From: a virus
Virus record (IMG/VR): IMGVR_UViG_3300020735_000031
Span: 1 to 35,669 of that record
Length of the DNA stretch: 35,669 bases
Reading direction: 5' to 3' (one strand)
In this document: piece by piece, positions 1-35,669 of the stretch
How the letters are laid out: every line of letters starts with the position of its first letter
Position numbering within the stretch: position 1 is the first letter of the stretch
The notes under the pieces: model-generated
The model's database searches: none
Told to the model about the DNA's origin: nothing
What the model saw: only the letters and a program-made list of their open reading frames with translations
Translations under genes and position numbers: made by a program

Positions 1-2031
1 ATCACTAATCCATATGCACTTCACGTAAACACAGGTAATAGTAAGTTTGGTGGAAATATTGTTGCAACCGGAACTTTAACTGGTAGCAACTTTACTGGCT
101 CAAGTAGCGGCACAAATACTGGTGACCAAACAACTATTACTGGCAATGCGGGCACAGCAACTGCTTTACAAACAGCACGAAATATTAATGGTGTTTCTTT
201 TAATGGAACCAGTGATATTACTGTAGCTGCGGCAGCAGGCACATTAACTGGATTGACACTTAATAGCACAGTAGTCAACTCAAGTTTAACAAGTGTAGGC
301 ACTTTGACTGGATTGACAGTTAATGATGTTTTGAATTATAGCGACACAGGTATTCTTACTTCTATAGCATCAACAACTGCTGGTTATAATCAAGTGATTA
401 TGCAAAATAAGAGTAATGCAACAAATGCATCTACTAACTTTAATGTAAGTAATAATCTTGGAACAGCAACAACCAACTTCGGTGAACTTGGTATTAACTC
501 AAGCACATTTACTGGCAGTGGAGCACTTAATGCACCAGGCAATGTATATTTAGGTGCTGGCTCAACCGATTTGGTCTTAGCGACATACAGCAATAATGCA
601 ATCCACTTTATTACAAATAATAGCTCAACTGACGCAATGACCATTGCATCAAGTGGTGCAGTCTCTATTGCATCAGGACTTACAGTAACAGGTGCAATCA
701 ATCAAAGTGGAACAACAAGTCCTATTCAGTTGAATAGTAGTGCAGGCACTGCTGGGCAAGTTTTAACCAGTGCAGGACCAGGTGCTACTCCAACTTGGGC
801 AGCAAGTGGTGGTGGCGGCGGAGTTAGTTATGCACTTCAACCAGTGCTTATTGCTTCTACTGCTAATATTACAACACTAAGTGGTGAACAAACCATTGAT
901 GGTGTTCTTACAAGTGCAAGTAGAATATTACTTAAGAATCAAACTACTGCAACACAGAATGGTATCTATACAACAGGTTCTGGTGCTTGGATAAGAGTTA
1001 CTGACTTTACAACAGGTGCAACTACTTTAACTGGTGGTGCTATTGTTGCAGTTATTAGTGGAACATTAAATGGATCCACTTCGTGGAGATGTTCGAATAC
1101 TGCTGCAATCACAATCGGCACAACTTCAATAACATTCGTTCGTGAAGGTGTTGCTGGATATATTACATATGGAACTGAACCTACAACATTGCCAGTTGCA
1201 ACCGGGGCCGGCAGTATTGCAATCGGCACCACTAGTTCGACCTTTTCAACTACTACAAGTATCGCAATCGGGGCCGGCGCAAAAACAAATGCATCTACAA
1301 GTATCGCAATCGGGTCTAGTGCTATTGCAGGATCTACTACTAATCCGGCAAATATGATTGTAATCGGTGCAACAGCCGGCATTAATGGTCCCGAGGCCGG
1401 CAATGCTGTCATAATAGGTACTTCCGCAGGAGCAGGTTTTGTCGATACTACTACAGGTCAAGGAAGATCTATTATTTTAATTGGTAATAATGTTAATGTG
1501 AATGGTGCAAGTTCAACTAATGTTATTGCGAATTCTGTAGGTATTGGCAATGGTTCATTTGTTGAAATGACTGGCGAAACTGTATTTGGTACTTCATATT
1601 TTGCCACCAGAGGCGATAGTAAAATTAGTATCTTAAATATGAGAGCATTAACAACCGATGCTACAGTGACAGAAATAGGCACTAATATTGCATTTTCGGG
1701 TTCGACTACAAATACAAGTAGAATTGTATTAACAAATTTAAGCACCTATATCTTCGATTGTAATATTGTTGCAAGAAAATCTCCAGCAGGCACCGATTAT
1801 GCGATGTGGAATTTAAGGTTTGGTATTACACGAGAAGCTGCCGCAGTGAATACAGCATTAGTAGGAACACCTGTGCTTACATTAATCGGGGCTACGGCCG
1901 GTGCAGCAACGTGGACAGTAGGTGTTACAGCGGATACAACAAACGGTCGTCCAAATATTTCAGTAACTGGTGTAGCAGCAACAACTATTCGTTGGGTTTG
2001 TGATATAAGAATGACTAAGGTAAGTGGATAA
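1..2031 (+). CDS. Long tail fibre, C-terminal part (5' end at the right edge of the window)
   Basis: The frame is open from base 1 to the TAA at 2029-2031 (676 residues here) with no start of its own. It begins with ITNPYALHVNTGNSKFGG, a typical phage fibre segment. It continues with Gly/Ser/Thr-rich beta repeats, then a fibre domain around 830-1140 (ASTANITTLSG, RILLKNQTTATQNGIYT), YadA-head-like SIAIG repeats around 1213-1350, and a beta-rich C-terminal domain ending VCDIRMTKVSG. Joined to 33567-35669 across the window ends it makes a 1377-residue protein. Family knowledge suggests a trimeric receptor-binding or adhesin-like fibre on the virion. The circular join is inferred, not seen. Specificity for any receptor cannot be read from the sequence. 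Confidence 0.85.
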   Translation: MTNPYALHVNTGNSKFGGNIVATGTLTGSNFTGSSSGTNTGDQTTITGNAGTATALQTARNINGVSFNGTSDITVAAAAGTLTGLTLNSTVVNSSLTSVGTLTGLTVNDVLNYSDTGILTSIASTTAGYNQVIMQNKSNATNASTNFNVSNNLGTATTNFGELGINSSTFTGSGALNAPGNVYLGAGSTDLVLATYSNNAIHFITNNSSTDAMTIASSGAVSIASGLTVTGAINQSGTTSPIQLNSSAGTAGQVLTSAGPGATPTWAASGGGGGVSYALQPVLIASTANITTLSGEQTIDGVLTSASRILLKNQTTATQNGIYTTGSGAWIRVTDFTTGATTLTGGAIVAVISGTLNGSTSWRCSNTAAITIGTTSITFVREGVAGYITYGTEPTTLPVATGAGSIAIGTTSSTFSTTTSIAIGAGAKTNASTSIAIGSSAIAGSTTNPANMIVIGATAGINGPEAGNAVIIGTSAGAGFVDTTTGQGRSIILIGNNVNVNGASSTNVIANSVGIGNGSFVEMTGETVFGTSYFATRGDSKISILNMRALTTDATVTEIGTNIAFSGSTTNTSRIVLTNLSTYIFDCNIVARKSPAGTDYAMWNLRFGITREAAAVNTALVGTPVLTLIGATAGAATWTVGVTADTTNGRPNISVTGVAATTIRWVCDIRMTKVSG

Positions 2032-2044
2032 AAGGAAAAATAAA

Positions 2045-2299
2045 ATGGCTTTACAAATACAATATCAATCAGTAATGGGCTTTACTGCACCAACTGCATA
2101 TGCACATATCACTTCATACAGTGGTAATAAATCATCTATTCAATGTAATATTGATATTTGGTATGATTTTACTAAAGTCAATGATGCACCTATTGGCTCA
2201 ATAAGTATCAGTCTTGCACTTCCAGATGGCGCCACAATGGCCCAAATGTATGATGCATTGAAACTTGATGGCAACTTTATCAACGCTATTGACTGTTAG
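2045..2299 (+). CDS. Small conserved-looking phage protein of unknown function (84 aa)
   Basis: It begins with MALQIQYQSVMGFTAPTAYAHI after an AAGG-type ribosome site 10 bases upstream. A GTG seven codons earlier (2024) overlaps the fibre stop and is the weaker start. The protein is soluble, with alternating hydrophobic and polar residues suggesting beta strands, and has no membrane segment. It sits directly after the fibre gene and before the two membrane proteins, so a virion accessory or fibre-assembly role is possible. I do not recognise a family. Confidence 0.7.
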   Translation: MALQIQYQSVMGFTAPTAYAHITSYSGNKSSIQCNIDIWYDFTKVNDAPIGSISISLALPDGATMAQMYDALKLDGNFINAIDC

Positions 2300-2305
2300 T
2301 ATCAA

Positions 2306-2313
2306 TATAAATA
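2306..2313 (+). promoter_or_regulatory. TATAAATA late-promoter-like element
   Basis: TATAAATA lies between the stop at 2299 and the ATG at 2318. It is identical to the T4 late promoter core and shares its TAAATA core with the GCTAAATA elements in the structural region. There is no Shine-Dalgarno sequence in the four-base gap before ATG, so transcription from it would give a leaderless or nearly leaderless message. Confidence 0.45.
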
Positions 2314-2317
2314 TACT

Positions 2318-2740
2318 ATGTCACAAGAAACATCAATGGACAGACGATTAGAAACAAAATCAGTGTCATATGAACGTCGTCTTGATGAGAGGGTCGGTAT
2401 TCTTGAAAATCGAATGGATACAGTCGATAAGAAGTTTGATAAGAATCAGGAACTTTTATTTAAGTTCTTTGATAGATTTGATAGCCACATTCAAAACGAA
2501 TCTGAAGCCGATATTCGTATTCACGTCGCATTAACTCACGTTGCCGATGGACTTGAATCAACTAATAATACTCTTGTTGAAATTCGTGATCAATCAGCCT
2601 TAACTACAAAACATATGGATCAAGTTCATACGATTTGGAGAACAATAGTGATTATTATTTCTATTTCTTGCACTTTGCTTGGTGGAGCATTTACCATTTA
2701 TCAATATGAACAAAAACAAATAACTGAACTATCAAAATGA
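2318..2740 (+). CDS. Coiled-coil protein with C-terminal membrane anchor (140 aa)
   Basis: The first about 100 residues are charged and helical with heptad-like spacing (RRLDERVGILENRMDTVDKK). A single hydrophobic segment follows, near residues 108-128 (TIWRTIVIIISISCTLLGG), with a short charged tail. The architecture suits a membrane-anchored lysis accessory or a holin-like protein, and it overlaps the next membrane protein by four bases (ATGA, 2737-2740), so the two are probably translated together. No Shine-Dalgarno sequence is visible; a TATAAATA element ends five bases before the ATG. The lysis role is inferred from topology and position only. Confidence 0.7.
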   Translation: MSQETSMDRRLETKSVSYERRLDERVGILENRMDTVDKKFDKNQELLFKFFDRFDSHIQNESEADIRIHVALTHVADGLESTNNTLVEIRDQSALTTKHMDQVHTIWRTIVIIISISCTLLGGAFTIYQYEQKQITELSK

Positions 2741-2967
2741 TATTCTTCAAACATCTATTCACTGATGCTACAAATAAGAACTACGACTATACGAAAGTAT
2801 TAGGTGGTATTGCTTTTGTAGCATTTTTAATGATTAGTTGTTGGTATTATGGTTTATATAGACACGATTGGTCACCTATGGAATGGAGTAGTTCTATAAT
2901 GGTGCTTATAGGTGGCGCAGGTGGGGTAAGTAAAATAAAGGACTTCACGTCCATAACAAAGGAATAA
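2737..2967 (+). CDS. Putative holin-like membrane protein (76 aa)
   Basis: This small protein has two hydrophobic segments, roughly residues 21-42 ([20 protein letters not shown]) and 51-66 ([14 protein letters not shown]), separated by a short charged loop, with a Lys-rich end. Size and two-segment topology match class II holins, which form the lesion that lets lysins reach the wall. It overlaps the preceding coiled-coil membrane protein by four bases. No endolysin gene is recognisable beside it, so the assignment rests on topology alone; another inner-membrane role is possible. Confidence 0.55.
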
Positions 2968-2968
2968 T

Positions 2969-3121
2969 ATGCCATTAGATAAAGGCAAATCGAAAAAAGC
3001 TTTTGAACATAATATCAAAGCAGAAATCAAAGCCGGCAAACCAGTTAAACAAGCTGTGGCTATTGCTTACGCAGAGAAAGGCGAAGCAAAGAAAGAAAAA
3101 CCAACGGGGAAGCGCCGTTAA
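2969..3121 (+). CDS. Small basic phage protein (50 aa)
   Basis: It starts [20 protein letters not shown] and continues [17 protein letters not shown], a pattern I recognise from many short uncharacterised phage proteins (MPL.KGKSKKA...[11 protein letters not shown]). It has a good ribosome site (AAAGGA, 6 bases before ATG) and starts two bases after the holin-like stop. It is rich in Lys and predicted helical, suggesting nucleic-acid contact, but the function is unknown. It is the last gene of the plus-strand late unit before the convergent hairpin. Confidence 0.75.
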
Positions 3122-3174
3122 GAAACTTCTACCTTAGGAAGTTATTGTGTCGGCTGTAAAGCAGGCGTCAATAG

Positions 3175-3211
3175 GAAGCCCCACAACTTGCAATCTTGTG
3201 GGGCTTCTTTT
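3175..3211 (+). terminator. Intrinsic terminator between convergent operons
   Basis: There is a perfect 12-bp stem (GAAGCCCCACAA at 3175-3186 with TTGTGGGGCTTC at 3196-3207), a nine-base loop, then TTTT on the plus strand. It closes the plus-strand late unit and sits immediately beside the stop of the converging minus-strand operon (3210-3212). A T-tract is present only in the plus orientation. A smaller hairpin (AACTTC/GAAGTT, 3124-3143) precedes it in the 53-base gap after the last gene. Confidence 0.85.
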
Positions 3212-3398
3212 ATGCACTTGCTGTGCCGGTATTTGTTCCAAGCACATTGGCTGGTGCACATTGGATACCTGAATCTTTAAGTGCTTTTCGGATTATTAGA
3301 TGTTCTTGTTTTAACAACTGCATTTCCTGTTCGAGCCGGAGGACTTTCAATCGGTAGTCTACTTCGTTTACTATCTTCGCTGGTTGTAGTGGTGTCAT
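3210..3398 (-). CDS. Small coiled-coil protein (62 aa), last gene of the minus operon
   Basis: It starts MTPLQPAKIVNEVDYRLKVL behind a good ribosome site (ACGGAG, seven bases before ATG) and continues as a helix with heptad hydrophobics (LRLEQEMQLLKQEHLIIRKAL). The first 122 bases overlap the 3' end of the preceding gene in another frame, which is unusual. The coiled-coil character and ribosome site make this the more convincing protein in the overlap. Function is unknown; a small oligomerising regulator or inhibitor is possible. Confidence 0.6.
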   Translation of the reverse strand: MTPLQPAKIVNEVDYRLKVLRLEQEMQLLKQEHLIIRKALKDSGIQCAPANVLGTNTGTASA

Positions 3399-3555
3399 TT
3401 AATATCTCCGTTTTGCGTTTTAGTGTTGCATATCTATGTAAACTACCATCACTAATAGTCACAATCTCCCATCCATCTTGTGCTTCCACATTGCAAAGCA
3501 TTTCCAACGAATCAAATGTTGGTTCTTTAATATCCATAATGCGTTTATATTTCAT
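3277..3555 (-). CDS. Hypothetical protein (92 aa) with out-of-frame overlap at its 3' end
   Basis: The N-terminal half (MKYKRIMDIKEPTFDSLEML, then QDGWEIVTISDGSLHRYATLKRK) looks like a compact alpha/beta domain. The GWE(I)V...LHRYA.LKRK pattern resembles short phage proteins in which a 'DGWE' strand precedes basic residues. The C-terminal 40 residues are Thr/Ser/Lys-rich and low complexity, and lie inside the overlap with the next gene, so that tail may be a by-product of losing an earlier stop. It is coupled to the upstream gene by an ATGA overlap (3552-3555). Function is not recognised. Confidence 0.6.
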   Translation of the reverse strand: MKYKRIMDIKEPTFDSLEMLCNVEAQDGWEIVTISDGSLHRYATLKRKTEILNDTTTTSEDSKRSRLPIESPPARTGNAVVKTRTSNNPKST

Positions 3556-3812
3556 AATCTGCCTATCAATCCGTGTAATAAAGTGCTGCCTGCACTTGGT
3601 TTGGTAAGCCCAAGTTCAGCCATAACAAGATCATCAACAGTGATACCTTGGCGTGCAAGTTCTAAGTTGTATGCTTCAAATAGATTTTTACGACTTGTAA
3701 AATCATCATCTGCTTCGCCCTCATACGCATCGGGATTAGATAGAAATTCATAGTTCGCCCGTGCCCCTTTGGGCATCGTAGTTGGTGCTTTCTTTTTTAA
3801 TTCTTCAATCAT
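3552..3812 (-). CDS. Hypothetical acidic protein (86 aa)
   Basis: It starts MIEELKKKAPTTMPKGARAN and includes EGEADDDFTSRKNLFEAYN. It is mostly helical and charged, with no membrane segment or known motif. ATGA overlaps at both ends (3809-3812 and 3552-3555) put it firmly in the translationally coupled minus-strand operon. Function is not recognised. Confidence 0.65.
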   Translation of the reverse strand: MIEELKKKAPTTMPKGARANYEFLSNPDAYEGEADDDFTSRKNLFEAYNLELARQGITVDDLVMAELGLTKPSAGSTLLHGLIGRL

Positions 3813-4177
3813 TTTTCTTCCACATAATAATAAGTTTCTTTACCTTGTTTTCTTGCATATCCAATCCTTGCTCGCATAGCTTGCATAGTAATCTGATGTG
3901 CTTCAGCAGCGCGATGGATATTTAAGTAGGTCCCTTGGGGTGTTGTAACAGCCTGGCTCGGTCTACCCATAATAGGTGTTTTAACTGGTTGTTTTTGCTT
4001 AGGAACACGATAGATTTCGTGTGCTATTACATCGCCACTACGATTTAGTATATCGGTTCTGATACTTTTTCGCATCACATATTTCACAAGATCATTATCT
4101 TCATCAATAATCTTGTCTGTGTATGCATTTATTGCTGCTTCGAACTCTGCTTTTTCCATATCGATAAAATCTTTCAT
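3809..4177 (-). CDS. Small protein with C-terminal NUMOD/IENR-like module (122 aa)
   Basis: I chose the ATG at 4177, which overlaps the upstream TGA as ATGA; a TTG four codons earlier (4189) is less likely. The N-terminal part is helical and acidic (DMEKAEFEAAINAYTDKIID). The C-terminal ~55 residues contain RPSQAVTTPQGTYLNIHRAA and then a helix-turn-helix-like stretch (EAHQITMQAMRARI), ending in a Tyr-rich strand. This fits the 'TP.G.Y.s...AA..h.i....' pattern of intron-encoded-nuclease repeat (IENR1/NUMOD1) DNA-binding modules. No nuclease motif is present. It is probably a site-specific DNA-binding protein; the target is unknown. It is the most divergent of three related modules in this operon. 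Confidence 0.65.
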   Translation of the reverse strand: MKDFIDMEKAEFEAAINAYTDKIIDEDNDLVKYVMRKSIRTDILNRSGDVIAHEIYRVPKQKQPVKTPIMGRPSQAVTTPQGTYLNIHRAAEAHQITMQAMRARIGYARKQGKETYYYVEEK

Positions 4178-4407
4178 TTGTAAGTCCAATCAATCCATTT
4201 TGATTGTTTACTATTTAATCGACCAAAGATACAAGCGGTAGTTAGATTGAGTATTCTACTTGCTACAACAGTCGATGGGTATTCGATGCTTAATATTACA
4301 ACGGGACGTGAAGCTGCACCCGGTTTACCGATTTTCGCAGCGGCCATATTTTGGCGTGCAATATCGGTAAATGGTTTGCTGTTTTTACTTCCTTTTGTTC
4401 TGCTCAT
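4174..4407 (-). CDS. NUMOD3 plus NUMOD1-like DNA-binding protein without nuclease (77 aa)
   Basis: The N-terminus (SRTKGSKNSKPFTDIARQNM then AAAKIGKP) resembles the short basic NUMOD3 helix found repeated in homing endonucleases. The rest (RPVVILSIEYPSTVVASRIL, then NLTTACIFGRLNS, ending WIDWTYK) matches a NUMOD1/IENR1-like module: strand, helix, helix-turn-helix, and a final aromatic strand. Together they look like the DNA-recognition tail of a homing endonuclease with the catalytic domain missing. It overlaps its neighbours by ATGA at both ends. It could be a free-standing repressor or the DNA-binding subunit of a split nuclease. Confidence 0.65.
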   Translation of the reverse strand: MSRTKGSKNSKPFTDIARQNMAAAKIGKPGAASRPVVILSIEYPSTVVASRILNLTTACIFGRLNSKQSKWIDWTYK

Positions 4408-4814
4408 TTATAATCCCATCCTTTTAGTCCTCTATCAATATTCGATTTTACTGTATGACGGCACATATTTAATACTCGTCCAGCGTGATTGATTGAGTTG
4501 TAGTTCTTTCCGTGAATAACGCATTCGAACCCAAGTTTGGGTGTGGCTTTGCGCACAATAGGATCATATTCGATTTCGCGTGTTTGATTTAATAGTTCGT
4601 TTCGTTCGCGAATAATCGCTAAGATTTCACTTGCTGATTTACCAATCTTTGGTTCAAATAATACTTCTTCTCCATCATCATACGAGAGTAAGAAACTTCT
4701 TACTCTTTTTTCAGTTATAGGTGCTTGCACGATAGGCGCAGATAGCAACTTATCAAGCGCAGTTAGGTTGTTTTGCATTTCGGCTACTTGTTCTTTCAAT
4801 GTTTTTTGTGTCAT
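4404..4814 (-). CDS. First gene of the minus operon, C-terminal NUMOD1-like module (136 aa)
   Basis: It starts MTQKTLKEQVAEMQNNLTAL behind AAGGAG. An N-terminal coiled helix is followed by an acidic linker and a C-terminal ~47-residue module (FECVIHGKNYNSINHAGRVL, then MCRHTVKSNIDRGLKGWDYK) that matches the NUMOD1/IENR1 DNA-binding pattern. The N-terminal motif M.QK.LKEQV.E also occurs in the small protein at 6291-6551 (MSQKSLKEQVSEK), suggesting a shared peptide module or partner. It is transcribed divergently from 4953. It is probably a DNA-binding regulator; no nuclease residues are seen. Confidence 0.65.
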   Translation of the reverse strand: MTQKTLKEQVAEMQNNLTALDKLLSAPIVQAPITEKRVRSFLLSYDDGEEVLFEPKIGKSASEILAIIRERNELLNQTREIEYDPIVRKATPKLGFECVIHGKNYNSINHAGRVLNMCRHTVKSNIDRGLKGWDYK

Positions 4815-4840
4815 TTGGACTCCTTGTTGGTTGACTTACA

Positions 4841-4848
4841 TATTTATG
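4841..4848 (-). promoter_or_regulatory. CATAAATA promoter-like element for the minus operon
   Basis: Read on the minus strand this is CATAAATA, the same eight bases as at 10029-10036 and sharing TAAATA with the structural-region elements. Starting a few bases downstream would leave a leader of about 20 bases carrying the AAGGAG ribosome site of the gene beginning at 4814. This could equally be a sigma70 -10 without a good -35. Confidence 0.35.
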
Positions 4849-4878
4849 GTATTAAAAGTAAAATAATATTAAAATCGG

Positions 4879-4928
4879 TAGACTTGCTTTTTAGATCTGT
4901 TACAATACATACATAGAGCAGCAAATAG
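4879..4928 (+). promoter_or_regulatory. Sigma70-like early promoter and leader element
   Basis: TAGACT (4879-4884), a 16-base spacer, then an extended -10 (TGTTACAAT, core TACAAT at 4901-4906). The leader contains CAGCAAATAG (4919-4928), which recurs 17-18 bases after the -10 of the next promoter (5330-5339). It drives the gene at 4953. The divergent gap 4815-4952 holds nothing else except the minus-strand element. Confidence 0.6.
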
Positions 4929-4952
4929 CAAACTCTACAAAGAAAGTAAACT

Positions 4953-5285
4953 ATGTCACATATCCATATGTTCGGAACTGCAAAGAATTTTAATCTGAAT
5001 GGTGCTACTGTAAGCACTGGCGATTGGGTTACACACTTGTGCCCTACTATTCATCAACCAGTTTTTACTCGCGTATGCGATAAGCAGGTGGCACGCGATG
5101 GACTTACTGTTTGGTATTACAGCCCTACGTATGGCGAAGCTTGTGCAGAAGCAGGGTTTATGCAGCCAAAGCATTTTGGACCTATCCGTAAATGCACACA
5201 GGAAGAAATCAATGCGCTGCCATCCGCAATGGTTGCTAAAAGCGATAAGTTTCTTAAAATGTGTTACGAATACGATTTTCAATAA
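4953..5285 (+). CDS. Hypothetical early protein (110 aa)
   Basis: It begins MSHIHMFGTAKNFNLNGATV and contains a DWVTHLCP stretch and several cysteines (THLCP, TRVCDK, GEACAEAG, IRKC, KMCYE). The Cys/His content could bind metal, but spacing does not match a zinc-finger class I can name. It is a single gene between a sigma70-like promoter and a promoter-linked inverted repeat, the usual setting of small early host-takeover proteins. Function is not recognised. Confidence 0.65.
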   Translation: MSHIHMFGTAKNFNLNGATVSTGDWVTHLCPTIHQPVFTRVCDKQVARDGLTVWYYSPTYGEACAEAGFMQPKHFGPIRKCTQEEINALPSAMVAKSDKFLKMCYEYDFQ

Positions 5286-5289
5286 TCAA

Positions 5290-5339
5290 TAGGCAGGGCC
5301 TAAGAACCCTGCTATAATAAACACATATACAGCAAATAG
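5290..5339 (+). promoter_or_regulatory. Sigma70-like promoter overlapped by an inverted repeat
   Basis: A consensus TATAAT (5313-5318) is preceded at 17 bases by TAGGCA (5290-5295). The spacer contains a perfect inverted repeat, GCAGGG (5293-5298) and CCCTGC (5307-5312), that abuts the -10 and could be an operator, or a weak terminator hairpin for the upstream gene without a T-tract. The leader carries the CAGCAAATAG element (5330-5339) shared with the previous promoter. Confidence 0.6.
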
Positions 5340-5348
5340 GAGTTAAAA

Positions 5349-5579
5349 ATGTTACAACTATTAGGATTGTTCCTAACTATTATGTTTTGGTATTCGATAG
5401 GTGAGATGATATATTCTGTTATTATAGGAATATGTTCTAATGACCCATCATACAAAGAACATTATGTATATGTGAAAAAACCTATAAATCCTGTTATTAA
5501 ATGGGCAGCACTTATAGTTGTGATTGGCATACCTATTGTTGTTAGCGCAATACTTTTCATAAGATATTTGTTGGCATAA
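5349..5579 (+). CDS. Small two-segment membrane protein (76 aa)
   Basis: There are hydrophobic segments at about residues 1-27 (MLQLLGLFLTIMFWYSIGEM onward) and 49-75 (VIKWAALIVVIGIPIVVSAI onward), joined by a polar loop with KEHYVYVKKP. A ribosome site AGGAG precedes the ATG by six bases. It has its own sigma70-like promoter and is closed by a GAAA-loop terminator, so it is a monocistronic early gene. It is probably an inner-membrane protein, for example in superinfection exclusion or host modification, but that is only inferred. Confidence 0.65.
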   Translation: MLQLLGLFLTIMFWYSIGEMIYSVIIGICSNDPSYKEHYVYVKKPINPVIKWAALIVVIGIPIVVSAILFIRYLLA

Positions 5580-5582
5580 TCA

Positions 5583-5605
5583 AAGGCCCCGAAAGGGGCT
5601 TTCTT
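5583..5605 (+). terminator. Intrinsic terminator with GAAA tetraloop
   Basis: The stem AAGGCCCC (5583-5590) pairs with GGGGCTTT (5595-5602), one G-U pair included, across a GAAA tetraloop. It is followed by TTTCTT. It starts four bases after the membrane-protein stop and lies eight bases before a CTAAATA element. Confidence 0.85.
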
Positions 5606-5612
5606 ATGACCA

Positions 5613-5619
5613 CTAAATA
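5613..5619 (+). promoter_or_regulatory. CTAAATA element before the GIY-YIG gene
   Basis: CACTAAATAT (5611-5620) follows a terminator and ends five bases before the ATG at 5625. No Shine-Dalgarno sequence is present. It is one of several sites where the TAAATA core sits at leaderless-promoter distance from a start codon. Confidence 0.45.
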
Positions 5620-5624
5620 TGTGT

Positions 5625-6128
5625 ATGAATACAATATACGCCTTAGTGGAATCAATATCTCGCACAATGTTCTATGTGGGACAAACACAACGTGATCCAA
5701 CTGTGAGACTTGCAGAACATCGATATCACACACGCACATATAAAGATGGCGATGAAAATAAGTATCTATACGCGTCACAGCTTGACGCTCTATGTATTGA
5801 GTGGGAAATGATCATATTGGCCGAAATAGAGGCGGAAAAAGACGCTTATTCGCACGACGATGTCGAGGATTATTACGTGAACTTGTATAGACGCGAGCCA
5901 TTGCAAAATATGCGTGCAGGTAATCAAGAACCTTGGTTTGGAACTGATTATAAAGATGTTGGTGCTATGCTTGCATCAAAGAAACGATACTTAGATCGAC
6001 TTAGATTCAAACAACCAAAAGTAAAGAAAGAATCAGATGTTACTAAAACTTTATTCAGTTTTGAAAAGCCAAATGAGCGATTTGTATCACCCGGCTTTGA
6101 AGCACTTGCAAAAAGATCACGAAAATAG
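5625..6128 (+). CDS. GIY-YIG family endonuclease-like protein (167 aa)
   Basis: Residues 1-100 show the GIY-YIG layout: a first strand NTIYALVE, a second strand MFYVGQTQRDP, the catalytic Arg in VRLAEHRYH, and the metal-binding Glu in DDVEDYYVNLYRREPLQNMR. The first Tyr motif is 'IYAL' rather than GIY, as in several phage members. The C-terminal ~60 residues are Lys/Arg-rich and may bind DNA, but no NUMOD module is fused. The family cuts DNA in homing, repair or restriction. I use ATG 5625 because it begins the conserved strand; ATG 5619 overlaps the CTAAATA element. Nuclease-less NUMOD proteins encoded 800 bases away on the other strand could be its recognition partners. Confidence 0.8.
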   Translation: MNTIYALVESISRTMFYVGQTQRDPTVRLAEHRYHTRTYKDGDENKYLYASQLDALCIEWEMIILAEIEAEKDAYSHDDVEDYYVNLYRREPLQNMRAGNQEPWFGTDYKDVGAMLASKKRYLDRLRFKQPKVKKESDVTKTLFSFEKPNERFVSPGFEALAKRSRK

Positions 6129-6134
6129 TATAAT
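6106..6134 (+). promoter_or_regulatory. Strong sigma70 promoter for the replication operon leader
   Basis: TTGCAA (6106-6111), exactly 17 bases, then TATAAT (6129-6134). It lies in the 3' end of the GIY-YIG gene, and transcription should begin near 6141. It is the best sigma70 match I found in the window and points at a structured leader of about 135 bases. Confidence 0.8.
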
Positions 6135-6140
6135 AACTTT

Positions 6141-6275
6141 AATAACTGCTAAATACATTTGAGTAGATGAATCCGACCAGATAAATCACTAAATATTTTT
6201 GTTAGGTAGAATTTCTACTAAACACTAAAGCCCTGTTACAGTCCTTGGTCGGATTCGCTGTAACGGGGCTTTTTT
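6141..6275 (+). ncRNA. Structured leader RNA with mutually exclusive or pseudoknotted helices
   Basis: Between the promoter and the terminator are three helices and no supported ORF. Helix A pairs 6169-6179 (GAATCCGACCA) with 6246-6256 (TGGTCGGATTC), 11 perfect pairs. Helix B pairs 6227-6241 with 6258-6272, 15 pairs with one G-U, and is followed by a T-run. Helix C is a local hairpin at 6202-6221. The order is A, B, A', B', so A' lies in the loop of terminator B. A either pseudoknots the terminator or, forming first, blocks it as an antiterminator. CTAAATA cores at 6149-6155 and 6189-6195 also lie within it. It could be an attenuator or riboswitch-like leader for the replication genes, or a free small RNA. 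Confidence 0.65.
6227..6275 (+). terminator. Intrinsic terminator (helix B) in front of the replication operon
   Basis: AAAGCCCTGTTACAG (6227-6241) pairs with CTGTAACGGGGCTTT (6258-6272) and a T-run reaches 6275. Its 16-base loop contains 11 bases complementary to 6169-6179. The next start codon (6291) follows with a GGAG ribosome site at 6278-6281, so read-through is needed to express the operon from the promoter at 6106-6134. Confidence 0.8.
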
Positions 6276-6290
6276 ATGGAGTTTTTACAA

Positions 6291-6551
6291 ATGGATGAGT
6301 TAAATGAAATGGATAGAGAAGTAGCAATATTAAAAGGTGGATATCTGGCAAAGCATATGCCAAAGTTTTGGTATAAGTTACAACATCGAGAGGAAAAAAT
6401 GTCACAAAAATCACTTAAAGAGCAAGTATCTGAAAAGATTTATAAAGACGAACAAAGGAGAAAGTATGGTATCAAGAAACTTACACCAAGTAAGAAAGAC
6501 ATTTATGAGCTATTAACAAGAGTAGAAGAGTTATTAAAGGAACAGAAATGA
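6291..6551 (+). CDS. Small charged protein at the head of the replication operon (86 aa)
   Basis: ATG 6291 follows GGAG at 6278-6281; the ATG at 6276 abuts the terminator T-run and is unlikely. An internal ATG at 6399 has an even better site (GAGAGGAAAAA) and would give a 50-residue MSQKSLKEQVSEKIYKDEQR form, so two products are possible. The protein is helical and rich in Lys and Glu. The MSQKSLKEQVSE stretch repeats the N-terminus of the protein at 4404-4814 (MTQKTLKEQVAE). It overlaps the primase start by four bases (6548-6551). A replication accessory role is inferred from position. Confidence 0.65.
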   Translation: MDELNEMDREVAILKGGYLAKHMPKFWYKLQHREEKMSQKSLKEQVSEKIYKDEQRRKYGIKKLTPSKKDIYELLTRVEELLKEQK

Positions 6552-7696
6552 ATAATGAAGATGTAGATCGATGTTTTAGAAAGTTAAAACAAGTTCCGTA
6601 CAAGGATTTACAACGTGGCAATCTATTGGGACAAGGATGGACAGATGAAGAAGCAGAAGCAGAATTCTGGTGCAGATGGGAAAATGCTCCAGATAATCCA
6701 AAAAATCTTTCAAGAGAAGATTATGAAGAATGGTTCAGAAATGGATGGATTAAAATGAAAGCATCATTTTTTAAAGACGAATGGACAACTTATTCGCCTG
6801 CTGATATGATGATAGATATTTCTTGGAAAGAACTTGCAAGTATATTGACTACTTTTACAAAAGTTTCATCTAAAGAACAAACTCAAATGTTTAATCTATG
6901 GGAGTTCAAGATCGAAAATGATCAAATACATCGTTGCAAAGATGATTGTATTGCTTTACACGGATTGGTTTTGGATTATGATAATAATCTATTATTGAAT
7001 GATGCACTTATACAGTTTAATGGATTTGAATGTGTGATTTATACTACATTCAATCATAGTTCTATTAAAGATAAGTTTCGTATTGTATTACCCTTTAATA
7101 GACCAATGACTATGGACCAGTTTGTATTAAAACGTCAAGCAATGATTGATGCTTTTCCTGGTGCGGATAGAGCAAGTTTCAGTAGATCACAAGCGATTTT
7201 CTTACATAGTGGACCAGACGAGACAAAATCATTTGCTTGTAAGATGGATGGCATCTTTTTAGATCCGGATATTTTCATAGACGAAATAGTAGAACCAGTT
7301 GTCTATAAGGAACGAATACAAAATACAGAAATAGATTCTGAATTTAAACAGGCATATAAAACAGCAATCATTAAATCTCTAATGTCTTGTAAGGGTATTA
7401 GACACTTAAACTCTCTGACAGTAGTCATTATGCTTAAAAGCTGTGATGCTACATTTTCAGATTTTCAACAAATAGCAAAAGTTGCGGGAGCACCAGATTC
7501 TTGCATACAAACTATTAAAAGTCAAACTGAATCTTGGACTGCGATTAGCGATTCGGCATTAATCACTAAAGCAAAACGTGATAAGTTTATTGCGAACTTT
7601 GGAGGCACACCTATTAGTTTTAAAAAGAAAATAGTAACAGCAACAGCAACAGAATTAAAACAAGAAGTAATAAGAAAATGGGGAACGGGAAAATAA
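6548..7696 (+). CDS. Archaeo-eukaryotic-type primase-like replication protein (382 aa)
   Basis: The central region matches the phage/plasmid AEP (PrimPol-like) pattern: an acidic strand motif LVLDYD at residues 140-145, then VIYTTFNHSSIKDKFRIVLP around 163-182, and a later FPGADRASFSRSQAIFLHSG segment around 203-222. These correspond to the metal-binding Asp motif and the 'SH...RFR..LP' region of that family. The first ~90 residues are Trp- and Glu-rich and unassigned. It sits directly upstream of an SF3-type helicase (one base between stop and start), the usual pairing. It probably makes primers at the phage origin. The exact AEP subfamily is uncertain. Confidence 0.65.
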   Translation: MNNEDVDRCFRKLKQVPYKDLQRGNLLGQGWTDEEAEAEFWCRWENAPDNPKNLSREDYEEWFRNGWIKMKASFFKDEWTTYSPADMMIDISWKELASILTTFTKVSSKEQTQMFNLWEFKIENDQIHRCKDDCIALHGLVLDYDNNLLLNDALIQFNGFECVIYTTFNHSSIKDKFRIVLPFNRPMTMDQFVLKRQAMIDAFPGADRASFSRSQAIFLHSGPDETKSFACKMDGIFLDPDIFIDEIVEPVVYKERIQNTEIDSEFKQAYKTAIIKSLMSCKGIRHLNSLTVVIMLKSCDATFSDFQQIAKVAGAPDSCIQTIKSQTESWTAISDSALITKAKRDKFIANFGGTPISFKKKIVTATATELKQEVIRKWGTGK

Positions 7697-9406
7697 ATGA
7701 ATGAAGATACAAATATCAACTTCGATACTTTAATCGTAGGTCAGATAGAAGAAAAAAGAAAATGGCAGAAAGTTTTAGATGATATCGAAACTAGAAAAGC
7801 TTTAGGTAAACCTGATAAGAATGATAAAGGAGCTGCGGCCGAAGCAAAGGTTAATATGCAGCGGGCATTGGATGCTATCACAGAACTTAATAAAGCCCGT
7901 TCTGAAATAACAACAGCAGAAACAAATGAGAAGCAAGCAAGCACACTAGCAGAAGAAAAACTAATCATACAAAAACTAATAAACGATTACAACATCGGTT
8001 ATTTGATTTGCGAAAATCGTTACATCTATTGCAGGGATGTTAGCGAACAAGGAAACAATATCGTTAACCCTATTTTTAATATGATCGAAGCACACAAGTT
8101 TGGACGTATGTTAAACAAAATGGCTGGCAACAGACTAAAACTTGGAACAAGAGTTTTAAATGAAGAACTAACAGATTATTTTCAGGATGTTAGAAAAGAT
8201 TATTCGATGACTACCTGTTCATTTAATGATGCTAAGTGGTGTTCAAAAGAAGTCTACAATAAAGCGAGCATCATAATGAAGTTTTGGGTGCAGCCCAACT
8301 GGGATGAAGCTAAAAACTATGATAAACGATTTGATTTTTTAATGAACTGTATAGGTGGAGGTAAACAGGAGAATATCAATCACTTAGAACAATGGATGGG
8401 ATTTAAATATGTTTATCCAGAGCGAGTATCAAATACACCTAGTTTGGATATCGGTGGTTATCCAGGTGGTAATGGTAAGGGACGATATGAAGAACTCGGT
8501 AAAACTATTTTTACAAACAAATGTGTGAGTGCTGCTACTTTGGATGAACTAACGAAGTTTAACGCCAACTGGGAAATGAGTGTCTTACTTTGCTATGATG
8601 AACCCGAGCATAATGAGCTACCAGAAGGAAAGTTGAAATCAGCAACAGGCAGTGAAGATATGCGAATAGAAAAGAAGGGTATAGATGCTACTATGGTCGA
8701 TAGAAACTATAGTTTCTTGTTTCTTAGTAATAACCCGAATGGTGTTGTTAAACTTGCAGGAACAGGCAGTGCAGGTGAAGATCGTAGATATTCAGTTATG
8801 ACTACAAATCTAGTTATGGTTGACGAGTCTATTAGATTGGGCTTTGCTAAGGATTTAGAAGAAGCAAAAGTATTTGTTAATAGCATAAATGATCTAATAA
8901 AGAATAGAGCAGAAGTAGCAAAATGGCTTGCACATATTATCACTAAACATAATATTTTTAATATCCAAGTATTACATCCATTACACGGACAGGATTACAA
9001 AGCAAGATTTAATGATCAGAAAAGCACACGCGATGTTGCATTCGATAAGATGTTACCTGTATTTTTAAAGAATGAAATACTCCCCTATGAAGTTCTTAAA
9101 GCCTGTGTGATTACATTGAGCAGACAAGAGCACCTAGGTGATAAGACTCTTAAACAGGACTGGAAACGATATTTGGAAAAGAATAAGATTGCATTTGAAT
9201 GTCTAGATGGTGACAATAGACCTTATTTTGATTACGAGTTTGCTGGCAAGAATAGCTTGCGCGTGCAAAAAGTTGTATACACTATTAAGCACACAACTAA
9301 GAATATCTTTGATCTATCAACAATACTGAAGCGAGCACCTACAAATATGAAACTGGCTAAAGAAAGTATGGAAACACTTGATTTATTAGTTTTTGAGGAT
9401 ATTTAA
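7697..9406 (+). CDS. SF3 / D5-like replicative helicase (569 aa)
   Basis: Residues 1-95 form a charged coiled region. The ATPase core shows Walker A GGYPGGNGKG (253-262), Walker B SVLLCYDEP (295-303), a sensor strand LFLSNN (341-346) and an arginine-finger-like EDRRYS (361-366), as in phage and plasmid superfamily 3 helicases (D5 / DUF5906-type). These act as ring helicases that unwind at the origin, often with an AEP primase as here. The last codon overlaps the first copy of the TAAGCACGG repeat, so the origin begins exactly at the end of the gene. A C-terminal ~100-residue region may bind the origin. No DNA polymerase is encoded, so host polymerase is presumably recruited. Confidence 0.85.
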   Translation: MNEDTNINFDTLIVGQIEEKRKWQKVLDDIETRKALGKPDKNDKGAAAEAKVNMQRALDAITELNKARSEITTAETNEKQASTLAEEKLIIQKLINDYNIGYLICENRYIYCRDVSEQGNNIVNPIFNMIEAHKFGRMLNKMAGNRLKLGTRVLNEELTDYFQDVRKDYSMTTCSFNDAKWCSKEVYNKASIIMKFWVQPNWDEAKNYDKRFDFLMNCIGGGKQENINHLEQWMGFKYVYPERVSNTPSLDIGGYPGGNGKGRYEELGKTIFTNKCVSAATLDELTKFNANWEMSVLLCYDEPEHNELPEGKLKSATGSEDMRIEKKGIDATMVDRNYSFLFLSNNPNGVVKLAGTGSAGEDRRYSVMTTNLVMVDESIRLGFAKDLEEAKVFVNSINDLIKNRAEVAKWLAHIITKHNIFNIQVLHPLHGQDYKARFNDQKSTRDVAFDKMLPVFLKNEILPYEVLKACVITLSRQEHLGDKTLKQDWKRYLEKNKIAFECLDGDNRPYFDYEFAGKNSLRVQKVVYTIKHTTKNIFDLSTILKRAPTNMKLAKESMETLDLLVFEDI

Positions 9407-9464
9407 GCACGGTTTAAGCACGGTTGTTTTTGAACCGTGCTTAAATAATGCTTAAAAAATAAGC
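9404..9464. repeat. Left iteron group with 13-bp inverted repeat
   Basis: TAAGCACGG occurs at 9404-9412 and 9415-9423, 11 bases apart (one helical turn), and inverted (CCGTGCTTA) at 9435-9443. Bases 9413-9425 and 9433-9445 form a perfect 13-bp inverted repeat around a seven-base loop. A second small dyad, GCTTA/TAAGC (9450-9464), follows. The same nine-base unit recurs at 9700-9726, which marks these as iterons bracketing the small gene between them. Confidence 0.75.
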
Positions 9465-9484
9465 AGGCACAAAAGAGGTATTTT

Positions 9485-9691
9485 ATGGATAACATTGAAG
9501 AATTAAGAATTATATTTAAGTTAACATATTCGGGTTTAAGTAACGGAGAACTGTATCATTTGCTAAGATCTAACCAAGAATTCCGCATAAAGTATTGGTT
9601 TTGTGACGAAAGACTTAAAAAGTGGTATATAAGAGATAACGGCAGAATTTGGAAAAAAGATGTAGTTATACACAAGTTATCCACAAAGTAA
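9485..9691 (+). CDS. Small basic protein within the origin region (68 aa)
   Basis: It starts MDNIEELRIIFKLTYSGLSN behind AGAGG. It is rich in Lys, Trp and Tyr (RIKYWFCDERLKKWYIRDNG), with no named domain; the basic aromatic character suggests nucleic-acid binding. Its last codons contain both DnaA boxes, and it lies between two groups of the same iteron, so it may bind the origin or regulate replication. The same frame reopens after its stop (see findings), hinting at an ancestrally longer gene. Confidence 0.6.
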   Translation: MDNIEELRIIFKLTYSGLSNGELYHLLRSNQEFRIKYWFCDERLKKWYIRDNGRIWKKDVVIHKLSTK

Positions 9692-9726
9692 AAAGTGCGT
9701 AAGCACAGTAAGCACAGTAAGCACGG
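9666..9726. other. Putative replication origin core: two DnaA boxes and three iterons
   Basis: TTATACACA (9666-9674) and TTATCCACA (9677-9685) are both full matches to the bacterial DnaA-box consensus TTATNCACA, in the same orientation and 11 bases apart. Three contiguous nine-base repeats follow (TAAGCACAG, TAAGCACAG, TAAGCACGG; 9700-9726). The location just after the primase-helicase operon supports an origin. I infer host DnaA binding at the boxes and phage replication-protein binding at the iterons. Confidence 0.7.
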
Positions 9727-9748
9727 TTTTTGCAAGTTGCTAGATTTT

Positions 9749-9804
9749 AGTGTATTACACAAATAAAGAGCGGCAAGTGTAGCACAAATAAATTCGTGAC
9801 GAAT
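9749..9804. repeat. Origin-side direct repeat and palindrome
   Basis: An imperfect direct repeat (AGTGTATTACACAAATAAA at 9749-9767; AGTGTAGCACAAATAAA at 9776-9792) is followed by the odd palindrome ATTCGTGACGAAT (9792-9804). Both lie in the AT-rich gene-free stretch after the iterons. They could be further protein-binding sites of the origin or an operator for the packaging genes. The rest of 9805-9916 shows no start codon with a ribosome site. Confidence 0.5.
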
Positions 9805-9916
9805 CAGTAACAAAACGCATAATAAGGAAGAAATATGGACTGTAGATGATTTTCTTAATGTCGCAAAAGGTAAGACCAATGTTCCACCAATATGTATTTT
9901 GTATCGCTTACAACTT

Positions 9917-9925
9917 GCTAAATAG
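9917..9925 (+). promoter_or_regulatory. GCTAAATAG late-promoter-like element
   Basis: An exact GCTAAATA copy in the gene-free stretch before the packaging genes. A transcript started just downstream would meet the terminator at 9989-10023 after about 95 bases, giving a short leader or small RNA with a small hairpin (AGAAG/CTTCT, 9930-9956). Confidence 0.45.
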
Positions 9926-9988
9926 ATATAGAAGAACTTAGTCCATTTGAACTTCTATTCCTTGTTTGTTTCTTGTTCACTCAAACTT

Positions 9989-10023
9989 AATACCCACGTG
10001 CCAAATACACTGTGGGTATTTTT
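9989..10023 (+). terminator. Intrinsic terminator before the packaging operon
   Basis: AATACCCAC (9989-9997) pairs with GTGGGTATT (10012-10020) over a 14-base loop, followed by a run of T. It separates the origin region from the terminase genes. A CATAAATA element follows six bases after the T-run. Confidence 0.8.
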
Positions 10024-10028
10024 ACGAT

Positions 10029-10036
10029 CATAAATA
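10029..10036 (+). promoter_or_regulatory. CATAAATA late-promoter-like element for the packaging operon
   Basis: CATAAATA immediately follows the terminator at 9989-10023 and precedes the small-terminase gene by about 66 bases. The terminator-then-TAAATA arrangement recurs at 5583-5619 and 18037-18081, which is the main support for reading it as a promoter. Confidence 0.45.
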
Positions 10037-10102
10037 AGTGACTATGAAGTAATGCAATATTACAACATAGGTTTAATCACTGGAAACAGGTGGAGGTATA
10101 AT

Positions 10103-10480
10103 ATGGCAGGACCAGGTGGAGCACGCCCAGGATCAGGTGCTAAAAAAGGGCAACATCGAATTACAGTTCAAGCACTTCGTGCAGCAATTGAAGCGAAAAT
10201 TGGTATCAAGTATGAAGAAATGCTTGCAGAAACCCAACAAAAGCTTTTCAATGATTTCAGAAATGATACTAATGTGAAAGAATACATTATGTTCACTGAA
10301 AACATGAACAAGCGTATTTTAGAACAACCAGCTCAAGAAGTTCAAGTAACACAAAATCCACTTGAAGAATTATCTGACAGTGATTTACAAGGTCGCATTG
10401 ATAACTTGTTGACACGTTCTGCTTTATCGGCAATAGAAACTGATGCTCAAGATGGCAACGAAGAAAACTCTTCCACGTAA
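10103..10480 (+). CDS. Putative terminase small subunit (125 aa)
   Basis: I chose ATG 10103, preceded by GGAGG; the frame extends upstream to 10052 without a ribosome site. The N-terminus GGARPGSGAKKGQHR is the Gly/Arg/Pro-Gly motif common at the start of phage small terminase subunits, followed by helices and an acidic C-terminus. Small terminases recognise pac or cos DNA and load the large subunit. Position three genes before the large subunit supports this. The motif is short and also occurs in other phage proteins, so the call is moderate. Confidence 0.6.
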   Translation: MAGPGGARPGSGAKKGQHRITVQALRAAIEAKIGIKYEEMLAETQQKLFNDFRNDTNVKEYIMFTENMNKRILEQPAQEVQVTQNPLEELSDSDLQGRIDNLLTRSALSAIETDAQDGNEENSST

Positions 10481-10733
10481 GCCAACAAAGCCACGTAAAC
10501 AAAAACTAATCGATATTGAAGATATGCACGCATCAGCGAAAGCTAATGTAATAACATATCATCTTATTGTGGCACAGTTATCGGAACTAATGGGACAACA
10601 TCCCACTGTTCGTTATGATTTTCTTATGAATACTTTATTTGATAAGTTCGAAGTCACAGAACAGTGGTTTACCTATATGCAACTAAATCACAAACAATCT
10701 ATTATAGATAGCGTGCGAGGCAAATATGAATAA
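10452..10733 (+). CDS. Hypothetical protein of the packaging operon (93 aa)
   Basis: It begins MATKKTLPRKPTKPRKQKLI, a very basic N-terminal tail, then a helical domain ending SIIDSVRGKYE. An ATG three codons earlier (10443) is also possible. It overlaps the end of the putative small terminase by 29 bases in another frame. The basic tail suggests DNA contact; it may be an accessory packaging protein. No family is recognised. Confidence 0.65.
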   Translation: MATKKTLPRKPTKPRKQKLIDIEDMHASAKANVITYHLIVAQLSELMGQHPTVRYDFLMNTLFDKFEVTEQWFTYMQLNHKQSIIDSVRGKYE

Positions 10734-10887
10734 TGCAGGTAAGGGAGATAAACAACGTCCCACAGATAATAAGAAATATAGTGAAAACTATGATATGATA
10801 TTTGGTAATAAAACACAAAGACTACCGCAAGTAGCCACTACGCCTGTCATAGAGCAAAAACCATACAAAATAGGCGAAAATAAATGA
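10726..10887 (+). CDS. Small GKGDKQRPTD-motif protein (53 aa)
   Basis: MNNAGKGDKQRPTDNKKYSE followed by NYDMIFG matches a short uncharacterised protein widespread in phages (GKGDK.RPTD...Y..NYD.IFG). It overlaps the gene before (stop 10733) and the large terminase start (ATGA, 10884-10887), so it is translated in series with both. It is under 60 residues. The conserved half is N-terminal; the tail is Pro/Thr-rich. Function is unknown; linkage to packaging genes is what can be said. Confidence 0.75.
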   Translation: MNNAGKGDKQRPTDNKKYSENYDMIFGNKTQRLPQVATTPVIEQKPYKIGENK

Positions 10888-12344
10888 GTATCGTTAAGTT
10901 ATCGCGGGATGAACAAATAGAACTTCTTATGCTAAAACAAGTGCAAGCAGGAAGAGTTGCAAAGACCAAGATTGATTATTGCTTTCCGGATAAAGGACCT
11001 CGTAGCCGCGACAAGTATCAAAAGCAGATGAACTTCTTTAAGGCTGGTGCAACACATAAGCAAAGACTGTTTATGGCTGCTAATCGCGTTGGTAAAAGTT
11101 TCGGTTTTGGATGCGAACTTACCTATCACTTAACAGGATTGTATCCAAAGTGGTGGATAGGCAAACGTTTCAAAGATGCATCAGAGTGGTGGTGCTGTGG
11201 TGTCAATGCACGAGACGTCAAAGTAGTTTTACAAGATTTATTACTTGGAAGGGTAGGCGAGTTCGGTGAAGGTCTTATTCCATATGCTTGTTTAGATCGC
11301 GAGACAATGAAAGAAGCCCAACGAATGGAGACCCCAATCAACTCCTTTCGTGTTAAGCACGTTAGTGGTGCTTGGTCTACTGTGGAATTCAAAACGTATG
11401 AACAAGGCAGAGCATCCTTTCAAGGAACTGCACGTTCAATCTGGTTGGATGAAGAATGTCCCGAGGATATCTATGCGGAGTGCTTTACACGAACACTCAC
11501 TGGTGGCAATATACTTGTAATGACTTTCACACCACTCAAAGGCCCTACACCACTTATTACAAACTTCTTAGGTGATACAAGTGTAGCCGATATTGTTGAT
11601 GGCCCTATTGATGTGCATAGACACGTGACAACTTGCACCTGGGATGATATTCCGCATATGAGCGAAGATGATAAAGCAGCAGCTATTGCATCCTATGCTC
11701 CGCATCAACGTGATGCACGATCCAAAGGTATTCCAGCATTAGGCTCCGGTGTTATCTATCCTGTTCCATTAAGTGATTATGTGGTTGTTCCTATAGACAT
11801 TCCTAAACATTGGAAACGCTGTTTTGGTATGGATGTGGGTAATAAAACCGCCGCTGTATGGATCGCGACTGATCCTGACGCTAAAATCACCTATGTGTAT
11901 GCAGATTACTATAAAGAACGAGCCGAGCCAGTGATACACGCAGCAGGTATTAAAGCCCGAGGCGAATGGATTCCTGGTGCGATTGATCCAGCCTCGCGTG
12001 GGCGCAGCCAAATAGATGGTAAAGCCCTTATGGATATGTATAAGGACAATGGATTAAAAGTAGTTCCTGCTATCAATGCAGTAGAAACAGGCTTATATGA
12101 AGTGTGGGAAGCATTGAGCACAGGCAAGTTAAAAGTATTCAACTCCTGTTTGCAACTCCTACGCGAGATACAAACATATATGCGTGATGAAAAAGGCAAC
12201 GTGGTAAAGAAGAATGACCACGTTATGGATGCTTTTAGATATGCTTATATGACACGTGACATTGCAGATACCGAAATGGGTGCCAAGCCTACAAACTACG
12301 AATATGGTGTAGTCAGCCAAAACTATAGAGCATCAAGATACTAA
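10884..12344 (+). CDS. terL: Terminase large subunit (486 aa)
   Basis: This is the ATP-driven DNA packaging motor and headful/site nuclease. The ATPase domain shows Walker A AANRVGKS (65-72), Walker B with catalytic Glu SIWLDEE (185-191) and the coupling motif VMTFTPLKG (212-220). The RNase H-like nuclease domain shows GMDVGN (Asp 317), AIDPA (Asp 368) and NDHVMDAFRYA (Asp 449), a complete metal-binding triad. The length is normal for the Terminase_6 type. It starts inside the stop of the preceding small gene (ATGA). All key residues are present, so it should be active. Confidence 0.95.
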   Translation: MSIVKLSRDEQIELLMLKQVQAGRVAKTKIDYCFPDKGPRSRDKYQKQMNFFKAGATHKQRLFMAANRVGKSFGFGCELTYHLTGLYPKWWIGKRFKDASEWWCCGVNARDVKVVLQDLLLGRVGEFGEGLIPYACLDRETMKEAQRMETPINSFRVKHVSGAWSTVEFKTYEQGRASFQGTARSIWLDEECPEDIYAECFTRTLTGGNILVMTFTPLKGPTPLITNFLGDTSVADIVDGPIDVHRHVTTCTWDDIPHMSEDDKAAAIASYAPHQRDARSKGIPALGSGVIYPVPLSDYVVVPIDIPKHWKRCFGMDVGNKTAAVWIATDPDAKITYVYADYYKERAEPVIHAAGIKARGEWIPGAIDPASRGRSQIDGKALMDMYKDNGLKVVPAINAVETGLYEVWEALSTGKLKVFNSCLQLLREIQTYMRDEKGNVVKKNDHVMDAFRYAYMTRDIADTEMGAKPTNYEYGVVSQNYRASRY

Positions 12345-12345
12345 T

Positions 12346-12540
12346 ATGACTACTGAATATGACACATTTAGGGCATTAGTTGACCCACATTGGAAAGATG
12401 CAGCATTTGTTGCTAACTTGTATACAAAAGCACGCATTTACAATGGTCACCACCAATACAAAACATTATGCAATAACTATGGTTTGAGCATAGAGCAAGT
12501 TCTACAATATAAAAGGATACAATATGAAACACGATTTTAA
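12346..12540 (+). CDS. Hypothetical protein after the large terminase (64 aa)
   Basis: It starts two bases after the terminase stop with no strong ribosome site, so it is probably coupled to it. The sequence (HWKDAAFVANLYTKARIYNG, then YGLSIEQVLQYKRIQYETRF) is helical, possibly a small helix-turn-helix-like fold. It overlaps the co-chaperonin-like gene by 17 bases. Function is not recognised. Confidence 0.6.
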   Translation: MTTEYDTFRALVDPHWKDAAFVANLYTKARIYNGHHQYKTLCNNYGLSIEQVLQYKRIQYETRF

Positions 12541-13084
12541 ATGCACAACAACCAATGTGATATTCAAGTGGCCCGAAGCCAAAGAACGAAAAGTGGGTAT
12601 AATACATTTACTAAATGATTTAAGTAAAGAAGTAGGTTGGGCTGATTGTATTGAAACAGGTCCAGAAAGCATTTTAAAACCCGGTGATAAACTCTTAATA
12701 AGCAAAAGGATAACAACAATGGATCTAATGATTGATAATGTGACATATAATAATACAAGTGATTTAAGCGTAATAGGATACAAGCGTAAAGATGTTCTAA
12801 GTTGCACTGGTGGCACTTTTTTATATGAATACATTACAAACCCTGGTGAAACTGTAACCGAAAGCGGCATCATTGTTATTAAGAAAACTTCCACTAAGGA
12901 ATTCGAACCTATTTGGGTAAAAGTTGTGGCTTGTGGACCAACAAGTGGTGTTCAACCAGGAGATGAAATACTTATAGCATACAAATCGGATTGTTATTCA
13001 ATACCTTATTTTGATGGCAAAGAACTTCACAATGCAGGTAAAGAAGAAATAATCTGCTATAGAACTCCTACAAAAACTTGCTAA
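12524..13084 (+). CDS. Tandem GroES-like co-chaperonin (186 aa)
   Basis: The second half reads as a GroES/Cpn10 fold: a mobile-loop-like segment ETVTESGIIVIKK (109-121, close to VTESGLIIGK of T4 gp31), then WVKVVACGPTSGVQPGDEIL (131-150) and a closing strand EEIICY. The first half repeats the pattern in reduced form: GIIHLLNDL, then DCIETGPESILKPGDKLLIS (41-60). Two Cpn10-like halves in one chain are unusual. Phage co-chaperonins of this fold pair with host GroEL to fold capsid protein, and the gene lies between terminase and portal with a good AAGGA site. The coat here is P22-type; P22 coat is a known GroEL client. The fold is inferred from motif order, not from a search. Confidence 0.65.
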   Translation: MKHDFKCTTTNVIFKWPEAKERKVGIIHLLNDLSKEVGWADCIETGPESILKPGDKLLISKRITTMDLMIDNVTYNNTSDLSVIGYKRKDVLSCTGGTFLYEYITNPGETVTESGIIVIKKTSTKEFEPIWVKVVACGPTSGVQPGDEILIAYKSDCYSIPYFDGKELHNAGKEEIICYRTPTKTC

Positions 13085-13088
13085 ATAG
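13080..13088 (+). promoter_or_regulatory. GCTAAATAG late-promoter-like element before the portal gene
   Basis: An exact GCTAAATA copy overlapping the stop of the co-chaperonin-like gene and 22 bases before the portal ATG, with a GGAG ribosome site in between. It belongs to a set of plus-strand, gap-located copies in the structural region. Confidence 0.5.
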
Positions 13089-13109
13089 CGTATTACGGAG
13101 AAACCCACG

Positions 13110-15278
13110 ATGATAAACAGTAAAGACATAATGAAGCTTGCCAAAAAGCGATACCAATATTGCGAAACGCAGTGGTCCGAAATGAAACAAAGAAGCACAG
13201 AACTCCTACAGTTTATTGAAGGCAGCGGACAATGGACATATACTGCACGCCAAAACTTCGAAAACGCAGGCTTTGCTGCTTTAACATCCAATCGTATTCC
13301 TACTTTCTTACGCCAGATTACAAACGAGATTCGTAAAAATCCTCCTGAGATTAAGATCGATCCTCGCAGTGATGATGAGCAACAAAAAGCTGAAATGCTT
13401 AATGATCTGCTTAGAAATATTCAAGAAGAATCCCAAGCCGAGATTGCATATTGCACTGCTGCTGAAAGTGCAGCAAGTGTAGGTATTGGTTATATTCGCG
13501 TAATGAGTCAATACAAAGACGAAAAGAGTTTTGATCAAGAAATAACTATCGAACCTATTCAAGATGTAAACACAGTGATGATGGATCCTAATCACAAATC
13601 ATTAGATGGCAGCGATTCCGAATATGTGTTTATTACTACTACAATATCTAAAGATGAATACTATCAGCGGTATGGTGATAGCGCATTGGGTAGATTGATT
13701 GACGGTTCAATGGACGAAAAAGAGATGAAGGAAATCGGTTGGACTGCTGCCGGAACTAAGTGGACAACCGAGGATCAAGTCCTTATTAATGAATATTACT
13801 TTAAGGATTATAAACCAACAACGATTTATCAAATACAAGATATTGTAACTGGCCAAGTTTCTATTACTCGTGACAAAGGTCTTGCATCATCAAAATCGGT
13901 AGAACTAATACAAGAACGCGAGATTATGCAACCAGTTGTTAGATGGTGCAAACTAAATGATATTGAAGTATTAGAAGAGAGCGAATGGCCAGGCGAACAC
14001 ATTCCAGTTATTGCAGTCAAAGGCGACGAATATTGGATCGAAGGCAAGCGCAAGTTGGTTGGCGCAGTTGAACCTGCGATTGATGCCCAAGTCCAGTTGA
14101 ACTATGCAATGAGTTGGAGAGCACAGTTGCTACAAATGGCTCCTAAGGCTCCTTATATTGGAACAGCAGCACAGTTCAAAACTTATGAACAGCAATGGGC
14201 AAATATCAATGTAAGCAACCAAGCATTTATGGTTTATAATAGTGATCAAGGTGCACCACCTCCAAGTAGAGATTTAGGTGAAGTGCCTATTCAAGGAGCC
14301 AGCACATTAGTTAGGGAAGCAGAAGATAATCTAAAGAGTATCTTTGGAACATTTGATCCAAGCCAATCACAAGCCGCCCCAGAAAGTGGCAAGGCATTAT
14401 TGGCACGTCAAGACCAATCCTATAATAGTAACTATCATTTCTATAATAATCTTGCAAGAAGTATTCAACAAGTTGGCTGTATTATTGTAGATGCTGTCCC
14501 AGTTATCTATGATAGCGCTCGCGATGTGCAAATCAAATCCCAAGATGGTAAGAAACGCTCAGTAAGTATCAATCAACCTGATGAAAGCGGAGTTATTGAG
14601 TTTGATTTAACTGCTGGCGATTATAGTGTATGCATTCAAACTGGACCAAGTTTTGGAACTAAAAGACAAGAATCCACTGATGCTATTATGTCATTGATAG
14701 CCGTTTATCCACAATCTGCTATAGCAATATCCGATATTGCTGTTCGTAATATGGATTGGCCAGGCGCTGATAAGATTGCTGATAGTTTAGAAGCAATGGT
14801 TCCTCCAGAAGTATTACAGGCTCGCAAGACAAATCCAAAAGATGCAGCAGCAATGGTTCCTCAACTTCAATCACAAGTTGCAGCCCTTACACAGCAAAAT
14901 CAAGTTCTTACCCAACACGTTCAACAAGCAACACAAAAGCTTCAAGAAGGCGCCGATAAGATTAAGATTGAACATATGAAGGCCGATGTTGATATGCATA
15001 AGATTGATCAAGAAAATCTTATTAAGATGCGTGAACTTAAGATGGATGAAGAGAAAGCTGTTTTAGAATATCGTATTAAGAAACGCGAACTCGAGATTGC
15101 CGAAGCCCAGTTAGAGTTAGAAAAAGCCCAACTTGGTATTAAGGGTGTTCAAGTAATGGCAAATATCAATGATAATATTCACGACAGACACGTGGATCAT
15201 ATTGCGAGAATCAATCCACTTGAGTTAAAGAATGAAACAGATGATAATGCAAGTGGATTTAGTGGTTCCACACTTTAA
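13110..15278 (+). CDS. P22-like portal protein (722 aa)
   Basis: The dodecameric portal forms the DNA channel at one capsid vertex and docks the terminase. Length (722) is almost that of P22 portal (725). The N-terminal region (YCETQWSEMKQRSTELLQFI, then SNRIPTFLRQITNEIRKNPP) is typical of the P22-portal family. The C-terminal ~130 residues are a long coiled coil (QVAALTQQNQVLTQHVQQAT and then Lys/Glu heptads), corresponding to the helical barrel that extends into the P22 head. The order terminase, portal, scaffold, coat follows P22. The ribosome site is ACGGAG. Confidence 0.92.
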   Translation: MINSKDIMKLAKKRYQYCETQWSEMKQRSTELLQFIEGSGQWTYTARQNFENAGFAALTSNRIPTFLRQITNEIRKNPPEIKIDPRSDDEQQKAEMLNDLLRNIQEESQAEIAYCTAAESAASVGIGYIRVMSQYKDEKSFDQEITIEPIQDVNTVMMDPNHKSLDGSDSEYVFITTTISKDEYYQRYGDSALGRLIDGSMDEKEMKEIGWTAAGTKWTTEDQVLINEYYFKDYKPTTIYQIQDIVTGQVSITRDKGLASSKSVELIQEREIMQPVVRWCKLNDIEVLEESEWPGEHIPVIAVKGDEYWIEGKRKLVGAVEPAIDAQVQLNYAMSWRAQLLQMAPKAPYIGTAAQFKTYEQQWANINVSNQAFMVYNSDQGAPPPSRDLGEVPIQGASTLVREAEDNLKSIFGTFDPSQSQAAPESGKALLARQDQSYNSNYHFYNNLARSIQQVGCIIVDAVPVIYDSARDVQIKSQDGKKRSVSINQPDESGVIEFDLTAGDYSVCIQTGPSFGTKRQESTDAIMSLIAVYPQSAIAISDIAVRNMDWPGADKIADSLEAMVPPEVLQARKTNPKDAAAMVPQLQSQVAALTQQNQVLTQHVQQATQKLQEGADKIKIEHMKADVDMHKIDQENLIKMRELKMDEEKAVLEYRIKKRELEIAEAQLELEKAQLGIKGVQVMANINDNIHDRHVDHIARINPLELKNETDDNASGFSGSTL

Positions 15279-15285
15279 TCTAAAG

Positions 15286-15334
15286 GCTAAATAGCATTTG
15301 TAGAATAGGTTACTAATGCCTTATCATTAGGTAA
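15286..15334 (+). promoter_or_regulatory. GCTAAATAGC element and leader hairpin before the scaffold gene
   Basis: An exact GCTAAATA copy (15286-15293) begins eight bases after the portal stop. The leader then holds a hairpin (15310-15318 with 15325-15334, nine pairs and one bulged C) before the AGGA site at 15347-15350. The hairpin has no T-tract and is not a terminator. Confidence 0.5.
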
Positions 15335-15359
15335 ACATACAATCAAAGGATTGGCAACA

Positions 15360-16250
15360 ATGGTAGAAAACCAAAATAGTTCCTCCGTAATGGAGACAAA
15401 TACTGCGCCTGAACAAGAAAACTTGACTTTAGGTGAGAAGGACAATAGTTCTATTACAGAATCAGAAGCTGTAGAAAATGATGTAGAAGGCACTGAATCT
15501 ACATCAACCGCAAAGGACATTGCTGGTGAAGATAATAGTGATACGAATGACGAAGATAGTGAAGATAGCGAAAGTAAGAAGTCAGGAAAAGGTTTCGAAA
15601 AACGTATTGAGCGCTTTAATCGTAGGCTTGCTGAAAAGGAAGCAGAGATTGAACATTGGCGTAAAGCAGCATTACAAAGTGGTAATCAATCCACACCGCA
15701 ATCACAAGTTGCCCCAGTTATGCAAACTGAAAAACCAAAGTTTAGCGACTTTAATGATATCGATGCATATACTGATGCAGTAACTGATTGGAAGTTAGAA
15801 CAACGCGAGGCAGCACAAAGGCTGACAAACGCTCAACAAACTTACAAACAGAGAGAAGATGTAGTTAGAAAGGCTCACGCCGATTATGACGAAGTATCTG
15901 CAGACTTTAGAGATAGATACAAGCACGTTAGTGCTCCAGAGTTTAACGCATTCATAAATGATAGCGACTTAGGCCCTGAAATGTGGTATCATCTTGCTAA
16001 TAACACTACCGAAGTTGATCGTATTCTTGCATTAAGTCCAATACGCAGAGTTGCAGAACTTGGCAAGTTGGAAGCAAAGTTATCTACTGTAGGTTCAGTG
16101 GATACTAAAGTTGTAAACAAAGTTAGCAAGGCACCCAAACCAGTAACAAAAGAAACTGGAGTTGCCCCGCGTCAGAAACGTTTAGATGATCCAAATCTAT
16201 CCCAAAGCGAATGGCGCGAACTTCGAATGCAAACTAAAAGAAGATTTTAA
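15360..16250 (+). CDS. P22-like scaffolding protein (296 aa)
   Basis: ATG 15360 is nine bases after AGGA; the TTG at 15351 abuts that site and is unlikely. Length matches P22 scaffold (303). The first ~80 residues are acidic and disordered (Ser/Glu/Asp-rich). A coiled coil follows (KRIERFNRRLAEKEAEIEHW), then a helical region and a basic C-terminus (PRQKRL to MQTKRRF), the coat-binding end in P22 scaffolds. It lies between portal and coat. It directs procapsid assembly and leaves before or during packaging. Confidence 0.85.
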   Translation: MVENQNSSSVMETNTAPEQENLTLGEKDNSSITESEAVENDVEGTESTSTAKDIAGEDNSDTNDEDSEDSESKKSGKGFEKRIERFNRRLAEKEAEIEHWRKAALQSGNQSTPQSQVAPVMQTEKPKFSDFNDIDAYTDAVTDWKLEQREAAQRLTNAQQTYKQREDVVRKAHADYDEVSADFRDRYKHVSAPEFNAFINDSDLGPEMWYHLANNTTEVDRILALSPIRRVAELGKLEAKLSTVGSVDTKVVNKVSKAPKPVTKETGVAPRQKRLDDPNLSQSEWRELRMQTKRRF

Positions 16251-16277
16251 TCCTTATCAAAATATTCTGATGCATTT

Positions 16278-16439
16278 TCACTTTGTGTGATGCATTTCGG
16301 GCGTTAGATTTGCATCATAAATGCGTTTTGATTCTTTATCGTTCATAATAACATTATAAAATAATCCATCATAGAAGTCAAATGCTAAATAAGGATACAG
16401 TGAGCGTAACTGGTGAACTAACGCGGGTTGATCGACCAT
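16278..16439 (-). CDS. Orphan antisense ORF between scaffold and coat (53 aa, possibly a remnant)
   Basis: On the minus strand an open stretch from about 16494 ends at the TGA 16278-16280. The first ATG (16439) gives MVDQPALVHQLRSLYPYLAF then DFYDGLFYNVIMNDKESKRI and more, with protein-like composition. The open frame extends about 18 codons farther upstream (HLTGDYLPFNL) without an ATG or ribosome site. It may therefore be the 3' remnant of a gene inserted here, or chance. It explains most of the otherwise unusual 277-base gap. No family is recognised. Confidence 0.3.
   Translation of the reverse strand: MVDQPALVHQLRSLYPYLAFDFYDGLFYNVIMNDKESKRIYDANLTPEMHHTK
16384..16392 (+). promoter_or_regulatory. 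GCTAAATAA late-promoter-like element before the coat gene
   Basis: An exact GCTAAATA copy 137 bases upstream of the coat start, in the 277-base gap 16251-16527. The gap also has two TGATGCATTT repeats (16268-16277, 16288-16297). A transcript from here would have the longest leader of the set. Confidence 0.45.
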
Positions 16440-16527
16440 AAGATTGAACGGCAGATAGTCCCCGGTTAAGTGACGAAAAACAAAATTGATTTTTATTATT
16501 TAACATATCCTTAAAGGGGAATATATT

Positions 16528-17772
16528 TTGACAGCAAATACTTTACTAACTATTTCTATGATATCTCGCGATGCTGCTATGGTTTTAGGCAACACTTTGG
16601 ATCTTGCAAAGCGCGTTAATCGTGACTTTGATTCTGATTTTGGTGTTAAATCCGCTCAAATCGGCCAAACAATCAATGTTCGCCGTCCGATCCGCCCAAC
16701 AGTGCGTACCGGTTCTGTAGTTGATATCCAATCAATCACAGAAACATATAGCCCACTTAGCTTTACCAACCCAGTTGGAACTGACTATGCATTAACAAGC
16801 CAAGAATTGACTTTCTCCGTGGAAGATTATTTTGATAAGGTTGTTGAGCCATCCGTGACTCGCATTGCATCTGAAATCGAATCACAAGGTCAAGCACTTA
16901 TCACTAAGTTCTATGGCGCTGTAGGAACACCAGGCACTGCTTTAACAGGTGGCGCATCTGGAACTGCACTTCCAGCAATCACAAAAGCACTTGCTTTGCT
17001 TAATAAGAACTTGGCTCCAAATGAAGGTGGTCGTAAGACATTACTTAATGATCCTGACTTCAATGGTGTTCTTGCTACATCCAACTTGACATACTTCCAC
17101 CCAGGCGCTGAAGTTTCCAAGATGTATACCAGCGGTTACCAAGGTGATTTCAGTTCTTTCCGTGTGTTTATGAACCAACTTGTTCAGTCTCACACAAACG
17201 GTGTTTATGGTGGTTCTCCTATTGTTGCTGCAACAGTTGGTGGAAACTCTACTTGGGGCACTTCATCTACATTAAGCACAAGTGGTTGGACTTCCGGCGC
17301 TACTACACTTAATGCTGGTGATATTTTCACTATTGCTGGTGTTTATATGGTAAATGCTCAGACAAAACAAACTATTGCAACACTACAACAGTTCGTAGTT
17401 ACAACAACCGTTTCGGATACTTCCGGCGCTATTGTTGCTTCTATTAGCCCAGCAGTAGTTACAGCAGGCGGATTCCAAAACGTTTCCCGTGCTCCTACTG
17501 TCAATGATGTTATTACTGTTCTTGGTGCTTCTGGTGCAGTCACACAAAACGCATTGGCTTTCGACCGTGATGCTATTATGCTTGCTGCTAAAGAACTAAT
17601 GCCTTACAGTGTTGGTTTAGGTAAGACTACAACCGATGATCAAACAAAGATCCCAGTTCGCGTTCAACAAATGCCTGACATTCGTACCAACCAAGAAATC
17701 CTACGTTTTGACGTAATGGTTGCTTGGGCACCGCTTTACGACCAGTTGGGCGTGCGCATCTGTACTAACTAA
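16528..17772 (+). CDS. Major capsid (coat) protein, P22 family (414 aa), TTG start
   Basis: The N-terminus TANTLLTISMISRDAAMVLG, then VNRDFD..FGVKSAQIGQTI and INVRRPIRPTVRTG, is characteristic of P22-coat-family proteins with the HK97 fold. A Thr/Ser-rich insertion near residues 225-335 (DIFTIAGVYMVNAQTKQTIA) corresponds to the I-domain-like beta insertion of that family. Length (414) is close to P22 coat (430). The start is TTG, 5-8 bases after an AAAGGGG site, with no in-frame ATG before residue 11, which is unusual for the most abundant virion protein. It follows the scaffold gene and a long leader. Confidence 0.93.
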   Translation: MTANTLLTISMISRDAAMVLGNTLDLAKRVNRDFDSDFGVKSAQIGQTINVRRPIRPTVRTGSVVDIQSITETYSPLSFTNPVGTDYALTSQELTFSVEDYFDKVVEPSVTRIASEIESQGQALITKFYGAVGTPGTALTGGASGTALPAITKALALLNKNLAPNEGGRKTLLNDPDFNGVLATSNLTYFHPGAEVSKMYTSGYQGDFSSFRVFMNQLVQSHTNGVYGGSPIVAATVGGNSTWGTSSTLSTSGWTSGATTLNAGDIFTIAGVYMVNAQTKQTIATLQQFVVTTTVSDTSGAIVASISPAVVTAGGFQNVSRAPTVNDVITVLGASGAVTQNALAFDRDAIMLAAKELMPYSVGLGKTTTDDQTKIPVRVQQMPDIRTNQEILRFDVMVAWAPLYDQLGVRICTN

Positions 17773-17810
17773 GCATCATACAACAAACTTTAATTAAAGG
17801 AAATATTATT

Positions 17811-18008
17811 ATGGCATCACCAAATATTGAAGGCACAAGCAACCCAACAGCAACTGGCGGAAACACATCAGGTGTAGTGGTTGGTTCTAAATCATCCGAA
17901 ACTGTAGGATTCTATGGTTCAACCGGCGTGGCATTACAAACCGGCGTGGCAGTATCTGCTGCTGGTATTTTTGCAGCATTGGTTGCATTAGGTTTGATCA
18001 CAGCTTAA
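17811..18008 (+). CDS. Small head decoration or fibre-like protein (65 aa)
   Basis: It starts MASPNIEGTSNPTATGGNTS behind AAAGGA. The second half, ETVGFYGSTGVALQTGV then AAGIFAALVALGLITA, matches the C-terminal module of the repeat fibre at 18937 (RLGFYGVNPVVKAAAIT then AIIVALQNMGITS). That GFYG-plus-helix unit is common at the end of phage head or tail fibre proteins. Position right after the coat gene and before a terminator suggests a head decoration or trimerisation unit. No catalytic features are visible. Confidence 0.65.
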   Translation: MASPNIEGTSNPTATGGNTSGVVVGSKSSETVGFYGSTGVALQTGVAVSAAGIFAALVALGLITA

Positions 18009-18036
18009 TAGATATCGTAACTTAGTAGGGACGATG

Positions 18037-18066
18037 GGCCCCGTAGTAGCAATGCTCGGGGCTTTT
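18037..18066 (+). terminator. Intrinsic terminator after the coat unit
   Basis: GCCCCG (18038-18043) pairs with CGGGGC (18057-18062), extended by a G-T pair outside and AGC/GCT inside, followed by TTTT at 18063-18066. It ends the coat transcription unit. A GCTAAATA element follows eight bases later. Confidence 0.85.
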
Positions 18067-18073
18067 CTACGAT

Positions 18074-18082
18074 GCTAAATAA
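18074..18082 (+). promoter_or_regulatory. GCTAAATAA late-promoter-like element after the coat terminator
   Basis: An exact GCTAAATA copy eight bases after the terminator T-run and 17 bases before the AGGAG-led ATG at 18100. A transcription restart is needed after such a terminator, making this one of the strongest positional arguments for promoter function. Confidence 0.55.
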
Positions 18083-18099
18083 CATATTAGGAGACAAGT

Positions 18100-18837
18100 A
18101 TGAGCACAGTTCGAGAACTTATCAATGGAGCAGGTCGCTTAATCTCCATAATCCAACAAAATGAAGCAATGACGGGTGATAATCTACAAGTAGCATTGTA
18201 TGCATTAACCCATATGATAGATTCTTGGAGTAACAATAGATTATTAGTCTATTCTATCCAAGAATATGTATTTCCACTAACCGGTGCAGCAAGTTATACA
18301 TTAGGTCCTGGTGGTGATTGGAATATTGAACGTCCAATGAAAGTGCAAAATGCGTATGCACGTTTACAGCCCAGCGCACCCCAACAGTTAGATATTGCTA
18401 TGCAATCACTCACAGTGGAACAATATGCAGGTATTGCTGTTAAGAATACCCCAAGCACATTTCCGTTTGCATTCTATGATGATAATAACTATCCACAAAG
18501 AACTATTACTTTATTTCCTATTCCAACAGGCCCTGCCGATATTGTTCTTTGGTTAAGGGAGCCACTATTAGATTTAGCAAACTTAGATCAAGAAGTTACA
18601 TATCCACCAGGTTATGAACGTGCATTTAGATTCAACTTAGCATTAGAACTTGCTGCTGAATTTGGTAAAATCTGTTCTCCAGAAGTAATAGCCAAAGCAG
18701 AAGCATCGATATTACAGTTAGAAAGACTCAATAGCAATCCTATGTTTTTACGTGGTGATGGCGGTATGAGTCGTAGTGGTAGAAATAGATATTTCAACTG
18801 GATCACCGGTAACTTTTGGTCGTTTGGAAATAACTAA
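18100..18837 (+). CDS. P22 gp4-like tail accessory / head completion protein (245 aa)
   Basis: The N-terminal region (STVRELINGAGRLISIIQQN then LYALTHMIDSWSNNRLLVYS) and the following strand-rich part (YVFPLTGAASYTLGPGGDWN) are characteristic of the P22 tail-accessory-factor gp4 family. The middle contains LDLANLDQEVTYPPGYERAF and LALELAAEFG, conserved in that family. These proteins attach beneath the portal and extend the DNA channel for the tail. It is longer than P22 gp4 (166), as seen in many relatives. Confidence 0.85.
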   Translation: MSTVRELINGAGRLISIIQQNEAMTGDNLQVALYALTHMIDSWSNNRLLVYSIQEYVFPLTGAASYTLGPGGDWNIERPMKVQNAYARLQPSAPQQLDIAMQSLTVEQYAGIAVKNTPSTFPFAFYDDNNYPQRTITLFPIPTGPADIVLWLREPLLDLANLDQEVTYPPGYERAFRFNLALELAAEFGKICSPEVIAKAEASILQLERLNSNPMFLRGDGGMSRSGRNRYFNWITGNFWSFGNN

Positions 18838-18875
18838 AAGCCCAGTAATATTAAATACAGCATAACTTACAAGGA

Positions 18876-18935
18876 TGCTAAATGGAAGAATCAAAACTAA
18901 AGGTGTCAATCTTGGCACAAAACAGGAGCAAATAA
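18876..18935 (+). promoter_or_regulatory. Variant GCTAAATG element with possible 17-codon leader peptide
   Basis: GCTAAATGG (18876-18884) is a one-base variant of the repeated element. The ATG inside it (18882) opens a 17-codon reading frame, MEESKLKVSILAQNRSK, preceded by AGGA and ending at 18935, one base before the fibre start at 18937. It could be a translationally coupled leader peptide; both readings are tentative. Confidence 0.3.
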
Positions 18936-18936
18936 T

Positions 18937-20511
18937 ATGGCAGGCCCAAATATTCAATCAAGCGATACATTAAAGATATTGGCAGGTAATCAGACAGGTA
19001 ACATCATCTTAGGAACATTAGAAGTTGATGGTGATACAACATTCAATACTGATGTGTTTATTTTAGGAACATTGACTGTTACTGATTTAACAACCGAACA
19101 ACAAAATATGCTTATTCAAGGCACATTAGAAGTTGATACCACATCGCATCTAATCGGCAAAGTAACGGCCAATGCTGGCGTGGAAATCACAGCAGGGGAT
19201 TTAGTATTAGATACTTCCAATATTGTTGTAACAGAAGGGAATATTACATCAACTGTAGGTAATGTGGTAGCAGGCAACTATATCACCGCAGGCAACTATA
19301 TCACCGCAGGAACTGATATTACTTCAACTACTGGCAACATTGCTGCTTCAAGTGGAAATGTAAGTGCGAGTGGAACAGTAACTGCTGGCACTTCTATTAG
19401 TGCAGGAACTTCTATTACTGCAGGAACTGATATTACTTCAACTACTGGCAACATTGCTGCTTCAAGTGGAAATGTAAGCGCAAGTGGTTCCACAAGTGGC
19501 AATACAGTTTATTCTGTAACAAGCACTACTGTAGGAAATACTTTAACTGTGACTGCTGGCAATCTTACTGTTACAGCAGGTAATATTAGCACGACTGCAG
19601 GTAGCATCAACGCCTATACTTCACTTGCTGCTGGCACGACTGTTACAGCAGGAACAGGTATCACAGCAACTACTGGAAACATTGCTGCATTAAGTGGAAA
19701 TGTCACTGCAAGTTCAGCAGTCACAGCAGGAACGACTATGACAGCCCAAAGTGGCATCACAGCAACTACTGGCAACATTGTTGCTTCAAGTGGAAATGTA
19801 AGTGCGAGTGGAACAGTAACAAGTGGCAGCACAATCACAGCTCAAAGTGGTTTTATTGCTACAACTGGCAACATCACAGCAACTACTGGAAATGTAAGTG
19901 CTAATGGAACAGTAACAAGTGGTAGTTCAATGACTGCCGGTGTTGGCATCACAGCAACTACCGGCAACATTGTTGCAAGTGCTGGAAATGTAAGTGCTAA
20001 TACTTCAGTAGGAGCAGGAACAACAGTAACTGCTGGCACTTCTATTAGTGCAGGAACAACAGTAACTGCTGGCACTGGCATCACAGCAACTACTGGCAAC
20101 ATTGCTGCTTCAAGTGGAAATGTAAGCGCAAGTTCCGCAATAACTGCTGGCACTTCTGTAACGGCTGGCACAGGTATCACAGCAACCACCGGAAACATTG
20201 TTGCTTCAAGTGGCAACTTATCAGCAAGCGGAACAGTAACTGCTGGCACAAGTGTTACAACTCCAATCGTTCGAGTAGGAGCATCAACTGCATTCCAAAT
20301 CGATCAAAATGCCACACAGATTATTGGATTTGATACAAATGGATATCTTACAGTAGGAGCAACCGGCAGCAGATTAGGTTTCTATGGAGTTAATCCGGTT
20401 GTTAAGGCAGCGGCTATCACACAGATAACGAATTCTGCAACAGGAACACAAATAGCAACTGCGGTAAATGCGATTATTGTTGCATTGCAGAATATGGGTA
20501 TCACCTCTTAA
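18937..20511 (+). CDS. Repeat-rich virion fibre (524 aa)
   Basis: After a ~60-residue N-terminal domain, most of the protein is built of TAGTxITATTGNIAASSGNV-type repeats in Thr/Gly/Ala/Ser, as expected for a parallel beta-helix or beta-prism shaft. The C-terminal ~80 residues (FQIDQNATQIIGFDTNGYLT, RLGFYGVNPVVKAAAIT) form a fibre-tip/trimerisation module shared with the 65-aa protein at 17811. It sits between gp4-like and gp10-like genes, so it is a virion protein, perhaps a head or neck fibre. The ribosome site is AGGAG. Reverse-strand ORFs here are by-products of the repeats. Confidence 0.8.
   Translation: MAGPNIQSSDTLKILAGNQTGNIILGTLEVDGDTTFNTDVFILGTLTVTDLTTEQQNMLIQGTLEVDTTSHLIGKVTANAGVEITAGDLVLDTSNIVVTEGNITSTVGNVVAGNYITAGNYITAGTDITSTTGNIAASSGNVSASGTVTAGTSISAGTSITAGTDITSTTGNIAASSGNVSASGSTSGNTVYSVTSTTVGNTLTVTAGNLTVTAGNISTTAGSINAYTSLAAGTTVTAGTGITATTGNIAALSGNVTASSAVTAGTTMTAQSGITATTGNIVASSGNVSASGTVTSGSTITAQSGFIATTGNITATTGNVSANGTVTSGSSMTAGVGITATTGNIVASAGNVSANTSVGAGTTVTAGTSISAGTTVTAGTGITATTGNIAASSGNVSASSAITAGTSVTAGTGITATTGNIVASSGNLSASGTVTAGTSVTTPIVRVGASTAFQIDQNATQIIGFDTNGYLTVGATGSRLGFYGVNPVVKAAAITQITNSATGTQIATAVNAIIVALQNMGITS
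19272..20260 (+). repeat. In-gene tandem and dispersed repeats of the fibre shaft
   Basis: Identical 58-base copies lie at 19307-19364 and 19421-19478 (offset 114 bases, 38 codons). A separate 18-base unit is tandemly duplicated from 19272 (CAGGCAACTATATCACCG twice). Shorter matches such as GGAAATGTAAGTG recur through about 20260. All offsets noted are multiples of three, so unequal recombination could change shaft length without breaking the frame. Confidence 0.8.
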
Positions 20512-20520
20512 AGGTATATT

Positions 20521-22020
20521 ATGGCCGAAAGTAAGCAAAGATTTAAGGGCTTCGTTGGCCCATCATATATAGCCCGTAGTGAACGATTTGACTGCCAACG
20601 GCTTGTAAATATGTATATTGAAATGGATAACTTAGGTGTTGGCAAGGGCGAAGAACCAGCAGTTCTATTATCCACACCAGGATTAAAGTTTCAACAGACT
20701 ATCGGTATTGGTCCTATTCGTTGCACATACACACAAAGTAATACAGCAACTTCTTGGATTGTAAGCGGTAATCAAATATATTCCTTAACCGGCGTAAATG
20801 CTATTCCGACATTGATTCCTGGCACATTAAATACTTCTACCGGTTTTGTGCAAGCATCTGATAATGGCACACAAATAATATTTGTAGATGGCCAGTTTGG
20901 ATATTATATCGATACAAGTGTCGAAATACCTACAATAACATTATTGACAGATGTGCATTTTCACCCAACCGATACTATTACATTTCAAGATGGATATTTT
21001 ATTGGTGTTGACAAAGGTGTAGATGGATTAGGTACTGGCAACTTCTTTATTAGTGATTTATATTCTATATCATTTCTACCACTAAACGAAGCAAATGCAA
21101 GTGGTGCAAGTGATATTCTTGTTGGTGCTATTAGTTGCAATAGATTGCTTTATTTGCTTGGTGCAAAAAGTTTAGAGATTTGGTATGATCAAGGTTCAAG
21201 TGGTAGCACACCATTTGCAAGACAAGATGGTCGATTTAGCCAGATTGGATGTGCTGCACCAAATAGTATTGTTATTATTGAAGAAACTATTACTTGGTTG
21301 GGAAGCACGTCTCAAGGTGGTGGTATGGTTTATTCATTGGTAAATGCTATGCCAACCCGCATTAGTAATCACGCAGTCGAATATGCAATTCAAAGTCTTG
21401 GCGATTTGAGTTCCGCAACAGCATATAGTTATCAACAAGAAGGCCATTATTTCTATTGTTTAAACATCCCTGGTAGTAATACTACTTGGGTCTATGATAC
21501 TACTTTAGAACAATGGCACGAACGTCAAAGCACAACTAATGGTAGCACAAATAGACATTATGGAAATACTCACTGTTTGCTTAATGGTCTGCATCTTATT
21601 GGCGATTATCGCAATGGCAATATATATGAATATGATTTGTCTACCTATACAGATAATGGCGAGATTATAAATCGTATTCGTCAAACACCGCACGTTAGTC
21701 AATCACTTAATAGAATGTTTTATAATCTATTAGAAGTTGATATGCAGTTTGGTGTTGGTCTTAACAACACAGATACAACCGGTCTTAATGCGACGCCAGG
21801 TAGTGATCCACAAATCGTAATGCAAATGAGCAATGATGGTGGTCAAACTTGGGGTAATCCTATATATGCTCAAATGGGTAAAATGGGTAGCTATACACAG
21901 CGAGCAAGATGGCAAAGATTGGGTAGTTCACGTGATAGAGTATTTAGAGTTACTATTTCCGAACCAGTTCGTTGCACAATCTTAAGTGCTTATTTAGATG
22001 TAGAAGTAGGCCAATCTTAA
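20521..22020 (+). CDS. P22 gp10-like packaged-DNA stabilisation / tail hub protein (499 aa)
   Basis: It opens with KQRFKGFVGPSYIARSERFD, CQRLVNMYIEMDN and LLSTPGLKF, the conserved start of the P22 gp10 (Phage_stabilise) family. The rest is a strand-rich propeller-like pattern with VGAISCNRLLYLLGAKSLEI and GGMVYSLVNAMPTRISNHAV. P22 gp10 is 472 residues. These proteins form the hexameric hub closing the portal channel and bearing the tail needle. It follows the repeat fibre by nine bases, with AAAGG as ribosome site. Confidence 0.9.
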   Translation: MAESKQRFKGFVGPSYIARSERFDCQRLVNMYIEMDNLGVGKGEEPAVLLSTPGLKFQQTIGIGPIRCTYTQSNTATSWIVSGNQIYSLTGVNAIPTLIPGTLNTSTGFVQASDNGTQIIFVDGQFGYYIDTSVEIPTITLLTDVHFHPTDTITFQDGYFIGVDKGVDGLGTGNFFISDLYSISFLPLNEANASGASDILVGAISCNRLLYLLGAKSLEIWYDQGSSGSTPFARQDGRFSQIGCAAPNSIVIIEETITWLGSTSQGGGMVYSLVNAMPTRISNHAVEYAIQSLGDLSSATAYSYQQEGHYFYCLNIPGSNTTWVYDTTLEQWHERQSTTNGSTNRHYGNTHCLLNGLHLIGDYRNGNIYEYDLSTYTDNGEIINRIRQTPHVSQSLNRMFYNLLEVDMQFGVGLNNTDTTGLNATPGSDPQIVMQMSNDGGQTWGNPIYAQMGKMGSYTQRARWQRLGSSRDRVFRVTISEPVRCTILSAYLDVEVGQS

Positions 22021-22022
22021 CC

Positions 22023-22031
22023 GCTAAATAC
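22023..22031 (+). promoter_or_regulatory. GCTAAATAC element directly before the cupin-SET gene
   Basis: An exact GCTAAATA copy ending six bases before ATG 22037, starting two bases after the gp10-like stop. No Shine-Dalgarno sequence occurs in the gap. At T4-late spacing the transcript would begin at or next to the start codon. Confidence 0.5.
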
Positions 22032-22036
22032 AAGTA

Positions 22037-22858
22037 ATGAATTCATTAACAAGTAAAATAGATATCGATAACATAGAAGCAAAGATGTTATCACTCCCTC
22101 AAGCAAACTGTGGTGTGATTCATAAGTTTCAACCAGGGTATTATATCCGCGAAGTTACTATACCCACTGGCACTCTTGCTATTGGGCATCACCAAAACTT
22201 TCCACATCTTAATATATTTGTGAAAGGCAAAGTATTGATGCTCAATGATGATGGCACACAGAATGTAATAGAAGCACCAATGACTTTCGTTGGGCAACCA
22301 GGACGAAAGATTGGTTATGTATTAGAAGAAATGGTTTGGCAAAACATTTATCCGACTGAGCAGACAGAAGTAGAGTTATTAGAAGCATTTTATCTTACAA
22401 AGAGTGATTACTCGCGTGAGTTTTCAGCGCATAAGTATGCAGCGGCTTATATAACACACAATGAAGATAGAGATGATTATGTATCAACTATATCTGAGTT
22501 AGGCTATACTCAAGATCAAGTAGATATAGAAGTAAATAATGAAGCAGACCAAATAGGAATGCCTATAGGTGATTATAAATGTATGTTAGCGATTAGTCCA
22601 ATCGATGGCACAGGAGTATTCGCAACCAGTTATATTTTAGCAGGTGAAGAGATTGGGCCAAGTAAGGTTGGACATTTTAGAACACCACTTGGTAGATATG
22701 TAAATCATTCTAAGAATCCTAATGCTGAAATGATCAAGAAAGGTGATAACATCTTTCTTGTAGCAACACAAGATATAGTAGGTGCTTTGGGTGGACAACC
22801 AGGCCAAGAAATAGTTATAGATTACCGCGCAGCAAGAACGCTGTCAATAGGAGCATAA
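22037..22858 (+). CDS. Cupin-SET domain fusion protein (273 aa)
   Basis: Residues ~30-108 read as a cupin barrel: IPTGTLAIGHHQNFPHLNIF (42-61, with His 51, His 52 and His 57 as possible metal ligands), VKGKVLMLNDDG, then PMTFVGQPGRKIGYVLEEMV. Residues ~180-266 carry SET-domain hallmarks: GTGVFA (191-196), RYVNHSKNPNAEM (220-232) and GQEIVIDYR (256-264). SET domains transfer methyl from S-adenosylmethionine, usually to lysine. The key NHS and DY motifs are present. It lies between the gp10-like gene and ejection proteins, so it may modify a virion or ejected protein, or host protein. Substrate is unknown. No ribosome site is visible. Confidence 0.75.
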   Translation: MNSLTSKIDIDNIEAKMLSLPQANCGVIHKFQPGYYIREVTIPTGTLAIGHHQNFPHLNIFVKGKVLMLNDDGTQNVIEAPMTFVGQPGRKIGYVLEEMVWQNIYPTEQTEVELLEAFYLTKSDYSREFSAHKYAAAYITHNEDRDDYVSTISELGYTQDQVDIEVNNEADQIGMPIGDYKCMLAISPIDGTGVFATSYILAGEEIGPSKVGHFRTPLGRYVNHSKNPNAEMIKKGDNIFLVATQDIVGALGGQPGQEIVIDYRAARTLSIGA

Positions 22859-22859
22859 T

Positions 22860-23711
22860 ATGTCAGCAGTAGCAACCGCGATCGTAGGTGGAGCCGTAGT
22901 AAGTGGAATGATGAATCAAAGTGCTGCAAGCTCTTCAGCAGCCGGTCAGCAAGCAGCAGCAAATACAGCCGCACAGGCACAACTTGCTACAGCACAAGCA
23001 AATAACGCAACTACAATGTCGATGTTCAACACGACACAAGCAAATGAACAACCATATTTGCAAGCAGGCAATCAAGGTGTAGCAAGCCTACAAGCAGGTA
23101 TGCAACCTGGTGGAGCATTTACTCAGAACTTTACGCCAAGTATGACTAATATGTCGCCGGCATATCAGTTCCAGTTACAGCAAGGCACACAGAACTTAAA
23201 TGCAAGTGCAGCAGCAAATGGAACATTAGGTAGTGGTCAGAACTTAAAAGACATCACAAACTATAGTCAAAACGCAGCAAGCACAGCATATCAAAATGCT
23301 TTTAATAACTATAATACTCAACAAACTAATCTATATAATAGAACATCAAACTTAGCAAGTATGGGTCAAAGCACAGCAGTTGGTATGGCTAATCAAGGTC
23401 TTGCAACTGCTGGCACAATGGCAAGTTCTAATACCGCTGCAACAAATGCCGCAAGCAACTATTCAACACAAGCAGCAGCAGCAGGCGCCGCAGGCACAAT
23501 CGGAAGTGCAAATGCAGTAGGTGGTGCAATCAGTAGTGGTATTGGCAACTATATGGGAATGCAGAATATGAATAATACCCAGCAATACCTAAATAATATG
23601 AGCACTGCTTCTCCAGGTGGTGCAAGTATTATGGGAGGCGGCTTAGGAACACCAACAACAGCTACTCCTTGGGTCGGCACGCCTACTTCAGCACCAATGA
23701 CATTCGAATAA
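22860..23711 (+). CDS. Putative DNA ejection protein, gp7-like position (283 aa)
   Basis: Ala/Gln/Asn/Gly-rich with an N-terminal short hydrophobic stretch (VATAIVGGAVVSGMM). The middle contains SPAYQFQLQQGTQNLNASAA and GTLGSGQNLKDITNYSQNAA, YQNAFNNYNTQQTNLYNRTS, a pattern I recognise from phage DNA-transfer proteins. These are packed in the head and expelled into the host envelope ahead of DNA. It begins two bases after the cupin-SET stop. It is the first of three consecutive ejection-type genes. Confidence 0.75.
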   Translation: MSAVATAIVGGAVVSGMMNQSAASSSAAGQQAAANTAAQAQLATAQANNATTMSMFNTTQANEQPYLQAGNQGVASLQAGMQPGGAFTQNFTPSMTNMSPAYQFQLQQGTQNLNASAAANGTLGSGQNLKDITNYSQNAASTAYQNAFNNYNTQQTNLYNRTSNLASMGQSTAVGMANQGLATAGTMASSNTAATNAASNYSTQAAAAGAAGTIGSANAVGGAISSGIGNYMGMQNMNNTQQYLNNMSTASPGGASIMGGGLGTPTTATPWVGTPTSAPMTFE

Positions 23712-23720
23712 GGAAATAAT

Positions 23721-25226
23721 ATGGCAATCGATCCTTCAATAAGCCTTGGCTTAAATAACAACAATATTGATCCAAATATGTTGAATAACTATGCTATGAA
23801 TAATATGAAACTTGGCCAGATGGCACAAGGAATGCAAGCAACACAGCAACAGATTTCGGCAAGTCAAGCATCACAAGCAAACACCGAAGCAGCACTACCT
23901 GGTATTCAGGCAACAAGTGCAGCAAATCAACGAACTAATGATTTTGTAACAAAGTGGTTGCCAATAAATCAGGGAAGATTTACTAATCCAGATGGTAGTG
24001 TAGATTCGCTTGGATTGACAGCAGCAGCGACAGCAGCAGGATATGGCGATGCGGCACAACCTATTGCAGCAAGAGATATCGAAATGGCTGGTGCAGCCAT
24101 TAAGAATGTCACAAGTCAACAAGAACAAAATATTGCTAAAGCAACTTTTATGAATACAGCAGCAGGACATCTTGCAAATCTGGTAAGTGATCCTGCATTA
24201 AGCGATAGTGATGCAACGACGATGCTTAATAAGGGCATTACATATGCAAATAGTCAAGTTCCAGGTAGTGGTTCCCAACTTTCGCAGTTGCTTACTAAAA
24301 CTGTTCCTGTAAAAGACAGTAAAGGAAATCCAGTTTATCAAACAGATTCGACTGGTAGTCAAGTGCTGGATGATAATAACAAGCCAATACCACTTACTAC
24401 ACAAACTGTTGATAGAACTGCAGCCACCGAAGTTGCAAGAGCAACACAAGATATGAGCACACAGTTTCAAAATGCTCAAGCAAAACAACGACAAGATGCT
24501 GCTTTGGAACTTACAAGCCAATCGCCAGAAGGTCATTCAACTACAGGCCCACAAGTCAATGCAGCATATTCGGCATTGCGTGCTGCTGGTATTGGGCCTG
24601 ATAAAGTGCCAAATGGAATGTCATTGTTTGATATGAAACAAGCATATGGGCCTGTATATGGCGATATTATTGGTAAGGCTGTTGTAAACAACCAAGTTAC
24701 TCCACAGACTCGTGAAGCATATTATAGTCAATATGTGGCTGCACAAAAAGATGTTGCAACAATAAATACCGCTCTTAATCAAGTGCAAAGTATGCCCGAA
24801 ACTATGCTCGGAACACGTCCTGGTGCTATTGTAGGCGGTGCATTTAACAAATGGTTGAGTGCTAATCCACAATATGCAGCATTGGGAACAGCAGTTCAGG
24901 CACATAATAATTCATATCCAAATGATCAAATAGATCCAGGTGTATTAAATATTCAACAAATACAAGCAAAACTGCAGGTTGATAAGACAAATAGAACTAA
25001 TGATTCTACCATCAACTATAATGCTTCTGGTCAACAAACATTACCAGGCGCTGGTGGCGGAACTGGAGGCAATGTGCCAAGTCCAAGCAGAATGCAGCCT
25101 AATCAACCAACTGGCAATAATACTGTAACACAGGCACACGTGGCTGATTATGCTAAACGAAATAATATTCCAATAACTCAGGTATTGAAAATGATGTCTG
25201 ATAAACATATTCAGGTAACGCCATAA
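23721..25226 (+). CDS. Putative internal virion / ejection protein (501 aa)
   Basis: Gln/Ala/Ser-rich and mostly helical, beginning MAIDPSISLGLNNNNIDPNM after AAGGAA. It has no signal peptide or membrane segment. Composition, size and position between two ejection-type genes match the second P22-like ejection protein. The C-terminal tail is Gly/Pro/Gln-rich (LPGAGGGTGGNVPSPSRMQP) followed by a short helical end. Its stop overlaps the next start (TAATG, 25224-25228). Recognition is by context more than by motif. Confidence 0.6.
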   Translation: MAIDPSISLGLNNNNIDPNMLNNYAMNNMKLGQMAQGMQATQQQISASQASQANTEAALPGIQATSAANQRTNDFVTKWLPINQGRFTNPDGSVDSLGLTAAATAAGYGDAAQPIAARDIEMAGAAIKNVTSQQEQNIAKATFMNTAAGHLANLVSDPALSDSDATTMLNKGITYANSQVPGSGSQLSQLLTKTVPVKDSKGNPVYQTDSTGSQVLDDNNKPIPLTTQTVDRTAATEVARATQDMSTQFQNAQAKQRQDAALELTSQSPEGHSTTGPQVNAAYSALRAAGIGPDKVPNGMSLFDMKQAYGPVYGDIIGKAVVNNQVTPQTREAYYSQYVAAQKDVATINTALNQVQSMPETMLGTRPGAIVGGAFNKWLSANPQYAALGTAVQAHNNSYPNDQIDPGVLNIQQIQAKLQVDKTNRTNDSTINYNASGQQTLPGAGGGTGGNVPSPSRMQPNQPTGNNTVTQAHVADYAKRNNIPITQVLKMMSDKHIQVTP

Positions 25227-27091
25227 TGACTAATCCTTTAGATTTGCTATTACCTACGGCTCAACGTCCAACAACCGGGCGTTATGGAACACCTACAAGA
25301 TTATTAGATAATCTTGAGATGACCGAGAGTGGTGGAAACAATCCAAAGGCTATAAACTCACAAAGCGGTGCAACTGGTTCATATCAGTTTCTTCCAAGCA
25401 CTGTTAAAATGCTACAAGCAAAAGGCATTCAGTTTGATCCAACTGATCCATCGCAATCTCGAGATGCTGCTGATCAATATATTCAGAGTTTGGTTAGTAG
25501 CAATGGCGGCAGTTATCCAAAAGCAATGGCTGCTTATGGCGGATTTATTAAACAAGATCCTATTGCATATCAAAAGAAAGTCTTAAATGGTGTTAGTTTG
25601 CCAGCAGCACCAAATCCATTAGATACTATGCTACCGGCATCGCCTAAAACAGAACCAGTGGCGACACCGGCGTCACTTATCAAGTCACAATCAACCACAG
25701 CACCTACTGATTATACCGGTATGGCTGGGACATTTTTAAAGAATATAGGTAAAGCAGTTACTTTAGGAACATCTGATTATGTAGCAGCAGGTGTCAATGC
25801 GATAATAAATGGCGGAAGTTATTCAGAAGCTCTGCAAACAATCCGTGATATCAATAAAGCAAGTGATGCCGCACATCCAGCAGCAGCATTAGCTGGTTCT
25901 GTAACTGGCGATATTATCGCATCTACTTTTACTGGTGGAACAACAGCAGAAGCAACAGCGGCACTTGGTGTATCACAAGGGCTCGGAACAGTAGGCAAAG
26001 TAGCTCTTAATATCGGTGGTCAAGCAGCAACTGGGGCAGCAACTGGAGCAGTAACTGGCGCAACTACACCGGGATCGACAGCAGCAACTATTTTGCAAGC
26101 AGCCGGAGTTGGCGGAGTTGGTGGAGCAGCAGGTGGTGTATTAAGCGAAGGCATTTCTGAAGCAACAAGACGTTTTGTAAATAATAGAGTAGCGGCTATC
26201 AATGCACCTATTGAAGAAAAAGTGGCACAGTTTAATGCTGATATTCCACGAATGAATAAAGAAAGAGTTGCAGCAAATGCAGCAGACGTGGCAAAAGCAA
26301 ATGAAACAAATGCAAATATAGTAAAACAATATTATGCAACTGCGCCCGAAAGTGGCCCAATGCCTCCACAACCAACTAACTGGGCCCAACCGATTAAACG
26401 TGATATGCTCGAAAATGTGCCTGCAAGTGAAATAAACTATGTCACACCTGAATCGTATCGAACATCTATGCAACTTGCTAATGTAGAACCAGCTTCCGGA
26501 TGGTCAAAGCAGCCTTTTTCTTCTCCATCTCAGTTAGAAACATTAGCAGGTGGTGTGGTAACTGATACTAAAGGATTATTAAATACTAAACTTCCAACCA
26601 CTTATGGTGGACTTTTGCCTTTAGCAGGCGCAGGCGCATTAGGCACGGGAGCCTACGAACTTAGTGGAGAAGATAATCCAAATGATATTCTCCCTTGGTC
26701 TCGCACATTATTAACAGGCGCAGGTGTATTAACAGGCCTTAAGGCTCCGGCATTGGTAAAAGTAGCTGGTGGGGCATTGATAAGAACAAATCTTATGAAT
26801 CCAAAGTTAGTAGAAAATACAGCACAAGGCGTTGTTGGCGGTTTAGGATTAGAAGGAGCAAACTATGCAACTCCATCTTCTATAGACACAAGTGCCCCAC
26901 CAGTAAAATCCTTACTTGGACAGACAATAGATCAAGATGTTGCAGACGAACAGTTAAGGAAATCTGGTGCACCTAATCTTTTATTAAATACAGCACCTAC
27001 AATAGCACCTCAAGTTCCTGATGTAAATCCATTAGATGACTTACTATCTACACCACCGTCTACAACAGTTGGTGGCGGTATACGTGGATAA
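25226..27091 (+). CDS. Ejection protein with N-terminal lytic transglycosylase-like domain (621 aa)
   Basis: Residues ~25-108 resemble a transglycosylase/lysozyme-like fold: LDNLEMTESGGNNPKAINSQ with the likely catalytic Glu in TESGGN (Glu 34), GATGSYQFLPSTV (49-60) and AMAAYGGF (100-107). The remainder has two Ala/Gly-rich hydrophobic stretches (about 215-315 and 455-520), as expected for a protein that lines a channel through the envelope. In P22-like and T7-like phages such a protein locally opens peptidoglycan during DNA entry. It is the only wall-degrading domain I can identify in the window. Confidence 0.75.
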   Translation: MTNPLDLLLPTAQRPTTGRYGTPTRLLDNLEMTESGGNNPKAINSQSGATGSYQFLPSTVKMLQAKGIQFDPTDPSQSRDAADQYIQSLVSSNGGSYPKAMAAYGGFIKQDPIAYQKKVLNGVSLPAAPNPLDTMLPASPKTEPVATPASLIKSQSTTAPTDYTGMAGTFLKNIGKAVTLGTSDYVAAGVNAIINGGSYSEALQTIRDINKASDAAHPAAALAGSVTGDIIASTFTGGTTAEATAALGVSQGLGTVGKVALNIGGQAATGAATGAVTGATTPGSTAATILQAAGVGGVGGAAGGVLSEGISEATRRFVNNRVAAINAPIEEKVAQFNADIPRMNKERVAANAADVAKANETNANIVKQYYATAPESGPMPPQPTNWAQPIKRDMLENVPASEINYVTPESYRTSMQLANVEPASGWSKQPFSSPSQLETLAGGVVTDTKGLLNTKLPTTYGGLLPLAGAGALGTGAYELSGEDNPNDILPWSRTLLTGAGVLTGLKAPALVKVAGGALIRTNLMNPKLVENTAQGVVGGLGLEGANYATPSSIDTSAPPVKSLLGQTIDQDVADEQLRKSGAPNLLLNTAPTIAPQVPDVNPLDDLLSTPPSTTVGGGIRG

Positions 27092-27110
27092 TCGACATTA
27101 AGGATAACAG

Positions 27111-29120
27111 ATGACAATATCAACTTTAGGCATTAGTTTTACACCAAGTGCTCCACTTGCACAAGAAGCAGTGCAGTTTACTGGATTGTGGACAGGCAAT
27201 GCAGCACCAACAAGTTGGCTCTGGGATTTTGGAGATGGCAGCACATCGACATTACAAAATCCAAAACACAAATATCTATCAAGCGGATCAATGCAGATAA
27301 CATTATCCGCGTCAGGTGAGATATTTGGCGACCTTACAGCAGGCCCTGAGTTTCTTAATATAATAAGAATATTACCATATAATCAACCTATGCCGTGGGC
27401 TGGAATGCAATTCAAAGATAATGATGGCGTTCCTCTTAGCAATGGATGGGTATATTCGTATGGCGCAAATGGATATCAACCACAGGTATTACGTCCTACA
27501 TATTCGGATGATGGCCATATACTGCCAAATCCATATCCATTAGATGTGGGTGGTAGAATGATACTTGATGATTTACATTCAACAGCAGATATGACTATTA
27601 GTTGGCCATATCACTTTGTTGCGAAAACAAGTAATGGAACTGTCACACAAGAACTTAGTAATGTTTATGTTCCATTATATATGGAAGGCACAAATATTAG
27701 TTTTTCTACTCGCGATACTTCGGTAAATCAACTGCAAATAAACTCGACAACCACCGATCCACTCTTTGGTCAAGGCGATTCATATAACTATACAATAACT
27801 TCAGTTAATAACTCGGTATTTGATGGTGCACCTGGTGATACCTATAATATACAGTTGAATACACAGAAGACTAATAACAATCCTGTTATTGCGTGGGATA
27901 ATACTGCGAATGCTTTTAAGTTTCTATATGATGGCGCATACGAAGTTACAACAAATCTAACTTTTACTGCAAATACTTGGCCAGTGTCAACTGTAGTAGT
28001 CTATGGAAGTATATTGCAGCGAACAATAGATACTGAACCAGTTAATATCAGTTATGATAGCAGTTATAACACAGACAGTCTTAGTAAATCTCTTACTGAT
28101 ACTTTTTGCGTAAGTGCTCTTAAAGATCAACATATGGCAATGAAATATTATGCTATTGGCACAGATAGTTCAGATGTATATTCAATGGCCGGATCTATAA
28201 CTATAACGCGAATAGGCGATTGGTTTTCGCAGATTGTTGAACCACCAGTGAGTATGTTTACAGAAATGCCAACAAGTGGTAGAGTGCCACTTGTTGTTAC
28301 ATTCACTGATACTTCTACAAATAATCCAACAAGTTGGTTATGGGACTTTGGCGATGGTGGCACTTCTACCGATCAAAATCCGACTTACACATATTATAAT
28401 ATTGGTAGTTACAATGTAACACTTATTGCAAGTAATAGATATGGATCAGGAACTCCTTATATATTGCCTGTAAATGCAACTGCATATCCATCTAATAATA
28501 GTTATAACTTATGGCTAATAGATGATACTGGCACTAATATTGGTATTGTATATTTTACACCAACATATGAAATAACAGAACCATATGTAGAAGCACTATG
28601 CTCCTTATTAAATGGTTATCCGTGGCCACAAGAAGGTGGTTCTCCAATGGCATTCTTTAATAATCCGCCAGAGCCAGAATCAGCAACGACACTAATGAAT
28701 ACTGGTCACAACTTATTCTATCAAGATAATCAATATGTTTATGGTCGAACTTTATATTTGCAACTTGCTCCGGCATATAATCCACCAGTATGGTCTTTTG
28801 CGTATGATGTTGCATATACAAACAATGCAGATCAACAAACAGAGAATATAGAATTTTATGTAGATGAAGGCCAAACTATTGTATGTGGCACACAAGGACT
28901 AATGGGTGTAAAAGCAACAGGTAATACATTTATTCGATTATTTGATCCGGCTGGCAATAATATCATATCAAATGATGATGCTCCGGCTCCATACAACTAT
29001 CCAAACGAATATGCATCGTGGTTGACAACAGTTGCTTTAACAAGTGGCAACTATGTGTTGAAAGTTGGTGCATTCGCAATGACAAGAGCTTATGGTATTG
29101 CAGGCGTTCAAGTATTTTAA
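27111..29120 (+). CDS. Multidomain fibre/spike with two PKD domains (669 aa)
   Basis: Order: PKD domain (~5-68, WLWDFGDG at 36-43); a phage fibre head-binding-like domain (~93-190, MPWAGMQFKDNDGVPLSNGW then DVGGRMILDD); a C1q-like beta domain (~225-368, ending SITITRIG); a second PKD domain (~378-448, WLWDFGDG at 409-416); and a C-terminal jelly-roll/PPC-like region (~560-669, GNTFIRLFDPAGNNIISNDD). The middle two domains match the whole of the next gene's product. PKD and PPC domains usually mediate protein or polysaccharide contact. It is probably a surface fibre or spike. The PPC call is weaker than the PKD calls. Confidence 0.75.
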   Translation: MTISTLGISFTPSAPLAQEAVQFTGLWTGNAAPTSWLWDFGDGSTSTLQNPKHKYLSSGSMQITLSASGEIFGDLTAGPEFLNIIRILPYNQPMPWAGMQFKDNDGVPLSNGWVYSYGANGYQPQVLRPTYSDDGHILPNPYPLDVGGRMILDDLHSTADMTISWPYHFVAKTSNGTVTQELSNVYVPLYMEGTNISFSTRDTSVNQLQINSTTTDPLFGQGDSYNYTITSVNNSVFDGAPGDTYNIQLNTQKTNNNPVIAWDNTANAFKFLYDGAYEVTTNLTFTANTWPVSTVVVYGSILQRTIDTEPVNISYDSSYNTDSLSKSLTDTFCVSALKDQHMAMKYYAIGTDSSDVYSMAGSITITRIGDWFSQIVEPPVSMFTEMPTSGRVPLVVTFTDTSTNNPTSWLWDFGDGGTSTDQNPTYTYYNIGSYNVTLIASNRYGSGTPYILPVNATAYPSNNSYNLWLIDDTGTNIGIVYFTPTYEITEPYVEALCSLLNGYPWPQEGGSPMAFFNNPPEPESATTLMNTGHNLFYQDNQYVYGRTLYLQLAPAYNPPVWSFAYDVAYTNNADQQTENIEFYVDEGQTIVCGTQGLMGVKATGNTFIRLFDPAGNNIISNDDAPAPYNYPNEYASWLTTVALTSGNYVLKVGAFAMTRAYGIAGVQVF

Positions 29121-29129
29121 GGAAACATT

Positions 29130-29987
29130 ATGGCAGAAATAGTAGGATTAAGCCCGATATGGCAGCAAAGTCAGTTTTTCGATCAAGCAGGCGGACCATT
29201 GAGTTATGGAAAAATATGGACATATGCAAATGGAACAAACTCCTCATATCCAACATTTACAGATAGCACAGGCACAATACAAAATAACAATCCAATCGTT
29301 TTGGATGCAGCAGGAAGACTACAAGAAGAGATGTGGCTAATAGCTGGTCAATTCTATGAATTTGCATTATTACAATGGGATGATTACGAGTTTTCACGAG
29401 TAAGAGATGTAAGTGTTCAACGTCTTGTTGCTGGCACCAATATTACTTTGGATCCACCATCGGGTGTTGGCCCAATGACAGTAATCAATGCAGTTGGCAG
29501 CACAGGTAATCCAAAAGGACGTGGCCAATCAAATATATTCATTGGCAATAATGTTGATGGATTGTTTGTAACAACAAATGGTGGTTTTTTCTATGCATTT
29601 AATATTACAGACCAAACTACTCCTATAGGACCTGCGGATGTTACTTGTGCTGGTGGCCTATTCATATTTAATACTGCTGGCATTTATACTGTATCAATGA
29701 CTATAAACTTTACACCAACTAATGGAACTTCCCCAACTGAATGGCCGTTAGACCAGACAAGTTTTGGTACGATGTTTAATGGCCACCAAAGTTTTCATAC
29801 TCGATACTCGGCAGTTGCAGGTGATGGATTAGATATTAAATATCAACAAGCATCTTTCACAGATGTGGTTCAGGTGGTTGCGACTGCTGGTCAATCAATG
29901 CCATTTGCAACCTATGCGGCCAATACAAATATGTTTTTCCAAGAGTTTAGTAATGATATGATGATAACAATAACCCGCATTGGTTAA
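29130..29987 (+). CDS. Fibre with head-binding-like and C1q-like domains (285 aa)
   Basis: The N-terminal ~100 residues (SPIWQQSQFFDQAGGPLSYG, then NNPIVLDAAGRLQEEMWL) form the common 'QFfD..G.PLs.G.i.tY' domain that attaches spikes and fibres to phage particles. The C-terminal ~140 residues (SNIFIGNNVDGLFVTTNGGF to MMITITRIG) resemble a C1q/TNF-like trimeric beta-sandwich. It is a paralogue of the central part of the preceding PKD protein and shares the N-terminal domain with the next gene. It starts behind AAGGAA, ten bases after the previous stop. Confidence 0.75.
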   Translation: MAEIVGLSPIWQQSQFFDQAGGPLSYGKIWTYANGTNSSYPTFTDSTGTIQNNNPIVLDAAGRLQEEMWLIAGQFYEFALLQWDDYEFSRVRDVSVQRLVAGTNITLDPPSGVGPMTVINAVGSTGNPKGRGQSNIFIGNNVDGLFVTTNGGFFYAFNITDQTTPIGPADVTCAGGLFIFNTAGIYTVSMTINFTPTNGTSPTEWPLDQTSFGTMFNGHQSFHTRYSAVAGDGLDIKYQQASFTDVVQVVATAGQSMPFATYAANTNMFFQEFSNDMMITITRIG

Positions 29988-30007
29988 AATAGACCAATAG
30001 AAAATCA

Positions 30008-30016
30008 GCTAAATAT
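30008..30016 (+). promoter_or_regulatory. GCTAAATAT late-promoter-like element in the fibre region
   Basis: An exact GCTAAATA copy 17 bases before the ATG at 30033, with an AAGGAA ribosome site between. It lies in the 45-base gap after the C1q-like fibre gene. Confidence 0.5.
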
Positions 30017-30032
30017 ACAAATAAGGAATAAT

Positions 30033-31376
30033 ATGACTGTCCCAATCCCAAGTAAAGTAAGTAACTCGCCAGTATTTAATGATGCACAGTTCTTTGATAA
30101 TGGTGGATATCTACTTGCGGGTGGATTGATTAGCACCTATGAAGCGGGTGGATATATTACACCCCAAACTACTTTTAATAGTAGTGCTGGCACTACTCCG
30201 AATTCAAATCCTATTACATTAGATTCAGCAGGTAGAACACCAGGGCCTATTTGGCTTGCAGATGGATACACATATAATATGACAATAGCGCAGCCAGATG
30301 GCACGATATTGGCAAGTTACGAAAATATTAATGGAGTTGCAGCAGTTCCAGCAGGTGGTGGAGTTGGCACTGTTCTATGGAATGTGCCAACTGCTATACC
30401 CGAATATGTAAGTAGTATCCAGTTTAGACTAAATGGATTTTTTATAGTAGAGTTTGCAGTAGGTAATCGTATTCGTTATCAGTTTCCTGATAATAGTTAT
30501 GGATATGGCGTAGTAACTAATGTAGTTTTCACTGATCCATACACTTATGTGACTTTTGCACCAGATTCGATAATATTCAGTAGTTTAGTTACTAATATTT
30601 CTTGGAGTGCAATGGTTGTAATAAACTATGCTGCCGATGCTGGCGCTATTGGATATACACCAAGTTTTGTATATAGCGGTGCGAATGTAGGAACACAACT
30701 ACAAGCAAATAAGACATTGATTACTCAATATCAAAAATCATATCCAGCCACTTTAAGTGGAACAACATATTCAGTTACTGCAAGTTTTAATCCAACAAGT
30801 TATGTAGGTATGACCTTAGATGTGATATTTGATTTAGCACATAGTGGTGCAACTACAATCAATGTGAATAATATTGCGTCTATTAGTTTAAAACAGTTTA
30901 GTTATACTGGCGCATTGATTGATCCAGTAATCACTGCTGGATTATGTTCGCGATTAATGTATAATGGAACAGTTATGATTTTAATAGATCAACTGCCATA
31001 TACACCAGTGCCGATTGTTCCTCCACCTGCAGTGACATTTATATCCACAATGGGAACTATTACTCTTCCATCAAGCAATACATTTACAGTAACTGCGGGA
31101 AGCACAGGAAATATAGCAGTGTCAATCAACTGTTTTGCACACGCAAACTATGGAAACTTCGGCAATGGAACATTTAGTTTGTATGTAAATGGTGCGGTAA
31201 TAAGTAATGGTTATGTTCGCTTCATAGAATGGGATAGCAGAACATCTGGTTGTGGCGCCACATTAGTAGGTTCGATTACACCAGGGCCAGGAGTGACAGC
31301 CACATTTACTGTGATATATGTAGGATCTGGTTCAGCAAATGATTATCCAGCAACTTGGTTAGCAATAACAGCATAA
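30033..31376 (+). CDS. Fibre protein with head-binding-like N-terminal domain (447 aa)
   Basis: The N-terminal ~100 residues (SPVFNDAQFFDNGGYLLAGG, NSNPITLDSAGRTPGPIWLA) are the same attachment domain as in the two preceding genes. The middle is strand-rich with an SH3-like or OB-like stretch (GNRIRYQFPDNSYGYGVVTN). The C-terminal ~115 residues (TFISTMGTITLPSSNTFTVT to YPATWLAITA) form a beta-sandwich-like tip. It lies immediately upstream (one base) of the next fibre gene. Receptor unknown. Confidence 0.75.
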   Translation: MTVPIPSKVSNSPVFNDAQFFDNGGYLLAGGLISTYEAGGYITPQTTFNSSAGTTPNSNPITLDSAGRTPGPIWLADGYTYNMTIAQPDGTILASYENINGVAAVPAGGGVGTVLWNVPTAIPEYVSSIQFRLNGFFIVEFAVGNRIRYQFPDNSYGYGVVTNVVFTDPYTYVTFAPDSIIFSSLVTNISWSAMVVINYAADAGAIGYTPSFVYSGANVGTQLQANKTLITQYQKSYPATLSGTTYSVTASFNPTSYVGMTLDVIFDLAHSGATTINVNNIASISLKQFSYTGALIDPVITAGLCSRLMYNGTVMILIDQLPYTPVPIVPPPAVTFISTMGTITLPSSNTFTVTAGSTGNIAVSINCFAHANYGNFGNGTFSLYVNGAVISNGYVRFIEWDSRTSGCGATLVGSITPGPGVTATFTVIYVGSGSANDYPATWLAITA

Positions 31377-31377
31377 T

Positions 31378-32454
31378 ATGGCAACAAATAATCGCTCACA
31401 AATGCCAAGTAGATTTGAGTTTCTTGGACAAGACAAGAAAATAACTCAGCCTTGGGCTTTCTATTTAAGCGAGCTTCAGAGTGGATTAACTCCTGTTGGC
31501 ACTGGTTATGTAACTGATAATACTGCGGCTATTACTGGGCCAACAAGTATATCACAGGGAGTAGCAAGTAATAGAGGTGGAACACCAACTGTAAATGAAA
31601 TCTATATAGCAGATGATAATGGCGCTATCTATACAGTAAGTGGTGGTGCGTGGCAGATGCAAACACCTGCATATACGGGTGATATAACGAAATCTGCATA
31701 TAGCACCACAACCACATTAGCAACTGTCAATACCGCACCAGGCACATATGGTAATGGCGGTATGGTTCCTATTATTAGTGTAGATGCAAAAGGTAGAGTA
31801 ACAAATGTAGGTCTTGCTCCGGCTACTGGTCCAAATATCAGTGGCGATGAAGGCGATATAGTTTGGGTAAATGCTGTTGGTCAACCAATGGCTAATGCAC
31901 AGTTACATTATGATCCAACTACTGGTTATTTGAATATTGCACAGCAAATAACATTCCTTGATCCAATACCTACCTATAATAATCTATCTCCAGCAACAAA
32001 TAAAGGTGATATAGTAAGTAGCAGTGGAACCACTGCTTTAGTATTACCAGTCGGCAGTGATGGCCTTGTTTTAACTGCGAATTCCGCAACATCTTCAGGA
32101 TTAGAATGGGCTTATCCACCAGGAAGCACACCGACATTTATAGAAGTTACATTTGCATTTGGAGACGCCACTCCTTATGTTGTAACTACAGTTCCAGCAA
32201 ATAAATATGTGATTAGTTGCAGTATGTTGATTACTGAATCATTTAATGGAGTTGGTGCTTCATTGAAACTTGGAAGTGCAGCAACACCAGACGATATTAT
32301 GGCCACAACGGATAATGCTCCAGCAGTTTTATCTACGTGGGCAGTAAACCCGAATGTCAGATACGGGGCAGACACAGCGATATATCTGACAATAAATCAA
32401 GGTGCGGGCGCTACGACAGGTCGTGGTTTGCTTGTAATAAATATTCAATATTAA
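31378..32454 (+). CDS. Fibre/adhesin protein with jelly-roll-like tip (358 aa)
   Basis: The start, NNRSQMPSRFEFLGQDKKIT then PWAFYLSELQSGL, is a short helix-containing attachment region. The middle is fibre-like (GNGGMVPIISVDAKGRVTNV is a classic fibre-shaft motif). The last ~105 residues (IEVTFAFGDATPYVVTTVPA to GRGLLVINIQY) form a domain that recurs in the next gene. It is probably one unit of a branched or multi-fibre tail apparatus. Confidence 0.7.
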   Translation: MATNNRSQMPSRFEFLGQDKKITQPWAFYLSELQSGLTPVGTGYVTDNTAAITGPTSISQGVASNRGGTPTVNEIYIADDNGAIYTVSGGAWQMQTPAYTGDITKSAYSTTTTLATVNTAPGTYGNGGMVPIISVDAKGRVTNVGLAPATGPNISGDEGDIVWVNAVGQPMANAQLHYDPTTGYLNIAQQITFLDPIPTYNNLSPATNKGDIVSSSGTTALVLPVGSDGLVLTANSATSSGLEWAYPPGSTPTFIEVTFAFGDATPYVVTTVPANKYVISCSMLITESFNGVGASLKLGSAATPDDIMATTDNAPAVLSTWAVNPNVRYGADTAIYLTINQGAGATTGRGLLVINIQY

Positions 32455-32466
32455 AGGACAATTCAA

Positions 32467-33162
32467 ATGACAGCAACTCTAAACTTTCTTAAGTTAGATG
32501 GCACAACAGCATCGAAACTTCAACTTAATGCAGCCGCAGGCGGCACAGTTCTTAAAAATATTGCGGGTGCTTTAGCAGTTCGTAATTCTGCCGATAATGC
32601 AGACGCTACCATAACTGGTGCTGAATTCTTAGCATCTGGTGATACCGGTCTTGTAATCAATAGCGATGCTACCAGCACAGGCTCTGATTGGAAAATCAGT
32701 ATTGCACGTCCATCAACTGGAATGTCAAGTGCCTGGACACTTACTTTACCGGTTAGTGCAGGTTCTGCAAATCAAGTTCTTAGCACAGACGGTGCTGGCA
32801 ATACTACTTGGATTAACACTGCTTCTGGTGCCACTGATACAACAATCTCCACAGCACTTGCTTTTGGATCTGGTGCTACTGTAGCTTGTTTTACACTTCC
32901 AATCGGTGGTGTTATTATGTCAGTCGAAATGATTGTAGATACTGCTTTTGATGGTTCCCCGACAGCTTCGGTTGGTATTGCTGGTAGTCAAAGTTTGTTT
33001 ATGGGCACTGGCGATATGAACTTGAATATCTCTGCAGGTTGGAACACAGAACCAAATGTTGCCCCAGCAGGTTCAGCAGAACCAGTTCTTATTTATTACA
33101 CAGCAGGTGGCAGTTCGGTTGGTGCAGCAAGATTGCTCATCAACTATAGCGTGCCAGTTTAA
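32467..33162 (+). CDS. Short fibre protein sharing the tip domain of the previous gene (231 aa)
   Basis: The N-terminal half (NFLKLDGTTASKLQLNAAAG, SAWTLTLPVSAGSANQVLST) is a widespread phage fibre segment. The C-terminal half (FDGSPTASVGIAGSQSLFMG to GAARLLINYSVPV) aligns by pattern with the C-terminus of the 31378-32454 product (FNGVGASLKLGSAATPDDIM to GRGLLVINIQY). Adjacent paralogous tips suggest duplication. The ribosome site is AAAGGA. Confidence 0.7.
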   Translation: MTATLNFLKLDGTTASKLQLNAAAGGTVLKNIAGALAVRNSADNADATITGAEFLASGDTGLVINSDATSTGSDWKISIARPSTGMSSAWTLTLPVSAGSANQVLSTDGAGNTTWINTASGATDTTISTALAFGSGATVACFTLPIGGVIMSVEMIVDTAFDGSPTASVGIAGSQSLFMGTGDMNLNISAGWNTEPNVAPAGSAEPVLIYYTAGGSSVGAARLLINYSVPV

Positions 33163-33165
33163 TCG

Positions 33166-33230
33166 GCTAAATACACAGTGGGGACAATAGCGCCCCACTG
33201 ACACTGTGCAAACAGTGACCTTATTTAAGG
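33166..33230 (+). promoter_or_regulatory. GCTAAATAC element followed by three stacked hairpins
   Basis: An exact GCTAAATA copy (33166-33173) is followed by CAGTGGGG/CCCCACTG (33176-33183 with 33193-33200), CACTGT-GCAA-ACAGTG (33202-33217, a GNRA-type loop), and CCTTATTTAAGG (33219-33230), which contains the AAGG ribosome site of the next gene. CACAGTG (33174-33180) can also pair with CACTGTG (33202-33208), an alternative fold. There is no T-tract, so it is not a terminator. Confidence 0.55.
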
Positions 33231-33237
33231 ACTGTAA

Positions 33238-33567
33238 ATGGCTAACTTTATGAATATCAAAGGAACGACACAAACATCGTTCCAAATAGGTGCTGGTAAC
33301 AGCAAATCGCCATTTACACTCGATGCAAGTGGACTAAGTTCATCACGAACTTGGGTTATTCCAAACAGCAATGGTTCTTTAGGTGATGTATTAACTACGG
33401 ATGGGTTTGGCACACTTAGTTGGACATCGGCTGGCAGTGCAACAGTTTCTGGTCTTATTATAGGCGATACTGATTGTGGTCTCATAAGTGATATTATTTG
33501 CGCAAGGGTAGACTTTACAAACGTGGGTGATATCCCAAGTAATACAATCAATCAAGGAGTAGTTTAA
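33238..33567 (+). CDS. Short fibre-like protein before the long fibre (109 aa)
   Basis: NFMNIKGTTQTSFQIGAGNS then LSSSRTWVIPNSNGSLGDVL repeats the fibre-shaft segment of the previous gene's N-terminus (SSAWTLTLPVSAGSANQVLS). The C-terminal 40 residues (IIGDTDCGLISDIICARVDF) are unlike the rest, and the protein lacks a tip domain, so it may be a shortened fibre or a fibre base/chaperone. Its stop overlaps the next ATG (33565-33569). The ribosome site lies inside a small hairpin. Confidence 0.65.
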   Translation: MANFMNIKGTTQTSFQIGAGNSKSPFTLDASGLSSSRTWVIPNSNGSLGDVLTTDGFGTLSWTSAGSATVSGLIIGDTDCGLISDIICARVDFTNVGDIPSNTINQGVV

Positions 33568-35669
33568 TGAGCACCAGTTTGCAACTTCGTCGCGGCAATG
33601 CAACCGCAGTAACAACCGCAGTAGGCGCAGTAGGCGAACTACTTGTTGATACAACTAACTGGACACTTCACTTACAAGATGGAGTAACGGCAGGTGGACA
33701 CCTAATCGGTGGCGGCAATGCGGTAGCAGGCATCAATAAACAAGTTCAATATAATAATAGTGGTGTGTTTGGTGCATCAAGTCAGTTTACCTATGATAGT
33801 GGAACCAATACTTTAACAGCAGGGACTATTCAGTTAGCAGTAGGACTTGGTGGGCCACTTATCACATCAAATGATGCAAGTAATGATATTATTATTGTTC
33901 CAAATAACAATACTGGTGGACCTGGTTTACAACTATATGGGGCAGCAGGGACTTCGGGTGGTGGCTCCATATCTTTGTTGACTGGCGCCGGAACTGATGC
34001 CAATAGTAGTGGTGGAAATCTTAGTATTGAAGCAGCTGGTGGACGTGGAACCGGAAGTGATGGTTCGATTAATATTAGAACAGTGACTGGTGGACCTGGG
34101 TCAACACCCGGCACTATAGCTATTCAATCATCAAGTTCTATTGATTTAGCACTTGGTGGGCCATTATCTATTAACGTCGATACTGGTTTATCTGGATCAG
34201 TCCTTACATCAGGTGGATCAGGTGCGCCACCTGTTTGGGCAATGCCAACAACTGGCACAGTAACTTCGGTCGGAGTCAATGGAACTGCTGGTCGCATTAC
34301 TTCGGTTGGCAGTCCAGTCACATCAACTGGCACAATAACAGTCGATTTAGCTACAACAGCGGTCACAGCAGGTAGTTATACAAATGCCAATATCACTGTA
34401 GATGCCTATGGGCGTTTAACAAGCGCAGCAAGTGGTTCAGCTGGTGGTGTCACAACATTCAATTCACGCACTGGTGCTGTAACTTTAACATCGGCTGATG
34501 TGACAACAGCACTGGGATTTACTCCAAGAACAGGAACTGTGACATCAGTTGATGTTGCAGTAAACAATGGTATTACTATTAGTGGTAATCCAATCACAAC
34601 TTCGGGCGTTTTAACATTCGGATTGAATGCTATTACTCCATATAGTATTTCAACCACAGATGGTGTCACAGTTGGTGGTGATCTATCTGTTACTGGCAAT
34701 ACGATTATTTCAGGTAACTTAAATGTTTATGGAACTACAACCACACATAGTTCAACTAATACAAGTTATACAAACTCTACTATTTCACTTAACACACCTA
34801 CAACAGGTTGGATTACTTCTGATAGTGGCGCTGATATTGGCTTAATCGAAGATTATTATGACCCAACTGGCAATCCACTTATTGTTACAAGCGGCAATGG
34901 AACTGGAAGTGTTGCTACTTTAAACTTCGTAGGTGGGCCATATCCGGTAGGCGCAGTTATTATTGTTGCAGGTGTTATCCCAAGTGGATTCAATGGCTCG
35001 TATATTGTAACAGCATCAACTTCGACAAGCGTAAGTTATGCAAATACAACAAGTGGCGCAGTCACAACAAGTGGTTCCCTTGGCACAGTTATTCGTCAAA
35101 CAGCATTCGTTACAACAGCCGGCACAAGTGCTGCACATACAGCAACGATTTCCTACAACTTTAGTAGTGGTGTAGCGGTCGCAAATGGCTCAACAGTTAC
35201 TATTATAGGTGTTACTCCTACCGGATATAACGGATCATATGCAGTAAGTGGCGCAACTGCTGGCACATTCCAAGTATCAACATCTGGCACAAACTTAGGA
35301 CCTATCACAGTTCAGGGAACGATTATTGTTAGTAATCGTCATTCATTCTTTGGTAGAGCCGATGATACTGGCGATCTTGAATACTATAAAGTAGGTGCTC
35401 TTACAGGTAATGTATTTGGTGGCATTTACGGAACTATTAAGGCAGGAGCATTTTATGCAAGTCAATCAGCAGGAGTAAATGCAGTTGATATTGGACTTGG
35501 ATCACATATCAGAATCCCACCAAACACAATCTATGATGATACAACCGCAGCAAGTTCGACTGTTGCTTTAGGAACTATTACTAACCACGGTATTATGACA
35601 CTCGATGCTATCAATACTGGCATCACTTACACAGAAGCATCTGCATTATATATTGCTGGCGCAATAGTC
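33567..35669 (+). CDS. Long tail fibre, N-terminal part (continues at the left edge)
   Basis: The ATG overlaps the previous stop (TAATG). The first ~50 residues (MSTSLQLRRGNATAVTTAVG, GELLVDTTNWTLHLQDG, TAGGHL) match the Mtd-N-like attachment domain of phage receptor-binding proteins. Gly/Thr/Ser-rich shaft repeats follow, with NANITVDAYGRLTSAASGSA and FNSRTGAVTLTSADVTTALG, classic fibre motifs, then an intermediate beta region and YTEASALYIAGAIV at the edge. The frame has 701 codons with no stop and ends exactly at a codon boundary, in frame with base 1. Together with 1-2031 it would be a 1377-residue fibre, the largest protein of the phage. Confidence 0.9.
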   Translation, partial: MSTSLQLRRGNATAVTTAVGAVGELLVDTTNWTLHLQDGVTAGGHLIGGGNAVAGINKQVQYNNSGVFGASSQFTYDSGTNTLTAGTIQLAVGLGGPLITSNDASNDIIIVPNNNTGGPGLQLYGAAGTSGGGSISLLTGAGTDANSSGGNLSIEAAGGRGTGSDGSINIRTVTGGPGSTPGTIAIQSSSSIDLALGGPLSINVDTGLSGSVLTSGGSGAPPVWAMPTTGTVTSVGVNGTAGRITSVGSPVTSTGTITVDLATTAVTAGSYTNANITVDAYGRLTSAASGSAGGVTTFNSRTGAVTLTSADVTTALGFTPRTGTVTSVDVAVNNGITISGNPITTSGVLTFGLNAITPYSISTTDGVTVGGDLSVTGNTIISGNLNVYGTTTTHSSTNTSYTNSTISLNTPTTGWITSDSGADIGLIEDYYDPTGNPLIVTSGNGTGSVATLNFVGGPYPVGAVIIVAGVIPSGFNGSYIVTASTSTSVSYANTTSGAVTTSGSLGTVIRQTAFVTTAGTSAAHTATISYNFSSGVAVANGSTVTIIGVTPTGYNGSYAVSGATAGTFQVSTSGTNLGPITVQGTIIVSNRHSFFGRADDTGDLEYYKVGALTGNVFGGIYGTIKAGAFYASQSAGVNAVDIGLGSHIRIPPNTIYDDTTAASSTVALGTITNHGIMTLDAINTGITYTEASALYIAGAIV

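Follow-up and report, generated by a model that had tools for sequence, protein, structure and literature searches.

Between a GIY-YIG nuclease-like gene and a helicase-primase operon, the phage genome studied here carries a predicted leader whose terminator abuts the Shine-Dalgarno sequence of the first operon gene (Table 1). The window, i.e., the whole 35,669-nucleotide stretch of IMG/VR record IMGVR_UViG_3300020735_000031, is approximately the entire genome of a P22-like podovirus, with portal (PF16510), coat (PF11651), and terminase proteins found with Pfam. A contig of the same species, IMGVR_UViG_3300000553_000289, bridges window position 35669 to position 1 with 18 additional bases, indicating a genome of about 35,687 bp that is circularly permuted or terminally redundant. 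The closest cultured relatives, identified through the terminase, are EBPR podovirus 1 and Chlorobiaceae phage CV-1-33, with 48% amino acid identity. Five overlapping minus-strand open reading frames (ORFs) without family matches (3277-4814) resemble a small operon divergent from the plus-strand early genes at 4953. Immediately ahead of the GIY-YIG gene start, at 5584-5604, lies a terminator-like hairpin, GGCCCCGAAAGGGGCTTTCTT, comprising 5586-5599 and flanks, which is a second case of a terminator before a gene. Right after the primase gene, at 9400-9456, a tandem TTTAAGCACGGTT/TAAGCACGGTT is followed by an inverted copy, making two alternative hairpins possible; this repeat is a candidate origin, terminator, or processing site.

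Table 1. Features of the leader and its flanking genes in the window
Feature	Position	Strand	Evidence or remark
GIY-YIG nuclease-like gene, upstream	5619-6128	+	Pfam PF01541, E 7e-5, above cutoff
Promoter-like site TTGCAA-17-TATAAT	6106-6134 (TTGCAA 6106-6111, TATAAT 6129-6134)	+	10/12 matches
Predicted leader or short RNA, about 136 nt	6141-6276	+	MFE -37.8, z -4.6
Mini-ORF ATG AAT CCG ACC AGA TAA (MNPTR), contains A; possible leader peptide	6167-6184	+	Sequence
Element A, GAATCCGACCA, putative antiterminator strand	6169-6179	+	Scans, folds
Small hairpin between A and B	6200-6224	+	MFE and centroid
Terminator stem 5′ arm, B	6227-6241	+	Fold, scan
Element A′, TGGTCGGATTC, in the loop (16 nt) of the terminator; fully complementary to A	6246-6256	+	Scans
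Terminator 3′ arm, B′ (6258-6272), and T-run T6 (6270-6275)	6258-6275	+	Sequence, scan
Shine-Dalgarno GGAG	6278-6281	+	Sequence; 9 nt ahead of ATG at 6291
First operon gene, 86 aa	6291-6551	+	No family match
Replication protein, helicase/primase-like	6548-7696	+	PHROGs 9765, 256, 2135
DUF5906/primase-helicase	7697-9406	+	Pfam PF19263, 1.7e-12; PHROG 1829

All coordinates in the original prediction for this leader agreed with the sequence and with our scans. Its description of the sigma70 promoter as textbook was overstated: the −10 box matches at 6/6 positions and the −35 box at 4/6, and with 14 sites found and 12.3 expected in shuffles, the promoter-like site is statistically indistinguishable from background. 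The 3′ end of the GIY-YIG gene overlaps the −35 region of this site and abuts its −10 box. The 15-bp terminator proposed just before the first replication operon gene was confirmed in the sequence, its stem (6227-6272, with one G·U pair) and T6 being followed by the Shine-Dalgarno sequence. Both the G+C-containing stem and the T-run of an intrinsic terminator are present, upstream of the start codon. The G·U pair preserves the hairpin on the plus strand and becomes a mismatch on the minus strand, and the T-run exists only on the plus strand, indicating that the terminator is directed toward the operon.

Complementarity of the terminator loop to the upstream leader

The predicted perfect complementarity of 11 loop bases to an upstream segment was reproduced by our scan, with A lying upstream of A′ and separated from it by 66 bases. 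The A:A′ helix is lengthened to 12-13 pairs by G6180·U6245, seen in folds, and U6168·G6257, read from the sequence. When the real 16-nt loop was kept and the 86 nt of leader preceding the stem were subjected to dinucleotide-preserving shuffling, complementarity of at least 11 nt arose in 2 of 100,000 shuffles. As a control, loops of terminator-like hairpins on both strands of about 0.9 Mb from the window phage and its relatives were matched to the preceding 135 nt; among these roughly 130 hairpins (99 + 31), 70 of which have loops of at least 10 nt, the next-best complementarity was 7 nt. Inverted repeats of 11 nt at such spacing are not rare per se in the 36-kb window (0-11 in shuffles), and what is improbable is not the repeat itself but its location in the loop of the terminator. 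By our own estimate, the selection of this feature in the original prediction costs perhaps one to two orders of magnitude, which leaves the match still improbable. The A:A′ match is beyond chance.

The perfect 11-bp inverted repeat formed by A and A′ could also be read at the level of DNA, for example as a site bound by a phage repressor or a replication initiator. We consider this very improbable, as 77 bp (7.3 turns) separate the half-sites, one of them lies within the terminator loop, and the genome contains no series of further A copies. A tRNA-like or attachment-site origin of A was rejected, the window having no tRNA gene. The layout is that of a complete promoter-RNA-terminator unit, as would be expected if a regulatory RNA of about 135 nt were made independently, from a promoter of its own to its own terminator; its A′ or A would then target another RNA while the operon is otherwise promoted or reached by read-through. 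However, A and A′ in the same molecule would pair together first, and A-like sites elsewhere in the genome comprise one with a single mismatch (35512-35522) and two-mismatch sites near chance (within two mismatches, 10 hits compared with 4.6 expected, both known ones counted). In addition, no promoter-like site at the 9/12 level lies between the terminator and the 86-aa gene, whose Shine-Dalgarno sequence directly adjoins the terminator, and we regard a free RNA as improbable.

Folding along the transcript and a candidate attenuation mechanism

In prefix folds of the growing transcript, A is free of A′ before A′ emerges, and the 3′ half of A is predicted to be mostly unpaired until A′ is made. 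From RNA end 6253 onward, A:A′ is the minimum-energy fold. At RNA ends 6256-6266 it reaches −30 to −32 kcal/mol, compared with −16 when A′ and B′ are unpaired and −18.7 to −27.3 for a partial terminator; the terminator fold is predicted to be better than A:A′ only from RNA end 6268 and is 5.7 kcal/mol better once complete. RNA polymerase shields about 9-14 nt of nascent RNA, and when the 3′ end is in the T-run (6270-6277), the free RNA should therefore end at about 6261-6268, giving A:A′ the advantage while termination is decided. These dynamics were modeled cotranscriptionally with three states (no pair, A:A′, or terminator) and ViennaRNA ensemble energies, using folding prefactors of 1e3-1e7 per s, elongation at 10-100 nt/s, and covered lengths of 8-14 nt. 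Across all ranges the model gave about 100% A:A′ at 6277, and when A was blocked the terminator formed completely; the outcome flips when A:A′ is weakened by about 6 kcal/mol. The model is restricted to nested folds and leaves partial pseudoknots, NusA, and host factors out of account. By prediction, the prefix folds and the kinetic model together fit the expectation that A:A′ forms earlier than the terminator and competes with it. The sequences, their improbability, and this ranking of predicted stabilities as the transcript grows are what has been shown.

A pseudoknot between A:A′ and the terminator had been suggested as well. With full-length A:A′ and B:B′ we read it as sterically excluded, because only 0-1 nt links A′ to B′, too little to bridge a helix of 12-13 bp. 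A partial pseudoknot is possible, formed by later pairing in the lower half of the terminator stem.

The interpretation that we tentatively prefer, giving it slightly less than an even chance, is that the leader is a kinetic transcription attenuator placed before the helicase-primase operon, in which an antiterminator captures the terminator loop. The transcript would begin at about 6141, or arrive by read-through from the GIY-YIG gene, with A exposed first, partly within the loop of a weak hairpin. As A′ emerged, it would be captured by A in a helix of 12-13 bp and, because A′ is part of the terminator loop, the upper part of the hairpin could then not nucleate before polymerase passes the T-run. 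Formation of A:A′ would thus lead to read-through, with the replication genes on as the default state. A protein, a second RNA, or a ribosome on MNPTR could occupy A, and the 15-bp terminator would then form at once, producing an RNA of roughly 135 nt and turning the operon off. After read-through, a partial pseudoknot of A:A′ and the lower terminator stem may persist just upstream of the ribosome-binding site. Within this scheme we infer promoter use, actual termination, switching, and an occupant of A.

Because the MNPTR mini-ORF lies exactly on A, a ribosome could act as the switch. A more specific version of the kinetic attenuator would accordingly be coupled to translation, with ribosomes on MNPTR covering A and controlling A:A′ formation, and the coincidence of a six-codon ORF (stop included) with A is what recommends it. 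However, 47% of shuffled leaders contain such a mini-ORF by chance, the SD-like GAG of MNPTR is weak and only 3 nt upstream, and MNPTR contains no run of regulatory codons. The leader peptide is indistinguishable from chance, and we see only a slim prospect for translational coupling.

We regard the leader as nonrandom, real, and, in the folding models, bistable, and the kinetic attenuation mechanism, resting on a single sequence, as plausible. The proposal of an attenuator or riboswitch is partly supported, an attenuator-like bistable leader being in keeping with the sequence, the folding, and the position in the operon; riboswitch membership finds no support, with no Rfam match. It is rather doubtful, in our estimation, that the leader is a phage RNA switch in which a long, near-perfect helix grips the loop of the terminator rather than its stem, read-through is the default, and an infection-dependent factor on A shuts off the operon. 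We know of no phage example of a loop-capturing antiterminator switch. If such a switch is at work, the phage would control its replication genes by a compact RNA alone, via loop capture, an attenuation mode that is unusual, and RNA control would be indicated at the helicase-primase operon head in this phage group.

Operon-head leaders in related phages and parallels in known systems

No homologous leader was detected in IMG/VR, in GTDB species genomes, or, by BLASTN, in cultured phages, nor were leader homologs detected via the neighboring proteins; the genome contigs yielded no primase relative. Contigs of the same species (L007/L011 and L024/L081) leave the leader region uncovered. Rfam 15 gave no match at the gathering cutoff in the window, and a permissive search of 6050-6350, accepting hits to E 5, returned RefA9, rli38, and PyrR as the best hits, with scores of roughly half the respective cutoffs or below. 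Matches to the A-A′ pattern in IMG/VR and GTDB genomes were not terminators and look unrelated. A motif, CCCTGTTNCA..GTCCTTKG, shared with a terminator of L009/L010 was found only in that pair, in the near-copies L047/L053, and in chance matches, and is probably a coincidence. The A-B-A′-B′ architecture was absent from the distant relatives scanned, one of which (G001) lacks any visible terminator immediately ahead of its helicase operon.

Five contigs encode a related primase (38-46% identity), and each has its own noncoding stretch at the operon head. Relatives with the same primase carry different leaders, indicating that the exact A-B-A′-B′ design is not conserved in the group. Two of the contigs, both from distant relatives (L005:1139-1285 and L008:3500-3646), have a 147-nt leader between a TATAAT box and the first helicase-primase operon gene, with a folding energy of −69 kcal/mol (z −8.8 and −8.2) and a fold consisting of a hairpin and a multibranch domain closed by 12-13 bp. 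Between the two, the leader is 97-98% identical and the next gene 27-80%. This leader, which has no Rfam or cultured-phage match, is unrelated to that of the window and occupies the same operon position. Another two (L009:4568-4878 and L010:4739-5047) share, in nearly identical form, a moderately folded noncoding stretch that contains two intrinsic terminators and precedes a GIY-YIG-like gene heading the operon, and in L004 the corresponding stretch has no significant fold. RNA leaders thus recur at the operon head in this group, and A-B-A′-B′ was seen once; the recurrence is circumstantial backing for RNA control at this position but not for loop capture specifically.

The absence of conservation support for A:A′ would suit a plain terminator separating the early genes from the replication operon, in a position like that of lambda tR1 and passed by leakiness or with a phage antitermination factor, with A/A′ being a functionless inverted duplication from a replication template switch. 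A large terminator loop can accept inserted sequence, and the hairpin before the GIY-YIG gene indicates that a terminator before a gene recurs in this genome without A:A′. A neutral 11-nt duplicate would, however, be expected to erode, yet it is intact, and the predicted stability and timing of A:A′ match the needs of an antiterminator. We consider the plain terminator unlikely, with appreciable weight nonetheless.

The preferred reading, a kinetic attenuator, has parallels in several known systems. The trp and his leaders and the rep leaders of plasmids pT181 and pIP501 form mutually exclusive folds, with a terminator ahead of the first gene, which in the plasmids is the replication gene. Predicted exclusive folds and a terminator preceding the first gene are likewise features of the window leader; in those systems the antiterminator usually pairs with the terminator stem, whereas loop pairing is predicted here. 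On the minus strand near the leader, no antisense promoter was detected at the 9/12 level. In lambda, where N acts in antitermination, terminator tR1 separates an early gene from the replication genes, a position equivalent to that of the window terminator, although the structure is not shared. The HK022 put RNA, about 70 nt long with a pair of long stem-loops, works on RNA polymerase remotely, allowing passage through terminators (PMC9378689). The upstream part of the window leader, in contrast, folds weakly, with only two short A/U-rich hairpins and a single strand that can pair with the terminator loop, and identity with put was rejected. In guanidine-IV riboswitches (mepA/GGAM-1 motif), a kissing loop or pseudoknot with the terminator hairpin hinders the full stem and favors read-through (PMC7736828, PMC11611296). 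The window terminator hairpin is similarly predicted to pair with upstream RNA via its loop, an analogy of mechanism only. The leader has no match to an Rfam model at gathering score or to E 5 in 6050-6350, on the assumption that the guanidine-IV model is in the Rfam copy used; its near-perfect helix of 12-13 bp is predicted to be ligand independent, and its context is phage replication rather than guanidine export. Not a member of that class, the leader is, by analogy, mechanistically nearest to the guanidine-IV riboswitches.

Follow-up and report, generated by a model that had tools for sequence, protein, structure and literature searches.

A tandem Cpn10-like co-chaperonin gene between the terminase and portal genes of a P22-like phage

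Gene setting and internal repeat

The virus record analysed here, hereafter the window, is 35,669 bases long and has a P22-like make-up. Its plus strand carries genes for the terminase large subunit (10884–12344; phrog_2, E 2.1e-31), a P22-like portal protein (13110–15278; PF16510, E 3.4e-132), a scaffolding protein (15351–16250; phrog_8865, E 9.8e-34) and a P22-like coat protein of 414 aminoacids (16528–17772; PF11651, E 1.3e-21), the last being the putative folding client. Two open reading frames, also on the plus strand, occupy the interval between terminase and portal. The first, taken from the list of open frames, encodes 64 aminoacids (12346–12540) and gave no significant match in a family profile search. 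Its end overlaps by 17 bases the start of the second, which begins with ATG, encodes a tandem Cpn10-like (GroES-like) co-chaperonin of 186 aminoacids (12524–13084) and is preceded on the same strand by a sequence resembling a ribosome-binding site (AAAAGGA, 12511–12517). The original prediction placed a tandem GroES-like gene between the terminase and portal of a P22-like phage; the open frame at 12524–13084, its internal repeat and its matches to Cpn10 profiles and folds bear this out.

The tandem repeat is established by comparison of the two halves. Residues 7–87 (first domain, 12542–12784, plus strand) and 94–180 (second domain, 12803–13063, plus strand) align end to end, and 21 of the 81 residue pairs are identical. 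The Smith-Waterman score is 65 (63–66 across five cut points), against a shuffle maximum of 50–55, and at each of the five cut points it was equalled by none of 5000 double shuffles. This corresponds to a Gumbel p of about 4e-6 (3.5e-6 to 7.7e-6 over the five cut points). When 20 other window proteins were split mid-way as a control, two gave p < 1e-4 (18937–20511 and 27111–29120).

Half 1 contains the motifs GIIHLL and LKPGDKLLIS, and half 2 contains VTESGIIVIKK and VQPGDEILI, all as quoted in advance. Between the halves, the Gly-Ile-Ile of the loop, a Trp, the GP, the PGD and the LI after PGD are in register. The mobile-loop-like segment of domain 1 (residues 18–38, GIIHLL; 12575–12637, plus strand) was placed by its aligned position, with the lowest pLDDT of the model (63–67) at residues 21–40, and that of domain 2 (residues 108–127, SGIIVI; 12845–12904, plus strand) by aligned position. 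Judged by sequence only, both halves have the glycine-hydrophobic motif of a GroEL-binding loop. The GP..PGD cores lie at residues 46–55 (12659–12688, plus strand) and 138–147 (12935–12964, plus strand). With six residues from GP to GD in each, both barrels seem to be without a roof hairpin.

The two control proteins with repeats are of some interest in themselves. The product of 18937–20511 has 524 aminoacids, with TAG/TTGNI-like repeats and a DNA period of 96 bases; it has no family match and is probably a beta-structured fibre. The product of 27111–29120 has 669 aminoacids, its halves are alike (Gumbel p 2e-7) and it has no PHROG match.

Relationship to Cpn10

The check proposed for the prediction, a search with the Pfam Cpn10 profile PF00166, failed. 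Half 2 reached 13.5 bits, where the cut-off is 21.1, the whole protein had no Cpn10 match at E 10, and a PF00166 search of G000 gave no match at E 1. Since the cut-off is missed, we file the protein as Cpn10-like and not as a Pfam member. An NCBIfam search with the protein also gave no match.

The relationship to Cpn10 and GroES is established by more sensitive or phage-specific profiles. In PHROGs, half 2 matches the phage GroES profile phrog_3188 with E 8.6e-5, and the same search also gave a head-morphogenesis family with E 0.012. Against a profile of 11 podophage Cpn10s each half is weak singly (prob 5.7 and 18.4), and each beat all 200 shuffles, half 1 narrowly (18.8 vs 18.2); together with the repeat, this indicates two Cpn10 domains in one chain. 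A profile built from both halves aligned to the podophage Cpn10s with an hhalign E of 3.4e-6 (prob 87.7), and its score of 30.4 was not approached in any of 300 column shuffles (maximum 16.9). The podophage profile itself is sound, recovering GroES and Cpn10 chains as well as each of the two domains in Chlamydomonas Cpn20 and Cpn23 (PDB 7ekq; 'Cr' in the PDB titles). In pairwise Smith-Waterman comparison with single Cpn10s, the best match of half 1 is out of register and was equalled by 7 of 500 shuffles, so we rely on the profiles and on the alignment of the halves. A tblastn search of phages with the window protein gave no match at E 0.01, and a search of genome contigs yielded no relative.

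In terms of fold, AlphaFold2 modelled half 1 from a 16-sequence alignment as a Cpn10 barrel (pLDDT 82.9, pTM 0.72), the mobile loop and its surroundings being the least confident part. Foldseek and VIA both rank Cpn10, GroES and gp31 at the top for this model. In VIA, chains of these proteins fill the first 16 rows with Z of 7.3–10.3, the next fold reaching 5.4, and T4 gp31 is matched with Z of 7.8–8.0. As the alignment contained Cpn10s, the fold is support and not proof. Folded from its single sequence, the whole protein gave no usable fold (pLDDT 29.8). The proposed test by structure prediction, in which unrelated folds in both halves would have told against Cpn10, is thus answered favourably for half 1, the half that this fold result covers.

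Co-chaperonins of other podophages and origin of the tandem form

We surveyed 94 records with PF00166: that of the window itself, 77 that a search by portal had yielded and 16 that came from a search by terminase, leaving out the terminase loci L102–L115 and copies of the window's own phage. A Cpn10 above the Pfam cut-off is carried by at least 24 of the 77 portal-found records, a lower bound because many records are fragments, and by none of the 16 terminase-found ones. A custom profile, run on frames of at least 50 aminoacids, finds further Cpn10s, for example in L079. The commonest podophage type has 82 aminoacids. Among the best 80 of 181 Cpn10 loci, a P22-like portal follows the single-domain Cpn10 directly in 68 and lies 524–536 bases on in 4; the remaining 8 have no portal frame, possibly because the contigs end there. 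The setting is conserved. Two Cpn10 domains in one frame occur in none of these best 80 of 181, and the tandem form is unusual among P22-like podophage Cpn10 loci.

Some of these podophages are named, with genomes of about 37–40 kb. Phage DSL-LC05 has an annotated GroES (WJZ48174.1) followed by the portal, Xanthomonas phage PBR31 has one (orf017) shortly ahead of its terminase genes, and further examples come from two Manatee Spring genomes. In the main texts on PBR31 and DSL-LC05, a search by word turned up neither GroES nor a chaperonin. In HTVC023P-type pelagiphages, a GroES co-chaperonin is given as a core gene in a passage of PMC9599517. The view that phage co-chaperonins belong mainly to T4-like phages with larger genomes, part of the original prediction, has to be given up, single-domain Cpn10 being frequent next to the terminase or portal in P22-like podophages. 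These proteins resemble the window gene in standing before the portal or terminase in the same type of genome, and the commonest group is without the roof hairpin, as the window barrels seem to be. They differ in having one barrel of ~82–107 aminoacids that scores above the PF00166 cut-off.

Other open frames at this position proved to be something else. In EBPR podovirus 1, the frame that separates terminase and portal (L141, 6419–6763) is not Cpn10 and has a weak acetyltransferase match (phrog_3810, E 0.015), and that in Rhodoferax phage P26218 (L144, 3465–3857), also not Cpn10, matches profiles of unknown function only. From these two, the position looks like a variable accessory slot. A frame of 188 aminoacids behind the terminase in L100 is not Cpn10-like by eye. 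Many of the podophages with Cpn10 (L030, 511–783; L034, 781–1038; others) have a conserved basic protein of 85–90 aminoacids just behind the terminase, with the sequence MAKKGVSLSVGRGEKLP....

Next, Foldseek matches of 174–200 aminoacids pointed to gp096 of Cellulophaga phage phi18:3, a protein of 200 aminoacids annotated as GroES, encoded just before the terminase and belonging to phrog_13932. This longer co-chaperonin is found in 85 phage records (68 from Flavobacterium, 15 from Cellulophaga, 1 from Maribacter and 1 unnamed) and in 540 IMG/VR stretches, of which the best 80 formed our IMG/VR set (for one other search, the best 80 of 489). We kept the 90 loci with a frame of 150–240 aminoacids on the plus strand, and there the open frames have 180–206. 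The second half is clearly Cpn10 (hhalign E 1.9e-10) and the first is weaker (E 9.5e-5 and prob 58.7 with a broader Cpn10 set; prob 1.7 against a small set), so that these Bacteroidota co-chaperonins are likely tandem, to judge from the profiles. In the alignment, the second half is without a loop of normal length.

A separate single-domain Cpn10 above the Pfam cut-off was present in all 12 long-form records examined, a count that has no base rate beside it. These were six named phages and six contigs longer than 50 kb from among the best 80 of 540 (NC_021794, MT497078, PP540027, MT732432, KC821614, MW202828, L238, L240, L242, L263, L264 and L313). The entry 'chaperonin cpn10' appears among Pervagoviridae genes in a published table (a portion of PMC8776804).

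The long family (Elemovirus, Callevirus, Baltivirus phi18:3 and Maribacter phage Panino) is like the window gene in its length of 180–206 aminoacids and its position by terminase and portal. In contrast, its gene comes before the terminase, the genomes are of 60–77 kb, the second loop is shortened and a separate single Cpn10 is present in the 12 records examined. Its sequence resembles that of the window protein no more than single Cpn10s do. For common descent of the two, which we considered and judged less likely, the hhalign E is only 0.021, no better than for single Cpn10s.

As for the origin of the window protein, its halves score 65 against each other, but no higher than 48 against 26 single Cpn10s or 46 against 60 halves of 30 long-family proteins. 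A degenerate DNA pattern for GP[TE]S..[QK]PGD[EK].., which fits both halves by construction, has two matches in each of two IMG/VR copies of the phage and none elsewhere in the viral contigs. Because the halves are closest to each other and the pattern is confined to copies of this phage, duplication within its lineage appears more probable than an origin from the Bacteroidota family. The closeness of the halves, in this comparison of scores with single Cpn10s and long-family halves, would also favour a duplication separate from that of chloroplast Cpn20. We found no paper describing a tandem or double GroES in phages among the titles, abstract starts and passages searched in open-licence PMC, subscription journals lying outside this search.

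Proposed function and the lid ring

We consider it probable that the protein is a pair of head-to-tail Cpn10-like barrels, arisen by duplication in the phage lineage, that forms a lid for host GroEL and serves the folding of the coat protein first. A single-domain co-chaperonin, at the same place as in the P22-like relatives, would have been duplicated to give two Cpn10 beta-barrels in head-to-tail order with a linker of a few residues between them. Each barrel would carry a hydrophobic loop of the kind that binds the apical domain of GroEL, and be without the roof hairpin seen in host GroES. The tandem protein would then cap host GroEL, its two barrels adjacent to each other in the lid, and the capped GroEL would help phage proteins to fold, first among them the P22-like coat protein. 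GroEL binding, the client and the ring stoichiometry are points that we infer, the client from gp31 and from the position of the gene.

According to passages of PMC6318259 and PMC3012670, gp31 has no roof loops and makes with GroEL a roomier cage for T4 gp23. The window protein is similar to it as a phage co-chaperonin predicted to be without roof loops, and gp31 works with host GroEL on the coat protein (same passages). It differs in that gp31 is a single barrel, forms a homo-heptamer and comes from a T4-like phage.

A second known system, chloroplast Cpn20/Cpn21, shares the two head-to-tail Cpn10 domains and the problem of fitting them to seven-fold GroEL (PMC5780408, in part). According to that paper, Cpn20 concatemers of six or eight domains work, but the ring that forms natively is probably a heptamer of mixed composition. 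In PDB 7ekq, where the tandem chains have 194 and 212 aminoacids, two Cpn20 chains, one Cpn23 and one Cpn11 give seven domains, as summed from the chain counts. Cpn20 differs in that it is a plastid protein, both of its domains are clearly Cpn10 in sequence and its partner Cpn10 comes from the same organism, and there is no sequence sign that its duplication and that of the window share descent. The long and single Cpn10 together in Bacteroidota podophages (12 of 12) echo the chloroplast pair of Cpn20 and Cpn10.

With five profiles no second Cpn10 was found in the window, a record that may be incomplete. A host GroES would thus supply the seventh barrel, or the ring would have six or eight. 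The analogy with the chloroplast suggests a seven-barrel ring of three tandem chains and one single chain, here a host GroES, in preference to one that breaks the symmetry; six or eight barrels are the alternatives. An altered ring and a coat protein with special folding needs, as put forward originally, are plausible.

Among the other readings, the one we take most seriously, while still finding it unlikely, accepts the Cpn10 duplication and lets one barrel, probably the second, bind GroEL, the other being a spacer or a ring-packing element. The clearer loop (SGIIVI) and better profile match of half 2 speak for it, as does the second half without a normal-length loop in the Bacteroidota family; half 1, however, retains the glycine-hydrophobic loop GIIHLL at the aligned place. 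Less credible still is a use of the Cpn10-fold barrels away from GroEL, for instance in the structure or assembly of the phage head. The gene does lie in the head cluster beside the portal, and PDB 7ekq, which holds the Cpn20, Cpn23 and Cpn11 chains, is an entry of a Clp protease, so other partners are possible, but loops are kept in both halves and relatives have an intact single-domain GroES at the same position.

A duplicated small beta-barrel that is unrelated to Cpn10 and resembles it by convergence is very improbable. Such a protein would explain the weak single-sequence matches and the missed Pfam cut-off, as well as the PDB searches, in which neither the sequence of the window protein nor profiles of the halves (the two-half profile at E 10) found Cpn10. 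The phrog_3188 match, the shuffle-controlled profile-profile match, the predicted fold and the shared gene position all stand against it.

The 186-aminoacid protein is 100% identical in two other IMG/VR contigs, one of which, L002, agrees with the window at 99.8% along a stretch of 13.1 kb. An assembly artefact or chance fusion has nothing in its favour and next to no probability, and the former we regard as ruled out, given the same open frame in those contigs, halves only ~26% identical and hence not a duplicated read stretch, and a co-chaperonin gene that in contig L002 is DNA-identical to the window's while its coat gene differs at 23 silent places. The other genes compared between L002 and the window have 0–2 changes, against the 23 silent ones in the coat gene (16528–17772). 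Between nearly identical contigs, this hints at recombination at the coat gene.

What stands out here is the doubling of the co-chaperonin in a P22-like phage, single-domain ones being frequent in P22-like podophages. We offer only tentatively the wider idea that chloroplast-like tandem co-chaperonins evolved at least twice, in P22-like and in Bacteroidota podophages, and that mixed lids of three tandem chains and one single Cpn10, from the phage or from its host, fit seven-fold GroEL and so tune the chamber for the coat protein. The long and single Cpn10 pair in the Bacteroidota podophages (12 of 12 examined) is open to direct test. The tandem protein of this phage would offer a compact system for studying even-barrel lids on seven-fold GroEL, so far a question for the chloroplast and apicoplast, and phage control of host folding would be common in small podophages and not a speciality of T4.
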